This document shows positions 1-64,000 of a stretch of 64,000 nt of DNA, one piece after another (the stretch's first letter is position 1; every line of letters starts with the position of its first letter). A program made the position numbers and the translations under genes. Below the pieces are notes generated by a model. The model had not been told where the DNA came from. It saw only the letters and a program-made list of their open reading frames with translations, and did no database searches. The DNA lies in contig JAJONL010000020.1 of the NCBI GenBank assembly GCA_021323395.1, forward strand, positions 30,635 to 94,634, in the 5' to 3' direction. This DNA comes from Nitrospira sp. GTDB taxonomy: Bacteria; Nitrospirota; Nitrospiria; Nitrospirales; Nitrospiraceae.

Positions 1-10
1 CCGTCGCGTA

Positions 11-1021
11 TTGTTGGCACTGACTTTTATCCTGGGAATAGGAGGTCTCTCTCAGGACATGACGAGTTCCGTGTTCGGCGCGGACAAGCTTGTCGTCTAT
101 TCCGGTCGGGCGGAGCGGCTCATCAAACCGGTATTAGATGAATTCCAATCGAAAAGCGGCATTCAGATCGAGCTGTTGTCCTCGGGAACGACCGAGCTCG
201 TCAACCGTCTGCAAGCGGAAGGAGATCACACCCCCGCCGATGTGTTTCTGACGAATGATGCGGGCAGCCTTGAGCATGCGCGAGAACTGAAGCTTCTGAG
301 GCCGATGAATATGCGCGAGGTCGAACGAGCCATTCCCGCGCAATTTCGCGCATCCGACAACAGCTGGATCGGGCTCTCGGGCCGATTCTGGATCGTGGTC
401 TACAACACACATCTGGTGAAGCCCGATCAGATCAAGTCCCTGCTCGACCTTGCTCAGCCACAATGGAAAGACAAGATTGCCATTCCCAATTCCGGCAGCG
501 AATACCTGCAAGCGGGCGTATCCGTCATCAAGGCGACGTTCGGAGAGGATCGGACAAAACAATTTCTCCAGGGTCTGAAAACGAACGCGGGCTCGCAGGT
601 GTATCAGAAAAGCTCGCAGATCGTGGAGGCTGTGGCCAAGGGACAGGTCGCCGTGGGCATCGTGAACCATTACTACATCTATCGCCATCTCGCGGCGCAA
701 CCATCCGCGCCGATCGCAGCCCTGATGCCGGATCAGCAGGAAGGCGGTATGGGGGCGATTATGAACGTCTCGGGGATTGGGGTGACCCGCGCTTCGAAAC
801 ACGTCGACAATGCGAAGCTCCTTCTTGAATTTTTGGTCGCCCAAGCCGGCCAGAAATTGTTCGCCGACCTCGATAAGGAATATCCCCTTCACCCGGACGT
901 AAAGGCCGACCCAGCCCTGGTCGATCGGCACGCCTTCCGTGCCGCCCTCGTTCCACTGGCCCGACTTGCCGAGCTGCGCGAGCCGACCCTCACCCTGATT
1001 GAGCAGGTCGGCCTTCGCTGA
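11..1021 (+). CDS. Fe(III) ABC transporter, periplasmic substrate-binding protein (FbpA/FutA-like); may start upstream of the window
   Basis: LVVYSGRAERLIKPVLDEFQSKSGIQIELLSSGTTELVNRL and IPNSGSEYLQAGVSV typical of iron-binding proteins; followed by permease and ATPase; no in-frame stop between window start and ORF start. Confidence 0.85.
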   Translation: MLALTFILGIGGLSQDMTSSVFGADKLVVYSGRAERLIKPVLDEFQSKSGIQIELLSSGTTELVNRLQAEGDHTPADVFLTNDAGSLEHARELKLLRPMNMREVERAIPAQFRASDNSWIGLSGRFWIVVYNTHLVKPDQIKSLLDLAQPQWKDKIAIPNSGSEYLQAGVSVIKATFGEDRTKQFLQGLKTNAGSQVYQKSSQIVEAVAKGQVAVGIVNHYYIYRHLAAQPSAPIAALMPDQQEGGMGAIMNVSGIGVTRASKHVDNAKLLLEFLVAQAGQKLFADLDKEYPLHPDVKADPALVDRHAFRAALVPLARLAELREPTLTLIEQVGLR

Positions 1022-1035
1022 ACTCCTCATTATTT

Positions 1036-2640
1036 ATGAACACCGCCACGAGGTTCAATGCGCCTTCCCCTCTGCAATGGGTGAGCTTGGTCACCGCCGC
1101 AGCTCTGGTCTTGCCGACGGGCTACATCATGTATCTCGCGCTGACCGCCGCGCCCGCCGTCTGGAATCGCCTGTGGTCGACGCGCATTCCGGAACTGTTG
1201 TGGAACACTCTGTCACTGGCCACGAGCGTCGCTCTCACCACATTGGTACTGGGTGTATCCCTGGCCTGGATCATGGTGCGTTATGAATTCCCCGGTCGCC
1301 GACTCTGGGAATGGGCCGTCGTCCTTCCATTGGCCATGCCGACCTATGTGCTGGCCTATGTGTATGCCCATCTCTTGGGCATGGGCGGTCCGACGGAACA
1401 ATGGTGGCAAGCCATCATGGGTTCTGAGGCTAAGCTCGTCTCTCCCCACAGCTTTCCCGGCGTGACGCTCATTATGGCCCTCGACACCTTTCCGTTTGTG
1501 TACCTGCTGGCTCGAAGCGCCCTTCTGAACCTCAATGTCTCCTTTGAAGAAGTGGCTCGCGCCTGCGGTGTGCCGCCCTGGAGCACCCTCTGGAGGGTGA
1601 CGTTGCCGCTGATTCGTCCGGCCATCGCGGCGGGCCTCGCGCTCGTGATTTTGTATGTCGTCTCAGACTTTGGCGCCGTCTCCCTTCTCCGTTATCAAAC
1701 TCTCACCTATGCGGTCTACCAACAAATGACCGGCCGCTATGACCAGAGCGCGGCCAGCATTCTAAGCCTGCTGCTCGTAGTCATGGCCATCATTTTTCTC
1801 GTGACCGAACGGTGGTTTCGCCGGCGCAGTCGTTTCTATCAAACATCCGGCCGGTTCCGCACATCGACTCGTCGCCATGAAGGTATTCTCGGCACCATCC
1901 TCATCACGGCCTATGTCCTGCTGGTCTTCGGAGCCTCGTTCGGTATTCCGGCGGTCATGCTGGTTCAATGGAGCATCGCGGCCGTGGCGCAGGGAGCGTT
2001 GGATGCACGGTTTTTTGGCTTCATCTGGAATAGTAGTTTTCTGTCCGCGCTCGCCGCCGGCGGGGCCGTCCTGATCGGCCTGCCGCTCGCCTACCTGGCC
2101 AGCCGTCGACCGTCACGGCTCAACCTCGCCTGTCTTCAGGCCGCCTATGCTGGGTATGCGCTGCCCGGGCCTGTCGCCGCTCTTGCAGTTCTTGTGTTGT
2201 TCACCCATTTCGTACCGGCCCTCTACGGCTCGGTCATCCTGTTGCTCGTCGCCTACATCTTGCATTTCATCCCAGTGGGGCTCCAATCCATGGAGCCCGC
2301 GTTGCAGCAGGTGACGCCCAATGTCGAAGAAGTCGCGCGAACCTTAGGCTGCACCACCCGAGAAACTCTCCGGCGCGTCACGCTCCCGCTTATTCAAAGC
2401 GGCTGCATCACCGCATGGGTATTAATGTTTCTGCAGACGATGAAGGAACTTCCGGCTACCTTGTTGTTGCGGCCGGTCGGATTTGATACGTTGGCGATTC
2501 GCGTCTGGCAGGAAGCCAGCGAGGAGTATTATCAGCTGGCAGCGCCTTCCGCCCTACTGATTGTTCTGTTGAGTGTGCCGGCGCTACTCTTGTTGGTCGC
2601 CAAAGATTGGCGTGGACGCGATCGAGGAGTCATCACGTGA
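1036..2640 (+). CDS. Fe(III) ABC transporter permease (FbpB-like, duplicated BPD_transp domain)
   Basis: 534 aa, many TM segments, two EEVAR(A/T)xG EAA-loop motifs. Confidence 0.88.
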   Translation: MNTATRFNAPSPLQWVSLVTAAALVLPTGYIMYLALTAAPAVWNRLWSTRIPELLWNTLSLATSVALTTLVLGVSLAWIMVRYEFPGRRLWEWAVVLPLAMPTYVLAYVYAHLLGMGGPTEQWWQAIMGSEAKLVSPHSFPGVTLIMALDTFPFVYLLARSALLNLNVSFEEVARACGVPPWSTLWRVTLPLIRPAIAAGLALVILYVVSDFGAVSLLRYQTLTYAVYQQMTGRYDQSAASILSLLLVVMAIIFLVTERWFRRRSRFYQTSGRFRTSTRRHEGILGTILITAYVLLVFGASFGIPAVMLVQWSIAAVAQGALDARFFGFIWNSSFLSALAAGGAVLIGLPLAYLASRRPSRLNLACLQAAYAGYALPGPVAALAVLVLFTHFVPALYGSVILLLVAYILHFIPVGLQSMEPALQQVTPNVEEVARTLGCTTRETLRRVTLPLIQSGCITAWVLMFLQTMKELPATLLLRPVGFDTLAIRVWQEASEEYYQLAAPSALLIVLLSVPALLLLVAKDWRGRDRGVIT

Positions 2641-3782
2641 ACCCTGTGAAGGACTCAGAACCCTACCATCACCTCCAGGGAACCGTTCCTGCATCGGAGA
2701 CCGGTGACCTACGGGTTGCACAATCACCCGTCCTGGAGCTGCGCGATGTCTGCTGTGCTTATGAACCAAACCGGCCGGCCGTCGAACACATTACCTTCAC
2801 GGTGCTCCAGGGAGAAATCCTGTGCCTGCTAGGTCCTTCCGGCTGCGGCAAGACTACCATCCTGCGGGCCATTGCCGGATTTGAGCGGGTCGTCGCCGGC
2901 AACATTGCGCTCTCGGGACAGCTGGTATCTTCACCTGACACCCTGATCCCGACGGAACAACGGCATATCGGCATGGTGTTTCAAGAATACGCGCTCTTTC
3001 CTCACCTGCGGGTGGAGAAAAATATCGCTTTCGGCCTCAACCATCTTTCACGACCTCAGCAGAAGGCCATCGTCGATGATCTGCTCGCGCTGACCGGATT
3101 ACGCGGCCTCGAACACCGGTATCCGCACGAGCTCTCCGGCGGACAGCAGCAACGCGTGGCACTGGCGCGCGCGCTGGCCCCGCGTCCCGTGCTGCTGCTG
3201 CTTGATGAACCATTCAGCAATCTCGATCCCGACATGGCGAGCCGTATGCGCCAAGACCTCCACACCCTTCTTCGGCAAACCAAAACGACCGCGATTCTGG
3301 TCACTCATGACCATGACGAAGCGTTTGCCATGGCGGACCGAGTGGCAGTCTTACGCCGCGGGTGGCTAGAACAATTCGATACGCCGGAGGCAATATATCA
3401 CCTGCCGACCACCCCCTTCGTCGCCGACTTCGTGGGGCAGGCAGATTTCATTTCCGGCCTCGTCACGAACAAGCTGGTTGTCACAGAGATCGGTGAATTT
3501 CCCAATACCAAGAATTTCCCCACGGGAACCAAAGTGGTCGTCATGATTCGGCCGGACGATATTCATATCGTGCCGACTAAGGGAGCCGATGCCCGCATTT
3601 CGGCAAGACAATTCAAAGGCTCTGAGAACCTATACACCATCCAACTCCGCTCTGGACAAATCGTTCACAGCAGCGAATCATCCCTGAGCATGTACGAAGT
3701 GGGAACGGCGATTGCTCTGCGAGTGGTGGCGACCCATACTGTCCTATTCCCACAGCCACCCGGCTCGGGCACGGATACCTAG
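2637..3782 (+). CDS. Fe(III) ABC transporter ATP-binding protein (FbpC-like)
   Basis: Walker A GPSGCGKTT, signature LSGGQQQRVALARAL, Walker B LLLLDEPFSNLD; GTG start overlapping the permease stop is likely. Confidence 0.88.
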   Translation: MNPVKDSEPYHHLQGTVPASETGDLRVAQSPVLELRDVCCAYEPNRPAVEHITFTVLQGEILCLLGPSGCGKTTILRAIAGFERVVAGNIALSGQLVSSPDTLIPTEQRHIGMVFQEYALFPHLRVEKNIAFGLNHLSRPQQKAIVDDLLALTGLRGLEHRYPHELSGGQQQRVALARALAPRPVLLLLDEPFSNLDPDMASRMRQDLHTLLRQTKTTAILVTHDHDEAFAMADRVAVLRRGWLEQFDTPEAIYHLPTTPFVADFVGQADFISGLVTNKLVVTEIGEFPNTKNFPTGTKVVVMIRPDDIHIVPTKGADARISARQFKGSENLYTIQLRSGQIVHSSESSLSMYEVGTAIALRVVATHTVLFPQPPGSGTDT

Positions 3783-3880
3783 CCGGCTGATCGGAGTTCT
3801 GGGCCCGACTTTCCGACGCAGGCCCATGCGGCCGTGTGCAATGGGCGGAGCGTTCCGCTGAGAGAACTCAACGTTGAGAG

Positions 3881-4321
3881 GTGGAGGATCCACACATGGA
3901 CGTGCTGAAAAATGCAGTTGAATATGGAATCATCGGTCTGCTGATCGCCTTGAGTGTGTGGTCGGTGGCGGTCGCCGTCGAGCGGTGGCTGTACTATCGA
4001 CGTGTGGATCTGGCGCAATTTTCGGACGAGCAGACCTTTGAAATGGCGCTCACGAAACGGCTTGTCATCATCGGCACGGTCGCCGCGAATGCCCCGTACA
4101 TCGGATTGCTGGGCACCGTCCTCGGGATCATGATGACGTTTCACACCATGGGCACATCCGGCACGATGGCCGTCAATACCATCATGATCGGCTTGAGCCT
4201 CGCGCTGAAGGCAACCGCCGTCGGCCTACTGGTCGCCATTCCCTGCGTCGTGATGAACAACGTCTTACGCCGCCGCGTAGCCGAACTTCTGACCATGTAC
4301 AGGTCCCAACATGGAGCGTGA
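3881..4321 (+). CDS. exbB: ExbB-type (MotA/TolQ/ExbB) proton channel, short form
   Basis: GTVAANAPYIGLLGTVLGIMMTFHTMG motif; adjacent ExbD and TonB. Confidence 0.85.
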   Translation: MEDPHMDVLKNAVEYGIIGLLIALSVWSVAVAVERWLYYRRVDLAQFSDEQTFEMALTKRLVIIGTVAANAPYIGLLGTVLGIMMTFHTMGTSGTMAVNTIMIGLSLALKATAVGLLVAIPCVVMNNVLRRRVAELLTMYRSQHGA

Positions 4322-4685
4322 GGTCAATCAGATCAATGTGATCCCTCTCGTGGACGTGATGCTGGTATTGCTCGTCATCGTGTTGACCACCGCAACATTC
4401 ATCAGCACCGGCCAGATCCCGGTCAATCTCGCAAAAGCGAAGGAAGCAGGGGATCGCAAAGATGTGCCCGTCGTGGTCACCCTGACCGCAGACGGCGACC
4501 TGTTTCTAAACGACCGGCCGATTCCGGCTGACGGGCTCAAGACCGTGCTCCTGTCGCATCCTCGCGAGTCCCTTGTCGTGGTGCGAGCCGACAAAGTCAC
4601 CGTATTGGAGCGGTTTGTCGCAGTTGTGGATGAGATCCGTGGCTTGGGATTTCAATCCGTGAGTTTGGAGGTCGTGCGTTTGTGA
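4311..4685 (+). CDS. exbD: ExbD/TolR family biopolymer transport protein
   Basis: INVIPLVDVMLVLLVIVLTTATFI motif; overlaps exbB. Confidence 0.87.
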   Translation: MEREVNQINVIPLVDVMLVLLVIVLTTATFISTGQIPVNLAKAKEAGDRKDVPVVVTLTADGDLFLNDRPIPADGLKTVLLSHPRESLVVVRADKVTVLERFVAVVDEIRGLGFQSVSLEVVRL

Positions 4686-5641
4686 CTGCCCCTCATACGG
4701 AGATACCCGGCGAATGGTTCCGCCTCCGCACCGGCGGATGGATCATCTCTCTGTGCCTGCATGGCAGTGTCATCTTCCTGAGCGGTGTCCTCGTAGCCAA
4801 ACTTAGCTTAGCTCCTTCGTCATCCTCCTTTCATTGGGACGTAACCGTGATCGGCCCTCAGCGTACGGCTTCAGTCCCGACGCCTGCGGACGCCCCCATG
4901 ACTTCGTCCAGGGAAACGAGTTCGAATCTGCGAACTCATTCATCGGACCGGGCGAGAGACGGGCGTTCCGTCGCGCGGCCTTCCGTCGTTCCGGCTTTAC
5001 CCGCGCCAACCGAAAAAAGTGACCCCCGAACTGGCCATTCAGTCCTGACGCCTCCCCACTCCGAATCTCCACGGGCTCCCGAACTTACGCCGGCCTCCGC
5101 CCTTCCCCTGGAGGGCAACTCGGATAGTGAACAGACTGTATCTCAGCCGGCGCCATCGATGCCTTTAGAAACATCCGCAGCATCTCAGTCGCCCCCACCA
5201 GCAAACGTCCCGCTGCCTACCGGAGATCCCCCTGTTTTTGAACCAACAGCCACTTCGCCCGCTCTACCCATCCCATCTCAAGCCGCCGACACACCATCGC
5301 CAGTCGGATCGCTCCCGCCATCGAATTCGCCGTTTCGGACGATCCCCAAACCGGACTATGGGTGGCTCACAGACCCCCTTTTACGCCGCATCGACAGGTT
5401 AAAACAATATCCAGCGTCGGCCCGAATGAACCATCAGGAAGGGCGCGTCATCGTGCGGATTGTCATCGAAGAAGACGGGCGGATTACCTCGGTCGCGATT
5501 GCTAAAAGCTCCGGCCATGACGTACTCGATCAGGCGGCGTTGGACACACTTCGACGAGCCTCTCCGGTCACATTGTCCAGACCACTCGACACATCTCCAT
5601 TGACGGTGCAGATTCCCCTCAACTATCGCCTGGGCCAATAG
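4682..5641 (+). CDS. tonB: TonB family energy transducer
   Basis: N-terminal TM, Pro/Ser-rich linker, C-terminal YPASARMNHQEGRVIVRIVIEEDGRITSVAIAKSSGHDVLDQAAL; overlaps exbD stop. Confidence 0.88.
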   Translation: MTAPHTEIPGEWFRLRTGGWIISLCLHGSVIFLSGVLVAKLSLAPSSSSFHWDVTVIGPQRTASVPTPADAPMTSSRETSSNLRTHSSDRARDGRSVARPSVVPALPAPTEKSDPRTGHSVLTPPHSESPRAPELTPASALPLEGNSDSEQTVSQPAPSMPLETSAASQSPPPANVPLPTGDPPVFEPTATSPALPIPSQAADTPSPVGSLPPSNSPFRTIPKPDYGWLTDPLLRRIDRLKQYPASARMNHQEGRVIVRIVIEEDGRITSVAIAKSSGHDVLDQAALDTLRRASPVTLSRPLDTSPLTVQIPLNYRLGQ

Positions 5642-5652
5642 GCTGACCTCCG

Positions 5653-6042
5653 TCATCCTTCACAGGACTGCATCTGCCACTCTCGCAAGACGGTTTGTTT
5701 GTCGAAGGTCAAGACGTAGGCTTGACAGACGCTCTTGCGCACCTGCCCGCTAAAACCCGCCGTCCCGCTGCCCCGCTCGAAATAAGTCCAAATCACGTTC
5801 CCATCTAAGGAAGATTGCACCTTGTGCGGCGCTCCATAACGCTTGCCGACCGCGGCTTGCGTCACCTCGTTGACCCTGTCCTGGAAGTATTTGGCGTCGG
5901 AACTGCATGCCCCCAGCGTGATGAGTCCGACTATGACCGAACCGCTGATGATGGTTCCTCCCCGAATTCCGGCGAAGCGAGACAATATCGAATCCAGACC
6001 AGAACGGATGCCATCGAGAAGATTACTGGCGGATATCATTGA
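5653..6042 (-). CDS. Hypothetical envelope/lipoprotein-like protein
   Basis: Short ORF with hydrophobic N-terminus ending GACSSDAKYF (lipobox-like); overlaps apbE stop. Confidence 0.55.
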   Translation of the reverse strand, partial: SMISASNLLDGIRSGLDSILSRFAGIRGGTIISGSVIVGLITLGACSSDAKYFQDRVNEVTQAAVGKRYGAPHKVQSSLDGNVIWTYFERGSGTAGFSGQVRKSVCQAYVLTFDKQTVLREWQMQSCEG

Positions 6043-7123
6043 TCCTGACCCTTCCTTTGAGATACGAAGAGACCCACACCTTACCGTCGCGATCCACAAC
6101 CACCGCACCGACCCCCGGCAATCGTTCAATCAGCGCCAGTCCACGCTCTCGCCCCATCACAAAGATGCCGGTATCCAACCCATCGGCCGTCGTCCCAGTG
6201 CGAGCGATTACCGTGACACTTTGACAGTCACGTGCCGGCTGCAGCGTGACCGGATCAAGAATGTGATGATAACGCACGCCATCCCGTTCGAAATAGCGCT
6301 CATAGTCACCCGCCGTTGAGATCGCTTCATCCTGGAGCTCGACAAACGCGAGCACAACATCCTCTTGCCTCGGATGCCGAATGCCGAATGGAAACTTCGC
6401 ACCGCTCGGAAGCCGGCCGAACGTCCTGATATCTCCGGACAAGGCGACGACTCCCGCAGTTGCGCCGGCCTTTTGCATAGCAGCGACCGCCATATCCGCG
6501 GCATAGCCTTTACCAATCCCGCCCACATCGACGCGCATGCCGATCCTGGCTAAATAGGCCGTTCTCTGTGCGACATCAAGATGCAGCGATCTCAGATCCG
6601 TGAGCGGGCGAACCGCCCGTAACAGCGCATCGGAGGGCACCTCTTGCCGGTCTAACACGCTCCAGGCCTCCACCGCCGGGCCCACGAGAATATTGAAACC
6701 TCCTTCTGTCAAGCGAGCTATTTCGATCGACGCTTTCAGGATACTCATGGTATCCGGACTGATGGTGATGGCTTTCCTTCCAGCCGCCGCATTGACCTGA
6801 GACAGTTCGCTGGTCGCGATCCAGGTGCTGAGCAACCCTTCCAAGCGATGTATTTCTTGAAACCCTGCCGAGGCAGCCCCTTGTGCCACCTCCCGGCTTG
6901 AGCCGACAGCCGTCACACTCACCAGCGTTCCCATATGCATCTGGGTTCGTTTCACGACCACAGGAGCCGACACCGCATTTCCTGCCGCGCATCCCGACGA
7001 CAATAATACGGCGACGATGGGACCACTCAGAATTGCGACGCCATATCCCTTCCACACGAGAACACATCTATCGAACATGACGCTGAAAATATTCTGGATA
7101 TCGGGGATAGTGAAACATTTCAT
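6023..7123 (-). CDS. apbE: ApbE family FAD:protein FMN transferase
   Basis: MGTLVSVTAVGSS, VDVGGIGKGYAADMA, SGDIRTFGRLP, HHILDPVTLQPARDCQSVTVIA motifs. Confidence 0.9.
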   Translation of the reverse strand: MKCFTIPDIQNIFSVMFDRCVLVWKGYGVAILSGPIVAVLLSSGCAAGNAVSAPVVVKRTQMHMGTLVSVTAVGSSREVAQGAASAGFQEIHRLEGLLSTWIATSELSQVNAAAGRKAITISPDTMSILKASIEIARLTEGGFNILVGPAVEAWSVLDRQEVPSDALLRAVRPLTDLRSLHLDVAQRTAYLARIGMRVDVGGIGKGYAADMAVAAMQKAGATAGVVALSGDIRTFGRLPSGAKFPFGIRHPRQEDVVLAFVELQDEAISTAGDYERYFERDGVRYHHILDPVTLQPARDCQSVTVIARTGTTADGLDTGIFVMGRERGLALIERLPGVGAVVVDRDGKVWVSSYLKGRVRINDIRQ

Positions 7124-7321
7124 GGAACCGGGGCTCCGGTTCTGAGAGGAGGAGAGAACCGCGGTCGCGGCTTCACCTGCGGGCAGGAGACGGCGTTCGG
7201 ATGGGGTGCGCTGTCCGATAACCAGAAGAGCTGAAGCCTACGTCGTGGCATGGGCAAATTATAAGTAACCCGGGATAGGAATGCACGCCGGGCAGACGCT
7301 GAAATTTTTCCAGAATCAGAC

Positions 7322-7372
7322 TTGACATTGCCACAGCCAGCGAGATATCAATAATCGTTCTCAATTTCATAT
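7322..7372. promoter_or_regulatory. Candidate promoter plus Fur-like box
   Basis: TTGACA with TATCAA at 18-bp spacing; minus-strand AAATTGAGAACGATTATTGATATC resembles a Fur box. Confidence 0.4.
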
Positions 7373-7388
7373 ACGAGCCATTTACGTC

Positions 7389-7565
7389 ATGATGATCAAC
7401 AACACGCCGGCTTCTTCCTGCCGCACCAACGAGACTCGCTGCGAATGTGGCCAGCTCATCGCCAAGGTGTGTGTTCAAGGTCTTGAACTGAAATGTAAAC
7501 GCTGCAAGCGCATCGTGGTGATTCCGTTCACCTCAATCGAAGGCTGGGGCACCGTCACGGCATGA
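7389..7565 (+). CDS. Com-like small zinc-finger protein (58 aa, absent from ORF track)
   Basis: MMINNTPASSCRTNETRCECGQLIAKVCVQGLELKCKRCKRIVVIPFTSIEGWGTVTA; RCxCGxLIAK...ELKCKRCKR matches the Mu Com pattern. Confidence 0.7.
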   Translation: MMINNTPASSCRTNETRCECGQLIAKVCVQGLELKCKRCKRIVVIPFTSIEGWGTVTA

Positions 7566-7697
7566 TTCGACCTATGAAAGGAGGCCTCCTCACAGGCAAA
7601 CATCCGAGACTTCGATCTTACCCACATACTCAGTACAGACCAGAGACCTTTGCGTCCCGAGTCAAACCACAACCTTACTCGCGGACGGAGGATACCC

Positions 7698-9143
7698 ATG
7701 AAGATGCGGGCAATCCTCGGGGCTCTCGTTCTGGCTGCTCTACCGGCCATGCCGATATTGGCAGAAGATATGACCCCGGAGGACATCAAGAGATTGGTCG
7801 ACGAAGCGGTGGAAAAACGGCTGCAAGAACGTGACCGTCGCGAGAGGGTCATGCCTCAAGAAGAAGGCGTCGCGCCGGCCTCACAATATCCTGTCGCGTC
7901 CGGTCCCATCACCGACATTCGCGTCGAACGACCGGGAGAAGAAAAGATCCCATTGGGGTTTGGATCGACAGGATCCGGCAAGCTGATTTATGCCAAACCA
8001 TTTTTGAGCGCGCCGAAAGCGACGGTCGGTGGGTATGCCGATGTGATGTACAACAACCTTTCACGCCAGAATTTGGACAACCCGAGCCGCAATTCCTTTG
8101 GCCAGCAACGGCTGGTGCCCTTCATTTATGCAGACATTACCGAGCACATTAAGTTCGCGACGGAAATTGAAATCGAGCGCGGAGGGACCAATGCTCCGCA
8201 GGCCGGCGACGGCTCCATGCAGATCGAGTTCGCTCAGTTGGATTACCTGGTCAACGAAGCCATCAATCTCCGGGCAGGAATTCTGCTGATGCCGGTTGGC
8301 AAGTTCAACTTGCTGCATGACTCGCCGTTGAACGACCTCGTCGATCGACCGATGGTGTCCCGGATTGTAATCCCCAGCACTTGGTTTGAAGCCGGAGCCG
8401 GCATCTACGGCACCTTATATCCGTCCTCACGGTCCAAGCTGGACTACGAAGTCTACGCCGTCAATGGCATGAGCCAGACAGCCGGCGGTATTACTGACCT
8501 CGGCGTGCGGAACGCCCGCGGCAGCGTCTCCCGGGATCGTGATGATAACAAGGCCGTCGTCGGCCGCGTTGCGTTCAGCCCGAGGCTCGGCATTGAAGTC
8601 GCAGGCTCCGGTTACCATGGCGCCTACAAGCCTTCAGCCGGCGCCGTGGGCACCGGCTACATCGATATGTTCGCATTGGACTGGACTCTTCAGAGAGGCC
8701 CGTTCGAGATCATCGGAGAATCAGCCTGGACGAGAATCAGCAACAACAATGCGACTGGAGTAGCCGGCAGAGGCATCGGACCGGCCGGGATGCAAGGGTA
8801 CTACATTCAGGGGAACTACCATTTCATGCCGGAGTTCCTGAAAAAATGGGCGCCCAGCCGATTCACGGATGCGTCGACTTTTACGGCAGTCGTCCGGTGG
8901 GAACAGGTCAATACCGACACCGACGATCGCACCAAGCAAAACGCGCTGGGAGGCCAGCGGAAACTTGAGCGCTTGACCCTCGGCCTCAACTTCCGACCGA
9001 TCGAAGACACTGTGATTAAATTCGACTGGCAGTTCAATACCCAGAAGGACGCCAAAGGGCTGGTCAATGCCGGAGATCTCGGCAATGCAGGCAGTCCGCT
9101 AAATGGAAACGGATTCCTCATTCAAGCGGCTACCTACTTCTAA
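7698..9143 (+). CDS. Outer-membrane beta-barrel porin (phosphate-selective-porin-like)
   Basis: Signal peptide MKMRAILGALVLAALPAMPILAED, coiled-coil N-terminus, repeated beta-strand pattern, ends in aromatic residue (AATYF). Confidence 0.75.
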   Translation: MKMRAILGALVLAALPAMPILAEDMTPEDIKRLVDEAVEKRLQERDRRERVMPQEEGVAPASQYPVASGPITDIRVERPGEEKIPLGFGSTGSGKLIYAKPFLSAPKATVGGYADVMYNNLSRQNLDNPSRNSFGQQRLVPFIYADITEHIKFATEIEIERGGTNAPQAGDGSMQIEFAQLDYLVNEAINLRAGILLMPVGKFNLLHDSPLNDLVDRPMVSRIVIPSTWFEAGAGIYGTLYPSSRSKLDYEVYAVNGMSQTAGGITDLGVRNARGSVSRDRDDNKAVVGRVAFSPRLGIEVAGSGYHGAYKPSAGAVGTGYIDMFALDWTLQRGPFEIIGESAWTRISNNNATGVAGRGIGPAGMQGYYIQGNYHFMPEFLKKWAPSRFTDASTFTAVVRWEQVNTDTDDRTKQNALGGQRKLERLTLGLNFRPIEDTVIKFDWQFNTQKDAKGLVNAGDLGNAGSPLNGNGFLIQAATYF

Positions 9144-9149
9144 CAGGCT

Positions 9150-9186
9150 CCTCGTCCAGGCCTCCCTCAGGGAGGCCTGGACGAGG
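9150..9186. terminator. Perfect 17-bp stem, 3-nt loop hairpin downstream of porin
   Basis: CCTCGTCCAGGCCTCCC-tca-GGGAGGCCTGGACGAGG; no U-tract follows. Confidence 0.55.
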
Positions 9187-9199
9187 ACCAGGCAATGAC

Positions 9200-9661
9200 A
9201 TGACACGACATTTTCGCCGACTCCCATGTTTCCTCATCTCCAGCCTCCTGAGCGCCTGCGCATCACTAGGCGGCATGCAGGATCGATTTGCCGTCTGTAG
9301 CTACGACCATGCCTGGGAAGCTGCACTTGACGCGATCAAAGATCGTTCGATCACCCGACAGGATAAGAATGCAGGTGTAATTGACACGGCTTGGCTGGAA
9401 ATACCTATGCCGGGACGGACCTTTGGCGCCCTCCAACGCGACTTGGGAGACAACAAAGATCGGTCCCGTATTTCTCTTATCGTGAAACGACTTGAGGATG
9501 TCACAAAGGTCAGCTTCATTGAAGAACGACAACGTTGGGCTTTTCGTGGGGGCTCTCGGCTCTTCGGCTGGACCGACACCGATCCCTCGGCAGACGTTAT
9601 GCACGACGTGCAGAGCCGGCTTGATTCCAAACTAAAGGAGCACGGATGTTCAGTCACCTGA
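9200..9661 (+). CDS. Hypothetical lipoprotein
   Basis: Lipobox-like LLSACASLGG; overlaps next ORF. Confidence 0.65.
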   Translation: MTRHFRRLPCFLISSLLSACASLGGMQDRFAVCSYDHAWEAALDAIKDRSITRQDKNAGVIDTAWLEIPMPGRTFGALQRDLGDNKDRSRISLIVKRLEDVTKVSFIEERQRWAFRGGSRLFGWTDTDPSADVMHDVQSRLDSKLKEHGCSVT

Positions 9662-10332
9662 GTGCGTTCCGCACCATCGCCGTGTCGGTCATGTTCATCT
9701 CCTCAACGCTTCCAGCCCTTGCCGGTGAGAAGGTTTGGGATAACGAGTTGCGTCGATTTCTGAAGGATGACGACTTCAAATACGAGGAGTTTATGACCGA
9801 AGAAGAGGCCCTGAAGGCCGTCCTTCCGAAGTCTCAGCGCGTTCGCAAGGAATTGCTCCAGCTCACCGCCGAAAAGAAAGAACTGATCGAACAACGGATC
9901 GGATGGAAATTTCCAGAAGATTCGTTTGAGCTGTACATCGGTCAAACCGGCGACAAAGTCGACGGCTACGCCATGGTTCATCATACAATCGGCAAATATA
10001 AGCCCATGACCTATATGGTCGGGGTAGATGCCAACGGAACCTGTACCGACGTGGAACTTCTCGTGTTTCGTGATGCCAAGGGAAGTGAAGTGAGGACGAA
10101 ACGTTTCAACTCCCAGTACGACGGTAAGACGGTGACCGACCCGATCCGGATCAATAAAGACATCATCAATATCAGCGGAGCCACCATGTCTGTGCGCTCC
10201 ATGAGCGCAGGCGTGAAGCGCGTCCTCGTTCTGCTCGATGAATTTTATTTGAAACCGGCGGGACGGGGCAGTGATGCTGTCGGCTCTCGCAAGGGCAACA
10301 AAGGGTTTTTCGCATCAATCTTCGACAACTAA
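9646..10332 (+). CDS. FMN-binding domain protein (candidate ApbE substrate)
   Basis: Signal peptide, and IINISGATMSVRSMSAGVKRVL matching the SGAT flavinylation-type motif. Confidence 0.78.
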   Translation: MFSHLSAFRTIAVSVMFISSTLPALAGEKVWDNELRRFLKDDDFKYEEFMTEEEALKAVLPKSQRVRKELLQLTAEKKELIEQRIGWKFPEDSFELYIGQTGDKVDGYAMVHHTIGKYKPMTYMVGVDANGTCTDVELLVFRDAKGSEVRTKRFNSQYDGKTVTDPIRINKDIINISGATMSVRSMSAGVKRVLVLLDEFYLKPAGRGSDAVGSRKGNKGFFASIFDN

Positions 10333-10356
10333 AAGAAGCGGACCGCGCGTCCCACC

Positions 10357-10875
10357 ATGAAGAATTTCAATCAACGGTTCAAACTCCGTGATTCTGACCG
10401 CCATATCCGGCTGCTCTATACGCAATTTTTGCTGTTAATGCTGGTTGGATTTCTGTTCTCATTTTTTTGGGCTCACAGCATGACGGGATTGTCACCGGAA
10501 GGCATTGCGGCCCATTATCGCGGATCCGATGCGACGTTCGGCGAACCGATGTCGTTTCGTGAATTGGCCGAGATCACTCACTTTCATCTGTTCACCATGC
10601 CTGTGGTGTTTATGATTCTCGTCCATGTCCTGTTTTTGACCAATGTCAGCCATGCGCTGAAGCAGTGGCTCTCGTGGCTGTCCTTTGCGGGAGTGGGGCT
10701 TGACCTCCTCTCGCCATGGCTCATCAGTTATGTGTCGCCCGTCTTCGTGTTGACCATGCTCACCGGCGACACGCTGATGATGGCAAGTTTTCTGGTGATG
10801 ATGTGGATTCCCCTTTATGAAATGTGGATCATGCGGCAGCCGCTGATGGCGGGTAAACGAGGAGAAGAGTCCTAA
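10357..10875 (+). CDS. Four-TM His-containing integral membrane protein
   Basis: About four hydrophobic helices; ITHFHLFTMPVVFMILVHVLFL with several histidines; directly follows FMN-binding gene. Confidence 0.65.
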   Translation: MKNFNQRFKLRDSDRHIRLLYTQFLLLMLVGFLFSFFWAHSMTGLSPEGIAAHYRGSDATFGEPMSFRELAEITHFHLFTMPVVFMILVHVLFLTNVSHALKQWLSWLSFAGVGLDLLSPWLISYVSPVFVLTMLTGDTLMMASFLVMMWIPLYEMWIMRQPLMAGKRGEES

Positions 10876-10928
10876 CGCGTCGAATGAATGTTTTGTCGGT
10901 TCAGTGAGCGGCCAGAGGTTGATACCCA

Positions 10929-10967
10929 GAGCCCGAGATCACGAAAGTGGTCTTGGGCTCCGTTTTT
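10929..10967 (+). terminator. Intrinsic terminator
   Basis: GAGCCCGAGATCAC-gaaa-GTGGTCTTGGGCTC-CGTTTTT. Confidence 0.85.
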
Positions 10968-10979
10968 ATGGAGACCCCC

Positions 10980-11729
10980 ATGTACTCATCGATGGTTCAG
11001 CTTCACGGCATGACACAACTTGCGCAGGAAATCGATTTGCAGCTCGCTGCGCTGGATTCGCTGCGCTTGTCGGATGAATCGCTGCAGCAGGTCCGACTCA
11101 TTCAACTCCGACGATTGGCGAGGCAAATTGAGGCTCCGTTTCCCCAACATGTCGGTCATAGTGTGCGCACCGCCTATTATGCATTGCGCCTTGCCGGCGC
11201 GCTCGGCCTGGCCAAGAAGCAGCTCACCGACTTACATTACGCGGCGCTTCTGCACGACATCGGACTTCTGGCCCTTCCCGAGGGACTGCTGGATAAGGCG
11301 ACCCCCCTCACGCTGGACGAATATGCACTGATCCAGAGTCACCCTCGGGAAGGAGCCGCCATGTTAAGTCATTACCCATTTCTTTCTGAATCTGCGCGCT
11401 TGATCGCTCATCACCACGAACGTTGGGACGGAGCGGGCTATCCCTTCGGTCTTCGAGGCATCGACATCCCTTTGTCAGCCAGGATCCTCGCCATCGCGGA
11501 CGCGTTCGATGCTATTGCCGGTCGATCTCAATCCCTCGACATGGCGCGACGCAGCCTGTGTGCCTCATCCGGCACACAGTTCGACCCGGCGCTCCTGGAA
11601 ACTTTCTCTGTACTGCTCGATGATGAAACCAAGAGGCCAAGTGCCTTTGAATCACTCGATGGAGCCATCGAGACTGCAGGCAGAATCAGGGCGCCACAGC
11701 CCACGGACGCTTCAGAGCCGAGACGTTAA
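10980..11729 (+). CDS. HD-GYP domain protein (putative c-di-GMP phosphodiesterase)
   Basis: ALLHDIGLLALPEG and HHERWDGAGYPFGLRG; listed start 10947 lies inside the terminator, so ATG 10980 is preferred. Confidence 0.85.
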   Translation: MYSSMVQLHGMTQLAQEIDLQLAALDSLRLSDESLQQVRLIQLRRLARQIEAPFPQHVGHSVRTAYYALRLAGALGLAKKQLTDLHYAALLHDIGLLALPEGLLDKATPLTLDEYALIQSHPREGAAMLSHYPFLSESARLIAHHHERWDGAGYPFGLRGIDIPLSARILAIADAFDAIAGRSQSLDMARRSLCASSGTQFDPALLETFSVLLDDETKRPSAFESLDGAIETAGRIRAPQPTDASEPRR

Positions 11730-12346
11730 CTGCGATCTGAGAACTCTTTCGTCCGAACTGCGACCGCACGCGCCGCAATGGGCCGATCGTCTGGCCCGAG
11801 TGCGCTCGAAACAGGAACTCCTGACTGGTTGTGTGACACCTCTTTAACCTTGCGCACTCGGTGGGGCACAAACGATCCGCTCCGCCAAAAATTCCAGCCT
11901 TCCCTGAACGAATCTCCTCTTACGTCGGCAGGAACCTTGGTCGAGGCCTAACCCTCAAAGTGTGAGCGAGGTTTCTGGGGTACTCAGAGAAGTATTGCTC
12001 CGATCTCTTCTTATGTCAGGCGGCAGAAGGTCGAACGTGCCAGATGGTTATTAGCCATGACCGGTGACACGCTGACAGAGATTTTGAGCGGCATTGGGCT
12101 TCAGCGATCAATTCGCCTTCAATCAAACGTGCCACCGGCTATTCTCCGATGAGTTTTCGTCCTCAGCAGCACCCGCAGGCTCTGACACCAACCTGATCAT
12201 CCACCCGAAACCAGCGCACAAGGGAGGTCAGCCGGTACGTACGTTCATCGGCAACTTCGAGGAGAGAGCCCGTGGGGCCTCGAGAGAATTGAATCCGGCC
12301 GGCACCTCGCCTAGCTACGAGACGTCGGCCTTAGTAACGGGGACGA

Positions 12347-12826
12347 TCAAGACGAACCGGCCTGAATGTGCTCTGCCAGATACATTGCTAATCCCACTTG
12401 CTCAATGGTCCGTAACTGCGTTTCGAACCAATCGATATGCTGTTCCGTATCGATCATCATGTGTTCGAGTAGATGCCGAGTCGTAAAATCCCCAGCCTCG
12501 GAACAATGGGTAATACCTTTTCGGAGAAGTTCTACATCGTCACGCTCAAATTCTAAGTCCGCTTTGAGGAGGTCCTCCATCGTACGCCCCCCCGCAATCT
12601 GATCGAGATGCTCCACATCAGGAGTGCCTTCCAAATACAGCACATGATCGATCAGACCTGAAGAATGGCTGACCTCCTCGCCGGCCAGATGTCCAAAATG
12701 CTCGTGAAGACGTGCATAGCCCCAATGTTTACACAGGGCCGCATGGAGCAAATACTGATGGACCGCCGTCAACTCCGACTTTAAGACTTGATTTAAAAAC
12801 TCGACGACTCCTGCCTTCGCTCTCAT
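12347..12826 (-). CDS. bfr: Bacterioferritin family subunit lacking the heme Met
   Basis: SELTAVHQYLLHAALCKHWGYARLHEHF...EEVSHSSGLIDHVLYLEGTPD; Met52-equivalent position is Val. Confidence 0.88.
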   Translation of the reverse strand: MRAKAGVVEFLNQVLKSELTAVHQYLLHAALCKHWGYARLHEHFGHLAGEEVSHSSGLIDHVLYLEGTPDVEHLDQIAGGRTMEDLLKADLEFERDDVELLRKGITHCSEAGDFTTRHLLEHMMIDTEQHIDWFETQLRTIEQVGLAMYLAEHIQAGSS

Positions 12827-12834
12827 AATTCTGG

Positions 12835-13311
12835 TTAGCTTTCTTTCTTGATCTGCTCAGCCAGGTACATCTCGAGACCCACCTGCTTGATGGTTTCCAT
12901 CTGCGTCTCAATCCAGTCGATGTGCTGATCAACGTCTTTCACCATATCTTCGAACATATGCCGGGTCGTGAAGTCGCCGACCTTGGTGCAATGGACCACT
13001 CCCTCGCTTAAGAGACTCAGCATTTCCTGTTCAGCCTTCAGATCCGCCTTGAATTGCTCAGCAACGGTTTCGCCGACATGCACGGTATTCATGCGTTGCA
13101 AGTTCGGTACGCCTTCCAAATACAGAATGTGCTCGATCAATTCTTCGGCATCCTTCATTTCATCGAAGGAGCGTTGCCGTACATGATGATGCAACCGATC
13201 ATAGCCCCAATTCGAGCACATCTTGGCATGCACAAAATATTGATTGATCGCGGTCAGGTCCGCCGTCAGAATCTTGTTAAGGATCTCAATTACGCCCTGC
13301 TTAGCTTTCAT
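12835..13311 (-). CDS. bfr: Bacterioferritin family subunit retaining the heme Met
   Basis: LTAINQYFVHAKMCSNWGYDRLHHHVRQRSFDEMKDAEELIEHILYLEGVPNL. Confidence 0.88.
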   Translation of the reverse strand: MKAKQGVIEILNKILTADLTAINQYFVHAKMCSNWGYDRLHHHVRQRSFDEMKDAEELIEHILYLEGVPNLQRMNTVHVGETVAEQFKADLKAEQEMLSLLSEGVVHCTKVGDFTTRHMFEDMVKDVDQHIDWIETQMETIKQVGLEMYLAEQIKKES

Positions 13312-13424
13312 CGTTCCCTCCTTCCGACAGAACAGTTATCGCCTCGCAAGCAACCTCATCGGTCGCTCGCCACGGTGACGTAAAAATTCACTTCTATGTG
13401 TATGAAGAACCGACGGGCATTGTC

Positions 13425-13475
13425 AAGTCTTAAGTTACGTATATTTGACTACCATTCTCAACTTCGCTGAAAACA
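13425..13475 (-). promoter_or_regulatory. Candidate Fur-like box upstream of bfr pair
   Basis: Minus strand GAAGTTGAGAATGGTAGTCAAATATA, similar to the box at 7343-7372. Confidence 0.35.
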
Positions 13476-13605
13476 GATCTCAATGTCGATTGTTTCCGAG
13501 GGGACGGCGGACCGCCAACAGGCAGAAGGCCCTATGCCGGAGATGAGGACTCGCCAATGACTCAAGGACGCTTATAAACGGACGCAGATTTGGAAGGAGA
13601 ACGGA

Positions 13606-15942
13606 TCATCCGGCGTCGCGATAGCCGCACTCCTCGTTACGGCATTGCACGGAACGCCCGGTCTGCTTACTGACCTTTTCAATGAGAAATGGCGCCTGAC
13701 AGGTGGGACAGGCCTTGTTGACGGGACGATCCCATAGTGCAAATTCACATTGTGGATAGCGGCTGCAGGAGTAGAAGTTTCGCCCTTTTTTCGTGCGCTT
13801 CTGCACGAGATCTCCCCCGCACTCGGGCTGAGGGCACTTGACCCCCAAGGCGATCGGTTTAGTCGTCTTGCATTCAGGGTAGGCTGAACAGGCCAGGAAC
13901 TTGCCGAAGCGGCCGGATTTCACCACCATAGGGCTCGAGCATTTTTCACACTTCTCGTCCGTCGTTTCTTCCAATTTGGGAACGATCTTGATCGTCCCAT
14001 CGGGCAGCTTCTCAAAGTTTTGCGTATTCTTGCAGGGAGGATCGTCCTTATAGCCGGGACAGGCCAGAAACTTCCCATTCCGTCCCCACTTGATCTCCAG
14101 CATGCGGCCGCATTTTTCGCAGGGAATGTTCGTGGGTGGCTCGACAATGTCTTTCGGTCCAGGAATACCCTGAGCCAGCTCCAAGTCTTTCACGAAAGGG
14201 GCATAAAACTCCCGGACCGCCGCGACCCAAGGCTTCGTGCCTTCTTCCACCTCATCGAGCTGTTCTTCCATGTGGGAGGTAAATTCGGTATCCAGGAGGT
14301 CCGGAAATCCCTTCAGCAGAAAATCGTTGACGGTCCGCCCTGTTTCGGTCGGTAAAAAACGGCCCTCGACCTTTTCTACGTATTTTCGGTCTTGGATCGT
14401 GGAGATGATGGACGCATAGGTGGATGGGCGTCCGATGCCTTTTTCTTCCAACTCACGAATCAACAGCGCTTCATTGTAGCGTGGAGGCGGCTGAGTGAAG
14501 TGTTGTTTGGAAACAAGGCCCGGCAGAGTCTGGCTCTCCTGCGCCGCCAGGCGCAACATCTCGCCTTCTGTGAGCACGGGAAGCTGCCGGTCCGATTCCT
14601 CATCAGTCTCCGCCTCACTTTTAGGCTTCTGCGAAGGCAATTCCCGGTCGGTTCCCTCCAAATACACGGCCGTGTGGCCGGCGAATTTGACCACTGTGCC
14701 CGTCGTGCGAAACACATAGCGATCCGGTGTTCCCACCGGCGTCGAGTTCACACGTGTCACATCCAGAATCGCCGGCACCATTTGCGAAGCGATGAAGCGG
14801 TTCCAGATCAATTTGTACAGCTGATATTGATCCTGTTCGAGATATTGCCGGATCGTTTCAGGGTCACGACCGGCAGAGGTCGGCCGTATGGCTTCATGCG
14901 CTTCCTGAGCCGCTTTTTGCGTTTTATAGACGTTGGGCGCGGCGGGCAAATACTCCGACCCGAACCGCTCTCGAATCACGACTCTCGCATCTTCCATCGC
15001 CTCTTGTGAAATGCGCGGTGAATCGGTCCTCATGTAAGTGATCAGGCCCGTCGCCCCTTCCGATCCGATTTCAACCCCTTCGTACAACTGCTGCGCGAGC
15101 GTCATGGTCTTTTTGGGCGTGAAATGCAGCTTCCTTGCGGCCTCCTGCTGAAGCCGGCTGGTAATGAACGGCGCGACGGGATTGCGCTTCTTCTCTTTGC
15201 GTTCGATCGACTGGACCAGAAAAGACTTGCCTTGTACGGCATTGAGAATCTGCTGCGCCTGCTCAGCCGTTCCGATATCCGCATCCTGTTCGTTGATGGA
15301 ATGCAGCTTCGCCTCAAAAGGTGGAGGATTTTCTCCTGCCAAGAGGGCCACTATCGACCAATATTCTTCAGATCGGAAGGCGTCGCGTTCGTTTTCACGA
15401 TCGCAAATCAACCGCACCGCCACGGATTGGACACGCCCCATGCTGAGGCCGCGGCGTACCTTTTTCCACAGCAGCTGACTGCCTTGATAGCCGACGATAC
15501 GATCGAGCACCCGTCTCGCCTGTTGGGCTTGCACGAGCTTCAAGTCTATTTCACCGGGGCTCTTTAGCGCGCGCTTGATCGCCGCCTCCGTAATCTCATT
15601 GAAGAGGACTCGGAAGATCTTGCTTCCCTTCTTTCTTCCTTTGCCATCCAGTTCCTGTGCAATATGCCAGGCAATCGCCTCGCCTTCGCGGTCAGGGTCC
15701 GGCGCCAGAAAGACCGTATCCACTTCCCGGGCTTTCTTCTTGATGTCGGCCAGAACTTTTGATTTACCCTTGATCGTCACGTACTGCGGCTCAAAATCGT
15801 GTTCCAGATCAACGCCCAGCTTGCTTGTGGGAAGATCTTTGACATGGCCGACGGAGGCCATGACGGAATAGCCTCGACCGAGGTATTTGGTAATAGTCCT
15901 CGCCTTGGTTGGAGACTCAACGATGATCAGAGATTTAGCCAT
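13606..15942 (-). CDS. topA: DNA topoisomerase I
   Basis: MAKSLIIVESPTKARTITKYLG, TOPRIM DPDREGEAIAWH, YMRTDSPRIS, C-terminal zinc ribbons. Confidence 0.97.
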   Translation of the reverse strand: MAKSLIIVESPTKARTITKYLGRGYSVMASVGHVKDLPTSKLGVDLEHDFEPQYVTIKGKSKVLADIKKKAREVDTVFLAPDPDREGEAIAWHIAQELDGKGRKKGSKIFRVLFNEITEAAIKRALKSPGEIDLKLVQAQQARRVLDRIVGYQGSQLLWKKVRRGLSMGRVQSVAVRLICDRENERDAFRSEEYWSIVALLAGENPPPFEAKLHSINEQDADIGTAEQAQQILNAVQGKSFLVQSIERKEKKRNPVAPFITSRLQQEAARKLHFTPKKTMTLAQQLYEGVEIGSEGATGLITYMRTDSPRISQEAMEDARVVIRERFGSEYLPAAPNVYKTQKAAQEAHEAIRPTSAGRDPETIRQYLEQDQYQLYKLIWNRFIASQMVPAILDVTRVNSTPVGTPDRYVFRTTGTVVKFAGHTAVYLEGTDRELPSQKPKSEAETDEESDRQLPVLTEGEMLRLAAQESQTLPGLVSKQHFTQPPPRYNEALLIRELEEKGIGRPSTYASIISTIQDRKYVEKVEGRFLPTETGRTVNDFLLKGFPDLLDTEFTSHMEEQLDEVEEGTKPWVAAVREFYAPFVKDLELAQGIPGPKDIVEPPTNIPCEKCGRMLEIKWGRNGKFLACPGYKDDPPCKNTQNFEKLPDGTIKIVPKLEETTDEKCEKCSSPMVVKSGRFGKFLACSAYPECKTTKPIALGVKCPQPECGGDLVQKRTKKGRNFYSCSRYPQCEFALWDRPVNKACPTCQAPFLIEKVSKQTGRSVQCRNEECGYRDAG

Positions 15943-16019
15943 GGGGTTCCGCGTTCCTCACCACTGCACAGTACCATACCCACTATAACAAATATCGCGT
16001 AGCTGTCAGCCTCCATCTC

Positions 16020-17156
16020 TCATCGCGTCCCGCTCGAGAGCCGCACATACTGAAGGCCGGGCAACTGGCGAATGCAATTCTTCAATTCCAACGAAAGCAA
16101 AATCGGCGTCACGTGAAACGCGGCGAGACCCGTTCGTCGAATCACCTCATCCACCGACTGCGGCATTGCATTCAGGGCATCATACACCAGCGTCTCTTGT
16201 GTTCCCAACTGAAGGTGCGACTCCGGACGCGCTTCCACTCGCTCGTCAAGCCGACGACGAAATGCCGCGTCGAGCTGCGGCCGCAATTCGTCGACCACGT
16301 CGCGCGCCGATTCCACCAATCTCGCGCCATCTCTGATCAGACTGTTGGGGCCGCGACTATTGTCGGCCTTCACGAATCCAGGCACCGCGAAGACCTCCCT
16401 CCCCTGTTCACCCGCCAATCGTGCCGTGATGAGTGAGCCGCTTTCGATGGCGGCTTCCGTCACCACGACGCCCAATGCAAGCCCGCTGATGAGGCGGTTA
16501 CGCCGGGGAAAATGGTAACTATGAGGCGCAGCTCCGAGCGGCAGCTCCGACAAGACGGCCCCTTGGTGAGCGATCGCCTGTCGCAGTTGTCGATGCTCCG
16601 TTGGATACGTCCGATCCAGGCCGCACCCCATCACGGCGAGCGTTCGCCCTTTCCCCGCGATGGCGCCACGATGCGCAGCCGCATCGACCCCTCGTGCAAG
16701 ACCACTGACGATGGTGAATCCCATGGCCGCGAGATCGCGGGCCAATTCTTCGGCCAGCTCCCGCCCAGCCGCACTCACCTTCCTCGTTCCCACGATCGCC
16801 ACGGCGTGACGATCGGTTTCCCGCAAGGTGCCCTGAAGATACAGCAGGGGGGGAGGATCGGGGATCGTCCGGAGAGGAGCCGGATAGTCGGGATCCAGGT
16901 ACGTCAGCACCGCCACCTGCCGACGCTCCAGTTGAGTCAATTCTTGATCGATTTGCCGAAACTCGGCCGCGTCGGGACCCCGTTGAATGGCTTCGATCAA
17001 CTGGGGACGGCAGCCGACTTCCTCCAACGCCGCTGAGGCGGCTCCCAGAACCGAGTCCGGCGTCCCAAATGACTGCACCAGCTTGAGGAGGATGGCATCG
17101 CCTACGCCCGGGATGGCGCGCAACATAAACCAGGGGCGAAGAGATCGGGTATTCAC
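16020..17156 (-). CDS. dprA: DNA processing protein DprA
   Basis: AIVGTRKVSAAGRELA, GLARGVDAAAHRGAI, FPRRNRLISGLALGVVVTEA. Confidence 0.95.
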   Translation of the reverse strand: MNTRSLRPWFMLRAIPGVGDAILLKLVQSFGTPDSVLGAASAALEEVGCRPQLIEAIQRGPDAAEFRQIDQELTQLERRQVAVLTYLDPDYPAPLRTIPDPPPLLYLQGTLRETDRHAVAIVGTRKVSAAGRELAEELARDLAAMGFTIVSGLARGVDAAAHRGAIAGKGRTLAVMGCGLDRTYPTEHRQLRQAIAHQGAVLSELPLGAAPHSYHFPRRNRLISGLALGVVVTEAAIESGSLITARLAGEQGREVFAVPGFVKADNSRGPNSLIRDGARLVESARDVVDELRPQLDAAFRRRLDERVEARPESHLQLGTQETLVYDALNAMPQSVDEVIRRTGLAAFHVTPILLSLELKNCIRQLPGLQYVRLSSGTR

Positions 17157-17252
17157 TCTCGTCTCAGCCCATCACGCATGGAAGGTACGATGCTCGCCAC
17201 CATGCTGCAGAAGCAAATAACGCGCACGAGGGGCATAGCTGCATGCACCGAT

Positions 17253-18764
17253 CTACATCACCACCAAATCAAACTGTTCGAGGTGCAACCGCTCATCGGG
17301 CGTGATCAAGATTTTCGCGCCATATCGCCGCTCGAGTTCTTCGACGCCCGGCTGCTCCTGTTCTTGTAGGAGAAGCGCAACCGCGGGATGCGCTCCCACC
17401 ACAACCCGCTGCTGCTCAATCTCGTGCCCCAACCGTCGGACCTCTCGAAAAATTTCGTAGGCCACCGACATGGGAGACTTGGTATATCCGCGCCCGTCGC
17501 AGTAGTGGCAAGGTTCGGAGAGCGATCGCAGCAGGTCTTCCCGCACACGCTCTCGGGAAATTTCGATCAATCCGAGATCCGATACCCTGGAAACCCGGGT
17601 GCGCGCTTTGTCAGCGGCCATGGCATCCACCAGAGCATGGTAGACCTTGTCGCGATTCTTCTCCCGCTCCATGTCGATGAAGTCCACGATGATAATGCCG
17701 CCGATACCCCGCAACTTAACCTGATAGGCAATTTCCCGCGCCGCTTCCAGATTGTTCCGCAGGATCGTCTCTTCCTGATCGCGTTTGCCGACAAACCGGC
17801 CTGTGTTGACGTCGATCACCGTCATCGCCTCAGTGTGATCGATCACTAAATAGCCGCCTGATTTGAGCCACACTTTGCGGCTCATGGCGCGAGCAATCTC
17901 CTGCTCGACACCCAGGTAATCGAACAGGCTCTCCTCTTTATCGTAAAAATGGATGCGCGATGTTTGTTCCGGTGAAAACCGTTGCACGAAGTTCTTAATC
18001 GCGTTGTACTCTTCACGATTATCGATCAAGAGCCGGTCCACGCGGCGGCCGAAGAGATCACGCACCACCCGGAAACTCAAACTCAAATCGCTGTGCAGCA
18101 AGCTGGGAGCCGGCTGTTGGTCACGCTTGGTCAACACGTCCTGCCATAAGACATGCAAAAACTCGACATCGGACCGGAGTTCCTCTTCCTTCACGCCTTC
18201 ACTGACTGTTCGAACGATGTAGCCGAATCCCGGCCGGCGGGCGCGTTTCATGATTTCTTTCAGGCGGGCGCGTTCTTCATCTCGAGGGATGCGCCGGGAG
18301 ACACCGATATGCTCGACGGTGGGCATGAACACCAAATACCGCCCCGGCAATGACACGTAGGTGGTCACCCGAGACCCTTTGGTGCCGATAGGCCCTTTGG
18401 AAATTTGCACCATGACTTCCTGGCCCTCGGACAGCAGTTCCTCAATAGGTTTGGAATTTTGGCGTTTCGGCTTGGGAACTTCCGAATCCTTATTATCGTC
18501 GTCATCCCCTTCAACCAGGGTATCCCCGGACTCTGAATCCATGGACAGATCGGAGACATGCACAAACGCGGCTTTTTCTAATCCAATATCGATGAATGCC
18601 GCCTGCATGCCGGGCAATACCTTGGCCACCCGTCCTTTGTAAATATTCCCTACAAAGTCCTGATCTTTGGCGCGGTCGCCGTAGAGGTCCGTGACGACCC
18701 CATTATCCAGCACCGCCACGCGGGTTTCTTCCCGCGCTATACTGATCGCTATCTCCACACCCAT
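17253..18764 (-). CDS. rng: Ribonuclease G/E family
   Basis: VAVLDNGVVTDLYGD, VIDVNTGRFVGKRDQEETILRNNLEAA, GGIIIVDFIDM. Confidence 0.94.
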   Translation of the reverse strand: MGVEIAISIAREETRVAVLDNGVVTDLYGDRAKDQDFVGNIYKGRVAKVLPGMQAAFIDIGLEKAAFVHVSDLSMDSESGDTLVEGDDDDNKDSEVPKPKRQNSKPIEELLSEGQEVMVQISKGPIGTKGSRVTTYVSLPGRYLVFMPTVEHIGVSRRIPRDEERARLKEIMKRARRPGFGYIVRTVSEGVKEEELRSDVEFLHVLWQDVLTKRDQQPAPSLLHSDLSLSFRVVRDLFGRRVDRLLIDNREEYNAIKNFVQRFSPEQTSRIHFYDKEESLFDYLGVEQEIARAMSRKVWLKSGGYLVIDHTEAMTVIDVNTGRFVGKRDQEETILRNNLEAAREIAYQVKLRGIGGIIIVDFIDMEREKNRDKVYHALVDAMAADKARTRVSRVSDLGLIEISRERVREDLLRSLSEPCHYCDGRGYTKSPMSVAYEIFREVRRLGHEIEQQRVVVGAHPAVALLLQEQEQPGVEELERRYGAKILITPDERLHLEQFDLVVM

Positions 18765-18909
18765 ACACACTCCTTTACACTCAGATCGAGCGGATCGGCA
18801 GACGAACGCGGACGCACGGCCCGGGTTCTTTCTCGTCTCGCCGGTGGTCCGGCGCCGGTCTGATTCCTATGGTTATTTCATACCCAATCAACCGCTGTCC
18901 AGGCATCGC

Positions 18910-20028
18910 CTAGTAGAACAGGGTCAACCGTCGTCGCTTTACATTGAGCAACAAACCTAACGAAGCCATGGTCATGATGGTCGCACTGCCTCCGTAACTG
19001 ACTAACGGCAGCGGGATTCCGACGATGGGAAACATACCGGCAGTCATCCCGATATTGACCACTACGCAAAAACACAACATCGCCACAATGCCGGCAGCGA
19101 GCAAAGCTCCCAACGTGTCTTTCGCGCGCGCCGCTATTTCCAGCGAGACCCATATCAGCGCGATAAAGAGGGCCAACAGCACCAATACTCCGACAAAGCC
19201 CCACTCCTCGGCATAGACGGCAAACACAAAATCGGTATGTCCCTCCGGCAGGAACTTGAGCTGGCTCTGCGTGCCCCCGTACAAGCCCTTTCCAGACAAT
19301 TCTCCTGAGCCGATCGCAATTTTGGATTGCAGCGCGTGATAACCCTTTCCTCCCGGATCGTAGTCCGGATCGACAAACGCCATGACACGCTGGCGCTGGT
19401 AATCATGCAGCGAGGCCCACACCATTTCCCATACAAATGGAAATAACATCACGGAGAGCAACAAAATGATGCCCAATGCTTTCGAGCGTACCCCGACCAT
19501 CAACAGCATGGCGGCGTAGACGGCGAGAAAACTCAGTCCGCTACCCAAATCGGGCTGTTTTAAAATCAGCAACAGGCCCGGCAGCACGATCAAACCCGGC
19601 ACGACGACACGCTGCAGCCAGCCCACACGAGAGACCCGTGAATAGTAGTTGGCCAGCACCAGGACCAACACGAGCTTGGCAAACTCGGAAGGCTGAAAGG
19701 CAAACGGTCCGATCGGAATCCATCGCTGGGCGCCGCGGCTCGACTTGCCCATCACCAGCACGACCGCCAACAAGATCAAGATCACCGCATAGGTCGGATA
19801 GGCCAGACGGGCGATCTTGTGATAATCCGACAGGTACATAACCAGAAATGCGATCGTTCCCAACAGAATCCAGACGAGTTGTTTGAGATAAAATGGAAAG
19901 GTGGTGTCTTGAGAATGGGTGACGCTATAGATCGACAAGACCCCCACAGACAGGATAATCGCGATCAATCCGATGAAACGGAGATCGAAACTATCCATCC
20001 CTCGACTGTCGATCACACGATCAATCAT
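18910..20028 (-). CDS. rodA: Rod shape-determining protein RodA (SEDS family)
   Basis: QPSEFAKLVLVLVLANYYSR, IAIGSGELSGKGLYGGTQSQLKFLPEGHTDFVFAVYAEEWGFVG. Confidence 0.95.
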   Translation of the reverse strand: MIDRVIDSRGMDSFDLRFIGLIAIILSVGVLSIYSVTHSQDTTFPFYLKQLVWILLGTIAFLVMYLSDYHKIARLAYPTYAVILILLAVVLVMGKSSRGAQRWIPIGPFAFQPSEFAKLVLVLVLANYYSRVSRVGWLQRVVVPGLIVLPGLLLILKQPDLGSGLSFLAVYAAMLLMVGVRSKALGIILLLSVMLFPFVWEMVWASLHDYQRQRVMAFVDPDYDPGGKGYHALQSKIAIGSGELSGKGLYGGTQSQLKFLPEGHTDFVFAVYAEEWGFVGVLVLLALFIALIWVSLEIAARAKDTLGALLAAGIVAMLCFCVVVNIGMTAGMFPIVGIPLPLVSYGGSATIMTMASLGLLLNVKRRRLTLFY

Positions 20029-21896
20029 GAGGTCTTCGGCCGTGATGCAGTTGCCGACTTCGCCCCGCCACCGGCGGACGTTCCCTTGAGGACCTGGGGG
20101 TACGCTTTGACGTAGGTTTCGATGACTTCCTTCGCCAAGGGGGCAGCCGCGGAACCTCCATGGCCCATGTGCTCGGCTAGAACGGCCACAGCGATGCGCG
20201 GCGCGTCCACGGGAGCAAAGGCCACAAACCATGCATGGTCGCGAAACTTCTTGGGGATATCCTTTTCCGGACCGGTGCGCAAAGCCGCCGTCTGGGCCGT
20301 CCCGGTTTTGCCTCCAATCGTTACCAGGGCTGACTTCGCTCTGGTCGCGGTCCCCTTCGTCACGACGTCGGTCAATGACTCCTTGATCAAGGCAATGGAC
20401 GCTGGCTTCACTGACACCTTGCCACGAACCGTCGGCGGGAACTCAGCCCGCTCTCCGGTCGCCCGATTCATCACGGCCTGAACCAAGCGGGGCTTCATGG
20501 ACAGACCGTCGTTCGCCACGGTACCGATCACACTCGCCATCTGCAAGGGCGTCACGGTCACATACCCTTGTCCAATGGCGGCAGAAATGGTTTCACCCGG
20601 ATACCAGGGCTGATTTCTCGCCTTCTGTTTCCAGGCCGTGGAGGGGACGATCCCCACGCGCTCCGACCCCAGTTCGACTCCTGTCTCCTGCCCGAGGCCG
20701 AACTGCTTCGCGTATTCGGCTATAGTATCGATCCCCATGCGCTGACCCACGGTGTAAAAATAGACGTCGCATGAATGAATCAATGCCTGATTCATATCGA
20801 CCGAGCCATGGCCGCCCGGCTTCCAATCATGAAATAAGCGATTGCCGAACTGATATCCGCCGTTGCACCGGACCATCGTCGAAGGCGTCACCGTGTTGGA
20901 CTCAAGGGCCGCGGCGGCCATCACGACTTTGAATGTCGAACCGGGGGGATACTGGCCCTGCGTCGCGCGGTTATTCAGCGGCCGACCTTCATTTTGAACG
21001 ATTTCAACCCATTGTTTGTTTGTCAATTCCTTCGACAACATATTCGGATCGAACCCCGGCCGGCTCGCCATCGCCAGGACATCGCCGGTGGTAGGATCCA
21101 AGGCGACGATAGCGCCCGTCTCTTCGCCTAAGAGATCCTCGGCGACTTTTTGCAACCGGATATCAATGGTCAGATACAGATCGTCGCCGGCCATCGGCTT
21201 TTCTGCCACCACAGCCCGTTTCTCATGGCCGAGCGCATCGACTTCCACACTCTTTTGCCCCGCCCGCCCGCGCACCTGCCGGTCGAACGTCTTTTCGACC
21301 CCATACTGCCCCACAATGCTGCCCTGGTGGAGATCCGCAAAGTCCGCCCGCTCAAGCTGATCCGCCGACACTTCTCCCACATACCCCAATAGGTGCGCGG
21401 CGACCACCCCGCCTGGGTAATTCCGTTGCGACTCCACTTGAACCATTACGCCCGGGAGATCCAATCGATGGGACTCGATCAACGTCGCCTCACGCAACGT
21501 CAAACGATCCTTGATCTTGCGCGGTTGCAGCTTACTCCCCTTGCCGAGGGACAGCTTCTTCTGAATGACCTCTGGATCCAAGTTGAGTAACGCGGCCAGT
21601 TGCGCAATCAGGCCCTGACGATCCTTGACATCTTCAAGCGTGACATACAACGCGAAACTCGGCACATTGTTGGCCAATAATATCCCGTTCCTGTCAAAAA
21701 TAAGGCCGCGGGCTGGTTCAAGCACCACTGAGCGGGTTCGGTTATTCTCGGACAGATCCCGATAATAAGGACCTTCCCGAATTTGTAGGTGCCACAGTCG
21801 CAAGGCGAGGAGCGCAACGACCAACAGCAGGCCTACGCGGAGAATCACTAACCGCCGCTGGAGATCAAGGAGGTCGGAATCGTTAAATCCTATCAC
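20025..21896 (-). CDS. mrdA: Penicillin-binding protein 2
   Basis: QYPPGSTFKVVMAAAAL (SxxK), GGKTGTAQ (KTG), FDRQVRGRAGQKSVEVDALG. Confidence 0.95.
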   Translation of the reverse strand: MIGFNDSDLLDLQRRLVILRVGLLLVVALLALRLWHLQIREGPYYRDLSENNRTRSVVLEPARGLIFDRNGILLANNVPSFALYVTLEDVKDRQGLIAQLAALLNLDPEVIQKKLSLGKGSKLQPRKIKDRLTLREATLIESHRLDLPGVMVQVESQRNYPGGVVAAHLLGYVGEVSADQLERADFADLHQGSIVGQYGVEKTFDRQVRGRAGQKSVEVDALGHEKRAVVAEKPMAGDDLYLTIDIRLQKVAEDLLGEETGAIVALDPTTGDVLAMASRPGFDPNMLSKELTNKQWVEIVQNEGRPLNNRATQGQYPPGSTFKVVMAAAALESNTVTPSTMVRCNGGYQFGNRLFHDWKPGGHGSVDMNQALIHSCDVYFYTVGQRMGIDTIAEYAKQFGLGQETGVELGSERVGIVPSTAWKQKARNQPWYPGETISAAIGQGYVTVTPLQMASVIGTVANDGLSMKPRLVQAVMNRATGERAEFPPTVRGKVSVKPASIALIKESLTDVVTKGTATRAKSALVTIGGKTGTAQTAALRTGPEKDIPKKFRDHAWFVAFAPVDAPRIAVAVLAEHMGHGGSAAAPLAKEVIETYVKAYPQVLKGTSAGGGAKSATASRPKTS

Positions 21897-21941
21897 GAGT
21901 CACCCTCAGCCCCCTCACTCTGTAGCCAGGCCTGCATGCGC

Positions 21942-22438
21942 CTATAGCGCCCCGTCGGTGACCATTCGATCATCCGACCAGCGTCGCCGGAATATCAGGT
22001 ACAGACCTGCTCCGAGGGCAGCGTCAAAGGCGGCCTGGACCAGGACAGTCGAACGGACTCCCATCCAGATCTCATCGATACCGGCTGGATTCATCGCGTA
22101 GAGGAACACTCCGCTGGACAGGCACGAAATAATCACCAGGCCCACCGTCAGCACGGCCGGCGTAATATGGGCCATGTGGCGGCCGGCGAGACCGGCAAGA
22201 AACCCGGCACCGCCCTTTGTCACCACATTGATCCAGAGATCCCCGGCCGACAGCATATCCTGAAAACAACCCAAAATCAGGCCAAGGATCAAACCATCAA
22301 GCTCTCCACCGAGGAAACCCACAAGGCAGGCCGCGACCAGACCGAGATCAGGTCGCACACCAAGGATACTGACGTAATGCAATAACGTCGTTTGGAAAGG
22401 CACCACCGCCAGCGCCAGCAAGGCGTACAACAGAAACT

Positions 22439-22442
<4 letters not shown>
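21942..22442 (-). CDS. mreD: Rod shape-determining protein MreD
   Basis: Multi-TM protein between mreC and mrdA. Confidence 0.88.
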
Positions 22443-24324
<1,882 letters not shown>

Positions 24325-24328
24325 TCAT

Positions 24329-24928
24329 TCAATCCGGCATTTCCAGCTGTCCACTCTCAAGCACCTGCGTCTTCGCGAGCTCATCGCCTAACCGGCGACC
24401 CTGTTCATTCCCGACCACCAATAACGCTTCGAGCGAGAGGACTGCCCCCCAGCCGATCCATCCTACATAGGGTATTTCGAAGGCCAATTGGGCAAGGCCA
24501 CAGGGCAGATTGCGAATAATCGACTCCCGAAATCCTGCAGGTTCGCGCGCACGGGGCACAATTGTCTGCAGCCCGATCAGTCGCTTCCCGACACTTCGAC
24601 CGCCTCCAAAGCCGTCGGCCAGCAATATATAGGCAAGTCCGGCAAGGACACCAACCGGCGGGACCAATTTACTCGCCGCAGCCACGATTAAAAGATCGAT
24701 CAATTTGGCGATGAACCGATTCAACACCTGGGCTTTCGGATAGACGCCCCGTTGAAATGGGCTTTGCCCGGTTGCCCCTTCCGCCAATGAAGATCTCTCC
24801 GATTGGTTCACACTATAGCAAATCTCTCTGATCCGCACAAACAAAGTCACAATCTTCCCGCGCTCGTCGCCGCCGTTCGGATGCTCTTGCCTTTCCAGCC
24901 GGTGTCTGAGTAGAATCCACGAAACCAA
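24329..24928 (-). CDS. RDD family membrane protein
   Basis: RFIAKLIDLLIVAAASKL...GGRSVGKRLIGLQTIVP; start codon uncertain. Confidence 0.8.
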   Translation of the reverse strand: MVSWILLRHRLERQEHPNGGDERGKIVTLFVRIREICYSVNQSERSSLAEGATGQSPFQRGVYPKAQVLNRFIAKLIDLLIVAAASKLVPPVGVLAGLAYILLADGFGGGRSVGKRLIGLQTIVPRAREPAGFRESIIRNLPCGLAQLAFEIPYVGWIGWGAVLSLEALLVVGNEQGRRLGDELAKTQVLESGQLEMPD

Positions 24929-24951
24929 GCCGACGAAGAAGGCGGGTCTCG

Positions 24952-25650
24952 ATGATCAAATTGCTACGTGAAGCAGCGCACGACTATCCCTGGTTCCTCA
25001 AGTCCATCATGGGCATTCTCGCCCTCGCTTTCGTCATTACCATGGGATGGTGGGGATTCGGCCAACAGAGCGGCAATGTCGTCGCCTCCGTGGGGGACCA
25101 GTACGTCCCACTGGATGAATTCCGCCGCGCCTACGAAAACACCTATCGCTTCTACAAAGACAAGGGGCAAACGGATATTAAGGATGAATTCCTCAAACAA
25201 TTTGTGCTCGAACAACTCATCGACAATCGCATGTGGCTGCATGTGGCCAAGGACATGGGCCTGACCGTTTCCGACGAAGATCTACGTAAGGCGATCATGC
25301 AGCGGACGGAGTTCCAAAAGAATGGAGCGTTCGACCCTGAAGCCTATCGCAGGCTGCTGGCAGCGAATCGTTTGACCCCGTCTTCCTTTGAGGCCATGGA
25401 AGCGAAGGATATTCTGACGAACAAAGCCCGGTTGGTCGTCATGGACGCCGTGGCCCTCACGCCCTCTGAATATGCTGAGGCGCAGGCCCTCGTCACCCGC
25501 CAGGTGGAAACAGATCCCGCTAAGGCCGAAACAGCCAAGGAGCGGATTTTTCAGAGCTTCCTCTTTCAAAAGCAACAGCGGGCCTTAATGGCCTACAGCG
25601 AATCGATGAAAAGCAAAGTCCCCGTCAAGATTCACAAAGAGCTTATGTAG
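24952..25650 (+). CDS. SurA N-terminal domain protein without PPIase domain
   Basis: N-terminal TM then VASVGDQYVPLDEFRRAYENTY and FQKNGAFDPEAYRRLLAANRLTPSSFE. Confidence 0.82.
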   Translation: MIKLLREAAHDYPWFLKSIMGILALAFVITMGWWGFGQQSGNVVASVGDQYVPLDEFRRAYENTYRFYKDKGQTDIKDEFLKQFVLEQLIDNRMWLHVAKDMGLTVSDEDLRKAIMQRTEFQKNGAFDPEAYRRLLAANRLTPSSFEAMEAKDILTNKARLVVMDAVALTPSEYAEAQALVTRQVETDPAKAETAKERIFQSFLFQKQQRALMAYSESMKSKVPVKIHKELM

Positions 25651-26683
25651 CGGCCGTCCATCCAGACCCGATCAGCATCGCGTCCCCATAACTATAAAAT
25701 CGGTACCGTTGGTTCACCGCCTCTTCGTAGGCGGCGCGAAGCGGGCCTATCCCCACGAAGGCCGAGACCAGCATCAACAAGGTGGTTCGCGGCAGGTGAA
25801 AGTTCGTCAATAGCGTATCAACGATTTGGAACTTAAACCCTGGCGTGATGAACAGCTCGGCAGCCCCCTGAAATGGCATGATTTCACTTTTATTTCGCGC
25901 GGCGGTTTCGAGCGCGCGGACCACCGTCGTTCCCACCGCCACCACGCGATTCCCACGCTGCCGTACAAGGCCAATCTGCTCCACCGTCTGAGCAGACACC
26001 TCGACCCGTTCGGCCAACATGCGGTGGTCTTCGATTCGCTCGCTTTTCACGCTTCGAAAGGTTCCGGGACCGACGTGCAGGGTGACCTGGGCCAATTCAA
26101 TCCTCTGCGCCGCTAAGGCATCCACTAATTCACGCGTAAAGTGCAGCCCGGCAGTGGGTGCGGCAATCGCGCCTTCGTGCTGAGCAAACATGGTTTGGTA
26201 CCATCGCAGATCGTCCTGCGTAGGCGGGCGTTTGATATAGGGAGGGAGAGGCATGGTGCCGGCTGCCTGCATGAGATCGTGTACGCTGTTCACACCCGTG
26301 ACCTTCAGCGTGGTTCGCGTCTGGCTCCGCTCCAGGATTTCGCCGATGCCGCCGTCCGGAAACTTCACCATGGAGCCCGGACGATATCGCCCCCTGATAA
26401 GCACTTCCCAGACACCCTGTCCTAAATCTTGAACAAAGAGGAGGTCGATCGGTTTTCCTGTTGAATGGATATGGGCCGGGACGCGCGCCGGCATGACCTT
26501 GGTATTATTCACCACTACCAGATCGCCCGGTTTCAGCAGCGTTGTCAGGTCCGCGACGTGACGGTGCATCCGTATGCCACTGGCGCGGTCGACGACCAGC
26601 ATCCGCGCTCGGTCGCGGGGGATGACCGGCTGATCGGCCACCAAGGCGGGGTCAAATGGAAAATCGAACTCGCTGAGCAGCAT
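25643..26683 (-). CDS. queA: S-adenosylmethionine:tRNA ribosyltransferase-isomerase
   Basis: FDFPFDPALVADQPVIPRDRARMLVVDR, GAIAAPTAGLHFT, TNFHLPRTTLLMLVSAF. Confidence 0.96.
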   Translation of the reverse strand: MLLSEFDFPFDPALVADQPVIPRDRARMLVVDRASGIRMHRHVADLTTLLKPGDLVVVNNTKVMPARVPAHIHSTGKPIDLLFVQDLGQGVWEVLIRGRYRPGSMVKFPDGGIGEILERSQTRTTLKVTGVNSVHDLMQAAGTMPLPPYIKRPPTQDDLRWYQTMFAQHEGAIAAPTAGLHFTRELVDALAAQRIELAQVTLHVGPGTFRSVKSERIEDHRMLAERVEVSAQTVEQIGLVRQRGNRVVAVGTTVVRALETAARNKSEIMPFQGAAELFITPGFKFQIVDTLLTNFHLPRTTLLMLVSAFVGIGPLRAAYEEAVNQRYRFYSYGDAMLIGSGWTAAT

Positions 26684-27930
26684 CAGGGGGAAGGAATGGC
26701 CGGTGCCAGTAACTGCAAGAGGGCCGTGTTGTGCAATTCAGTCCCCGGATAGTAGTACTGGAGAATGCTGGGATAGGAGTAGCCAAGCTCGGCCAATTCT
26801 TTGGCGCCCCATTGGCAAAGCCCGACTGCGTGGCCGGCCCCGTAGCCGGTGAACACCACTTCGGCCCCGATCGATTCGACCTCGAACTGAGTACTCGGAA
26901 TGACTGTATAACCAACCGCCTTCCGCAGGTCTTCACCACGTAACACCGTCTCGCCGCCCGAATGCAAAATCCGCAGCCGCGCGACCCGGCCGGCCCGGCT
27001 ATAGGCAATCGGGGTGATGGTCGCGATGGTCCCCACTGAAAATCCTTGGCGTCGCAGGTTCTGCTCCAGGTGATCCATCTTCACGTTGGCTTTCCATTGA
27101 TAATAGGGGGACTCGATATCGAAGGGACATTCCACACCTTTGAGATAGGGCAGATCCTTATTCGCCCACACATTGACCGCATCTTCAGTCGGTCCGGCCG
27201 CGGTGGATGAAAAGGCAGCATAGATGGGCGCCCGCAGATGCGTCACCACAATGCCTCGGGTCGATTCTACGGCCTCTTCGACACGGTGATCCACACCAGA
27301 GCGCCCACGATAGACCTGGTCTTGAATGGTGGACATCACGTCATATTCCCGCGCCGCGCTCAGCAGCTTGTTATACAGCGCGTATGTCCGAGCCGCGACC
27401 GCCTGTACTTTCAACATTTCCGGATGCCAGGCGGAGCTTACCTCCGCAGGCACCACGCCCTTGACGTACTCTTCCAAATCAACCTGATTCACGACAGAGA
27501 GCGTGCGCCCTTTGCGAGACACTCTGACGGCTCCGCTCACCGAGAGCAGGGGACCCTGTGTAATCGCAACGCCGCCCGACGCCGACGATCCGGGTCGAGT
27601 TCCCGCGGTCTGCGTCATCCTCAGGGAAAGATGGCTCCGGAGAGGCCGAATAACCATCTGGCCCCCCACTATGCGTCGGTTATCAACCCGTAAACCGTCT
27701 CCTCGTGATGTGACATGGATGGGGGATCGAAAAATTTTCGTCTCACCCGCCTCGGTTGCGATCGCTATATCTCCGTCGGCATTGACCTCCAGCAGGGCGA
27801 CCTCTTGAGCTACCAAGACCCGAATGGATTCGGCGGACACTGGCTGCGCACAGGTCATAAAAACGAGAAAACCGCCTGCCATCATCGGCAACATGCTGGA
27901 TAGGTATCGGGTCAGCGGCGAAAGAGCCAT
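26683..27930 (-). CDS. SpoIID/LytB domain protein
   Basis: YVKGVVPAEVSSAWHPEMLKVQAVAARTYALY; GYGAGHAVGLCQWGAKELAELGYSYPSILQYYYPGTEL. Confidence 0.92.
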   Translation of the reverse strand: MALSPLTRYLSSMLPMMAGGFLVFMTCAQPVSAESIRVLVAQEVALLEVNADGDIAIATEAGETKIFRSPIHVTSRGDGLRVDNRRIVGGQMVIRPLRSHLSLRMTQTAGTRPGSSASGGVAITQGPLLSVSGAVRVSRKGRTLSVVNQVDLEEYVKGVVPAEVSSAWHPEMLKVQAVAARTYALYNKLLSAAREYDVMSTIQDQVYRGRSGVDHRVEEAVESTRGIVVTHLRAPIYAAFSSTAAGPTEDAVNVWANKDLPYLKGVECPFDIESPYYQWKANVKMDHLEQNLRRQGFSVGTIATITPIAYSRAGRVARLRILHSGGETVLRGEDLRKAVGYTVIPSTQFEVESIGAEVVFTGYGAGHAVGLCQWGAKELAELGYSYPSILQYYYPGTELHNTALLQLLAPAIPSP

Positions 27931-28166
27931 GAGAGGATGTACAAGACGAGACTCAACAGAATGCTGAACACGAGACTGGTCGCGATCGGGATATAGATAC
28001 TGAACTGTTCTCGCCTAATCGAGAGATCGCCGGGTAGTTTACCAATCCAGCTCAATGCGAAACCGAAGGTTGGCCATCTCTCTACCAGCGTCAGAAGGCT
28101 CCCCACCGCCGCCACAATCAGCCCGACGATGATCAGCCCACGACCTACACCGTTCCACGATTCCAT
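27912..28166 (-). CDS. DUF2905-type small membrane protein
   Basis: GRGLIIVGLIVAAVGSLL...WIGKLPGDLSIRREQFSIYIPIATSLVFSILLSL. Confidence 0.88.
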   Translation of the reverse strand: MESWNGVGRGLIIVGLIVAAVGSLLTLVERWPTFGFALSWIGKLPGDLSIRREQFSIYIPIATSLVFSILLSLVLYILSWLFRR

Positions 28167-28169
28167 TCT

Positions 28170-29189
28170 TTATTCTATCAGACATTCAGCAATTTGAACG
28201 GCATTGAGGGCAGCACCCTTCCGGAGATTATCGCTCACGACCCAGAGATTCAATCCATTGGTAATGGACTCGTCCTCGCGGATCCGCCCCACATACACCT
28301 CGTCTTTGCCGGATACATCGAACGGCATGGGATAGAGCTTTTTCAGCGGGTCGTCATAGACGATGACGCCTGGCATCTCTGCAAGGGCCGCCCGCGCATC
28401 ATTCGCCTTGAGTGGCCGTTCCAGTTCGACATTGATGGCCTCAGAGTGGCATCGCAGCACCGGGACCCGCACCGTAGTCGCCGTAACGCGCAAGGAGGGC
28501 ATCTCCAGAATTTTTCTGGTCTCTCGAACGATCTTGATCTCTTCGGAGCAATCGCCGCCCTCGCCGAACGAGCCGACGGCCGGCAACAGGTTAAACGCGA
28601 TTTGATAGGGATAGACCTGCACCTTCACGTCTTGAAAAGAGATCAAGGCCTTCGTTTGGTCGACCAATTCATCCATGGCGGCAGATCCGGTGCCGGACAC
28701 CGACTGGAAGGTCGTCACGACAACCCTCTTAATACCGGCCGCATCGCGAAGCGGCTTGAGCGCCATGACGAGCGGTGTCGTCGTGCAGTTAGGAATGGCC
28801 ACAATGCCGCGCTTCATCGATTGCAGTGCCGCAGCATTGACCTCTGGCACTACCAGCGGCACATCGGGATCCATCCGAAAGACCCCGCTATCATCGATGA
28901 CAACCACCCCTGCCGCCCCCAAGCGCGCGCCATAGTCACGGCTGATGGCATCAGTCGCAGACACGAAGGCAATGTCCACCCCAGCAAAGGAAGAATCTTC
29001 CGTCAGTTCCTCCACCTTGTATTCTTTCCCCTGACAGGACAGCACCTCGCCCGCCGACCGTTTCGACGAAAACAAGCGCAGCATTTCTAGGGGGAAGTTG
29101 CGTTCTTCCAGAATTTCGAGGCTTTCTTTCCCAACGGCCCCCGTGGCTCCCAGCACCGCCACCGTATAGGCCTTTTTTTTCTTCAACAT
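28170..29189 (-). CDS. asd: Aspartate-semialdehyde dehydrogenase
   Basis: YTVAVLGATGAVGKESLEILEERNFPLEMLRLFSSKRSAG; VAIPNCTTTPLVMALKPL. Confidence 0.96.
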   Translation of the reverse strand: MLKKKKAYTVAVLGATGAVGKESLEILEERNFPLEMLRLFSSKRSAGEVLSCQGKEYKVEELTEDSSFAGVDIAFVSATDAISRDYGARLGAAGVVVIDDSGVFRMDPDVPLVVPEVNAAALQSMKRGIVAIPNCTTTPLVMALKPLRDAAGIKRVVVTTFQSVSGTGSAAMDELVDQTKALISFQDVKVQVYPYQIAFNLLPAVGSFGEGGDCSEEIKIVRETRKILEMPSLRVTATTVRVPVLRCHSEAINVELERPLKANDARAALAEMPGVIVYDDPLKKLYPMPFDVSGKDEVYVGRIREDESITNGLNLWVVSDNLRKGAALNAVQIAECLIE

Positions 29190-29199
29190 GATGCCGTCC

Positions 29200-30411
29200 T
29201 TACGCACTCATCGACAGAGCTCTGATGCGGTGGTTGAATGTATCTGCGATGTAGATGGTCCCCCCGGAATCGACTGCCACTCCAAACGGATAATTGAGGC
29301 TCCCCGCCAACGCTTCGCCGCCGTCTCCGCCGAACTGCGCAACCCCCGTCCCTGCCAGGCGAGTGATGGTCTTCAACCGGGGATCCCAGACTCGGATCAA
29401 GTGGCTGTCGGAATCCGTGAAGTACAATCTCTCATCGTGATCGACGGCGATCGCGGCAGGCCTGGAGAGACTCCGAGAACAGGGCTCATCTGCCCCTTGA
29501 TAGCGGTATGTTCCTCCGTCGCCAGCCACGGTCGCAATCTGTCCGGACGCCGCATCGACGGATCGTATCCGGCTGTTAAAGGTATCTGCGACGTACAGCC
29601 GTCCGTCGCTTGTCACGGCTACGCCGCTCGGTCCTGACAGGCTAGTTTTGTCAGCCGCCACGCCATCGCCGCTATAGGCACCTGTCCCATCCCCTGCCAC
29701 GGTGGTGATGACGCCGGTGGCGAACGGCACTCGACGCACACGATTGTTGCTCTGGTCGGCAATATAAAGGGCATCGTCACTGACAGCCAGACCGGTCGGT
29801 TCATTGAGCGCCGCAAGAGCCGCCGGACCGCCATCGCCTGAATAACGCGCCTGCCCGGTTCCTGCCACGGTCGTGACCACTCCAGTCACAGCATCGACCC
29901 TCCTGACACGATGGTTCATCGTATCGGCGATAAAAAGATTTCCCAATCGGTCAACGGCCACGGCGCTCGGGAAATTCAATCTGGCTCGAAGGGCAGGGCC
30001 GCCATCGCCAGCGTCCTGCTCTACGGTGAGCCGACCCCCAGTGACATAGCGAACGGTCCCACTGACATCCGTGACCTGCGAGTAGGCCTTGGTCGCATCC
30101 GTCGAGGCGTCGGCAAAGGGGTCCTCGTTATCGGCTATGGGGACCGCCGCCACCGACTGCGATGAACCCGATGCGGTCAGACGGCCGGGACAGACGCCGG
30201 CCACCGTGGTAATCACCCCCGTCGCCCGATCAACGCGCCGCACGACGTGATTTTCAGAGTCCGCGATGTAGAGATTCCCGGCGTGATCTATGCAGAGACC
30301 CTTCGGCTCGTTGAGCGAAGCGGCTCGAGCCGGTCCACCGTCTCCGGCATAGCCGGGCTCGCCATTTCCTGCCACTGTCTCGATTTTTCCGGATTGCGTC
30401 GCGCGAGTCAT
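29200..30411 (-). CDS. NHL-repeat beta-propeller protein
   Basis: Repeated AGDGGPAxxAxLNxPxGLAVDxxGNLYIADxxNHRVRRVD units. Confidence 0.9.
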   Translation of the reverse strand: MTRATQSGKIETVAGNGEPGYAGDGGPARAASLNEPKGLCIDHAGNLYIADSENHVVRRVDRATGVITTVAGVCPGRLTASGSSQSVAAVPIADNEDPFADASTDATKAYSQVTDVSGTVRYVTGGRLTVEQDAGDGGPALRARLNFPSAVAVDRLGNLFIADTMNHRVRRVDAVTGVVTTVAGTGQARYSGDGGPAALAALNEPTGLAVSDDALYIADQSNNRVRRVPFATGVITTVAGDGTGAYSGDGVAADKTSLSGPSGVAVTSDGRLYVADTFNSRIRSVDAASGQIATVAGDGGTYRYQGADEPCSRSLSRPAAIAVDHDERLYFTDSDSHLIRVWDPRLKTITRLAGTGVAQFGGDGGEALAGSLNYPFGVAVDSGGTIYIADTFNHRIRALSMSA

Positions 30412-30416
30412 GGTGG

Positions 30417-31493
30417 TCAGGCGGCGAGATTGCGCACAATGGCGTCGCCCATTTCGGTAGTGCCGACCAGCTTCATCCCTTCGGCATGGATGTCTTTGGT
30501 ACGAAGGCCCTGCTCAAGCGTTGTGACGATTGCCTGCTCGATCACTCTCGCTTCCTTTTCAAGCCCGAAGGCGTAGGACAGCATCATGGCAGCGGAAGCA
30601 ATGGTCGCAATTGGATTGGCGATGTTTTTTCCGGCGATGTCAGGCGCGCTGCCGTGAATCGGCTCGAAGAGCCCCACCTTGGCACCGATGCTGGCGGAGG
30701 GTAACATACCGATCGACCCGGTCAACATCGCGGCTTCGTCGCTGAGGATATCGCCAAAAATATTGTTGCAGAGCAAGACGTCGAATTGCCGAGGATTGCG
30801 CACCAGCTGCATCGCACAGTTATCGACATAAATGTGGCTCAACGCCACATCCGCATAGCCTTTCTGCACCTCTGTCACCACCCGTCGCCAGAGTTCAGAC
30901 GACTCCAGCACATTGGCCTTGTCCACCGAGGTGACTTTCTTCCGGCGCTTACGGGCCGCCTCAAAGGCCACGATAGCGATGCGGCGAATTTCCTCCGTCG
31001 TATACACTTCGGTGTTGAATCCACGTTCGCCGCCGCCGGACAATTTTTCGATTCCCTTGGGCTTGCCGAAGTAGATCCCTCCGGTCAACTCGCGGATCAC
31101 CAGCATATCGATTCCTTCGATGACCTCTCGGCGGAGCGTGGAGGCATCGGCGAGCATGGGATAGAGCTTTGCGGGGCGCAAATTGGCATAGAGCCCGAGT
31201 TGTTCCCGCAAACCGAGTAAGGCCCGCTCCGGTCGAAGGCTGTATTCCAAGCTCTCCCATTTGGGACCACCAACCGCTCCAAGCAGGACGGCGTCGCTTT
31301 GTTTCGCAATCGACAGCGTCTCCTGGGGCAACGGCACCCCGACTTTATCGATGGCATGGCCGCCGACATCGCCGGCAACAAATTCGAAGTGATGGCCCTG
31401 GCGCTCGGCTACCGTCTTCAAAACCTTCACGGCTTCCGGAACAATTTCACGGCCGACTCCATCACCGGCCAAGACTGCAATTCTCGCTTTCAC
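30417..31493 (-). CDS. leuB: 3-isopropylmalate dehydrogenase
   Basis: [57 protein letters not shown]. Confidence 0.96.
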
Positions 31494-31513
31494 CTCTTCG
31501 TCTCTCCTCTCGG

Positions 31514-31876
31514 CTATTCAACGACTGCTTCGTCCGTCGCGGTCCAGGCTGGATCGACCAGACACAGAAATTCAATCGGAACCGTTCCGTCGTTCTCCAG
31601 CGCTTGCTTGGCCCCCGGGGGTACATAGACTACTGATCCTGCTTCCACCGCCAGTGACTCAGCCTCTACCTTCATGACGCCACGGCCAGCGATGAAATAG
31701 TACACCTCTGAAGATTTCAGACGGTGCCAGAGAGACTGCTTGCCCGGATCGAGAAATCCGTGCGCCAGGCTATAACCTAAGGCCAGGGATGCCTTCGCAG
31801 GGTGAAGCAGCTCCCGCAACCTCGTATGGTCTCCGGCCACAAATTCCGGACATCGTTGAAGATGCGTACTCAGCAT
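31514..31876 (-). CDS. Cupin domain protein
   Basis: [48 protein letters not shown]. Confidence 0.85.
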
Positions 31877-31990
31877 TGAGCATCGTCCCGCGCCTGAACA
31901 CTCGCGATGGGAGATAATGAGCGGCGTCGCTCAATCCACGCCGGCGCGGGGGCACCAGCGAGGACTGAGGAATCTACCCTGCTGCGCAGA

Positions 31991-33538
31991 TCAAATCAAG
32001 CTGACCTTCTGAATTCCCTCGGCCTGTTTCGAGGCGATATAGGCCAGCTTGTTGAGCGCATTCAGATAGGCGCGCGCCGACGCCGTAATGATATCCGTAT
32101 CAGCCCCATGGCCCGACACGGTTCGACCCTCTTCTTCCACCCGCACAGACACCTCGCCTTGTGCATCCGTGCCACCGGTGATGGCATTGACCCCGAACAT
32201 CAGCAGCTTGCTCTTCGTCTGAGTCATGGCGGCGATGGTTCGGTACACCGCGTCCACCGGCCCGTCACCTGTCCCGCTCTGCGTCACCGACTTGCCGTCG
32301 ATCTGCAACTCGACTGTAGCCTTGGGCACCATATTGGTCCCGCTTTCCACGTGAAACGACTTCAGAATCATCCGCTCCGACATTTTGGCAACTTCTTCGG
32401 ACACGATCACCTCGAGGTCTTCCTCGTAAATCTCTTTCTTTTGGTCCGCCAGCCGTTTGAACCGTTCAAACGCGTGGTTGACCTCTTCTTCTGTCAGCTT
32501 GTAGCCCAAGTCTTCCAGTCGTTGACGAAACGCGTGGCGTCCGGACAACTTACCCATCACCAGCTTGTTCTGCTCAAGGCCGATTGATTCCGGCCGCATG
32601 ATCTCGTACGTCGTCTTATCCTTGAGCAAACCGTCCTGGTGAATGCCCGACGTATGCGCGAACGCATTGGCGCCGACGATGGCCTTGTTCGGTTGGATGA
32701 CCATGCCGGTGATCTTGCTCACGAGGCGGCTGGTTTTGGAGATCTCTTCGGTCGCGACCTTGGTATCGGCCTCATACCAATCCTTGCGCGTTCGAAGACC
32801 CATCACGATCTCTTCGAGCGAGGTGTTCCCTGCCCGTTCACCGATACCATTGATCGTACATTCCACTTGGCCGGCCCCTGCCATCACCGCAGCGAGACTA
32901 TTGGCGACGGCCAGCCCCAAATCATTGTGACAATGGACCGAGATCACAGCTTGCCCGCTGTTCGACACCGTGTCCTTGATTCTCTTAATCAACCCACCGA
33001 ATTCCTGAGGATTGGCATAACCCACGGTGTCCGGAATATTGACGGTTCCCGCCCCTGCCGCGATGACCGCTTCAATCACCTCGCAGAGGTAGGCCGGATC
33101 AGACCGGCTGGCATCCATGGGAGAGAATTCGACATCCTCGACATAGGTGCGGGCCAATTGCACCATCTCTACAGCGCGCCGCTTCGCTTCTTCCCGCGTC
33201 ATGCGAAACTGATGCGTGAGGTGAATATCCGATGACGACAGAAAGGTATGGATGCGCACCTTTGGCGCGCCCTTCAATGCTTCATAGGCCCGCGTAATGT
33301 CCTCCGGCCTGGCCCGCGCAAGACTGCAGACCACCGGCCCCTCAACTTCCTGGGCGATTCGGCGCACCGCCTCGAAATCCCCCGGCGAACTGTAGGCGAA
33401 CCCGGCTTCAATGATATCCACGCCGAGGCGCGCTAGCTGCTTGGCGATCATGAGTTTCTCTTCGACGTTCATGCTAGCCCCCGGCGATTGCTCGCCATCC
33501 CGCAACGTCGTGTCGAATATTCTGATCATCCGAGTCAT
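31991..33538 (-). CDS. leuA: 2-isopropylmalate synthase
   Basis: [55 protein letters not shown]; internal start with RBS GAGGAGGT. Confidence 0.96.
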
Positions 33539-33565
33539 GGCATACCTCCTCTGTCCCGCAGGTTG

Positions 33566-33675
33566 CTCAAACAGGTTTTTCAACGCGGCCGCAGGCGGAG
33601 AAAACACCGGAGGCGTACCCTCTGGGGTACGTTGAGGATGTTTTCGAGCCGAGAACAAAGTTGGAAGCCTGTTTC
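33566..33675. repeat. Imperfect palindrome with about 55-bp arms (REP-like), core CGTACCCTCTGGGGTACG
   Basis: Left arm ctcaaacaggtttttcaacgcggccgc...gaaaacaccggaggcgtaccc aligns to reverse complement of right arm ctgaaacaggcttccaactttgttctc...gaaaacatcctcaacgtaccc. Confidence 0.8.
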
Positions 33676-33689
33676 AGCATGCTGCCAAT

Positions 33690-33726
33690 AAAAAAGCCTC
33701 CGCCCCGGAACAGGGACGAAGGCCTT
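33690..33726 (-). terminator. Regulated intrinsic terminator of the T-box leader
   Basis: 11-bp stem followed by six Us, mutually exclusive with antiterminator. Confidence 0.9.
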
Positions 33727-33947
33727 GCGAGCTTCGTGGTACCACCCTGGTTCAGCAACGGATGAAGGATTCCATCCGCCTGCCCTTCATTCCGTCCGTA
33801 ACGTGGACGATTCGGGACTTACTACTACCACGGAGGCTTCACAAGTCCAGCTCAGAGGCGAGTTCGGCTGCTAACCGGCTGGTTTGCACCATCCACCAGC
33901 TCTCTCAATTCGGTCAACCCTGCCTACTACTCCTCTTCACAGCTATT
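33690..33947 (-). ncRNA. T-box leader (tRNA-sensing riboswitch) upstream of leuA
   Basis: Minus strand: stem I AGAGAGCUGGUGGAUGGUGCAAACC, T-box AACCAGGGUGGUACCACGAAG, antiterminator AGGG[UGGUACC]ACGAAG/CUUCGUCCCU, terminator GCCUUCGUCCC-UGUUCC-GGGGCGGAGGC-UUUUUU. Confidence 0.92.
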
Positions 33948-33948
33948 C

Positions 33949-34734
33949 CTACTCTCTCGAATCCACCACCGGTGTGTTGGTTTTCGCAACCTGCTTGCCG
34001 GTGGTCTTAGTCAGCATCGTCCAGACACGCGAAGTCGGGCCGGACAGAGCATAACCTGCGAAAGTCACAAAGAGCATAGCCTGCGGCCAGGCGACAATCA
34101 ACATCAGGGCGAGAATGCCCCACACCAGATAGGTAAAATGATCGCCTCGTCGAAATTTCATGTCCTTGAAGCTTCGGTACTTGATCGTGCTCACCATTAA
34201 AAATGCGAGCGCGAAGGTGATCACTAAAATCAACAGCGGCTTGACTTCGGACCCCATCTGGGTGACGTGGAGATCGAATATCACCAATGACGCAATGACG
34301 CCAGCCGCCGCAGGAATAGCCAATCCCGTAAAATATTTGCTGTCGGACGTGGTCACCGTGGCATTGAAGCGAGCCAGCCGGACCGCTCCCATGGCGACAT
34401 AGGCGAACATGACCGCCACACCAAACATCCCCTGTCCGCTTAAGGCATAGGAATAGATGAGCACGCCCGGCGCGACACCGAACGACACCACATCGGAGAG
34501 AGAATCATATTCGATGCCGAATTGACCGGTACTGTTCGTGAGCCGGGCCAACTTCCCGTCTAACATATCGAAAATCATGCCGACCAGAATGGCGATGGCG
34601 GCGGCCAAATGCTGGCCATTGAATACCGACAGGATCGCGAACACTCCGCAAAACAAATTTCCGGTCGTACAGAGGTTGGGGATCAGGTACATCGCCTGTC
34701 GCTTTCGATTGCTTTTGGCGAATGAACTTCGCAT
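33949..34734 (-). CDS. pssA: CDP-diacylglycerol--serine O-phosphatidyltransferase
   Basis: DMLDGKLARLTNSTGQFGIEYDSLSDVVSFGVAP (CDP-alcohol phosphotransferase motif). Confidence 0.95.
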   Translation of the reverse strand: MRSSFAKSNRKRQAMYLIPNLCTTGNLFCGVFAILSVFNGQHLAAAIAILVGMIFDMLDGKLARLTNSTGQFGIEYDSLSDVVSFGVAPGVLIYSYALSGQGMFGVAVMFAYVAMGAVRLARFNATVTTSDSKYFTGLAIPAAAGVIASLVIFDLHVTQMGSEVKPLLILVITFALAFLMVSTIKYRSFKDMKFRRGDHFTYLVWGILALMLIVAWPQAMLFVTFAGYALSGPTSRVWTMLTKTTGKQVAKTNTPVVDSRE

Positions 34735-34745
34735 GGTCGACGATT

Positions 34746-35396
34746 TCATCGGAGTTCCCCCACGATAGTTTCTCCCCCCTTGACACGATCACCCACCGCT
34801 ACGCGAATTTTAGACCCCAGCGGAAGAAAGGTGTCCATGCGAGAGCCAAACCTGATCAATCCAAACCGTTCCCCCCGCTGCACGCGCTCCCCCTGCCCGA
34901 CCCAGCAGACGATCCGACGGGCAATCAACCCGGCAACTTGCACACAGAGCACTTTTGCTCCCGATACGGTCTTCAACATCACGGCATTTTGTTCGTTGCG
35001 CAGCGTCGCTTCAGGTTTACTTGCCACCAGAAATTGGCCTGGCTGATAACTGATCCCTTCTACCGTCCCGGCGCAGGGCATTCGATTCACATGCACATCA
35101 AATACGTTCAGAAAGACAGTCAACCGGATGCTTTTTTCCTTCAGGTACCGGGGCTCAAACTCTTCTTCGATGGCGATCACTTTGCCGTCACCCGATGACA
35201 CCACCACGTTGGGATCCTCCGGAATGGTCCGGCTGGGGTTCCTGAAAAACCAGGCCGTAAAGAGCGTGAAGCCACCCACCACCACGGCTGGAATGATCCA
35301 GCCCGATACCCCAAAGAGCAAGGCTGTCCCTGCGAGGCCGCCGACAAACGGCAACCCCTCCTTCACGATCGGGATTCCAACGGCTCGATCAGCCAT
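34746..35396 (-). CDS. psd: Phosphatidylserine decarboxylase, short form
   Basis: FFRNPSRTIPEDPNVVVSSGDGKV; NVFDVHVNRMPCAGTV; RFGSRMDTFLP. Confidence 0.94.
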   Translation of the reverse strand: MADRAVGIPIVKEGLPFVGGLAGTALLFGVSGWIIPAVVVGGFTLFTAWFFRNPSRTIPEDPNVVVSSGDGKVIAIEEEFEPRYLKEKSIRLTVFLNVFDVHVNRMPCAGTVEGISYQPGQFLVASKPEATLRNEQNAVMLKTVSGAKVLCVQVAGLIARRIVCWVGQGERVQRGERFGLIRFGSRMDTFLPLGSKIRVAVGDRVKGGETIVGELR

Positions 35397-35446
35397 AAAC
35401 CTCCAGGCAGTCTATAAATGCTACCACGAAGAACCCTGCGCAGGGG

Positions 35447-36341
<895 letters not shown>

Positions 36342-36405
36342 TCACTCCTGAATATTCGTCGGGCACATGGATGGAAACGACGGCTGCACACAGAGGATGA
36401 GTGAA

Positions 36406-36924
36406 CTATTCTCGAGCGACCTTTTTGGGTTGGCTGACGGCCGGCCTGATCGCTTCACGCGCAATCGCTACACGCCCGGTCCGGATCAATTCCTTGATAC
36501 CCAGTGGCTGCAGTAAATTGATGATGGCCTCGATCTTCTTCGGATCACCTGTCACTTCGATGGTGTAGGTCGAAGGGGTCGAGTCGATGACGTTCGCCCG
36601 AAAAATGTCCGCGATCCTCAAGGCCTCCGCTCGGTCTTCGGATTTTGTGTGCACCTTGATCAACGCCGTCTCTCGTGAGACGAATTCACTCTCATTGAGA
36701 TCCACGACCTTGATGACGTCGATCAGCTTGTTCAGCTGTTTGACGATTTGCTCCACGATGCGGTCGTCTCCCGAGGTCACAATGGTCATCTGCGACATGG
36801 ATGGATCGAGTGTCGGCGCAACCGAGAGGCTTTCGATATTAAAGCCGCGCCCGCTGAAGAGTCCGGCCACACGAGAGAGGACACCAAACTTATTCTCGAC
36901 AGTGACTGAAATGATGTGTTCCAT
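36406..36924 (-). CDS. ilvN: Acetolactate synthase small subunit
   Basis: HIISVTVENKFGVLSRVAGLFSGRGFNIESLSVAPT. Confidence 0.96.
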   Translation of the reverse strand: MEHIISVTVENKFGVLSRVAGLFSGRGFNIESLSVAPTLDPSMSQMTIVTSGDDRIVEQIVKQLNKLIDVIKVVDLNESEFVSRETALIKVHTKSEDRAEALRIADIFRANVIDSTPSTYTIEVTGDPKKIEAIINLLQPLGIKELIRTGRVAIAREAIRPAVSQPKKVARE

Positions 36925-37032
36925 TGAATTACGAAGTGCGAATAGCCGAGAGCCGTTGGCGGGTGGAAGACGAGACCTGAGTTCCTCGATCTTCTAACTC
37001 GCTATGGGCTATCTGCCATAAGCGCTTTCCCT

Positions 37033-38811
37033 CTAGGCGGTAAGAATCGTGTCTTTGTCTTCGTTAGATCCCGTACTGGGAGCCCCGGCCATCCTTCTCT
37101 TCAGCTCAGGCGGATCTTCGAGAATCATTTCATGATTGCATCCGCCCGCTGGAATCATCGGATAACAGTTCTCATAAGGGTATGTCGGCACATCCACAAC
37201 CACCGGCTTGTCCGTGGCAATGGCTTCCTTCAACACCGCATCGAGATCGGTCACCTTGTTCGCCCGCAGACCCACAGCCCCGTAGGCTTCGGCCAGCTTA
37301 ACGAAATCCGGCGTGGTGTCGAGATAGCTGGAAGCGTACCGTCCTTCATAAAATAGGTCCTGCCATTGGCGAACCATCCCATGGAACCGATTGTTCAGGA
37401 TGATCACCTTCACCGGCAGCTTGGATACGACCGCAGTGGCCATTTCCTGCATGTTCATTTGCACACTGCCGTCACCGGCCACGCAGAGCACCAGCCGATT
37501 TCTAAAGGCGGCCTGTGCCCCCATGGCAGCGGGAAACCCGAATCCCATGGTGCCCAACCCCCCTGAGGTCAACCAGCGATTCGGCTTGGCAAGCTTGAAA
37601 TACTGCGCCGTCCACATTTGGTGTTGGCCGACATCCGTGGAGATAATGGGATCCCGATCCTTCGTCAGTTCATAGAGGCGTTTGACAACATGTTGCGGCT
37701 TGATGGCGCCCTCGGGCTCCTGCTGATAGGCCAATGGGTGGGCCTGTTGCCACTCTCGGATTTGATCCCACCAGGGTTTGCGAAGCTCTCGCTGGTCTCC
37801 GTTGACGGTAGCCTTGAGGATTTGATTCAACTCTCGCAAGACTGACTTGCAGTCGCCCACGATCGGAATATCCACATTGATGTTCTTCCGAATAGAAGTC
37901 GGATCGATGTCGATATGAATCACCTTCGCATAAGGACAGAACTCCGACACCTTGCCCGTCACACGGTCGTCGAACCGCGCGCCGACCGCAATCACGAGAT
38001 CGGAATAATGCACTGCCATGTTGGCGCAGTAGGTGCCGTGCATTCCCATCATGCCCATTGACTGGGTATGCTCCCCGGGGAACGCTCCTAATCCCATCAA
38101 GGTCATATCCACAGGAATTTGCGTCATCTCCGCCAATTCCAGCAGTTCCTTGGAAGCCCCTGAAAACACTACGCCGCCGCCGACGTACAAAATCGGCTTT
38201 TTGGCCTTCATAATGGCTTCGGCGGCCTGCTTAATCTGCCACTTGTTGCCTTCGTAGGTCGGGTTGTAGCCACGGATGGCGACGGAGCTGGGATAAGTAA
38301 ACTCGGCTTTGGCCATGGAGACATCTTTGGGAATGTCCACGAGGACCGGCCCTGGTCGCCCTGTGGTGGCAATATAAAAAGCCTCTTTGATCGTCGTTGC
38401 GAGATCGTTCACATCCTTCACGAGAAAGTTGTATTTCGTACAGGGTCGACTGAGGCCTATATTGTCGGCTTCCTGAAACGCATCGTTGCCGATCAAACTC
38501 GTGGAGACCTGTCCGCTGAAACACACCAGAGGCACCGAATCCATATAGGCATCGGCCAAGGCGGTGATCACATTGGTCATTCCGGGTCCGGAGGTTACCA
38601 AGCAGACACCGGCCTTGCCTGTGGCCTTGGCATAACCTTCGGCCATGTGGCCGGCGCCTTGCTCATGTCGGGTCAGAACCACTTCGATGTCTGTTTGCTG
38701 ATGAAGCATGTCGAAGATCTTCAGCACGACTCCGCCCGGCAAGGCAAAAATCGTCTTCACACCTTCGCGTTTTAAACATTCGATCAGGATTTCTGATCCG
38801 GTGAGCTTCAT
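37033..38811 (-). CDS. ilvB: Acetolactate synthase large subunit
   Basis: MKLTGSEILIECLKREGVKTIFALPGG; LTSGGLGTMGFGFPAAMGAQ; GDGSVQMNMQEMATA. Confidence 0.97.
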   Translation of the reverse strand: MKLTGSEILIECLKREGVKTIFALPGGVVLKIFDMLHQQTDIEVVLTRHEQGAGHMAEGYAKATGKAGVCLVTSGPGMTNVITALADAYMDSVPLVCFSGQVSTSLIGNDAFQEADNIGLSRPCTKYNFLVKDVNDLATTIKEAFYIATTGRPGPVLVDIPKDVSMAKAEFTYPSSVAIRGYNPTYEGNKWQIKQAAEAIMKAKKPILYVGGGVVFSGASKELLELAEMTQIPVDMTLMGLGAFPGEHTQSMGMMGMHGTYCANMAVHYSDLVIAVGARFDDRVTGKVSEFCPYAKVIHIDIDPTSIRKNINVDIPIVGDCKSVLRELNQILKATVNGDQRELRKPWWDQIREWQQAHPLAYQQEPEGAIKPQHVVKRLYELTKDRDPIISTDVGQHQMWTAQYFKLAKPNRWLTSGGLGTMGFGFPAAMGAQAAFRNRLVLCVAGDGSVQMNMQEMATAVVSKLPVKVIILNNRFHGMVRQWQDLFYEGRYASSYLDTTPDFVKLAEAYGAVGLRANKVTDLDAVLKEAIATDKPVVVDVPTYPYENCYPMIPAGGCNHEMILEDPPELKRRMAGAPSTGSNEDKDTILTA

Positions 38812-39059
38812 ACCAACCTCCCCTTCGCCATCCTAGCGAAGGACTCTATATCTCAATGGAGAACAATCCTCTTCCTGCATCACACACGAGATACAGGTTG
38901 ATACTTTCTTACTGAAAAAACAATGGGTAAGATGGCGGATCGTATCACCAGGTCTCCAGTGAGGTCAAGAGAGCGGATACGACAACTTCCTTCCGCGAGG
39001 CTGTTTCACATTCAAGCCGTATGATATAGCAAACCCACGATTCACTCACTGTGGAACCT

Positions 39060-39365
39060 ATGATTCCACTTCGCGTCACGATCGTCTCCCGCCATGATTG
39101 TCACCTCTGCCGGGTGGTCTATCGCGTCGCCGAGCAGCTGCAACAGGAACTCTCGTTCGACCTCGCAACGGTAGACGTTGACGGCGATCTAGGCACGGTG
39201 ACCCGTTACGGCAATCGCGTGCCGGTGGTCCTCATCGATGAGAAAGAAATTCTTTCCGGCAAGATCACCGGGGGAGCGCTACGCAAGGCGATTAAAAAAG
39301 CGCGTTGGAGAAACCCTATAAGCCGGATTCTGTCCCGCGTGAAACTTGCGCTCACGCGAGGGTGA
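39060..39365 (+). CDS. Glutaredoxin-like (DUF836-type) thioredoxin-fold protein
   Basis: VTIVSRHDCHLCRVVYRVAEQLQ...NRVPVVLIDEKEILSGKITGGALRKAI. Confidence 0.82.
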   Translation: MIPLRVTIVSRHDCHLCRVVYRVAEQLQQELSFDLATVDVDGDLGTVTRYGNRVPVVLIDEKEILSGKITGGALRKAIKKARWRNPISRILSRVKLALTRG

Positions 39366-39742
39366 TCATTTCTCTGGGACTCGAGTTACCTCGAGCCTCA
39401 AGCAACCTACCCGAGGACCTCGGCCGGGCCGGCCTTTCTGCCGGGCTCTTGCGAGCCGCGCAGGCGTCCCCCTATTTGGTCTTGCTCCGGACGACGCTTA
39501 CCGTGCCGTTGATGTCGCCATCACCGCGGTGGGCTCTTACCCCACCGTTTCACCCTTACCTGAGCCGGTGTCATGAACCAAAGTCCAACACACTGGCCAT
39601 CGGCGGTCTCTTCTCTGTGGTGCTGGTGTCGGATCGCTCCGCCTGGACGTTATCCAGCGTCCTTGCCCTTGGAGTCCGGACTTTCCTCCCATCGAGCGAA
39701 CTCGACGAGCGATCACCCGTGTCCCCCCAGCGCGCAGCGACA
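39316..39742 (-). ncRNA. rnpB: RNase P RNA (bacterial type A)
   Basis: Minus strand GGGAGGAAAGUCCGGACUCC; GGGUAAGAGCCCACCG; AGGUUGCUUGAGG; CCCAGAGAAAUGAUCACC; ACAGAAUCCGGCUUAU. Confidence 0.95.
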
Positions 39743-39877
39743 CTATAAGTGTAGGGGCAGAAGTATTCAAGACGCCTTCACAGGCCACTTCGACATGTCG
39801 CTAATGCTCAGGTGAGACCTTTGAGGTCTATCAAGGTGTTGCTGAGACAAGCTCTTCAACGAAGAGCCACGTGACTG

Positions 39878-40768
39878 TTATCGGAGAAGAGGGAGCTCTC
39901 CGTTGGGAGCTGGTGGTTTCGACTCGTAGATCGGCATGGCTTCGGCCATCCACTCTTCAAGTTGCTGGATTCTAGTTTCATGGTTCGGATGGGTCGACAT
40001 GAATTCCGACGGCTCTTTCCCTCCGGACAGTTCGCCCATGCGTGTCCAGAGTCGAATGGATTCGCGAGGGTCATACCCAGCCTCAGCCGCGAGTAAGACC
40101 CCGACATAATCGGCTTCCGATTCGTGCTTCCGACTGAAGGGCAGCAAGACCCCCACTTGGGTTCCGACTCCTAAAGCGGCCATTCCAGCTTGCGAAAGAA
40201 CGGGATTTGCTCCGCTCACCCCGAGTGCCACACCGATCACTTGGAGTGTAGTCTGGGCCAGGGTGTTTTGGCTCATCCGTTCCCCGCCGTGCCGCGCCAG
40301 CGCATGTACGACTTCGTGGCCCATGACGGCGGCGAGACCCGCTTCCGTCTTGGCGACCGGGAAAATGCCGGTATACACGGCAATCTTTCCGCCCGGCAGG
40401 GCAAAGGCGTTCATCGTTTTGTCGTCCTTGATCACGGTCACTTCCCATTCAAATTGATTGGCGATCTCGCTGTACTTAGAATGCTTCGCGGCCTCAATCA
40501 CCCGGGCTGCCACTCGCTTCACCGGATCAATCTCCCTCGGATCGGTCGACGGCTTCAGCTTCGGATCGTTCTGCACGTGGGAATAGGCCTGTACCCCCAT
40601 CTGCATTTCCTGGGACATCGGCACCATCATGAGCTGCCAGCGTCCTGTGTACGGGTTGGTTTGACAACCCGTCGCCGTCATCACCAGGACCATGACACTC
40701 ATAATCATCCAAATAAGAGAAGGCGTCCTGGTTATACTTGTCGTGGCATCATGCGGTAGGGTCCCCAT
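39878..40768 (-). CDS. M48 family metallopeptidase, lipoprotein
   Basis: MGHEVVHALARHGGERMSQ (HExxH), TGCQTNPYTGR lipobox, ESEADYVG. Confidence 0.92.
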   Translation of the reverse strand: MGTLPHDATTSITRTPSLIWMIMSVMVLVMTATGCQTNPYTGRWQLMMVPMSQEMQMGVQAYSHVQNDPKLKPSTDPREIDPVKRVAARVIEAAKHSKYSEIANQFEWEVTVIKDDKTMNAFALPGGKIAVYTGIFPVAKTEAGLAAVMGHEVVHALARHGGERMSQNTLAQTTLQVIGVALGVSGANPVLSQAGMAALGVGTQVGVLLPFSRKHESEADYVGVLLAAEAGYDPRESIRLWTRMGELSGGKEPSEFMSTHPNHETRIQQLEEWMAEAMPIYESKPPAPNGELPLLR

Positions 40769-40854
40769 CCTAAGCCTCCGTAAATTGACCGATTTTTAAA
40801 GCTCTGCTAGATTACCGCGCCGTTAGGCCAGTTTGCACCTAGGAGTTTCACCGA

Positions 40855-41514
40855 GTGCCGACCCCCCCGGACTTTTCAGCGCTCAGCCGCATAGGAATCG
40901 ACGAATCCGGAAAGGGAGACTATTTCGGCCCACTCGTCATCGCTGCCGTGTTTGTGACGCCGATGACGCAGCAAGATCTGCTTCTCCTGCAGGTTCGGGA
41001 TAGTAAGAAGATTTCCGACGGACGAATTGTTGAAATCGCGCCAGATATCCGCCTCGTCTGTCCCCACAGTGTCGTAGCCATCGGGCCCCAGCGATACAAT
41101 GAGTTGTATGCCACGATCAAGAACTTGAACCGTCTGCTGGCATGGGGCCATGCCCGGGCACTTGAGAATCTGCTTCAGCAGGTCGATTGCGATCTCGCCA
41201 TCTCAGACCAGTTCGGCGATGAACGGTTGATCCTCAATGCGCTTCAGGAAAAGGGCAAGCAGATTCGATTGGTTCAGCGGACAAAGGCCGAAGCCGATGT
41301 GGCCGTGGCTGCTGCCTCGATCCTGGCCCGCGCAGAATTTCTTCAACGCCTACAGAGACTCTCTCTGGAAATGAGCATGACTTTGCCGAAAGGAGCCTCA
41401 CCAGCCGTGGAGCTCGCGGGAAGAATGGTGATCAGGAAATATGGGCAGGATCGATTACGTGCGGTCGCGAAACTGCATTTCAAAACAACGAAGCAGATCT
41501 TGGATAAACCCTAG
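40855..41514 (+). CDS. rnhC: Ribonuclease HIII-type, catalytic domain only
   Basis: RIGIDESGKGDYFGPLVIAAVFV; VRDSKKISD; TKAEADVAVAAASILARAEFL. Confidence 0.88.
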   Translation: MPTPPDFSALSRIGIDESGKGDYFGPLVIAAVFVTPMTQQDLLLLQVRDSKKISDGRIVEIAPDIRLVCPHSVVAIGPQRYNELYATIKNLNRLLAWGHARALENLLQQVDCDLAISDQFGDERLILNALQEKGKQIRLVQRTKAEADVAVAAASILARAEFLQRLQRLSLEMSMTLPKGASPAVELAGRMVIRKYGQDRLRAVAKLHFKTTKQILDKP

Positions 41515-42350
41515 ACGGATTCGCCGACTTCGAAGTTTTGGGCTTGCTCATGATCCACAGGCCCCTTCACTTCACTGGCTGGCTCCCCTTCCCAATACAG
41601 GATCCTGTAGCAATAGGGACAGGTATGGACGTCTTCCCCGCGCTTGACCTGAGATACCAGCTGCGGCGGTAAGTGGAGTCGGCATCCCAAGCAAATGCCG
41701 TCCTTGATGAGTGCCAGCGCCTGATCTTTCCTTGTCGCTTTCAGCTTGTTATACCGAGCCAGGAGAGCCTTCTCCACCTGCCCGGACAATTGCTTCTGAT
41801 TCACCTCCAAGTCGGCCAGCTCCGCTGCCAGAATGCGATCCTTCTCGTCCAGCGTCGCCTTCTCCCTCGTGAACAGAGCTTCCGACTCTTGTAGACTTGC
41901 CTGCGCATCGGTGATGGTCCGCTGAGTTTGCTCGATCCGCTCCATCGCCAGCAGGATTTTCTCCTCGATTTCGCCCTTTTTCTTGTTAGCCAGCTCCACT
42001 TCAAAGAGATGGGCTTGGTATTCCTGATTGGTCTTAAGTTGGGCGGCACGATCTTTCATCTTGCCGATACGATCTTCGTGCGCCTCAAGGTCCTTTTCGT
42101 GACTGCGGCGCTCCTTGATCAGCGCGTCAGTTGAAGCCGAGGTCTCCTGCAACAATCGCTTCGCCTCGCGGAGAGGCGCTTCGTGTATTTCAAGCCGTGC
42201 TGGTATTTTTCGTCGCTGTTCTTTGAGTTCGACGATGCGGAGATCGATTTTCTGCAATTCAATGAGAGGGGAGAGCTGTTGGTTCAACGGGCTCCTTCTA
42301 AGCGGCACGTGGGCATCGGCACACGATGCCTCTCGCGCCGGCATCTTCAT
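41511..42350 (-). CDS. C4-type zinc-ribbon coiled-coil protein (DUF164-like)
   Basis: Long coiled coil; AAQLKTNQEYQAHLFEVE; CLGCRLHLPPQLVSQVKRGEDVHTCPYCYRILYWEGE. Confidence 0.88.
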   Translation of the reverse strand: MKMPAREASCADAHVPLRRSPLNQQLSPLIELQKIDLRIVELKEQRRKIPARLEIHEAPLREAKRLLQETSASTDALIKERRSHEKDLEAHEDRIGKMKDRAAQLKTNQEYQAHLFEVELANKKKGEIEEKILLAMERIEQTQRTITDAQASLQESEALFTREKATLDEKDRILAAELADLEVNQKQLSGQVEKALLARYNKLKATRKDQALALIKDGICLGCRLHLPPQLVSQVKRGEDVHTCPYCYRILYWEGEPASEVKGPVDHEQAQNFEVGESV

Positions 42351-42363
42351 GAGGCACTCAGGC

Positions 42364-42440
42364 TGGTGGGCCCACTAGGACTTGAACCTAGGACCAGCTG
42401 ATTATGAGTCAGCCGCTCTAACCACCTGAGCTATGGGCCC
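42364..42440 (-). tRNA. tRNA with anticodon CAT (probably Ile2/lysidine type; elongator Met not excluded)
   Basis: GGGCCCATAGCTCAGGTGGTTAGAGCGGCTGACTCATAATCAGCTGGTCCTAGGTTCAAGTCCTAGTGGGCCCACCA; full cloverleaf, encoded CCA. Confidence 0.93.
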
Positions 42441-42602
42441 AGCTGCGAGCCATGGATTGCTCTCGGGGCTACTCTCGGACTTCGTTATGGCACCGGTTGT
42501 GGCAACCGATCACAACGCACGCATCGGCTCTTCCGAGTACGATGCGTGCGGCTAATTTTAGGCCGCCGGTCAGGCAGAGTCAAACAGCGCCGATTCAATA
42601 GC

Positions 42603-44408
<1,806 letters not shown>

Positions 44409-44410
44409 AC

Positions 44411-46276
44411 CTACTCCTTCACCGCAGACGTCAGCGCAACCGGCATGACGCCGGCTTTCCGAATCCGCATCTCGTTAATCTGTCTGTTCAGGCGATGTAC
44501 ATCATCCTCTCGCCGCTCACGTTCTGCCGCTTTCAATTCCTGAATCAGGACGCCCAAGCATCGCTCGCGGCCTCTGCGCTCGAGCATCTCCAAACATCCC
44601 GCAATGTGCGCCGGGACATCATCATAGTGCTGCTCCGACATCGACAATTCCGTCACCAGCGGGCCACATTCCTGATCATTGATCAGTTCGTCTAATAGAC
44701 CCTGCACGGACAGCCGCCCGTCCGCTCCGATGTGGCGCATAGCACTGGTAATAAGCCGACTGTAGGCCGGTGACGAAAAGGCCTCAGGCGACAGTTTGTG
44801 AAGATCTGAAGGGGACAAACTCCCTTGCACCAACAGATGTGCCAAATCGCGCTCTTCAGGATTGGCCTTTGGTTTCGGCGGAACGGCCTGGCTCGATGTC
44901 TGCGGACGGACGGAGCTCCGTCGGTGATCCTCCGACGCGAGTGCCGGGTAACGATCAATCAAGCGCTGTTGACTGAGCCCCAACCGTTCCGCCACGAGCC
45001 GAATCCGTTCCTCCCGCTCGATGGGATGGGCACTTTTCTGAAGAATGCGCAATACAGCGTCCACCGCTCGGATACGATCTTCGATGGTGCCCGACTCAGC
45101 CGTTCGCAAGCTATGCTCCACGGCGAAATCCAGCAGGCTTGGCGCCGCTTGATGCAGCGCCGTAAATCCTTCGGCTCCATATTGTCGGACGTACGTGTCG
45201 GGATCTTCTCCCTGCGGCAGCGAGACCACCTTCACACTGAGGCCGCTATTGACAAACAAATCAAGCGTCCGTAGCGCAGCTCGGACTCCGGCTTGGTCGG
45301 GGTCGAACAGCAGCACGACATTCGAGGCGAACCTCCTGATTATCGTGATGTGCTCGGCCGTCAAGGCCGTCCCCAAAGTTGCGGCCACCTGACAAATGCC
45401 GGCTTGGTGCAACGCGACGGCGTCGAAGTATCCCTCGACGATGATCAAGGTCTGGTGCTGTCCAGCCGCTTCGCGGGCTGCATCCATCGCGAACAGGGTC
45501 TGCCCCTTCTTAAACAATGGGGTCTCAGGAGAATTCAAATACTTCGGCGTCCCCTCCCCAAGAATCCGCCCGCCGAAGGCGACGACCCGCTTGCGCAGGT
45601 CTTGGATCGGAAACATCACCCGGGAACGAAACCGATCGTAGTGCCCCGCCGAAGCGCCTCTCTGCTGTCCACTTGGATCTCGCGGAATGGATAGACCTGC
45701 TACGACCAGATCTGCCGGCGCGAAGCCTTCTTTCAACATGGCTTTGGTGAGACCATCCCACTCGGGCGGGGCATATCCCAATTGGAACTGCCGCGTCGTA
45801 TCGGATTGGATGCCTCGCCCTTCGAGGTAGGCTCGTGCATCAACCCCTGCCGTGTCTTCCATCAACATGCGCTGATAGTAAGCCCCGGCCGCCGCATTGA
45901 GCTGCTCCAGGCGGGCCAACTGAGCACGTTGGTGGCCGGCGGGGTAACCACCAGTCGATTCAGGCACCTCTACCCCTGCTTTGCGCCCCAGGTCCCGCAC
46001 AATTTCAGGGAAAGCAGCCCCCGTCAACTTCATGAGAAATGTATAGACATTGCCACCTGCTCCGCACCCAAAGCAGTGGAAGATCTGCCGCGATGAACTG
46101 ACCGTGAAGGAAGGAGATTTTTCCTGATGGAACGGACACAAGCCCTTCAGATTCTGGCCGGTCCTCGTCAACGTCACATGCTGGCCGACAATCTCCGCGA
46201 TGTCTACCCGATCCCTGATTTGATTGATAACGTCGTCCGAGATCAGGCCTTGGCCCACGGTGGTCCTCGCTTGCAC
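44411..46276 (-). CDS. dnaG: DNA primase
   Basis: [66 protein letters not shown]. Confidence 0.97.
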
Positions 46277-46391
46277 ACGTAGGAAACCGACCGCCAGGCA
46301 GGCTTGGTCGGAATGCCTTTGATGCGATTGAAAGTTGACCGTTTAGCCTAACAAACGGATCACACGAGTGTCAATCGATGAGCCTGCTGCG

Positions 46392-46736
46392 CTATCCCGG
46401 AGGCCAGGCCATATGCCTTCCCCCAAGCACATGAAAATGGAGATGGGCTACGGTCTGTCCGCCATCCACTCCTGTATTGGTCACAATTCGATAGCCTGAT
46501 TCGGTGAGATTCTTTAATCGCGCTACCTTCGAACAGGTCACCAATAGATGTCCCAGTAACATCTGGTCTTCAACTTTGCAATCCTGGACGGACACCAGAT
46601 GACGCTGAGGGATGACCAATATATGCACGGGCGCCTGGGCATTAATGTCTTCGAATGCCATGGCCACTTCATCCTGATACACGATTTCTGCAGGAATAGC
46701 GCCGGCGACGATACGGCAAAAAATGCACGCGCTCAT
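46392..46736 (-). CDS. HIT family protein
   Basis: CIFCRIVAGAIPAEIVYQDE; QTVAHLHFHVLGGR (HxHxH). Confidence 0.94.
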   Translation of the reverse strand: MSACIFCRIVAGAIPAEIVYQDEVAMAFEDINAQAPVHILVIPQRHLVSVQDCKVEDQMLLGHLLVTCSKVARLKNLTESGYRIVTNTGVDGGQTVAHLHFHVLGGRHMAWPPG

Positions 46737-46743
46737 GTTAGAT

Positions 46744-47433
46744 TTAGACTCCCTCTACCGGCTGCCGCAAACCCGGCTTGCCGAAACGCTTGCCCAGTTC
46801 CCGATAAATTTCCTGCAACGGGATATCGTGATACCCCAGCACCATGAGTGTGTGAAAAAACAGGTCCGCGACCTCGTAGATGATTTCTTCGCGCTTGCCG
46901 CCTTTCGAGGCAAGGAGAACTTCCCCTGCTTCCTCGGCCACTTTTTTGAGAATTTTGTCGTGACCGCCCTTAAAGAGCGTGGTGGTGTAGGAACCTGGCT
47001 GAGGCTGATCTCTCCGCCGGCCAATGATGCAAAGCACGCCCTCCAAGATTCCCCCCCAGGCCTCTTGCGTCCTGACGTCACCTGCGAAGCCCTGATCGTC
47101 GAGTCGTGAAAAAAAACAGGCCCGCTCGCCGGTATGACAGGTGGGCCCAGCCGGCTCGGCCTTGACCAGAATCGTATCGCGGTCACAATCGACAAAGAGA
47201 TCCTTGACCCGCAGGTAGTGCCCGGAGGTCTCACCCTTCTCCCATAATTTCTGACGCGCGCGGCTCCAAAAGTGGACGGAGCGCGTCTGAAGAGTTTTCA
47301 TGATGGCGTCCTGATTCATATAACCCACCATCAAGACCGTCCCGTCGAGCCAATCCTGGATCACGGCCGGAATCAAGCCTCGCCCATCAAATGTTAGGCT
47401 TCGACTGTCCTTCGACATCGCGTCCGGTTCCAT
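46744..47433 (-). CDS. hisIE: Bifunctional phosphoribosyl-AMP cyclohydrolase / phosphoribosyl-ATP pyrophosphatase
   Basis: MVGYMNQDAIMKTLQTRSVHFWSRARQKLWEKGETSGHYL plus KVAEEAGEVLLASKGGKREEIIYEVADLFFH. Confidence 0.95.
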   Translation of the reverse strand: MEPDAMSKDSRSLTFDGRGLIPAVIQDWLDGTVLMVGYMNQDAIMKTLQTRSVHFWSRARQKLWEKGETSGHYLRVKDLFVDCDRDTILVKAEPAGPTCHTGERACFFSRLDDQGFAGDVRTQEAWGGILEGVLCIIGRRRDQPQPGSYTTTLFKGGHDKILKKVAEEAGEVLLASKGGKREEIIYEVADLFFHTLMVLGYHDIPLQEIYRELGKRFGKPGLRQPVEGV

Positions 47434-48201
47434 CTAGGCCGGCCCCAACCGAACCGGCACGCCCCGTTCATGCAAATAGGTCTTCGCCTGTTGAATCGTA
47501 TGGGTCCGAAAGTGGAAGATCGAGGCGGCCAGCACGGCGTCCGCCCTGCCTGTCACCAAGCCATCGTACAAATGCTCCAACGTGCCCACACCGCCGGAGG
47601 CAATCACCGGAATCTTCACACATCGCGACACCGCCGCAGTCAAAGCCAGATCGTATCCATTTTGGCGGCCATCCTGATCCATGCTGGTCAGGAGGATCTC
47701 CCCGGCCCCATATGCTTCCATGCGTTGTGCCCAATCAACCGGGTCAAGGCCGGTCGGCTTACGGCCACCGTGCGTAAACACCCCCCAATGTTCGGCTTCC
47801 GATCGTTTAGCATCGATCGCAACCACGATGCATTGCGTGCCGAATCGCTGCGCAGCCTCGCGGACAAACTCCGGCTGCTGCACCGCGGTGGTATTGATGC
47901 TGACTTTGTCGGCGCCGGCATTGAGCAGAGTTCGAATGTCCTCCCTCGTCCGCACGCCGCCGCCGACCGTCAGCGGCATGAAAACCCGGGATGCGGTCTG
48001 CTCCACGACTTCAAGGATGGTCTTGCGGTTTTCGTGCGACGCCGTGATGTCCAGAAAACACAACTCATCGGCGCCCTCATGATCATAGACGGTGGCCACT
48101 TCCACCGGATCGCCGGCATCGCGCAAGTGGACGAAACTCACGCCCTTGACGACTCGGCCGTCTTTGACGTCCAAACAGGGAATGATGCGTTTGGTCAACA
48201 T
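47434..48201 (-). CDS. hisF: Imidazole glycerol phosphate synthase cyclase subunit
   Basis: [34 protein letters not shown]. Confidence 0.97.
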
Positions 48202-48222
48202 GGGCGTCCTGACGGCTTGTCC

Positions 48223-48954
48223 TCAGCTTCGCACGTTGTTGAGCGCAGCGAACGCCTCGCGGTAATCCAGCTTCCCGTCGTACAGGGCCTTTCCCACGAT
48301 AGCGCCCTCCACGCGCGAACCGAGCGCTTGCACCGCCCGCAGATCCTCGATGTGGGTGATGCCGCCGGATGCAATCACGGGAAACGACGACAGTTCGACG
48401 ACCTCCCGTAAGGCTTCCATATTCGGCCCGTTCAACATGCCGTCGCGGGCAATATCCGTATAAATGACGGCGCCCAGATCAAGGCCAGCGAGATCTGTCA
48501 GCAGATTGGTAGCTTTCGTGGCAGAAAGGCTAGTCCATCCCTTGACAGCCACCTGACCGTCTCGCGCATCGAGGCCCAGCAGGATACGTCCCGGAAACTC
48601 ACCGCAGGCCTGGGTCAGTAACGCTCGATCTGTCAGGGCAGCCGTTCCCAGCACCACCCGCGCCACACCTGCGCGAAGATACCGTCGCACGGTGTCAATG
48701 GAACGGATGCCGCCCCCGACTTGCACTTTTACGCTGACCGCTTTCATGATCGCTTCGATCTGCGGAAGATTCTTTGGCTCTCCATCAACAGCGCCATTCA
48801 GATCGACAATATGAATGAGATCGGCCCCTTGCTCCTGCCAGAATGCCGCCACCGAAGGTACGTCCTCCGAATAGACGGTTTCGGCGGCCATGTCGCCCTG
48901 CCTGAGTCGAACACACCGGCCGTCCTTCACATCGATTGCGGGAATCACGCGCAT
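48223..48954 (-). CDS. hisA: Phosphoribosylformimino-5-aminoimidazole carboxamide ribotide isomerase
   Basis: [32 protein letters not shown]-type N-terminus; [9 protein letters not shown]-like motif; [12 protein letters not shown]. Confidence 0.96.
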   Translation of the reverse strand: [243 protein letters not shown]

Positions 48955-48983
48955 TGACACCCTCTCGCACAAACGCGCTGACC

Positions 48984-49715
48984 TTATCGGGATGCGCTGC
49001 CGATCGGAAGAGCCGCCGCCAGCTCAGTCGCTCCATAGTCCGCCAATTCCTCAGCGGTCACAAACATCCCGTAGCGCTGAAAAAATCCTACAATATCTTC
49101 GATCATCGGCCGCTGTTTTTCGTAATAATTTCCCTCCCACAGAACGTTTCCGTCGGGAGCGATCAATTTCACCTCAAACCCCACGGCAGCGGGAGGATCT
49201 GCCCCTAGCCGGCCTCCGACACGCTCTTGGTACACCAGCACTTTGCCGCTCAGTGCGGCATCCGCTCGCAGGCTCTGCGCAATTTTATGGGCGGGTACTG
49301 GCACAGAAGTCGTCCCTTCGGCCAGCTCCCGTGCCACGGCCGCCGCGTCTCCAGGGGAAAGCACTTGCAGCCCGGAACGGGTCTTAAGCTTGTCCAACAT
49401 GAGATCCGTGATTTTCTCCCCTGCGGCCGGAGGGACGACATGGGTTGTGCGGACGTCCTGATGCCTTATCGGAGGGAACGCTATGGGTGCCTCGGATCGC
49501 CTGGCACCGGAAGGGACGGGTAACGAGGGCTCGTTCGAGGACACCGCTTGCGGTGTCGTCATCGTTTCAAATGGGATCAGCACGATCTTGCGTATTTGGT
49601 AGTGGTCAAGCTGAGATGAGGCCTTGGTCGTGACCTTTGACCCGCTGCAGCCCGAGAACAGCAGGACGGCCATGGATGCGCACAGGAGACGTCCGTAGTA
49701 GGCCTTCACGTCCAT
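48984..49715 (-). CDS. Lipoprotein of unknown function inside the his operon
   Basis: LLFSGCSGSKVTTK lipobox; start overlaps the hisH stop. Confidence 0.75.
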   Translation of the reverse strand: MDVKAYYGRLLCASMAVLLFSGCSGSKVTTKASSQLDHYQIRKIVLIPFETMTTPQAVSSNEPSLPVPSGARRSEAPIAFPPIRHQDVRTTHVVPPAAGEKITDLMLDKLKTRSGLQVLSPGDAAAVARELAEGTTSVPVPAHKIAQSLRADAALSGKVLVYQERVGGRLGADPPAAVGFEVKLIAPDGNVLWEGNYYEKQRPMIEDIVGFFQRYGMFVTAEELADYGATELAAALPIGSASR

Positions 49716-50314
49716 GCACCGAAGTTTTTGATGATCTGAAGGCCAATGCGTTGACTCTTCTCGGGATGAAATTGACATGCGATGACATTATCTTTCCACA
49801 CCGCCGCGGCAAATGGATGGCCATATTCGGTCACTGCGGCGACGACGGCTGAATCTGCCGGTTCAACGTAATAGGAGTGCACAAAATAACAGTAACTGCC
49901 CCTCGTGATTCCTTCGAACGGAGGTGCAGGCCGCACGATTTGAATATCATTCCACCCCATATGTGGAACCTTCAGTGATGGGTTCAACACAAATTTTCTG
50001 ACCCGGCCCGGAATAATACCGAGCCCCTTGTGGGTGCCGAATTCTTCGCTCTCGCTGAACAACAGTTGCAATCCCAGGCAGATCCCCAAAAACGGCTTAC
50101 CTGACTGGATGGCGGCGAGAATCGGATCGATCAAATCGTACTGCTTCAAGTTCGCCATGCAATCGCCGAATGCTCCGACCCCCGGCAGCACCACGTGACT
50201 GGCGTCGGCGATGAGCCGTGCCTCCCGTGTCACGACGGCCTGATGCCCCACCGCTTCGAACGCCTTGTGAACGCTCCGAAGGTTACCCATACCGTAGTCG
50301 ATGATGGCAATCAT
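49706..50314 (-). CDS. hisH: Imidazole glycerol phosphate synthase glutaminase subunit
   Basis: MIAIIDYGMGNLRSVHKAFEAVG; GKPFLGICLGLQLLF; CQFHPEKSQ. Confidence 0.97.
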   Translation of the reverse strand: MIAIIDYGMGNLRSVHKAFEAVGHQAVVTREARLIADASHVVLPGVGAFGDCMANLKQYDLIDPILAAIQSGKPFLGICLGLQLLFSESEEFGTHKGLGIIPGRVRKFVLNPSLKVPHMGWNDIQIVRPAPPFEGITRGSYCYFVHSYYVEPADSAVVAAVTEYGHPFAAAVWKDNVIACQFHPEKSQRIGLQIIKNFGAWT

Positions 50315-50395
50315 GATACCGTTGGAGGCTGAGCCATGAAGATCTGCGGAATATCCAAGCAGTGGACTCGTGCACCTCTTCACGCCACGTGTTCG

Positions 50396-51001
50396 CTAGA
50401 GGCTTCCCTTGGTCGACAACACCGTTCCAGCTAGGCGCTCTTCCAGCATCGTAGCCTGATCCAGGGCCTTGGCGAGCGCCTTGAAGATGGCTTCCATGAT
50501 GTGGTGGGGATTGCGTCCGTACTGAAGATTGACATGCAGGTTGAATCCCCCGTGCGTCACAAACGCCTGAAAAAAATCCTCGAACAGGCCCAGGTCAAAC
50601 GTTTTGATCTTTCGATCAGGCAAATTGACGTTATAGACCAGATAAGGCCGACCACTCAGATCGACCGTCACCTGGGCGAGCGTCTCATCCAGCGGTACCG
50701 ACGCCCAGCCGAATCGCTTGATCCCGGCCTTTTCGCCCAGCGCCTGGTGGAGCGCCTTGCCCATGACGATTCCGACGTCTTCCACGGTGTGATGTTCGTC
50801 GATTTCAATATCGCCTTTGGCCTGCACGGTGAGGTCGAAGAAGCCGTGCTTGGCCAGGAGATCCAACATGTGGTCAAAAAACCGAATGGAGGTGTCGACC
50901 TTTCCCTGTCCGCTCCCATCCAAAGACCATTCGACGCGGATGTCTGTTTCTTTGGTGGCACGGTGTAGTGAGGCCTGCCTCGGGGCTCCGTTCTGTTTCA
51001 T
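50396..51001 (-). CDS. hisB: Imidazoleglycerol-phosphate dehydratase
   Basis: [49 protein letters not shown]. Confidence 0.97.
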
Positions 51002-52281
51002 GAGAACCTGCTTTGGACGGATTTAGCGTGCGCATCGAAGCCCTCGATGTGCGCCAATCGAGCGATATGATCCTTGGCTTTTGTTAACTCTTCTCTGGTG
51101 TAATGCACAATGTTGCTCACCTTCACGTAATCGCTCACCGACAACGGAGAAAAAAAGCGCGCGGTTGCGCCGGTCGGCAACACATGGTTCGGACCGGCCA
51201 CATAATCCGCCACGGCAGGCGGTGTGTAGCGCCCGAGAAACAACGCGCCGGCATGACGGATTTGCTCTAAATAGTCGAACGGCCGATCCACCGACAGGGT
51301 CAGGTGCTCCGGCGCGATCTCGTTCGCCACCTCGATAGCCGCTTCCATAGTCGGCACCACGAACGCCGCAAAGTGTCGCGCAATCGACTTGGCCGCGATC
51401 TTTTCGCGCTGGAGGCCTTTTAATTGCACCCGAATCAATCGCGCCACCTCTTTGGCGAGCGTGGCCGAGGTCGTAACCAGATACACCTGCGCATCTTCGT
51501 CATGTTCTGCTTCGCACAGCAGATCTGCTGCCACATGCTCCGGCTTGGCGTCGTCATCCGCCACCACCAGCAACTCACTGGGACCAGCGACCATGTCGAT
51601 CCCGACGGTGCCGTACAGCAATCGTTTTGCCGTGGCCACGAAGATATTGCCGGGCCCAACAATCTTATCGACCTTGGCAATGGTCTTTGTGCCGAACGCC
51701 ATCGCGCCGATCGCTTGGACGCCTCCCACACGATAGATTTCATCGACGCCGGCGATATCGGCTGCCACCAGCAAATAGGGATTGATCTTCCCTTTCGGTG
51801 TCGGAGTACACATGACAATTCGCCGAACGCCTGCCACCTTCGCAGGAATGGCGCACATCAAGACCGATGAAGGATAGACGGCCTTGCCGCCAGGCACATA
51901 GACGCCGACGGCGTCGAGAGGGGTGACCATCTGGCCTAGAGTGGCCGTCTGCTCCTGATACAACCATGTCTTGGTGCGCTGACGCTCGTGGAATTGACGC
52001 ACACGCTCCGCGGCATACCGGAGAGAGTCCCCTTCATCCTTGCGAATTTGGTGATAGGCCTCCTTGATTTCCTCGGGGATCACACGTATTTGATCAAGTT
52101 TCAACGAGAGCCGATCGAACTTCTTCGTATAACGCAAGACCGCGCGATCTCCGCCTCGTTCGACGGCCTTGAGAATGATGCGCACACTTTTCTCGACGCC
52201 TGCGCTTTGAGACCGCGAGCGGGTGGCAATTTTTCGCAACGCCTTGGTAAAAGTTCGATCGGTACTCGCGATAATGGTCAT
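50998..52281 (-). CDS. hisD: Histidinol dehydrogenase (start ambiguous, 52281 or 52299)
   Basis: [60 protein letters not shown]. Confidence 0.96.
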
Positions 52282-52342
52282 CTCATCCCGTCCTGCCATT
52301 CCGAGAGCGCTCACAAAATCCTGTCGTTTTAAGACGGTGGCG

Positions 52343-53044
52343 TTACTTGCGTAAACTCGGTTGCCTTTTCGGCTCCTCACCCACGGCTTTTCTCAACTGC
52401 TCGATCAGTGCCTTCAACGGTTCATGCTTCAACTTTAAACTCGCCCGATTCACGATCAGCCGGGCGGTAGAGTGGGCAATCACCTCGACCTCTGCCAGAT
52501 CATGTGCTTTTAACGTGCTGCCGGTTTCGACCAGATCGACGATTCGGTCGGCTAATCCGACTATTGGCGCCAGCTCAATAGATCCGTACAATTTGACGAT
52601 CTCAACCGGAACTCCGCGCCGGTTGAAATATCGTTCGGTGACGTTGGGATACTTGGTGGCCACACGAATTTTAGACGACCATCGGTCCGGCGAAGCCTGC
52701 CCCTGCAACGCGGCGACGGAGATTCTACACGCTCCAACCTTCAAATCCAACGGCTCATAAACGTCGCTGTCCTGCTCGAGGAGCACGTCTTTGCCCACCA
52801 CTCCGACGTCGGCCGCTCCATGTTCCACGTAGGTCGGCACATCGGTCGGTCGGACGATCAAAAACGTGGCAGGCTGCGACGAACAGGCAAACATCAATTT
52901 CCGACTCTCCACTGAGAGCCCGGGACAATCGTACCCCGCTTGCTTCAGAAGGTGCAGCACAGGACCCAGCAATTTCCCCTTGGATAGCGCGAGGGTGAGG
53001 CACCGCGGCGTCTCGTTCTTCGTCCTCCTCACCTTCACGGGCAC
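52343..53044 (-). CDS. hisG: ATP phosphoribosyltransferase (short form)
   Basis: LTLALSKGKLLGPVLHLLKQAGYD; DVPTYVEHGAADVGVVGKDVLLE; GLADRIVDLVETGSTLKAHDL. Confidence 0.96.
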   Translation of the reverse strand: MPVKVRRTKNETPRCLTLALSKGKLLGPVLHLLKQAGYDCPGLSVESRKLMFACSSQPATFLIVRPTDVPTYVEHGAADVGVVGKDVLLEQDSDVYEPLDLKVGACRISVAALQGQASPDRWSSKIRVATKYPNVTERYFNRRGVPVEIVKLYGSIELAPIVGLADRIVDLVETGSTLKAHDLAEVEVIAHSTARLIVNRASLKLKHEPLKALIEQLRKAVGEEPKRQPSLRK

Positions 53045-54297
53045 TTCTCCTTCCTCCGTTCCACGCTGGCTCCCAGCGCCCGGAACTTTTCCTCTAGACG
53101 CTCGTAGCCTCGATCAAGGTGGTAGACACGTGAAACTTCGGTCGTTCCCTCGGCGGCGAGCCCGGCCACGATGAGGCCGGCACTGGCTCGAAGGTCTGAC
53201 GCCATGACAGGCGCGCCCGTCAGCCGCTCCTTGCCGGTGACCACGACCCGGTTTCCCTCGACTCGAATATCGGCGCCCATACGGCGCAATTCTTCCACAT
53301 GCATGAACCGGCTCTCAAAGATCGTTTCCGTAACGACGCTGGTCCCTTCGGCTACCGCCATCAGCGCGACAAACTGCGCCTGCATATCGGTGGGAAATCC
53401 AGGGTGCGGGCTGGTGCGGACATTCGTCCCCTTCAAGCGACCGGCCACCTTCAAGCGAATACATTCTTTTTCCTCAGCCAGCTCCACGCCGCTTTCGCGC
53501 AATTTGACTAACAACGGCTCCATGTGCTCGGGCCGGCAGCGCTCCACCACCACTTGACCGCCCGTAATGGCTCCGGCGACTAAATACGTTCCCGCCTCGA
53601 TCCGATCCGGAATCACTTCGTGATCCGCGCCGTGCAGCTCTGTCACGCCTTCAATCGTGATCATGTCTGTGCCTGCACCGGCGATGCGTGCGCCACGTTT
53701 GACGAGGAATGCCGACAGATCGGTGATCTCCGGTTCTTTGGCCGCATTTTCGAGGATGGTGGTGCCGTCCGCGAGGACGGCTGCCATCATGAGATTCTCG
53801 GTGCCCGTCACACTGGGCGTGTCGAAATAGATTCGGCAACCTTTCAGGCGGCGAGCTGTCGCTTTGATATAGCCATGCTCGATTTCAACGATGGCTCCCA
53901 TTCTCTCGAGGCCTGCCAGGTGAAAATTCACCGGTCGAGAGCCGATCGCACAACCACCGGGAAGGGAAACCTTGGCCTCACCCAACCGGGCCACCAGCGG
54001 ACCCAGTACCAACACGGAGGCTCGCATGGTCCGGACGAGATCGTACGGCGCTTCCGTAGAAGCCACGCTGTGGGCTTGCACCACGGTGTGATCGCCCTCG
54101 TGCGTCACGGCGATTCCCAGCATGCCGAGGAGTTTACCCATCGTCAGCACGTCGACCACACGAGGCATGTTCGACAGGACACACTCGCCGCCACCAAGAA
54201 TTGTGGAGGCTAAAATAGGCAACGCGGCATTTTTCGCCCCGCTTGTACGGACCTCCCCGCGGAGAGGCCTGCCGCCTTGAATGACAATCTGATCCAT
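53035..54297 (-). CDS. murA: UDP-N-acetylglucosamine 1-carboxyvinyltransferase
   Basis: [54 protein letters not shown]. Confidence 0.97.
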
Positions 54298-54302
54298 TTG
54301 AT

Positions 54303-55268
54303 CTAGGAGTGAGGAGTGAACTGCGTCATCTCTGTGGCCGCGGACGGAACTTGAACGTTCAGGCCGCCGTGCCAGCGTTCAAGACACACCACGCGATCTA
54401 TCCCACCTCGGTCCTGCAGCACATCGTAGACACGAAACCAGCCAGTCTCCTCTGCATAACGGCATACCGACATGGCTTGACCCGCTCCCACTTCCATTAA
54501 CAGAACACCGCTGGGCTTTAGACACGTCGGGGCTTGTTGGATGAGTCGTCGATGCACATCCATTCCGTCCCGTCCTCCGGCTAAGGCCAGCCGTGGCTCG
54601 AAACATCGAACTTCCGGCTGGAGCGCCATCCAATTCATTTCTTCGATATAGGGAGGATTGGACAGAATCACATCCACCTGGGTCATCGGGAGCGACCCTT
54701 CCAGTGGTGACAACAGGTCCCCGCAAAAACATTCGATTCGCCTCTCCACTCCATGGTACGCCATATTGACTCGTGCCACCGCTAAGGCTTCGGTCGACAC
54801 ATCGATCGCCAGAATGTGCGTTGTCGGGAGCGCTAAAGCTACTGATACCGCGAGACAGCCGGAGCCGGTACCCACGTCCACAACTGTTGCCGCAGAGAGC
54901 TCCTGGCACCGGCGGACTGCTTCTTCAACCAACAAGACACTCTCCAGCCGAGGAATCAACACGGATGGCGTGACATGAAATTCCCGTCCGCAAAACTCCT
55001 GCGTGCCGAGCACATATTGAAGGGGTTCGCGATTGGCGCGTCGCCTGACGAGTGCCTGCACACGCGTCCGTTCGTCGGACGTCACCAGACGCTCCGACTT
55101 TACCCGCTGCATGAGCGGCGATAGCTCGAGGGCATGCTCCAACACCCAGGCTGCCTCCAGCGCAGGCTGCTCGATGCCGGCTGCTTTCAGGTCGTCTTGG
55201 GCGGCAGCCAGCAATGCTCCGATGCTGAAATTGCTGGCTTCGGCAATCCCCTGCCCCTGTCCGCTCAT
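54303..55268 (-). CDS. prmC: Peptide chain release factor N5-glutamine methyltransferase
   Basis: [29 protein letters not shown] (NPPY). Confidence 0.95.
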
Positions 55269-56347
55269 CGAGACTCCATCGTAGCCAAATGCTCATAGTG
55301 TGCGCGCAACGTTTGCACGATCTCTTCCAGATCACCCGCCAAGACTTGATCCAACTTGTGCACCGTCAGACCGATGCGATGGTCGGTTACCCGATTTTGT
55401 GGAAAGTTGTACGTCCGGATCTTTTCACTGCGGTCGCCGGTTCCAACCTGCGCTTTTCGGTTTTGTGCAATCTCCGCATCCTGCTTTTCCCGTTCAGCCT
55501 CGACAATACGCGCCCGCAACGTCCGCATGGCTTTGGTCCGGTTTTTCAATTGTGACCGCTCATCCTGGCAACTGACAACGACCCCCGTGGGAATATGGGT
55601 AATCCTGACCGCTGAATAAGTGGTATTGACGCTTTGGCCACCGGCTCCTGATGAACAAAAGGTATCGATACGCAAATCTTTTGGATCGATGTTGACCTCG
55701 ACCTCGTCGACTTCCGGCATCACCGCCACCGTCACTGTCGAGGTATGAATCCTTCCGCTGGCCTCCGTCGTCGGCACGCGTTGAACGCGATGCACACCGC
55801 TCTCGTAGCGGAGTCTTCCGTAGGCGCCTCTTCCTTCGAGTAGCGCGATCACTTCCCGGTAGCCGCCGATACCGGTCTCGGATGCGTCCACCACCTCCAG
55901 ACGAAGTCGATTCCGTTCGGCGTACTTGAGATACATGCGAAACAGATCTCCCGCAAACAATGCGGCTTCGTCCCCGCCGGTTCCTGCCCGGATTTCCAGA
56001 AAGACGTTTTTCTCATCGCGCGGATCTTTGGGCGTGAGGGCGTCCTTGGCGTGATTTTCCAGATCTTCCAGTTGCTTCGTCAGGTGGGCGCTCTCCTCCG
56101 CGAACAGCTGCTTCATGTCAGTGACCGTTGAAGGGTCCTGGAGCATGGCGGATACTTCATCCAGCTGCTTCTTTACCTCGCAATACGAGACATATTGAAG
56201 TGCGGGCGCTTCCAATTCAGTCCGCTCCTTATTGAGCTTATGAATCATGCCGGGCTGATTGAGCACGACCGGATCCATGAGCTGGTTGGTCAACTCCTGG
56301 TATCGTGCGGCAATCCCCTCCCACTTCTTGATCAGCACATCTTCCAT
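55265..56347 (-). CDS. prfA: Peptide chain release factor 1
   Basis: [23 protein letters not shown] (GGQ); [22 protein letters not shown]. Confidence 0.98.
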
Positions 56348-56441
56348 GCATCGCCCATTCCGCCCTCAGGCGCACCGCCCTAAAAAACAAGAGACCCTGC
56401 CCCAAAAGGAAGCAGGGTCTCCATGATGTCCCGACTGAGGC

Positions 56442-56648
56442 CTACTTGTCTTTTTTGGCGTACTTCTTTTTGAACCGTTCGACACGCCCTTCCGTATCGA
56501 CGATTTTCTGGGTTCCTGTAAAGAATGGATGGCACCCAGCGCAAATGTCGACCTTGATGTTGCCGATAGTGGACCGCGTCTTGAACGTGTTCCCGCAAGC
56601 ACAATGGACAGTGGCTTCACGGTAGACTGGATGAATTCCCTTTTGCAT
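56442..56648 (-). CDS. rpmE: 50S ribosomal protein L31 (Cys-containing form)
   Basis: [63 protein letters not shown]. Confidence 0.97.
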
Positions 56649-56745
56649 ACCTGCTCCTCTACAGTCCTTGAATTCGTTGTCGCCGATCCTGCTCGCCAGG
56701 GTGCACGACTCTACACTGGAGTGGTCCGCGCTGGCAAGCGCACGT

Positions 56746-58017
56746 CTAACGATTCATCGATTGCAAGAATTCCTGATTGGTTTTAGTGCCGCCGATCTTG
56801 TCCATTAAGAACTCCATGGCCTCCATCGTTCCCAATGGGCTCAAGACCTTGCGCAGAATCCACATTTTGTTCAATCGATCACGATCCACCAGCAGCTCTT
56901 CCTTACGGGTTCCAGATTGGCTGATGTCGATCGCCGGGAAGAGGCGCTTATCGGCCAAGCGCCGATCCAAATGCACTTCCATGTTGCCAGTACCCTTGAA
57001 TTCTTCGAAAATCACATCGTCCATACGACTTCCGGTATCGATCAAGGCAGTGGCCATAATGGTCAAACTCCCCCCATTTTCGATGTTCCGCGCTGCGCCA
57101 AAGAACCGTTTGGGACGCTGTAGGGCATTGGAATCCAAACCGCCCGAGAGCACTTTCCCACTGGGCGGCGCAATCGTATTGTACGCCCGAGCCAACCGGG
57201 TGATGCTGTCGAGTAGGATCACCACATCTTTTTTATGCTCGACCAGCCGCTTCGCCTTTTCCAAAACCATTTCCGCTACCTGCGCATGACGCTGAGCCGG
57301 CTCGTCAAAGGTGGAACTGATGACCTCTGCCTTGACCTGCCGTTGCCAGTCGGTCACCTCCTCCGGTCGTTCGTCGATCAGGAGAACAATTAAGGTGACC
57401 TCCTTATGATTTTTCAAGATGGCTCGCGCAATCGCCTGCAACAACATGGTTTTACCGGTTCGAGGAGCTGCGACAATCAAGCCGCGCTGTCCTTTCCCAA
57501 TCGGCGTCGTGAGATCCATCACACGGGTGCAGTACTCTTCACGATCAAACTCAAGGTTGAGTCGCTCTTCGGGATAGAGCGGCGTCAGGTTGTCGAAGAG
57601 AATCTTATCGCGCGCTACTTCCGGATCCTCATAGTTGACCTTTTCTACCTTAAGCAAGGCGAAATAGCGCTCGCTCTCTTTCGGCGGGCGGATTTGACCC
57701 GATACTATGTCGCCGGTCCTCAGATTGAACCGTCGAATTTGTGAAGGCGAAATATAGATATCGTCCGGACCAGGCAGATAGTTGGAATCGGGAGCGCGCA
57801 GGAATCCAAATCCATCAGGCAAGGTTTCCAATACTCCTTCACCGAACACAACCCCGTTTTTCTCGGTTTGGGCTTGGAGGATGGCAAAGATGAGTTCCTG
57901 CTTGCGCAGGTTAGCCGCACCTTCAATTTTCAACTCTCGCGCCACCTCATTCAGATCGGCGATCGACTTCTGCTTGAGTTCCGCAAGATGCATAACTTCC
58001 GCTTTAACCTGTGTCAT
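56746..58017 (-). CDS. rho: Transcription termination factor Rho
   Basis: [52 protein letters not shown]. Confidence 0.98.
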
Positions 58018-58058
58018 ACCTCTTCCCCTATCAGGCTCTCACCCGATAGCTCCCCAAA

Positions 58059-58235
58059 ATGAGAAAACGATTTAGTGCTCATGAAAGATTCAAAGAAGTG
58101 ATCGTCCAGCATCAACCTGTTGGTTGTGTAAGGCTAGATGGTTTAGATGAAGATTCTGCCGATTTAGATTTTACAGGAACGAGAATAATCCACTTTCGCA
58201 AGAGACACCGACATACCTGGAATGTTTACGGTTAG
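58059..58235 (+). CDS. Possible 58-aa ORF (absent from ORF track)
   Basis: MRKRFSAHERFKEVIVQHQPVGCVRLDGLDEDSADLDFTGTRIIHFRKRHRHTWNVYG; no recognised family, no strong RBS. Confidence 0.25.
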   Translation: MRKRFSAHERFKEVIVQHQPVGCVRLDGLDEDSADLDFTGTRIIHFRKRHRHTWNVYG

Positions 58236-58506
58236 GTTAGATGGGTCTTGGGAGCTGGCGCAAAGAAGGTAAAAACTGTTTCTACGATGGCGAAGTTGGT
58301 CCAATTCTAACGTCCATGATGAAGGATGTCAACCAATTAAAGCCCCCTTGTTGATGCATGAAGACCCGGAGGCTTAAAGATTGTTATAGATCGCTTACTC
58401 GCCAGCATGAAAGTATTTGCCACACGTCCGCGAATTTTTACCGTTGCGCTATGCCTTCTTGCAGGCCACGTAGCGATATGGTAAAGATCGCCCTCGGAAA
58501 ATTTCT

Positions 58507-58920
58507 ATGGCAAAATCCGATAACAGCATACCCGAGCGCGTCTTCACCTTGGCAGAGGCTAATGAGCTTCTACCTCAGCTGAATCAGCGATTTTCAGCAG
58601 TTCGTCGAGCAAAAGTTGTTATTGCTGGAACGAAGGACGAAGTGAGCAAGGCAAGTGCGCAATCCGCATCGGGCGGGGGAAGCCCAGTAGGAGCGCTCTA
58701 CATTAGAGCTCTCCATGAGATCAGCGGAAGCTTACAATCGATTCATGAGCTTGGGGTAGTTATCAAAGATGTTGATCTGGGACTGTGCGACTTTCCATTC
58801 CAACTTGCCGATCGTATCGTCTATCTGTGCTGGAAATTTGGCGAAGATGAGATTCGTTGGTGGCATGAAATCTCCTGTGGCTATAAGGATCGGCATCCCC
58901 TCGATGGAACCGTTATTTAA
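58507..58920 (+). CDS. DUF2203 family protein
   Basis: VFTLAEANELLPQLNQRF; GVVIKDVDLGLCDFPFQLADRIVYLCWKFGEDEIRWWHE. Confidence 0.88.
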   Translation: MAKSDNSIPERVFTLAEANELLPQLNQRFSAVRRAKVVIAGTKDEVSKASAQSASGGGSPVGALYIRALHEISGSLQSIHELGVVIKDVDLGLCDFPFQLADRIVYLCWKFGEDEIRWWHEISCGYKDRHPLDGTVI

Positions 58921-58938
58921 AGTTAGGTCGTCGATTAC

Positions 58939-59223
58939 ATGAAATTCGTCATTATCGGTTTTGACGGACCGGAGGGCCAGGCAAAACGCAAGATTCATCG
59001 ATCAGCACATCTGGCCAGCCTTGAACCCCTCAACCGAGAGGGAAAAGTCATCATGGCTGGACCCTTTACGGATCAGGCCGGCAGTTTAATCATCATCGAA
59101 GCTGACTCCCTCGAAGAGGCAAAGCGAATTGCCCACAATGATCCCTACACCCTACAAGGAATCTTCGAACGGGTAGAAGTGCATCCCTTCCAGCAAGTGC
59201 TGCCCTCATCACTTCAAACCTGA
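58939..59223 (+). CDS. YCII-related domain protein
   Basis: HLASLEPLNREGKVIMAGPFTDQAGSLIIIEADSLEEAKRIAHNDPYTLQGIFERVEVHPF. Confidence 0.9.
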   Translation: MKFVIIGFDGPEGQAKRKIHRSAHLASLEPLNREGKVIMAGPFTDQAGSLIIIEADSLEEAKRIAHNDPYTLQGIFERVEVHPFQQVLPSSLQT

Positions 59224-59300
59224 TGAACCTAATCTCTAGACGAAGCGGGTGTCCAAATCTTGAGCCCGAGCATGAATGCACATGCCTCAATCAAGGCTGA

Positions 59301-59330
59301 TTGACATCAAGGAATATGCCCACCTATAAT
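59301..59330 (+). promoter_or_regulatory. Consensus sigma70-type promoter upstream of OFOR operon
   Basis: TTGACA - 18 bp - TATAAT. Confidence 0.7.
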
Positions 59331-59538
59331 GCGCACTTAGATTCGTTTGCCTAAGTCTGATCGCTCTAGTTCAAAAGACCTAACCGCCGTCTCACATGCT
59401 AGCCCTTAATTTCCCATAAGTGGGCCTTCTGCCGTGTTGCAGGGACCCCTCGGGAAAGAATAGAGTGACTCGACCTCACGCTATGACCGAGGATATCCCT
59501 TCTCCAAGTTTGTTAACCCCAAAAGAGAGCAGGTTCGA

Positions 59539-60174
59539 ATGACTCAGTACCGCGTGTTACCAGGCCCAGAACACTTCCTTCCACCGGCTGCAGCTTCCAT
59601 GGGTATCTATCTTCCCAACCCGGGTGAGGCACATATTAATGGCGTCATCGTTCCGGAAGAAAAGGCCTATGAAGAAGCGGCCAGACAGTTCCTCATGGCA
59701 CAAGTACCGACCATTTTCCCAGGACCTTTGGTCCTCTGGGCCTGGAATGAGAAAGCCGCGAAGAAAGCTGCCGCCGTCAGAAAGCTATATGAAATTTTGA
59801 AGGAATGCGCCCAGCCTGGGCAAAAACCAATGCTCATCCCCATGCCGGACTATCGCCCTAAGTATCCAAAAATCAACCCCGAAGTCGAAATTAATCCGAA
59901 CCATCCGAACCTGACAATCTGGCATAACAAGATCGACTGCTGCATGTTCATCGGGGTACACTGTCATCAAGCAAATTTGTCTCTTAAGATTATCCGCGGC
60001 GGCACATCATGCTATACAGTCGCTATGTGCGCGCAAGCAGGGCACGAAGATGCCATGCTCTCTTTCAGAGATGCCTCAGTCGAGAAAATCTTGAAGTTGG
60101 GCGACTGGATCCGCAAACTCAAAGGCACAGTGAAACCACGGCTGACATCGACTAAGACCAGCGCTTCCAACTAA
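59539..60174 (+). CDS. 2-oxoacid:ferredoxin oxidoreductase accessory subunit (five-subunit type, PorE/ForE-like)
   Basis: First gene of a cluster followed by alpha, beta, gamma and ferredoxin-like subunits; assignment is positional. Confidence 0.65.
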   Translation: MTQYRVLPGPEHFLPPAAASMGIYLPNPGEAHINGVIVPEEKAYEEAARQFLMAQVPTIFPGPLVLWAWNEKAAKKAAAVRKLYEILKECAQPGQKPMLIPMPDYRPKYPKINPEVEINPNHPNLTIWHNKIDCCMFIGVHCHQANLSLKIIRGGTSCYTVAMCAQAGHEDAMLSFRDASVEKILKLGDWIRKLKGTVKPRLTSTKTSASN

Positions 60175-60222
60175 AAGCAAGAGATTTAAAGCTCTTCTAA
60201 CGATTGAAAGGAGGTCGAGACC

Positions 60223-61434
60223 ATGGCGGAAATAAAATCCCAGATTGGGACACAGAATAAAAAAGGTCAGACATTCACAGATGCCTGGAAGATGATGAAC
60301 GAAGCTCCCCGCAGCCCATCTTTCTATACCGGGAGCGAAGTGATTAAGGAAGCCCTCCGACGTGCTAGCTGTGACGTCATGATCGCGTACCCCATTACCC
60401 CACAGAGCGAAGCCGCAGCCCTCATCGGCGAGTTGTTTGCAGAGGGGTATATCGGTGACTATTTCCGGGGCGAGAGCGAGTTCGCTGTCATGTCTCAATG
60501 CGCGGGTGCCGCATTTGGCGGCGCGCGCGTGTTTACCACGACGGCCGGGCCAGGAACGATGCGCGCGATGGAAAACTTCCCTATGTGGGCGGGAGCGCGG
60601 TTGCCTATCCAGATGATCGTCACCTGCCGCGGCATCAATTCACCGCTTTCGATTCAGCCGGATACCATTGAGATTTCCTACCTATTAAATACTGGAATGC
60701 TTGTCTGGCATGCAGAAACTGCTCAGGACTTTTTTGACTGGATTCTCAAAGGCTTTATGGTATCCGAAGAACCGGAAGTACACCTCCCGTTGGCACTCTG
60801 CTGCGATGGATTTTTTGTGACCCATACTAAAGACGTCGTCAACCTAACTCCTGCGGACATGTGCCTCCCTCCCTATGACCCATACCGCTCTCCCGTACCA
60901 TGCATGGATATGGAGTGCCCGCCGGTCCGGATGATGCGCGATCCGTTTATTATGAAAAGTAACTACATCAGTTATGCCACTCATGCCTCTTGGCAACAGG
61001 AGATTTGGGCGGCGGTGGAACGTTCCCGCAAACACACCATCAAGTGGATTAACGGCTTGATCGACACCGAAAATACCGATGCCGAAGTCGTAATTGTTGC
61101 GTCAGGCACGGCCGTATCACAGGGTCGAGAGGCCATTCGCCTGCTTGAGGATGAGGGCATGCGCTGCGGATTAGTGAAGGTTAAATCGCTCCGTCCGTGG
61201 CCTGGAGAGGAAATTCGTGAGGCCACGAAGAATGCCAAGCACATTTTCGTGCCAGAATTTAACGTAACCGGTTGGTTGGCGAAGGAAATCAAAGCTACAA
61301 TTCCCAACAGCGAACGTGTGCACGCTGGACCTCATGTGTGCGGCGGCATGACGATGCCACCGGAAATTATTGTCTCCGAGATCAAGACCGCTCTTGGCAT
61401 GCGTTCAGAATCGCTTGCTGGGAGAGGCAGCTGA
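60223..61434 (+). CDS. 2-oxoacid:ferredoxin oxidoreductase alpha subunit
   Basis: MIAYPITPQSEAAALIGELF; FRGESEFAVMSQCAGAAFGGARVFTTTAGPGTMRAMEN. Confidence 0.92.
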   Translation: MAEIKSQIGTQNKKGQTFTDAWKMMNEAPRSPSFYTGSEVIKEALRRASCDVMIAYPITPQSEAAALIGELFAEGYIGDYFRGESEFAVMSQCAGAAFGGARVFTTTAGPGTMRAMENFPMWAGARLPIQMIVTCRGINSPLSIQPDTIEISYLLNTGMLVWHAETAQDFFDWILKGFMVSEEPEVHLPLALCCDGFFVTHTKDVVNLTPADMCLPPYDPYRSPVPCMDMECPPVRMMRDPFIMKSNYISYATHASWQQEIWAAVERSRKHTIKWINGLIDTENTDAEVVIVASGTAVSQGREAIRLLEDEGMRCGLVKVKSLRPWPGEEIREATKNAKHIFVPEFNVTGWLAKEIKATIPNSERVHAGPHVCGGMTMPPEIIVSEIKTALGMRSESLAGRGS

Positions 61435-61491
61435 AAACAACGCAGTGAGTTTTATCCACTTCACGAATAGAAGAGCCTTGAGGAGGCATAC

Positions 61492-62394
61492 ATGAGCAAG
61501 GAGCGAATCAAAATTTCGCCAGACCTATATGACATCATGCCATCGGACTACCAAGATTTGGTCCAGAGCGCCACATACGGAAAAGAGGACCGTGGTTGGA
61601 AAGATATTGGAACGTCAAAAGAGTTGATTGAACAACATTCATTGTGTGCCGGTTGCCCTGAATCGATGGCCTTCCGATATATCCTCGCCTCACTCCCGAA
61701 TCCGGAAGATACAGTGATGGTGGGCTCCACAGGTTGCACCAGCCTAGTATTCCCCATGGTGGCTGTGCACAACATTCACTCATTGTTTGGAAACCAGAAC
61801 GCAATTGCATCCGGATTGAAGCGTGCGCTTAGTGTCCGATTCCCTGATCGAGTGAAGGACGTCGTCGTTCTGGCAGGTGATGGCGCCACGGTCGACATCG
61901 GATTAGATATGACCTTGCAGGCCTGGTTTAGGCAGGAAAAGTTTACTACAATCTGCTTCGACAATGAACTGTATGCCAATACCGGCGGACAGGAAAGTGG
62001 TCTGATGCAGAAGGGTTTTGTTGCTAAAATGGCCCCCGTGGGAAAACTATTCGACAAAGTGCGCTTGCCTGAAATCGCCAGGGAATCCGGTTGTCACTAT
62101 GTAGTCAACTGCACGGTGAGCAAGCCGTCGCTGGTCGAAAAGGTTGTCCGCAATGCGGTCTTGATCGCGCGGGAATTAGGTCCTACTTATCTTCAGCTGT
62201 ACACGCCTTGCATTCTGGAGATCGGCAAGAATAGCATGGAAGGTCTGCAGGAAATGCGGGACTCCGAGAAGCCTGCCGAACGATTCGCCTATAAAGAATA
62301 CATCAGCGAGCCGGCCAAGCAACTCCTGGCGGAGCGAGACGCCAAGGCCAAGGAAAAGAAAGCCGCTGCGAAACAGTTAGCGGAAAAAGCCTAA
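61492..62394 (+). CDS. 2-oxoacid:ferredoxin oxidoreductase beta subunit (TPP-binding)
   Basis: HSLCAGCPESMAFRYIL; GDGATVDIGLDMTLQAWFRQEKFTTICFDNELYANTGGQESG. Confidence 0.92.
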   Translation: MSKERIKISPDLYDIMPSDYQDLVQSATYGKEDRGWKDIGTSKELIEQHSLCAGCPESMAFRYILASLPNPEDTVMVGSTGCTSLVFPMVAVHNIHSLFGNQNAIASGLKRALSVRFPDRVKDVVVLAGDGATVDIGLDMTLQAWFRQEKFTTICFDNELYANTGGQESGLMQKGFVAKMAPVGKLFDKVRLPEIARESGCHYVVNCTVSKPSLVEKVVRNAVLIARELGPTYLQLYTPCILEIGKNSMEGLQEMRDSEKPAERFAYKEYISEPAKQLLAERDAKAKEKKAAAKQLAEKA

Positions 62395-62411
62395 GGAACC
62401 GGAGGTCGCTC

Positions 62412-63119
62412 ATGATCAAGAAAAGACTCAATATTCGGATGTCTGGGTTGGGTGGGCAGGGTGCGGTCACAGCGGCCCACGTGATGGCAATGGCAGCTAA
62501 CCGAGATGGAAAATTTTCAATATCGAATCCATTTTTCGGCGCAGAGAAACGTATGGCGCCTGCGGAAAGCTACTGCCGCATCGGCATTGAACGGATCTAT
62601 GATCGAGGAGAATTGGTATTTCCGGATGTCATCGAAGTGTTTCACCCTCAAGTTATCACGATGGGGAAAAGCTATACTATGCCGTTCTACTCAGGCATCA
62701 AGGAAGGCGGGGTGGTGATCATCAATTCTGCCCAGCCGCTTTTATCAGAGGAAGACATCCAGAGGCTCAAGGATCTGAACGTCGCCTTGTTTTATATTGC
62801 AGGAACCGAGCTCGCGATCGAAGTTGCCGGCACAGAGTTATCGACGAACATGGCCATGATTGGCTCAGTCGCAGGCATTACGAAGTGCGTCTCTATGGAA
62901 GCTCTTGACGGGGCATTGCAAGAACGATTTGGGAAGAAGTTCGTCGCGTCCGGCGGAACAGCCTCCTTGGACGAAGCGATCAAAAAGAAATTCGCCAAGA
63001 AGGAAATGCTGTTGGCGAAGAACCTGGCGACCGTCAAGGCCGCATATGAGATCGCAAGTGAGTGGGCCGAAAAGAACAAAATCGAGTTGCAGGTCGGTAA
63101 TCCTGCCGTTGCGGCTTAA
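62412..63119 (+). CDS. 2-oxoacid:ferredoxin oxidoreductase gamma subunit
   Basis: IRMSGLGGQGAVTAAHVMAMAANRDGKFSISNPFFGAEKRMAPAESYCRI. Confidence 0.9.
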   Translation: MIKKRLNIRMSGLGGQGAVTAAHVMAMAANRDGKFSISNPFFGAEKRMAPAESYCRIGIERIYDRGELVFPDVIEVFHPQVITMGKSYTMPFYSGIKEGGVVIINSAQPLLSEEDIQRLKDLNVALFYIAGTELAIEVAGTELSTNMAMIGSVAGITKCVSMEALDGALQERFGKKFVASGGTASLDEAIKKKFAKKEMLLAKNLATVKAAYEIASEWAEKNKIELQVGNPAVAA

Positions 63120-63142
63120 CGAGAGAGAAGGAACCACCTCGC

Positions 63143-63421
63143 ATGTATAACGTAGCGCAAGTCATCGACGAGAAATGTGTGGCCAAGAAAGGCTGCCGCC
63201 TCTGCATCATGTATTGCCCGGAAGCCAACTGCCTGGATCTGAACTCTGCCAAAATGGTGGCCGAAGTGACAATCGATCGGTGCAAGGGATGCGAACTGTG
63301 CGTCGTCGTCTGTAACGCCGCGAAGCATGAGGCGATCGAGATGCAGGCTGTCAGTGCCACAGGGCAGCTGATGACTCACAAGGGTGAGTCTGCCGCTCTC
63401 GGACAAGCCTACCAAGGATAA
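63143..63421 (+). CDS. 2-oxoacid:ferredoxin oxidoreductase ferredoxin-like (4Fe-4S) subunit
   Basis: CVAKKGCRLCIMYCPEANCL and CKGCELCVVVCN. Confidence 0.9.
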   Translation: MYNVAQVIDEKCVAKKGCRLCIMYCPEANCLDLNSAKMVAEVTIDRCKGCELCVVVCNAAKHEAIEMQAVSATGQLMTHKGESAALGQAYQG

Positions 63422-63440
63422 GCAGAAGCGCATCTCATAA

Positions 63441-63474
63441 AACCCCATAGCGTTTTACGCTATGGGGTTTTTTC
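63441..63474 (+). terminator. Intrinsic terminator after OFOR operon
   Basis: AAAACCCCATAGCG-tttta-CGCTATGGGGTTTTTT. Confidence 0.92.
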
Positions 63475-63500
63475 TTGAGATGGGAAGCCGAAAGGATCCG

Positions 63501-63770
63501 ATGGAACAAGAAGACAATGTGCTCGATGAATTACTCCGCGACATCGCCGGCTTACTGCATGAATATCCCAAAGCTCTCGAACGGCATGCAGCAACCATCC
63601 ATACCAGCGGAAAAGACCCTGACCTAGCAGAAAAGCTCTTAAAGGCTGCTGATACCATGCGGGACAGTGGAAATCTCTATATCACATGGGCCAAGCATTT
63701 TGCCGCTCTGGCGAAGGGAAACACAGACGCGTCTTCTGATGAGGATGAGACTGATGATTTTGGCATCTAA
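63501..63770 (+). CDS. Hypothetical protein
   Basis: MEQEDNVLDELLRDIAGLLHEYPKALERHAATIH...; AAAGGA RBS before ATG 63501; listed start at 63462 lies in the terminator. Confidence 0.65.
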   Translation: MEQEDNVLDELLRDIAGLLHEYPKALERHAATIHTSGKDPDLAEKLLKAADTMRDSGNLYITWAKHFAALAKGNTDASSDEDETDDFGI

Positions 63771-63836
63771 AAAAGTCTCCCCCTTCTCTTTCCAGTTTTG
63801 CTAGAATGCCAGAGTTTTATTTTAGTACCTCTTCGT

Positions 63837-63912
63837 TCCCCGGTAGCTCAGTTGGTAGAGCAGCCGGCTGTTAACCGGCTGGTCGCAGGTTCGAGTCCTG
63901 CCCGGGGAGCCA
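63837..63912 (+). tRNA. tRNA-Asn (GTT)
   Basis: TCCCCGGTAGCTCAGTTGGTAGAGCAGCCGGCTGTTAACCGGCTGGTCGCAGGTTCGAGTCCTGCCCGGGGAGCCA; full cloverleaf, encoded CCA. Confidence 0.97.
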
Positions 63913-64000
63913 AATACCAGAAGGCAGTAGAGACCACCAGCCCTCTTTTCTATACACCCCTGTTCAGTCGAATATGGTCTGTAATGGGCGGTTCCGTCGA

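Follow-up and report, generated by a model that had tools for sequence, protein, structure and literature searches.

A leucine-specific T-box leader upstream of leuA in Nitrospira and its apparent exchange for another sensor in a sister family

Gene context of the leader

The window, that is, the whole 64,000-nucleotide stretch of Nitrospira sp. DNA that was analysed, carries on one strand the genes ilvB, ilvN, ilvC, psd and pssA, downstream of which come leuA, a small ORF resembling a cupin, and leuB, and asd lies beyond them. The leader described here occupies the space between pssA and leuA, and the genes most directly concerned were identified by profile matches:

33949..34749, minus strand: pssA, the upstream gene, whose stop codon (TAG, 33951-33949) abuts the leader (TIGR00473, 128.8 bits, cut-off 107)
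31991..33538, minus strand: leuA, 2-isopropylmalate synthase, the controlled gene, with ATG at 33538 (NCBIfam equivalogs above cut-off, including TIGR00973 at 735.8 bits)
30417..31493, minus strand: leuB, the downstream leucine gene (TIGR00169, 521 bits)

Judging from gene order, leuB is likely to share a transcript with leuA. A promoter scan, which sees sigma-70-like sites only, returned no match in 33500-34150; taken with the gene order, this is compatible with an internal valve within an ilv-psd-pssA-leuA transcript whose upstream genes would be co-transcribed. All branched-chain amino acids depend on ilvBNC, so a leucine switch placed after it and before leuA would control the leucine branch only.

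Several other elements of the region were recorded. The interval from the T-box terminator to the leuA ribosome-binding site (33555-33685, minus strand) is occupied by a dispersed, near-palindromic repeat of about 130 bp with 43 matches in the genome, MITE- or REP-like, whose ends (GCAGCATGCTGAAACAGG / CCTGTTTGAGCAACCTGC) are inversely repeated; it folds at -51.9 kcal/mol (z -3.2), and most species of the genus retain it at the leuA site. The ilvC gene is broken (35447-36338, minus strand) into two ORFs in different frames that align to positions 2-78 and 127-336 of the 337-position profile, with about 50 residues missing and a frame shift that may reflect either a true loss or an assembly error; a search of the genome for a second copy of the downstream part of ilvC found none. 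An RNase P RNA of class A (286 bits) lies at 39303-39728 on the minus strand.

Anatomy and covariation of the leader

The initial annotation had described a complete T-box leader on leuA starting right after the pssA stop codon, and the sequences it quoted were all found on the minus strand at this site, with the pssA stop adjoining the leader as described. In cmscan the region 33709-33949 (minus strand) matches RF00230, the comparison that the annotation had proposed as a check, with 105.4 bits (E 3.1e-22), where the gathering score is 93, and the alignment runs end to end over model positions 1-219. A search of the whole 3.5 Mb genome with RF00230 located a single T-box, the one before leuA. 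The score lies just 12 bits above the cut-off and six members of the genus score slightly under it, so the T-box subfamily is divergent. The elements of the leader are, from 5' to 3':

33709..33949, minus strand: T-box leader, RF00230 (cmscan, whole model 1-219)
33849..33944, minus strand: Stem I, with AGCU/AGCU base, k-turn, specifier loop, and apical AGAGA plus GGUGGAUGGUGCAAACC (sequence, and covariation of helices 3-5 in 35 relatives)
33860..33862, minus strand: specifier codon CUC (Leu), within GAA-CUC-G (cmscan alignment and 50 leaders)
33815..33848, minus strand: Stem II, GGACUU...AAGUCC (helix 6), which houses the CUU of the initial annotation
33793..33809, minus strand: Stem IIA/B region, CGUCC-ACGUUAC-GGACG (helix 7)
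33759..33778, minus strand: Stem III, CGGAUG/CAUCCG (helix 8, covariation)
33711..33749, minus strand: antiterminator, CAGGG, UGGUACC bulge, ACGAAG ... CUUCGUCCCUG (fold and 35 relatives)
33738..33744, minus strand: T-box bulge UGGUACC, whose UGGU could pair with a tRNA 3' ACCA (GGGUGGUACC in every leader)
33690..33723, minus strand: intrinsic terminator, GCCUUCGUCCC/GGGGCGGAGGC plus U6, overlapping the 3' strand of the antiterminator (terminator scan match)

Within Stem I the elements follow the order AGCU/AGCU, k-turn, AGAGG/CCUCU, specifier loop, GGC/GCC, UGACCG/CGGUUA and GCUGG/CCAGC with AGAGA and the apical loop; the k-turn, the specifier loop and the AGAGA/apical loop were all recognized by sequence together with covariation in helices 1-5. 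Covariation was assessed on an alignment of 35 related leaders, with shuffles and slid partners as controls. In the terminator-state structure, 33 of the 51 pairs changed on both sides, compared with 18.5 +/- 2.0 for shuffled and 16-22 for slid versions, and 90% of cells were paired, compared with 36-51% when partners were slid, a measure that is biased toward the unslid version because the structure was derived from the window sequence, which makes the counts of two-sided changes the stronger evidence. The antiterminator-state structure presents two-sided changes in 34 of 51 pairs. Among individual elements, Stem II is paired in 96% of cells with compensatory changes in five of its six pairs, and helix 7 of the Stem IIA/B region, the pairing CGUCC/GGACG, shows two-sided changes in all five of its pairs.

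The antiterminator, folded over 33711-33752, reaches -13.0 kcal/mol and consists of CAGGG/CCCUG, the UGGUACC bulge and then ACGAAG/CUUCGU, as originally drawn, with 99.5-100% of helix cells paired in the 35 relatives. The terminator hairpin (33696-33723) reaches -21.8 kcal/mol (z -3.9), a stability equalled by none of 200 shuffles, and is paired in 97% of cells in the same relatives; when a longer piece was folded, the terminator was preferred. Because both folds use the strand CUUCGUCCCUG (overlap 33711-33723), they are mutually exclusive, and both are conserved in relatives, in agreement with the alternative folds that the initial annotation had drawn. The Rfam score, the exclusive folds, whose stabilities are suitable for such a switch, and the covariation concur on a complete T-box leader.

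Conservation, specificity and proposed mechanism

Exactly one T-box was identified in 28 of the 29 genomes of the genus, the exception being an incomplete assembly (89%, 410 contigs). Across a sample of the phylum, 94 of 296 genomes carry a T-box, one each: 79 belong to the window's family, four to two further families within the class and 11 to three more distant families, and none of the non-matching genomes listed by kinship comes from the window's family. A class-level search gave the same picture of the distribution. The leaders that were fetched, distant families included, all map upstream of leuA (50/50; for L008 the contig ends before leuA would appear), with the T-box sequence kept in every one and the antiterminator in the 35 aligned relatives, as would be expected from the annotation's proposal of a leader conserved at leuA.

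A decayed T-box, in which the structure survives but leuA is in practice driven from another site and the terminator does no more than end the ilv-psd-pssA transcript, is very improbable on these data. The lack of a nearby sigma-70-like promoter match has been counted in its favor, and a terminator can outlive its sensor, to judge from the sister family described below, which appears to have lost the sensor while a similar terminator stayed; the specifier, the T-box bulge and the antiterminator are nevertheless nearly invariant and the helices change in a compensatory manner, which argues for continuing selection on the switch.

The specifier, too, accords with a leucine T-box. CUC, a leucine codon with leuA downstream, sits on the 3' side of the specifier loop, and the Rfam alignment gives the same specifier position. 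GAACUC is found in 48 of the 50 leaders and GAACUG in the remaining two (L037 and L040), CUC and CUG both encoding leucine. An automatic call of CCA as the specifier of L049 proved to be a mis-placed pattern match, this leader reading GAACTCGCC at the right place. The initial annotation had tentatively proposed CUU as the specifier, and Stem II of the window does contain a CUU, but this codon lies in the base-paired, variable helix 6, whereas the GAA-CUC-R at 33862-33860 falls where the Rfam alignment has its specifier loop, at a position conserved in all leaders, so that a specificity set by CUU, or by any codon other than CUC, is scarcely credible. The genome encodes five tRNA-Leu genes, including tRNA-Leu(GAG), whose 3' end reads GGC-A-CCA (A73-CCA) and is complementary to the UGGU of the bulge; the pairing originally anticipated with a tRNA-Leu bearing discriminator A is thereby matched by an actual gene.

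By every testable feature the leader is a class I transcriptional T-box, for which tRNA binding and charging-dependent antitermination are predicted, and the Rfam score, covariation, conservation at leuA and matching tRNA-Leu(GAG) all back the transcriptional leucine T-box on leuA that had been proposed. We assign a probability of roughly 0.95 to a T-box riboswitch of class I that acts by transcriptional antitermination and has tRNA-Leu(GAG) as its specific ligand. From the sequence, structure, covariation, specifier, tRNA gene and context, we infer tRNA binding, termination and regulation in the cell along the following lines. RNA polymerase would pass from pssA into the leader; when leucine is scarce, the anticodon of uncharged tRNA-Leu(GAG) would pair with the CUC specifier and the tRNA elbow would dock on the apex of Stem I. 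Pairing between the ACCA end of the tRNA and the UGGU of the bulge would then hold the antiterminator, allowing transcription of leuA and probably leuB. The end of a charged tRNA would be unable to pair, and the more stable terminator would form and stop transcription before leuA. With the specifier and the cognate tRNA both in hand, regulation by this leucine T-box, which is present in single copy throughout a family of Gram-negative bacteria, becomes testable.

Sister-family leaders and known systems

A sister family of the same order (f2) presented no T-box in any of 30 genomes, even when laxer filters (E up to 0.1) were applied to detect weak T-boxes that strict filters might have overlooked. 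LeuA is present in f2, with 71-76% identity in complete matches, and in every case in which the frame upstream was read, leuA still comes after pssA. A maximum-likelihood tree groups the LeuA sequences of f2 in one clade (100/100), nested among those of T-box-bearing members of the window's family, so that loss of the T-box in f2 is the simplest reading. This clade adjoins L037 and L040 (support 94/91), the two leaders with a CUG specifier, which would call for tRNA-Leu(CAG).

In most of the f2 genera read, a terminator is still found at the site. It takes the form GCCUUCGUCCC...GGCUUUUUU in g15, g136 and most of g16, and GCCUUCACCUC...GAAGGC in g13 and g14, while none such was found in g17, g18, g137 and g138. 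When 21 genomes were scanned with a pattern spanning these forms, none had more than one match, and the seven matches in f2 were all situated just upstream of leuA, which disfavors a chance origin. Since CGUCCC is the strand that pairs with the T-box antiterminator, descent of the f2 terminator from the T-box terminator is plausible, if not proved. Five g16 leaders (L103, L109, L117, L118 and L119) contain GATCGGGTGCC...CCCGATC, an antiterminator-like pairing that overlaps a GCCTTC(G/C)TCCC terminator and carries no UGGN bulge; the pairing resembles a T-box antiterminator that has been eroded.

In g13 and g14, nine of 13 loci contain a 31-codon ORF whose start comes immediately after pssA and whose end precedes the terminator (for example, MRKLQGKGRATLLLCKNHLTLLGLLETSALI and MDQWQGKGRAPLLLGDATLTLASLLKIAVTP); of the other four loci, two retain the start but have an insertion, and in two the pattern is lost. 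The nine leaders, as distinct from that of the window, place a short, leucine-rich ORF before a terminator. The ORF encodes between 4 and 10 leucines, amounting to 67 of 279 residues overall (24%), and several leucine positions are conserved despite synonymous codon changes. For six of seven leaders the leucine count was reached in 0-2 of 2000 dinucleotide shuffles, and for the seventh in 58 of 2000. An alternative hairpin, ACCCCGA/UCGGGGU, could form in g13 as far as pairing potential goes, and would be a candidate for the antiterminator that a stalled ribosome releases in leader-peptide attenuation. Differences by codon position (363/285/402) show a weak bias, and a translated leader peptide is accordingly a likely rather than an established product of this ORF.

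The f2 pattern suggests that the sensor was replaced and the terminator retained. On balance, we lean modestly toward a scenario in which the ancestral leuA T-box was lost in f2 with the terminator kept, a leucine-codon leader peptide took control in two genera, and other genera were left without an attenuator. The absence of the T-box from f2 despite a preserved pssA-leuA arrangement, the similar terminator in most genera read and the leucine-rich ORF in two of them are new here, and this apparent exchange of sensors is the more interesting lead. The family would give a natural example of one RNA sensor being exchanged for another before a seemingly inherited terminator, and a part-way replacement is a seldom-seen step in attenuator evolution.

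T-boxes are ordinary in Gram-positive bacteria. The mechanism at the window's leader is likewise ordinary; the lineage is one in which T-boxes are little documented, and a literature search, covering mostly papers available without subscription, found no publication joining T-box, Nitrospira or Nitrospirota, and leuA. The class I T-box of ilvBNC-leu in Bacillus subtilis comprises the same elements as the leader described here (Stem I, specifier, Stem II, IIA/B, III, T-box and antiterminator/terminator). It governs the entire ilvBNC-leuABCD operon (PMC12452182), whereas within the row of genes in the window the T-box comes only after ilvB, ilvN, ilvC, psd and pssA, so that it would gate leuA onwards only. 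Its CUC specifier is the commonest among Leu T-boxes, being used by 74% of those known (PMC7778990). Outside the Firmicutes, leuA T-boxes have been reported in Geobacter and Pelobacter (PMC2494555; PMC3766115); the Gram-negative Geobacter sulfurreducens and Pelobacter carbinolicus likewise have a single T-box upstream of leuA (PMC2494555), in a different phylum from the window's organism. The f2 leaders resemble leuL-type leader-peptide attenuators in layout, in that a leucine-rich ORF precedes a terminator, the arrangement of classical attenuation. In Actinobacteria, by contrast, the leuA leader ORF accompanies a pseudoknot, the LEU element, and not a terminator (PMC1262725), the partner that it has in f2.
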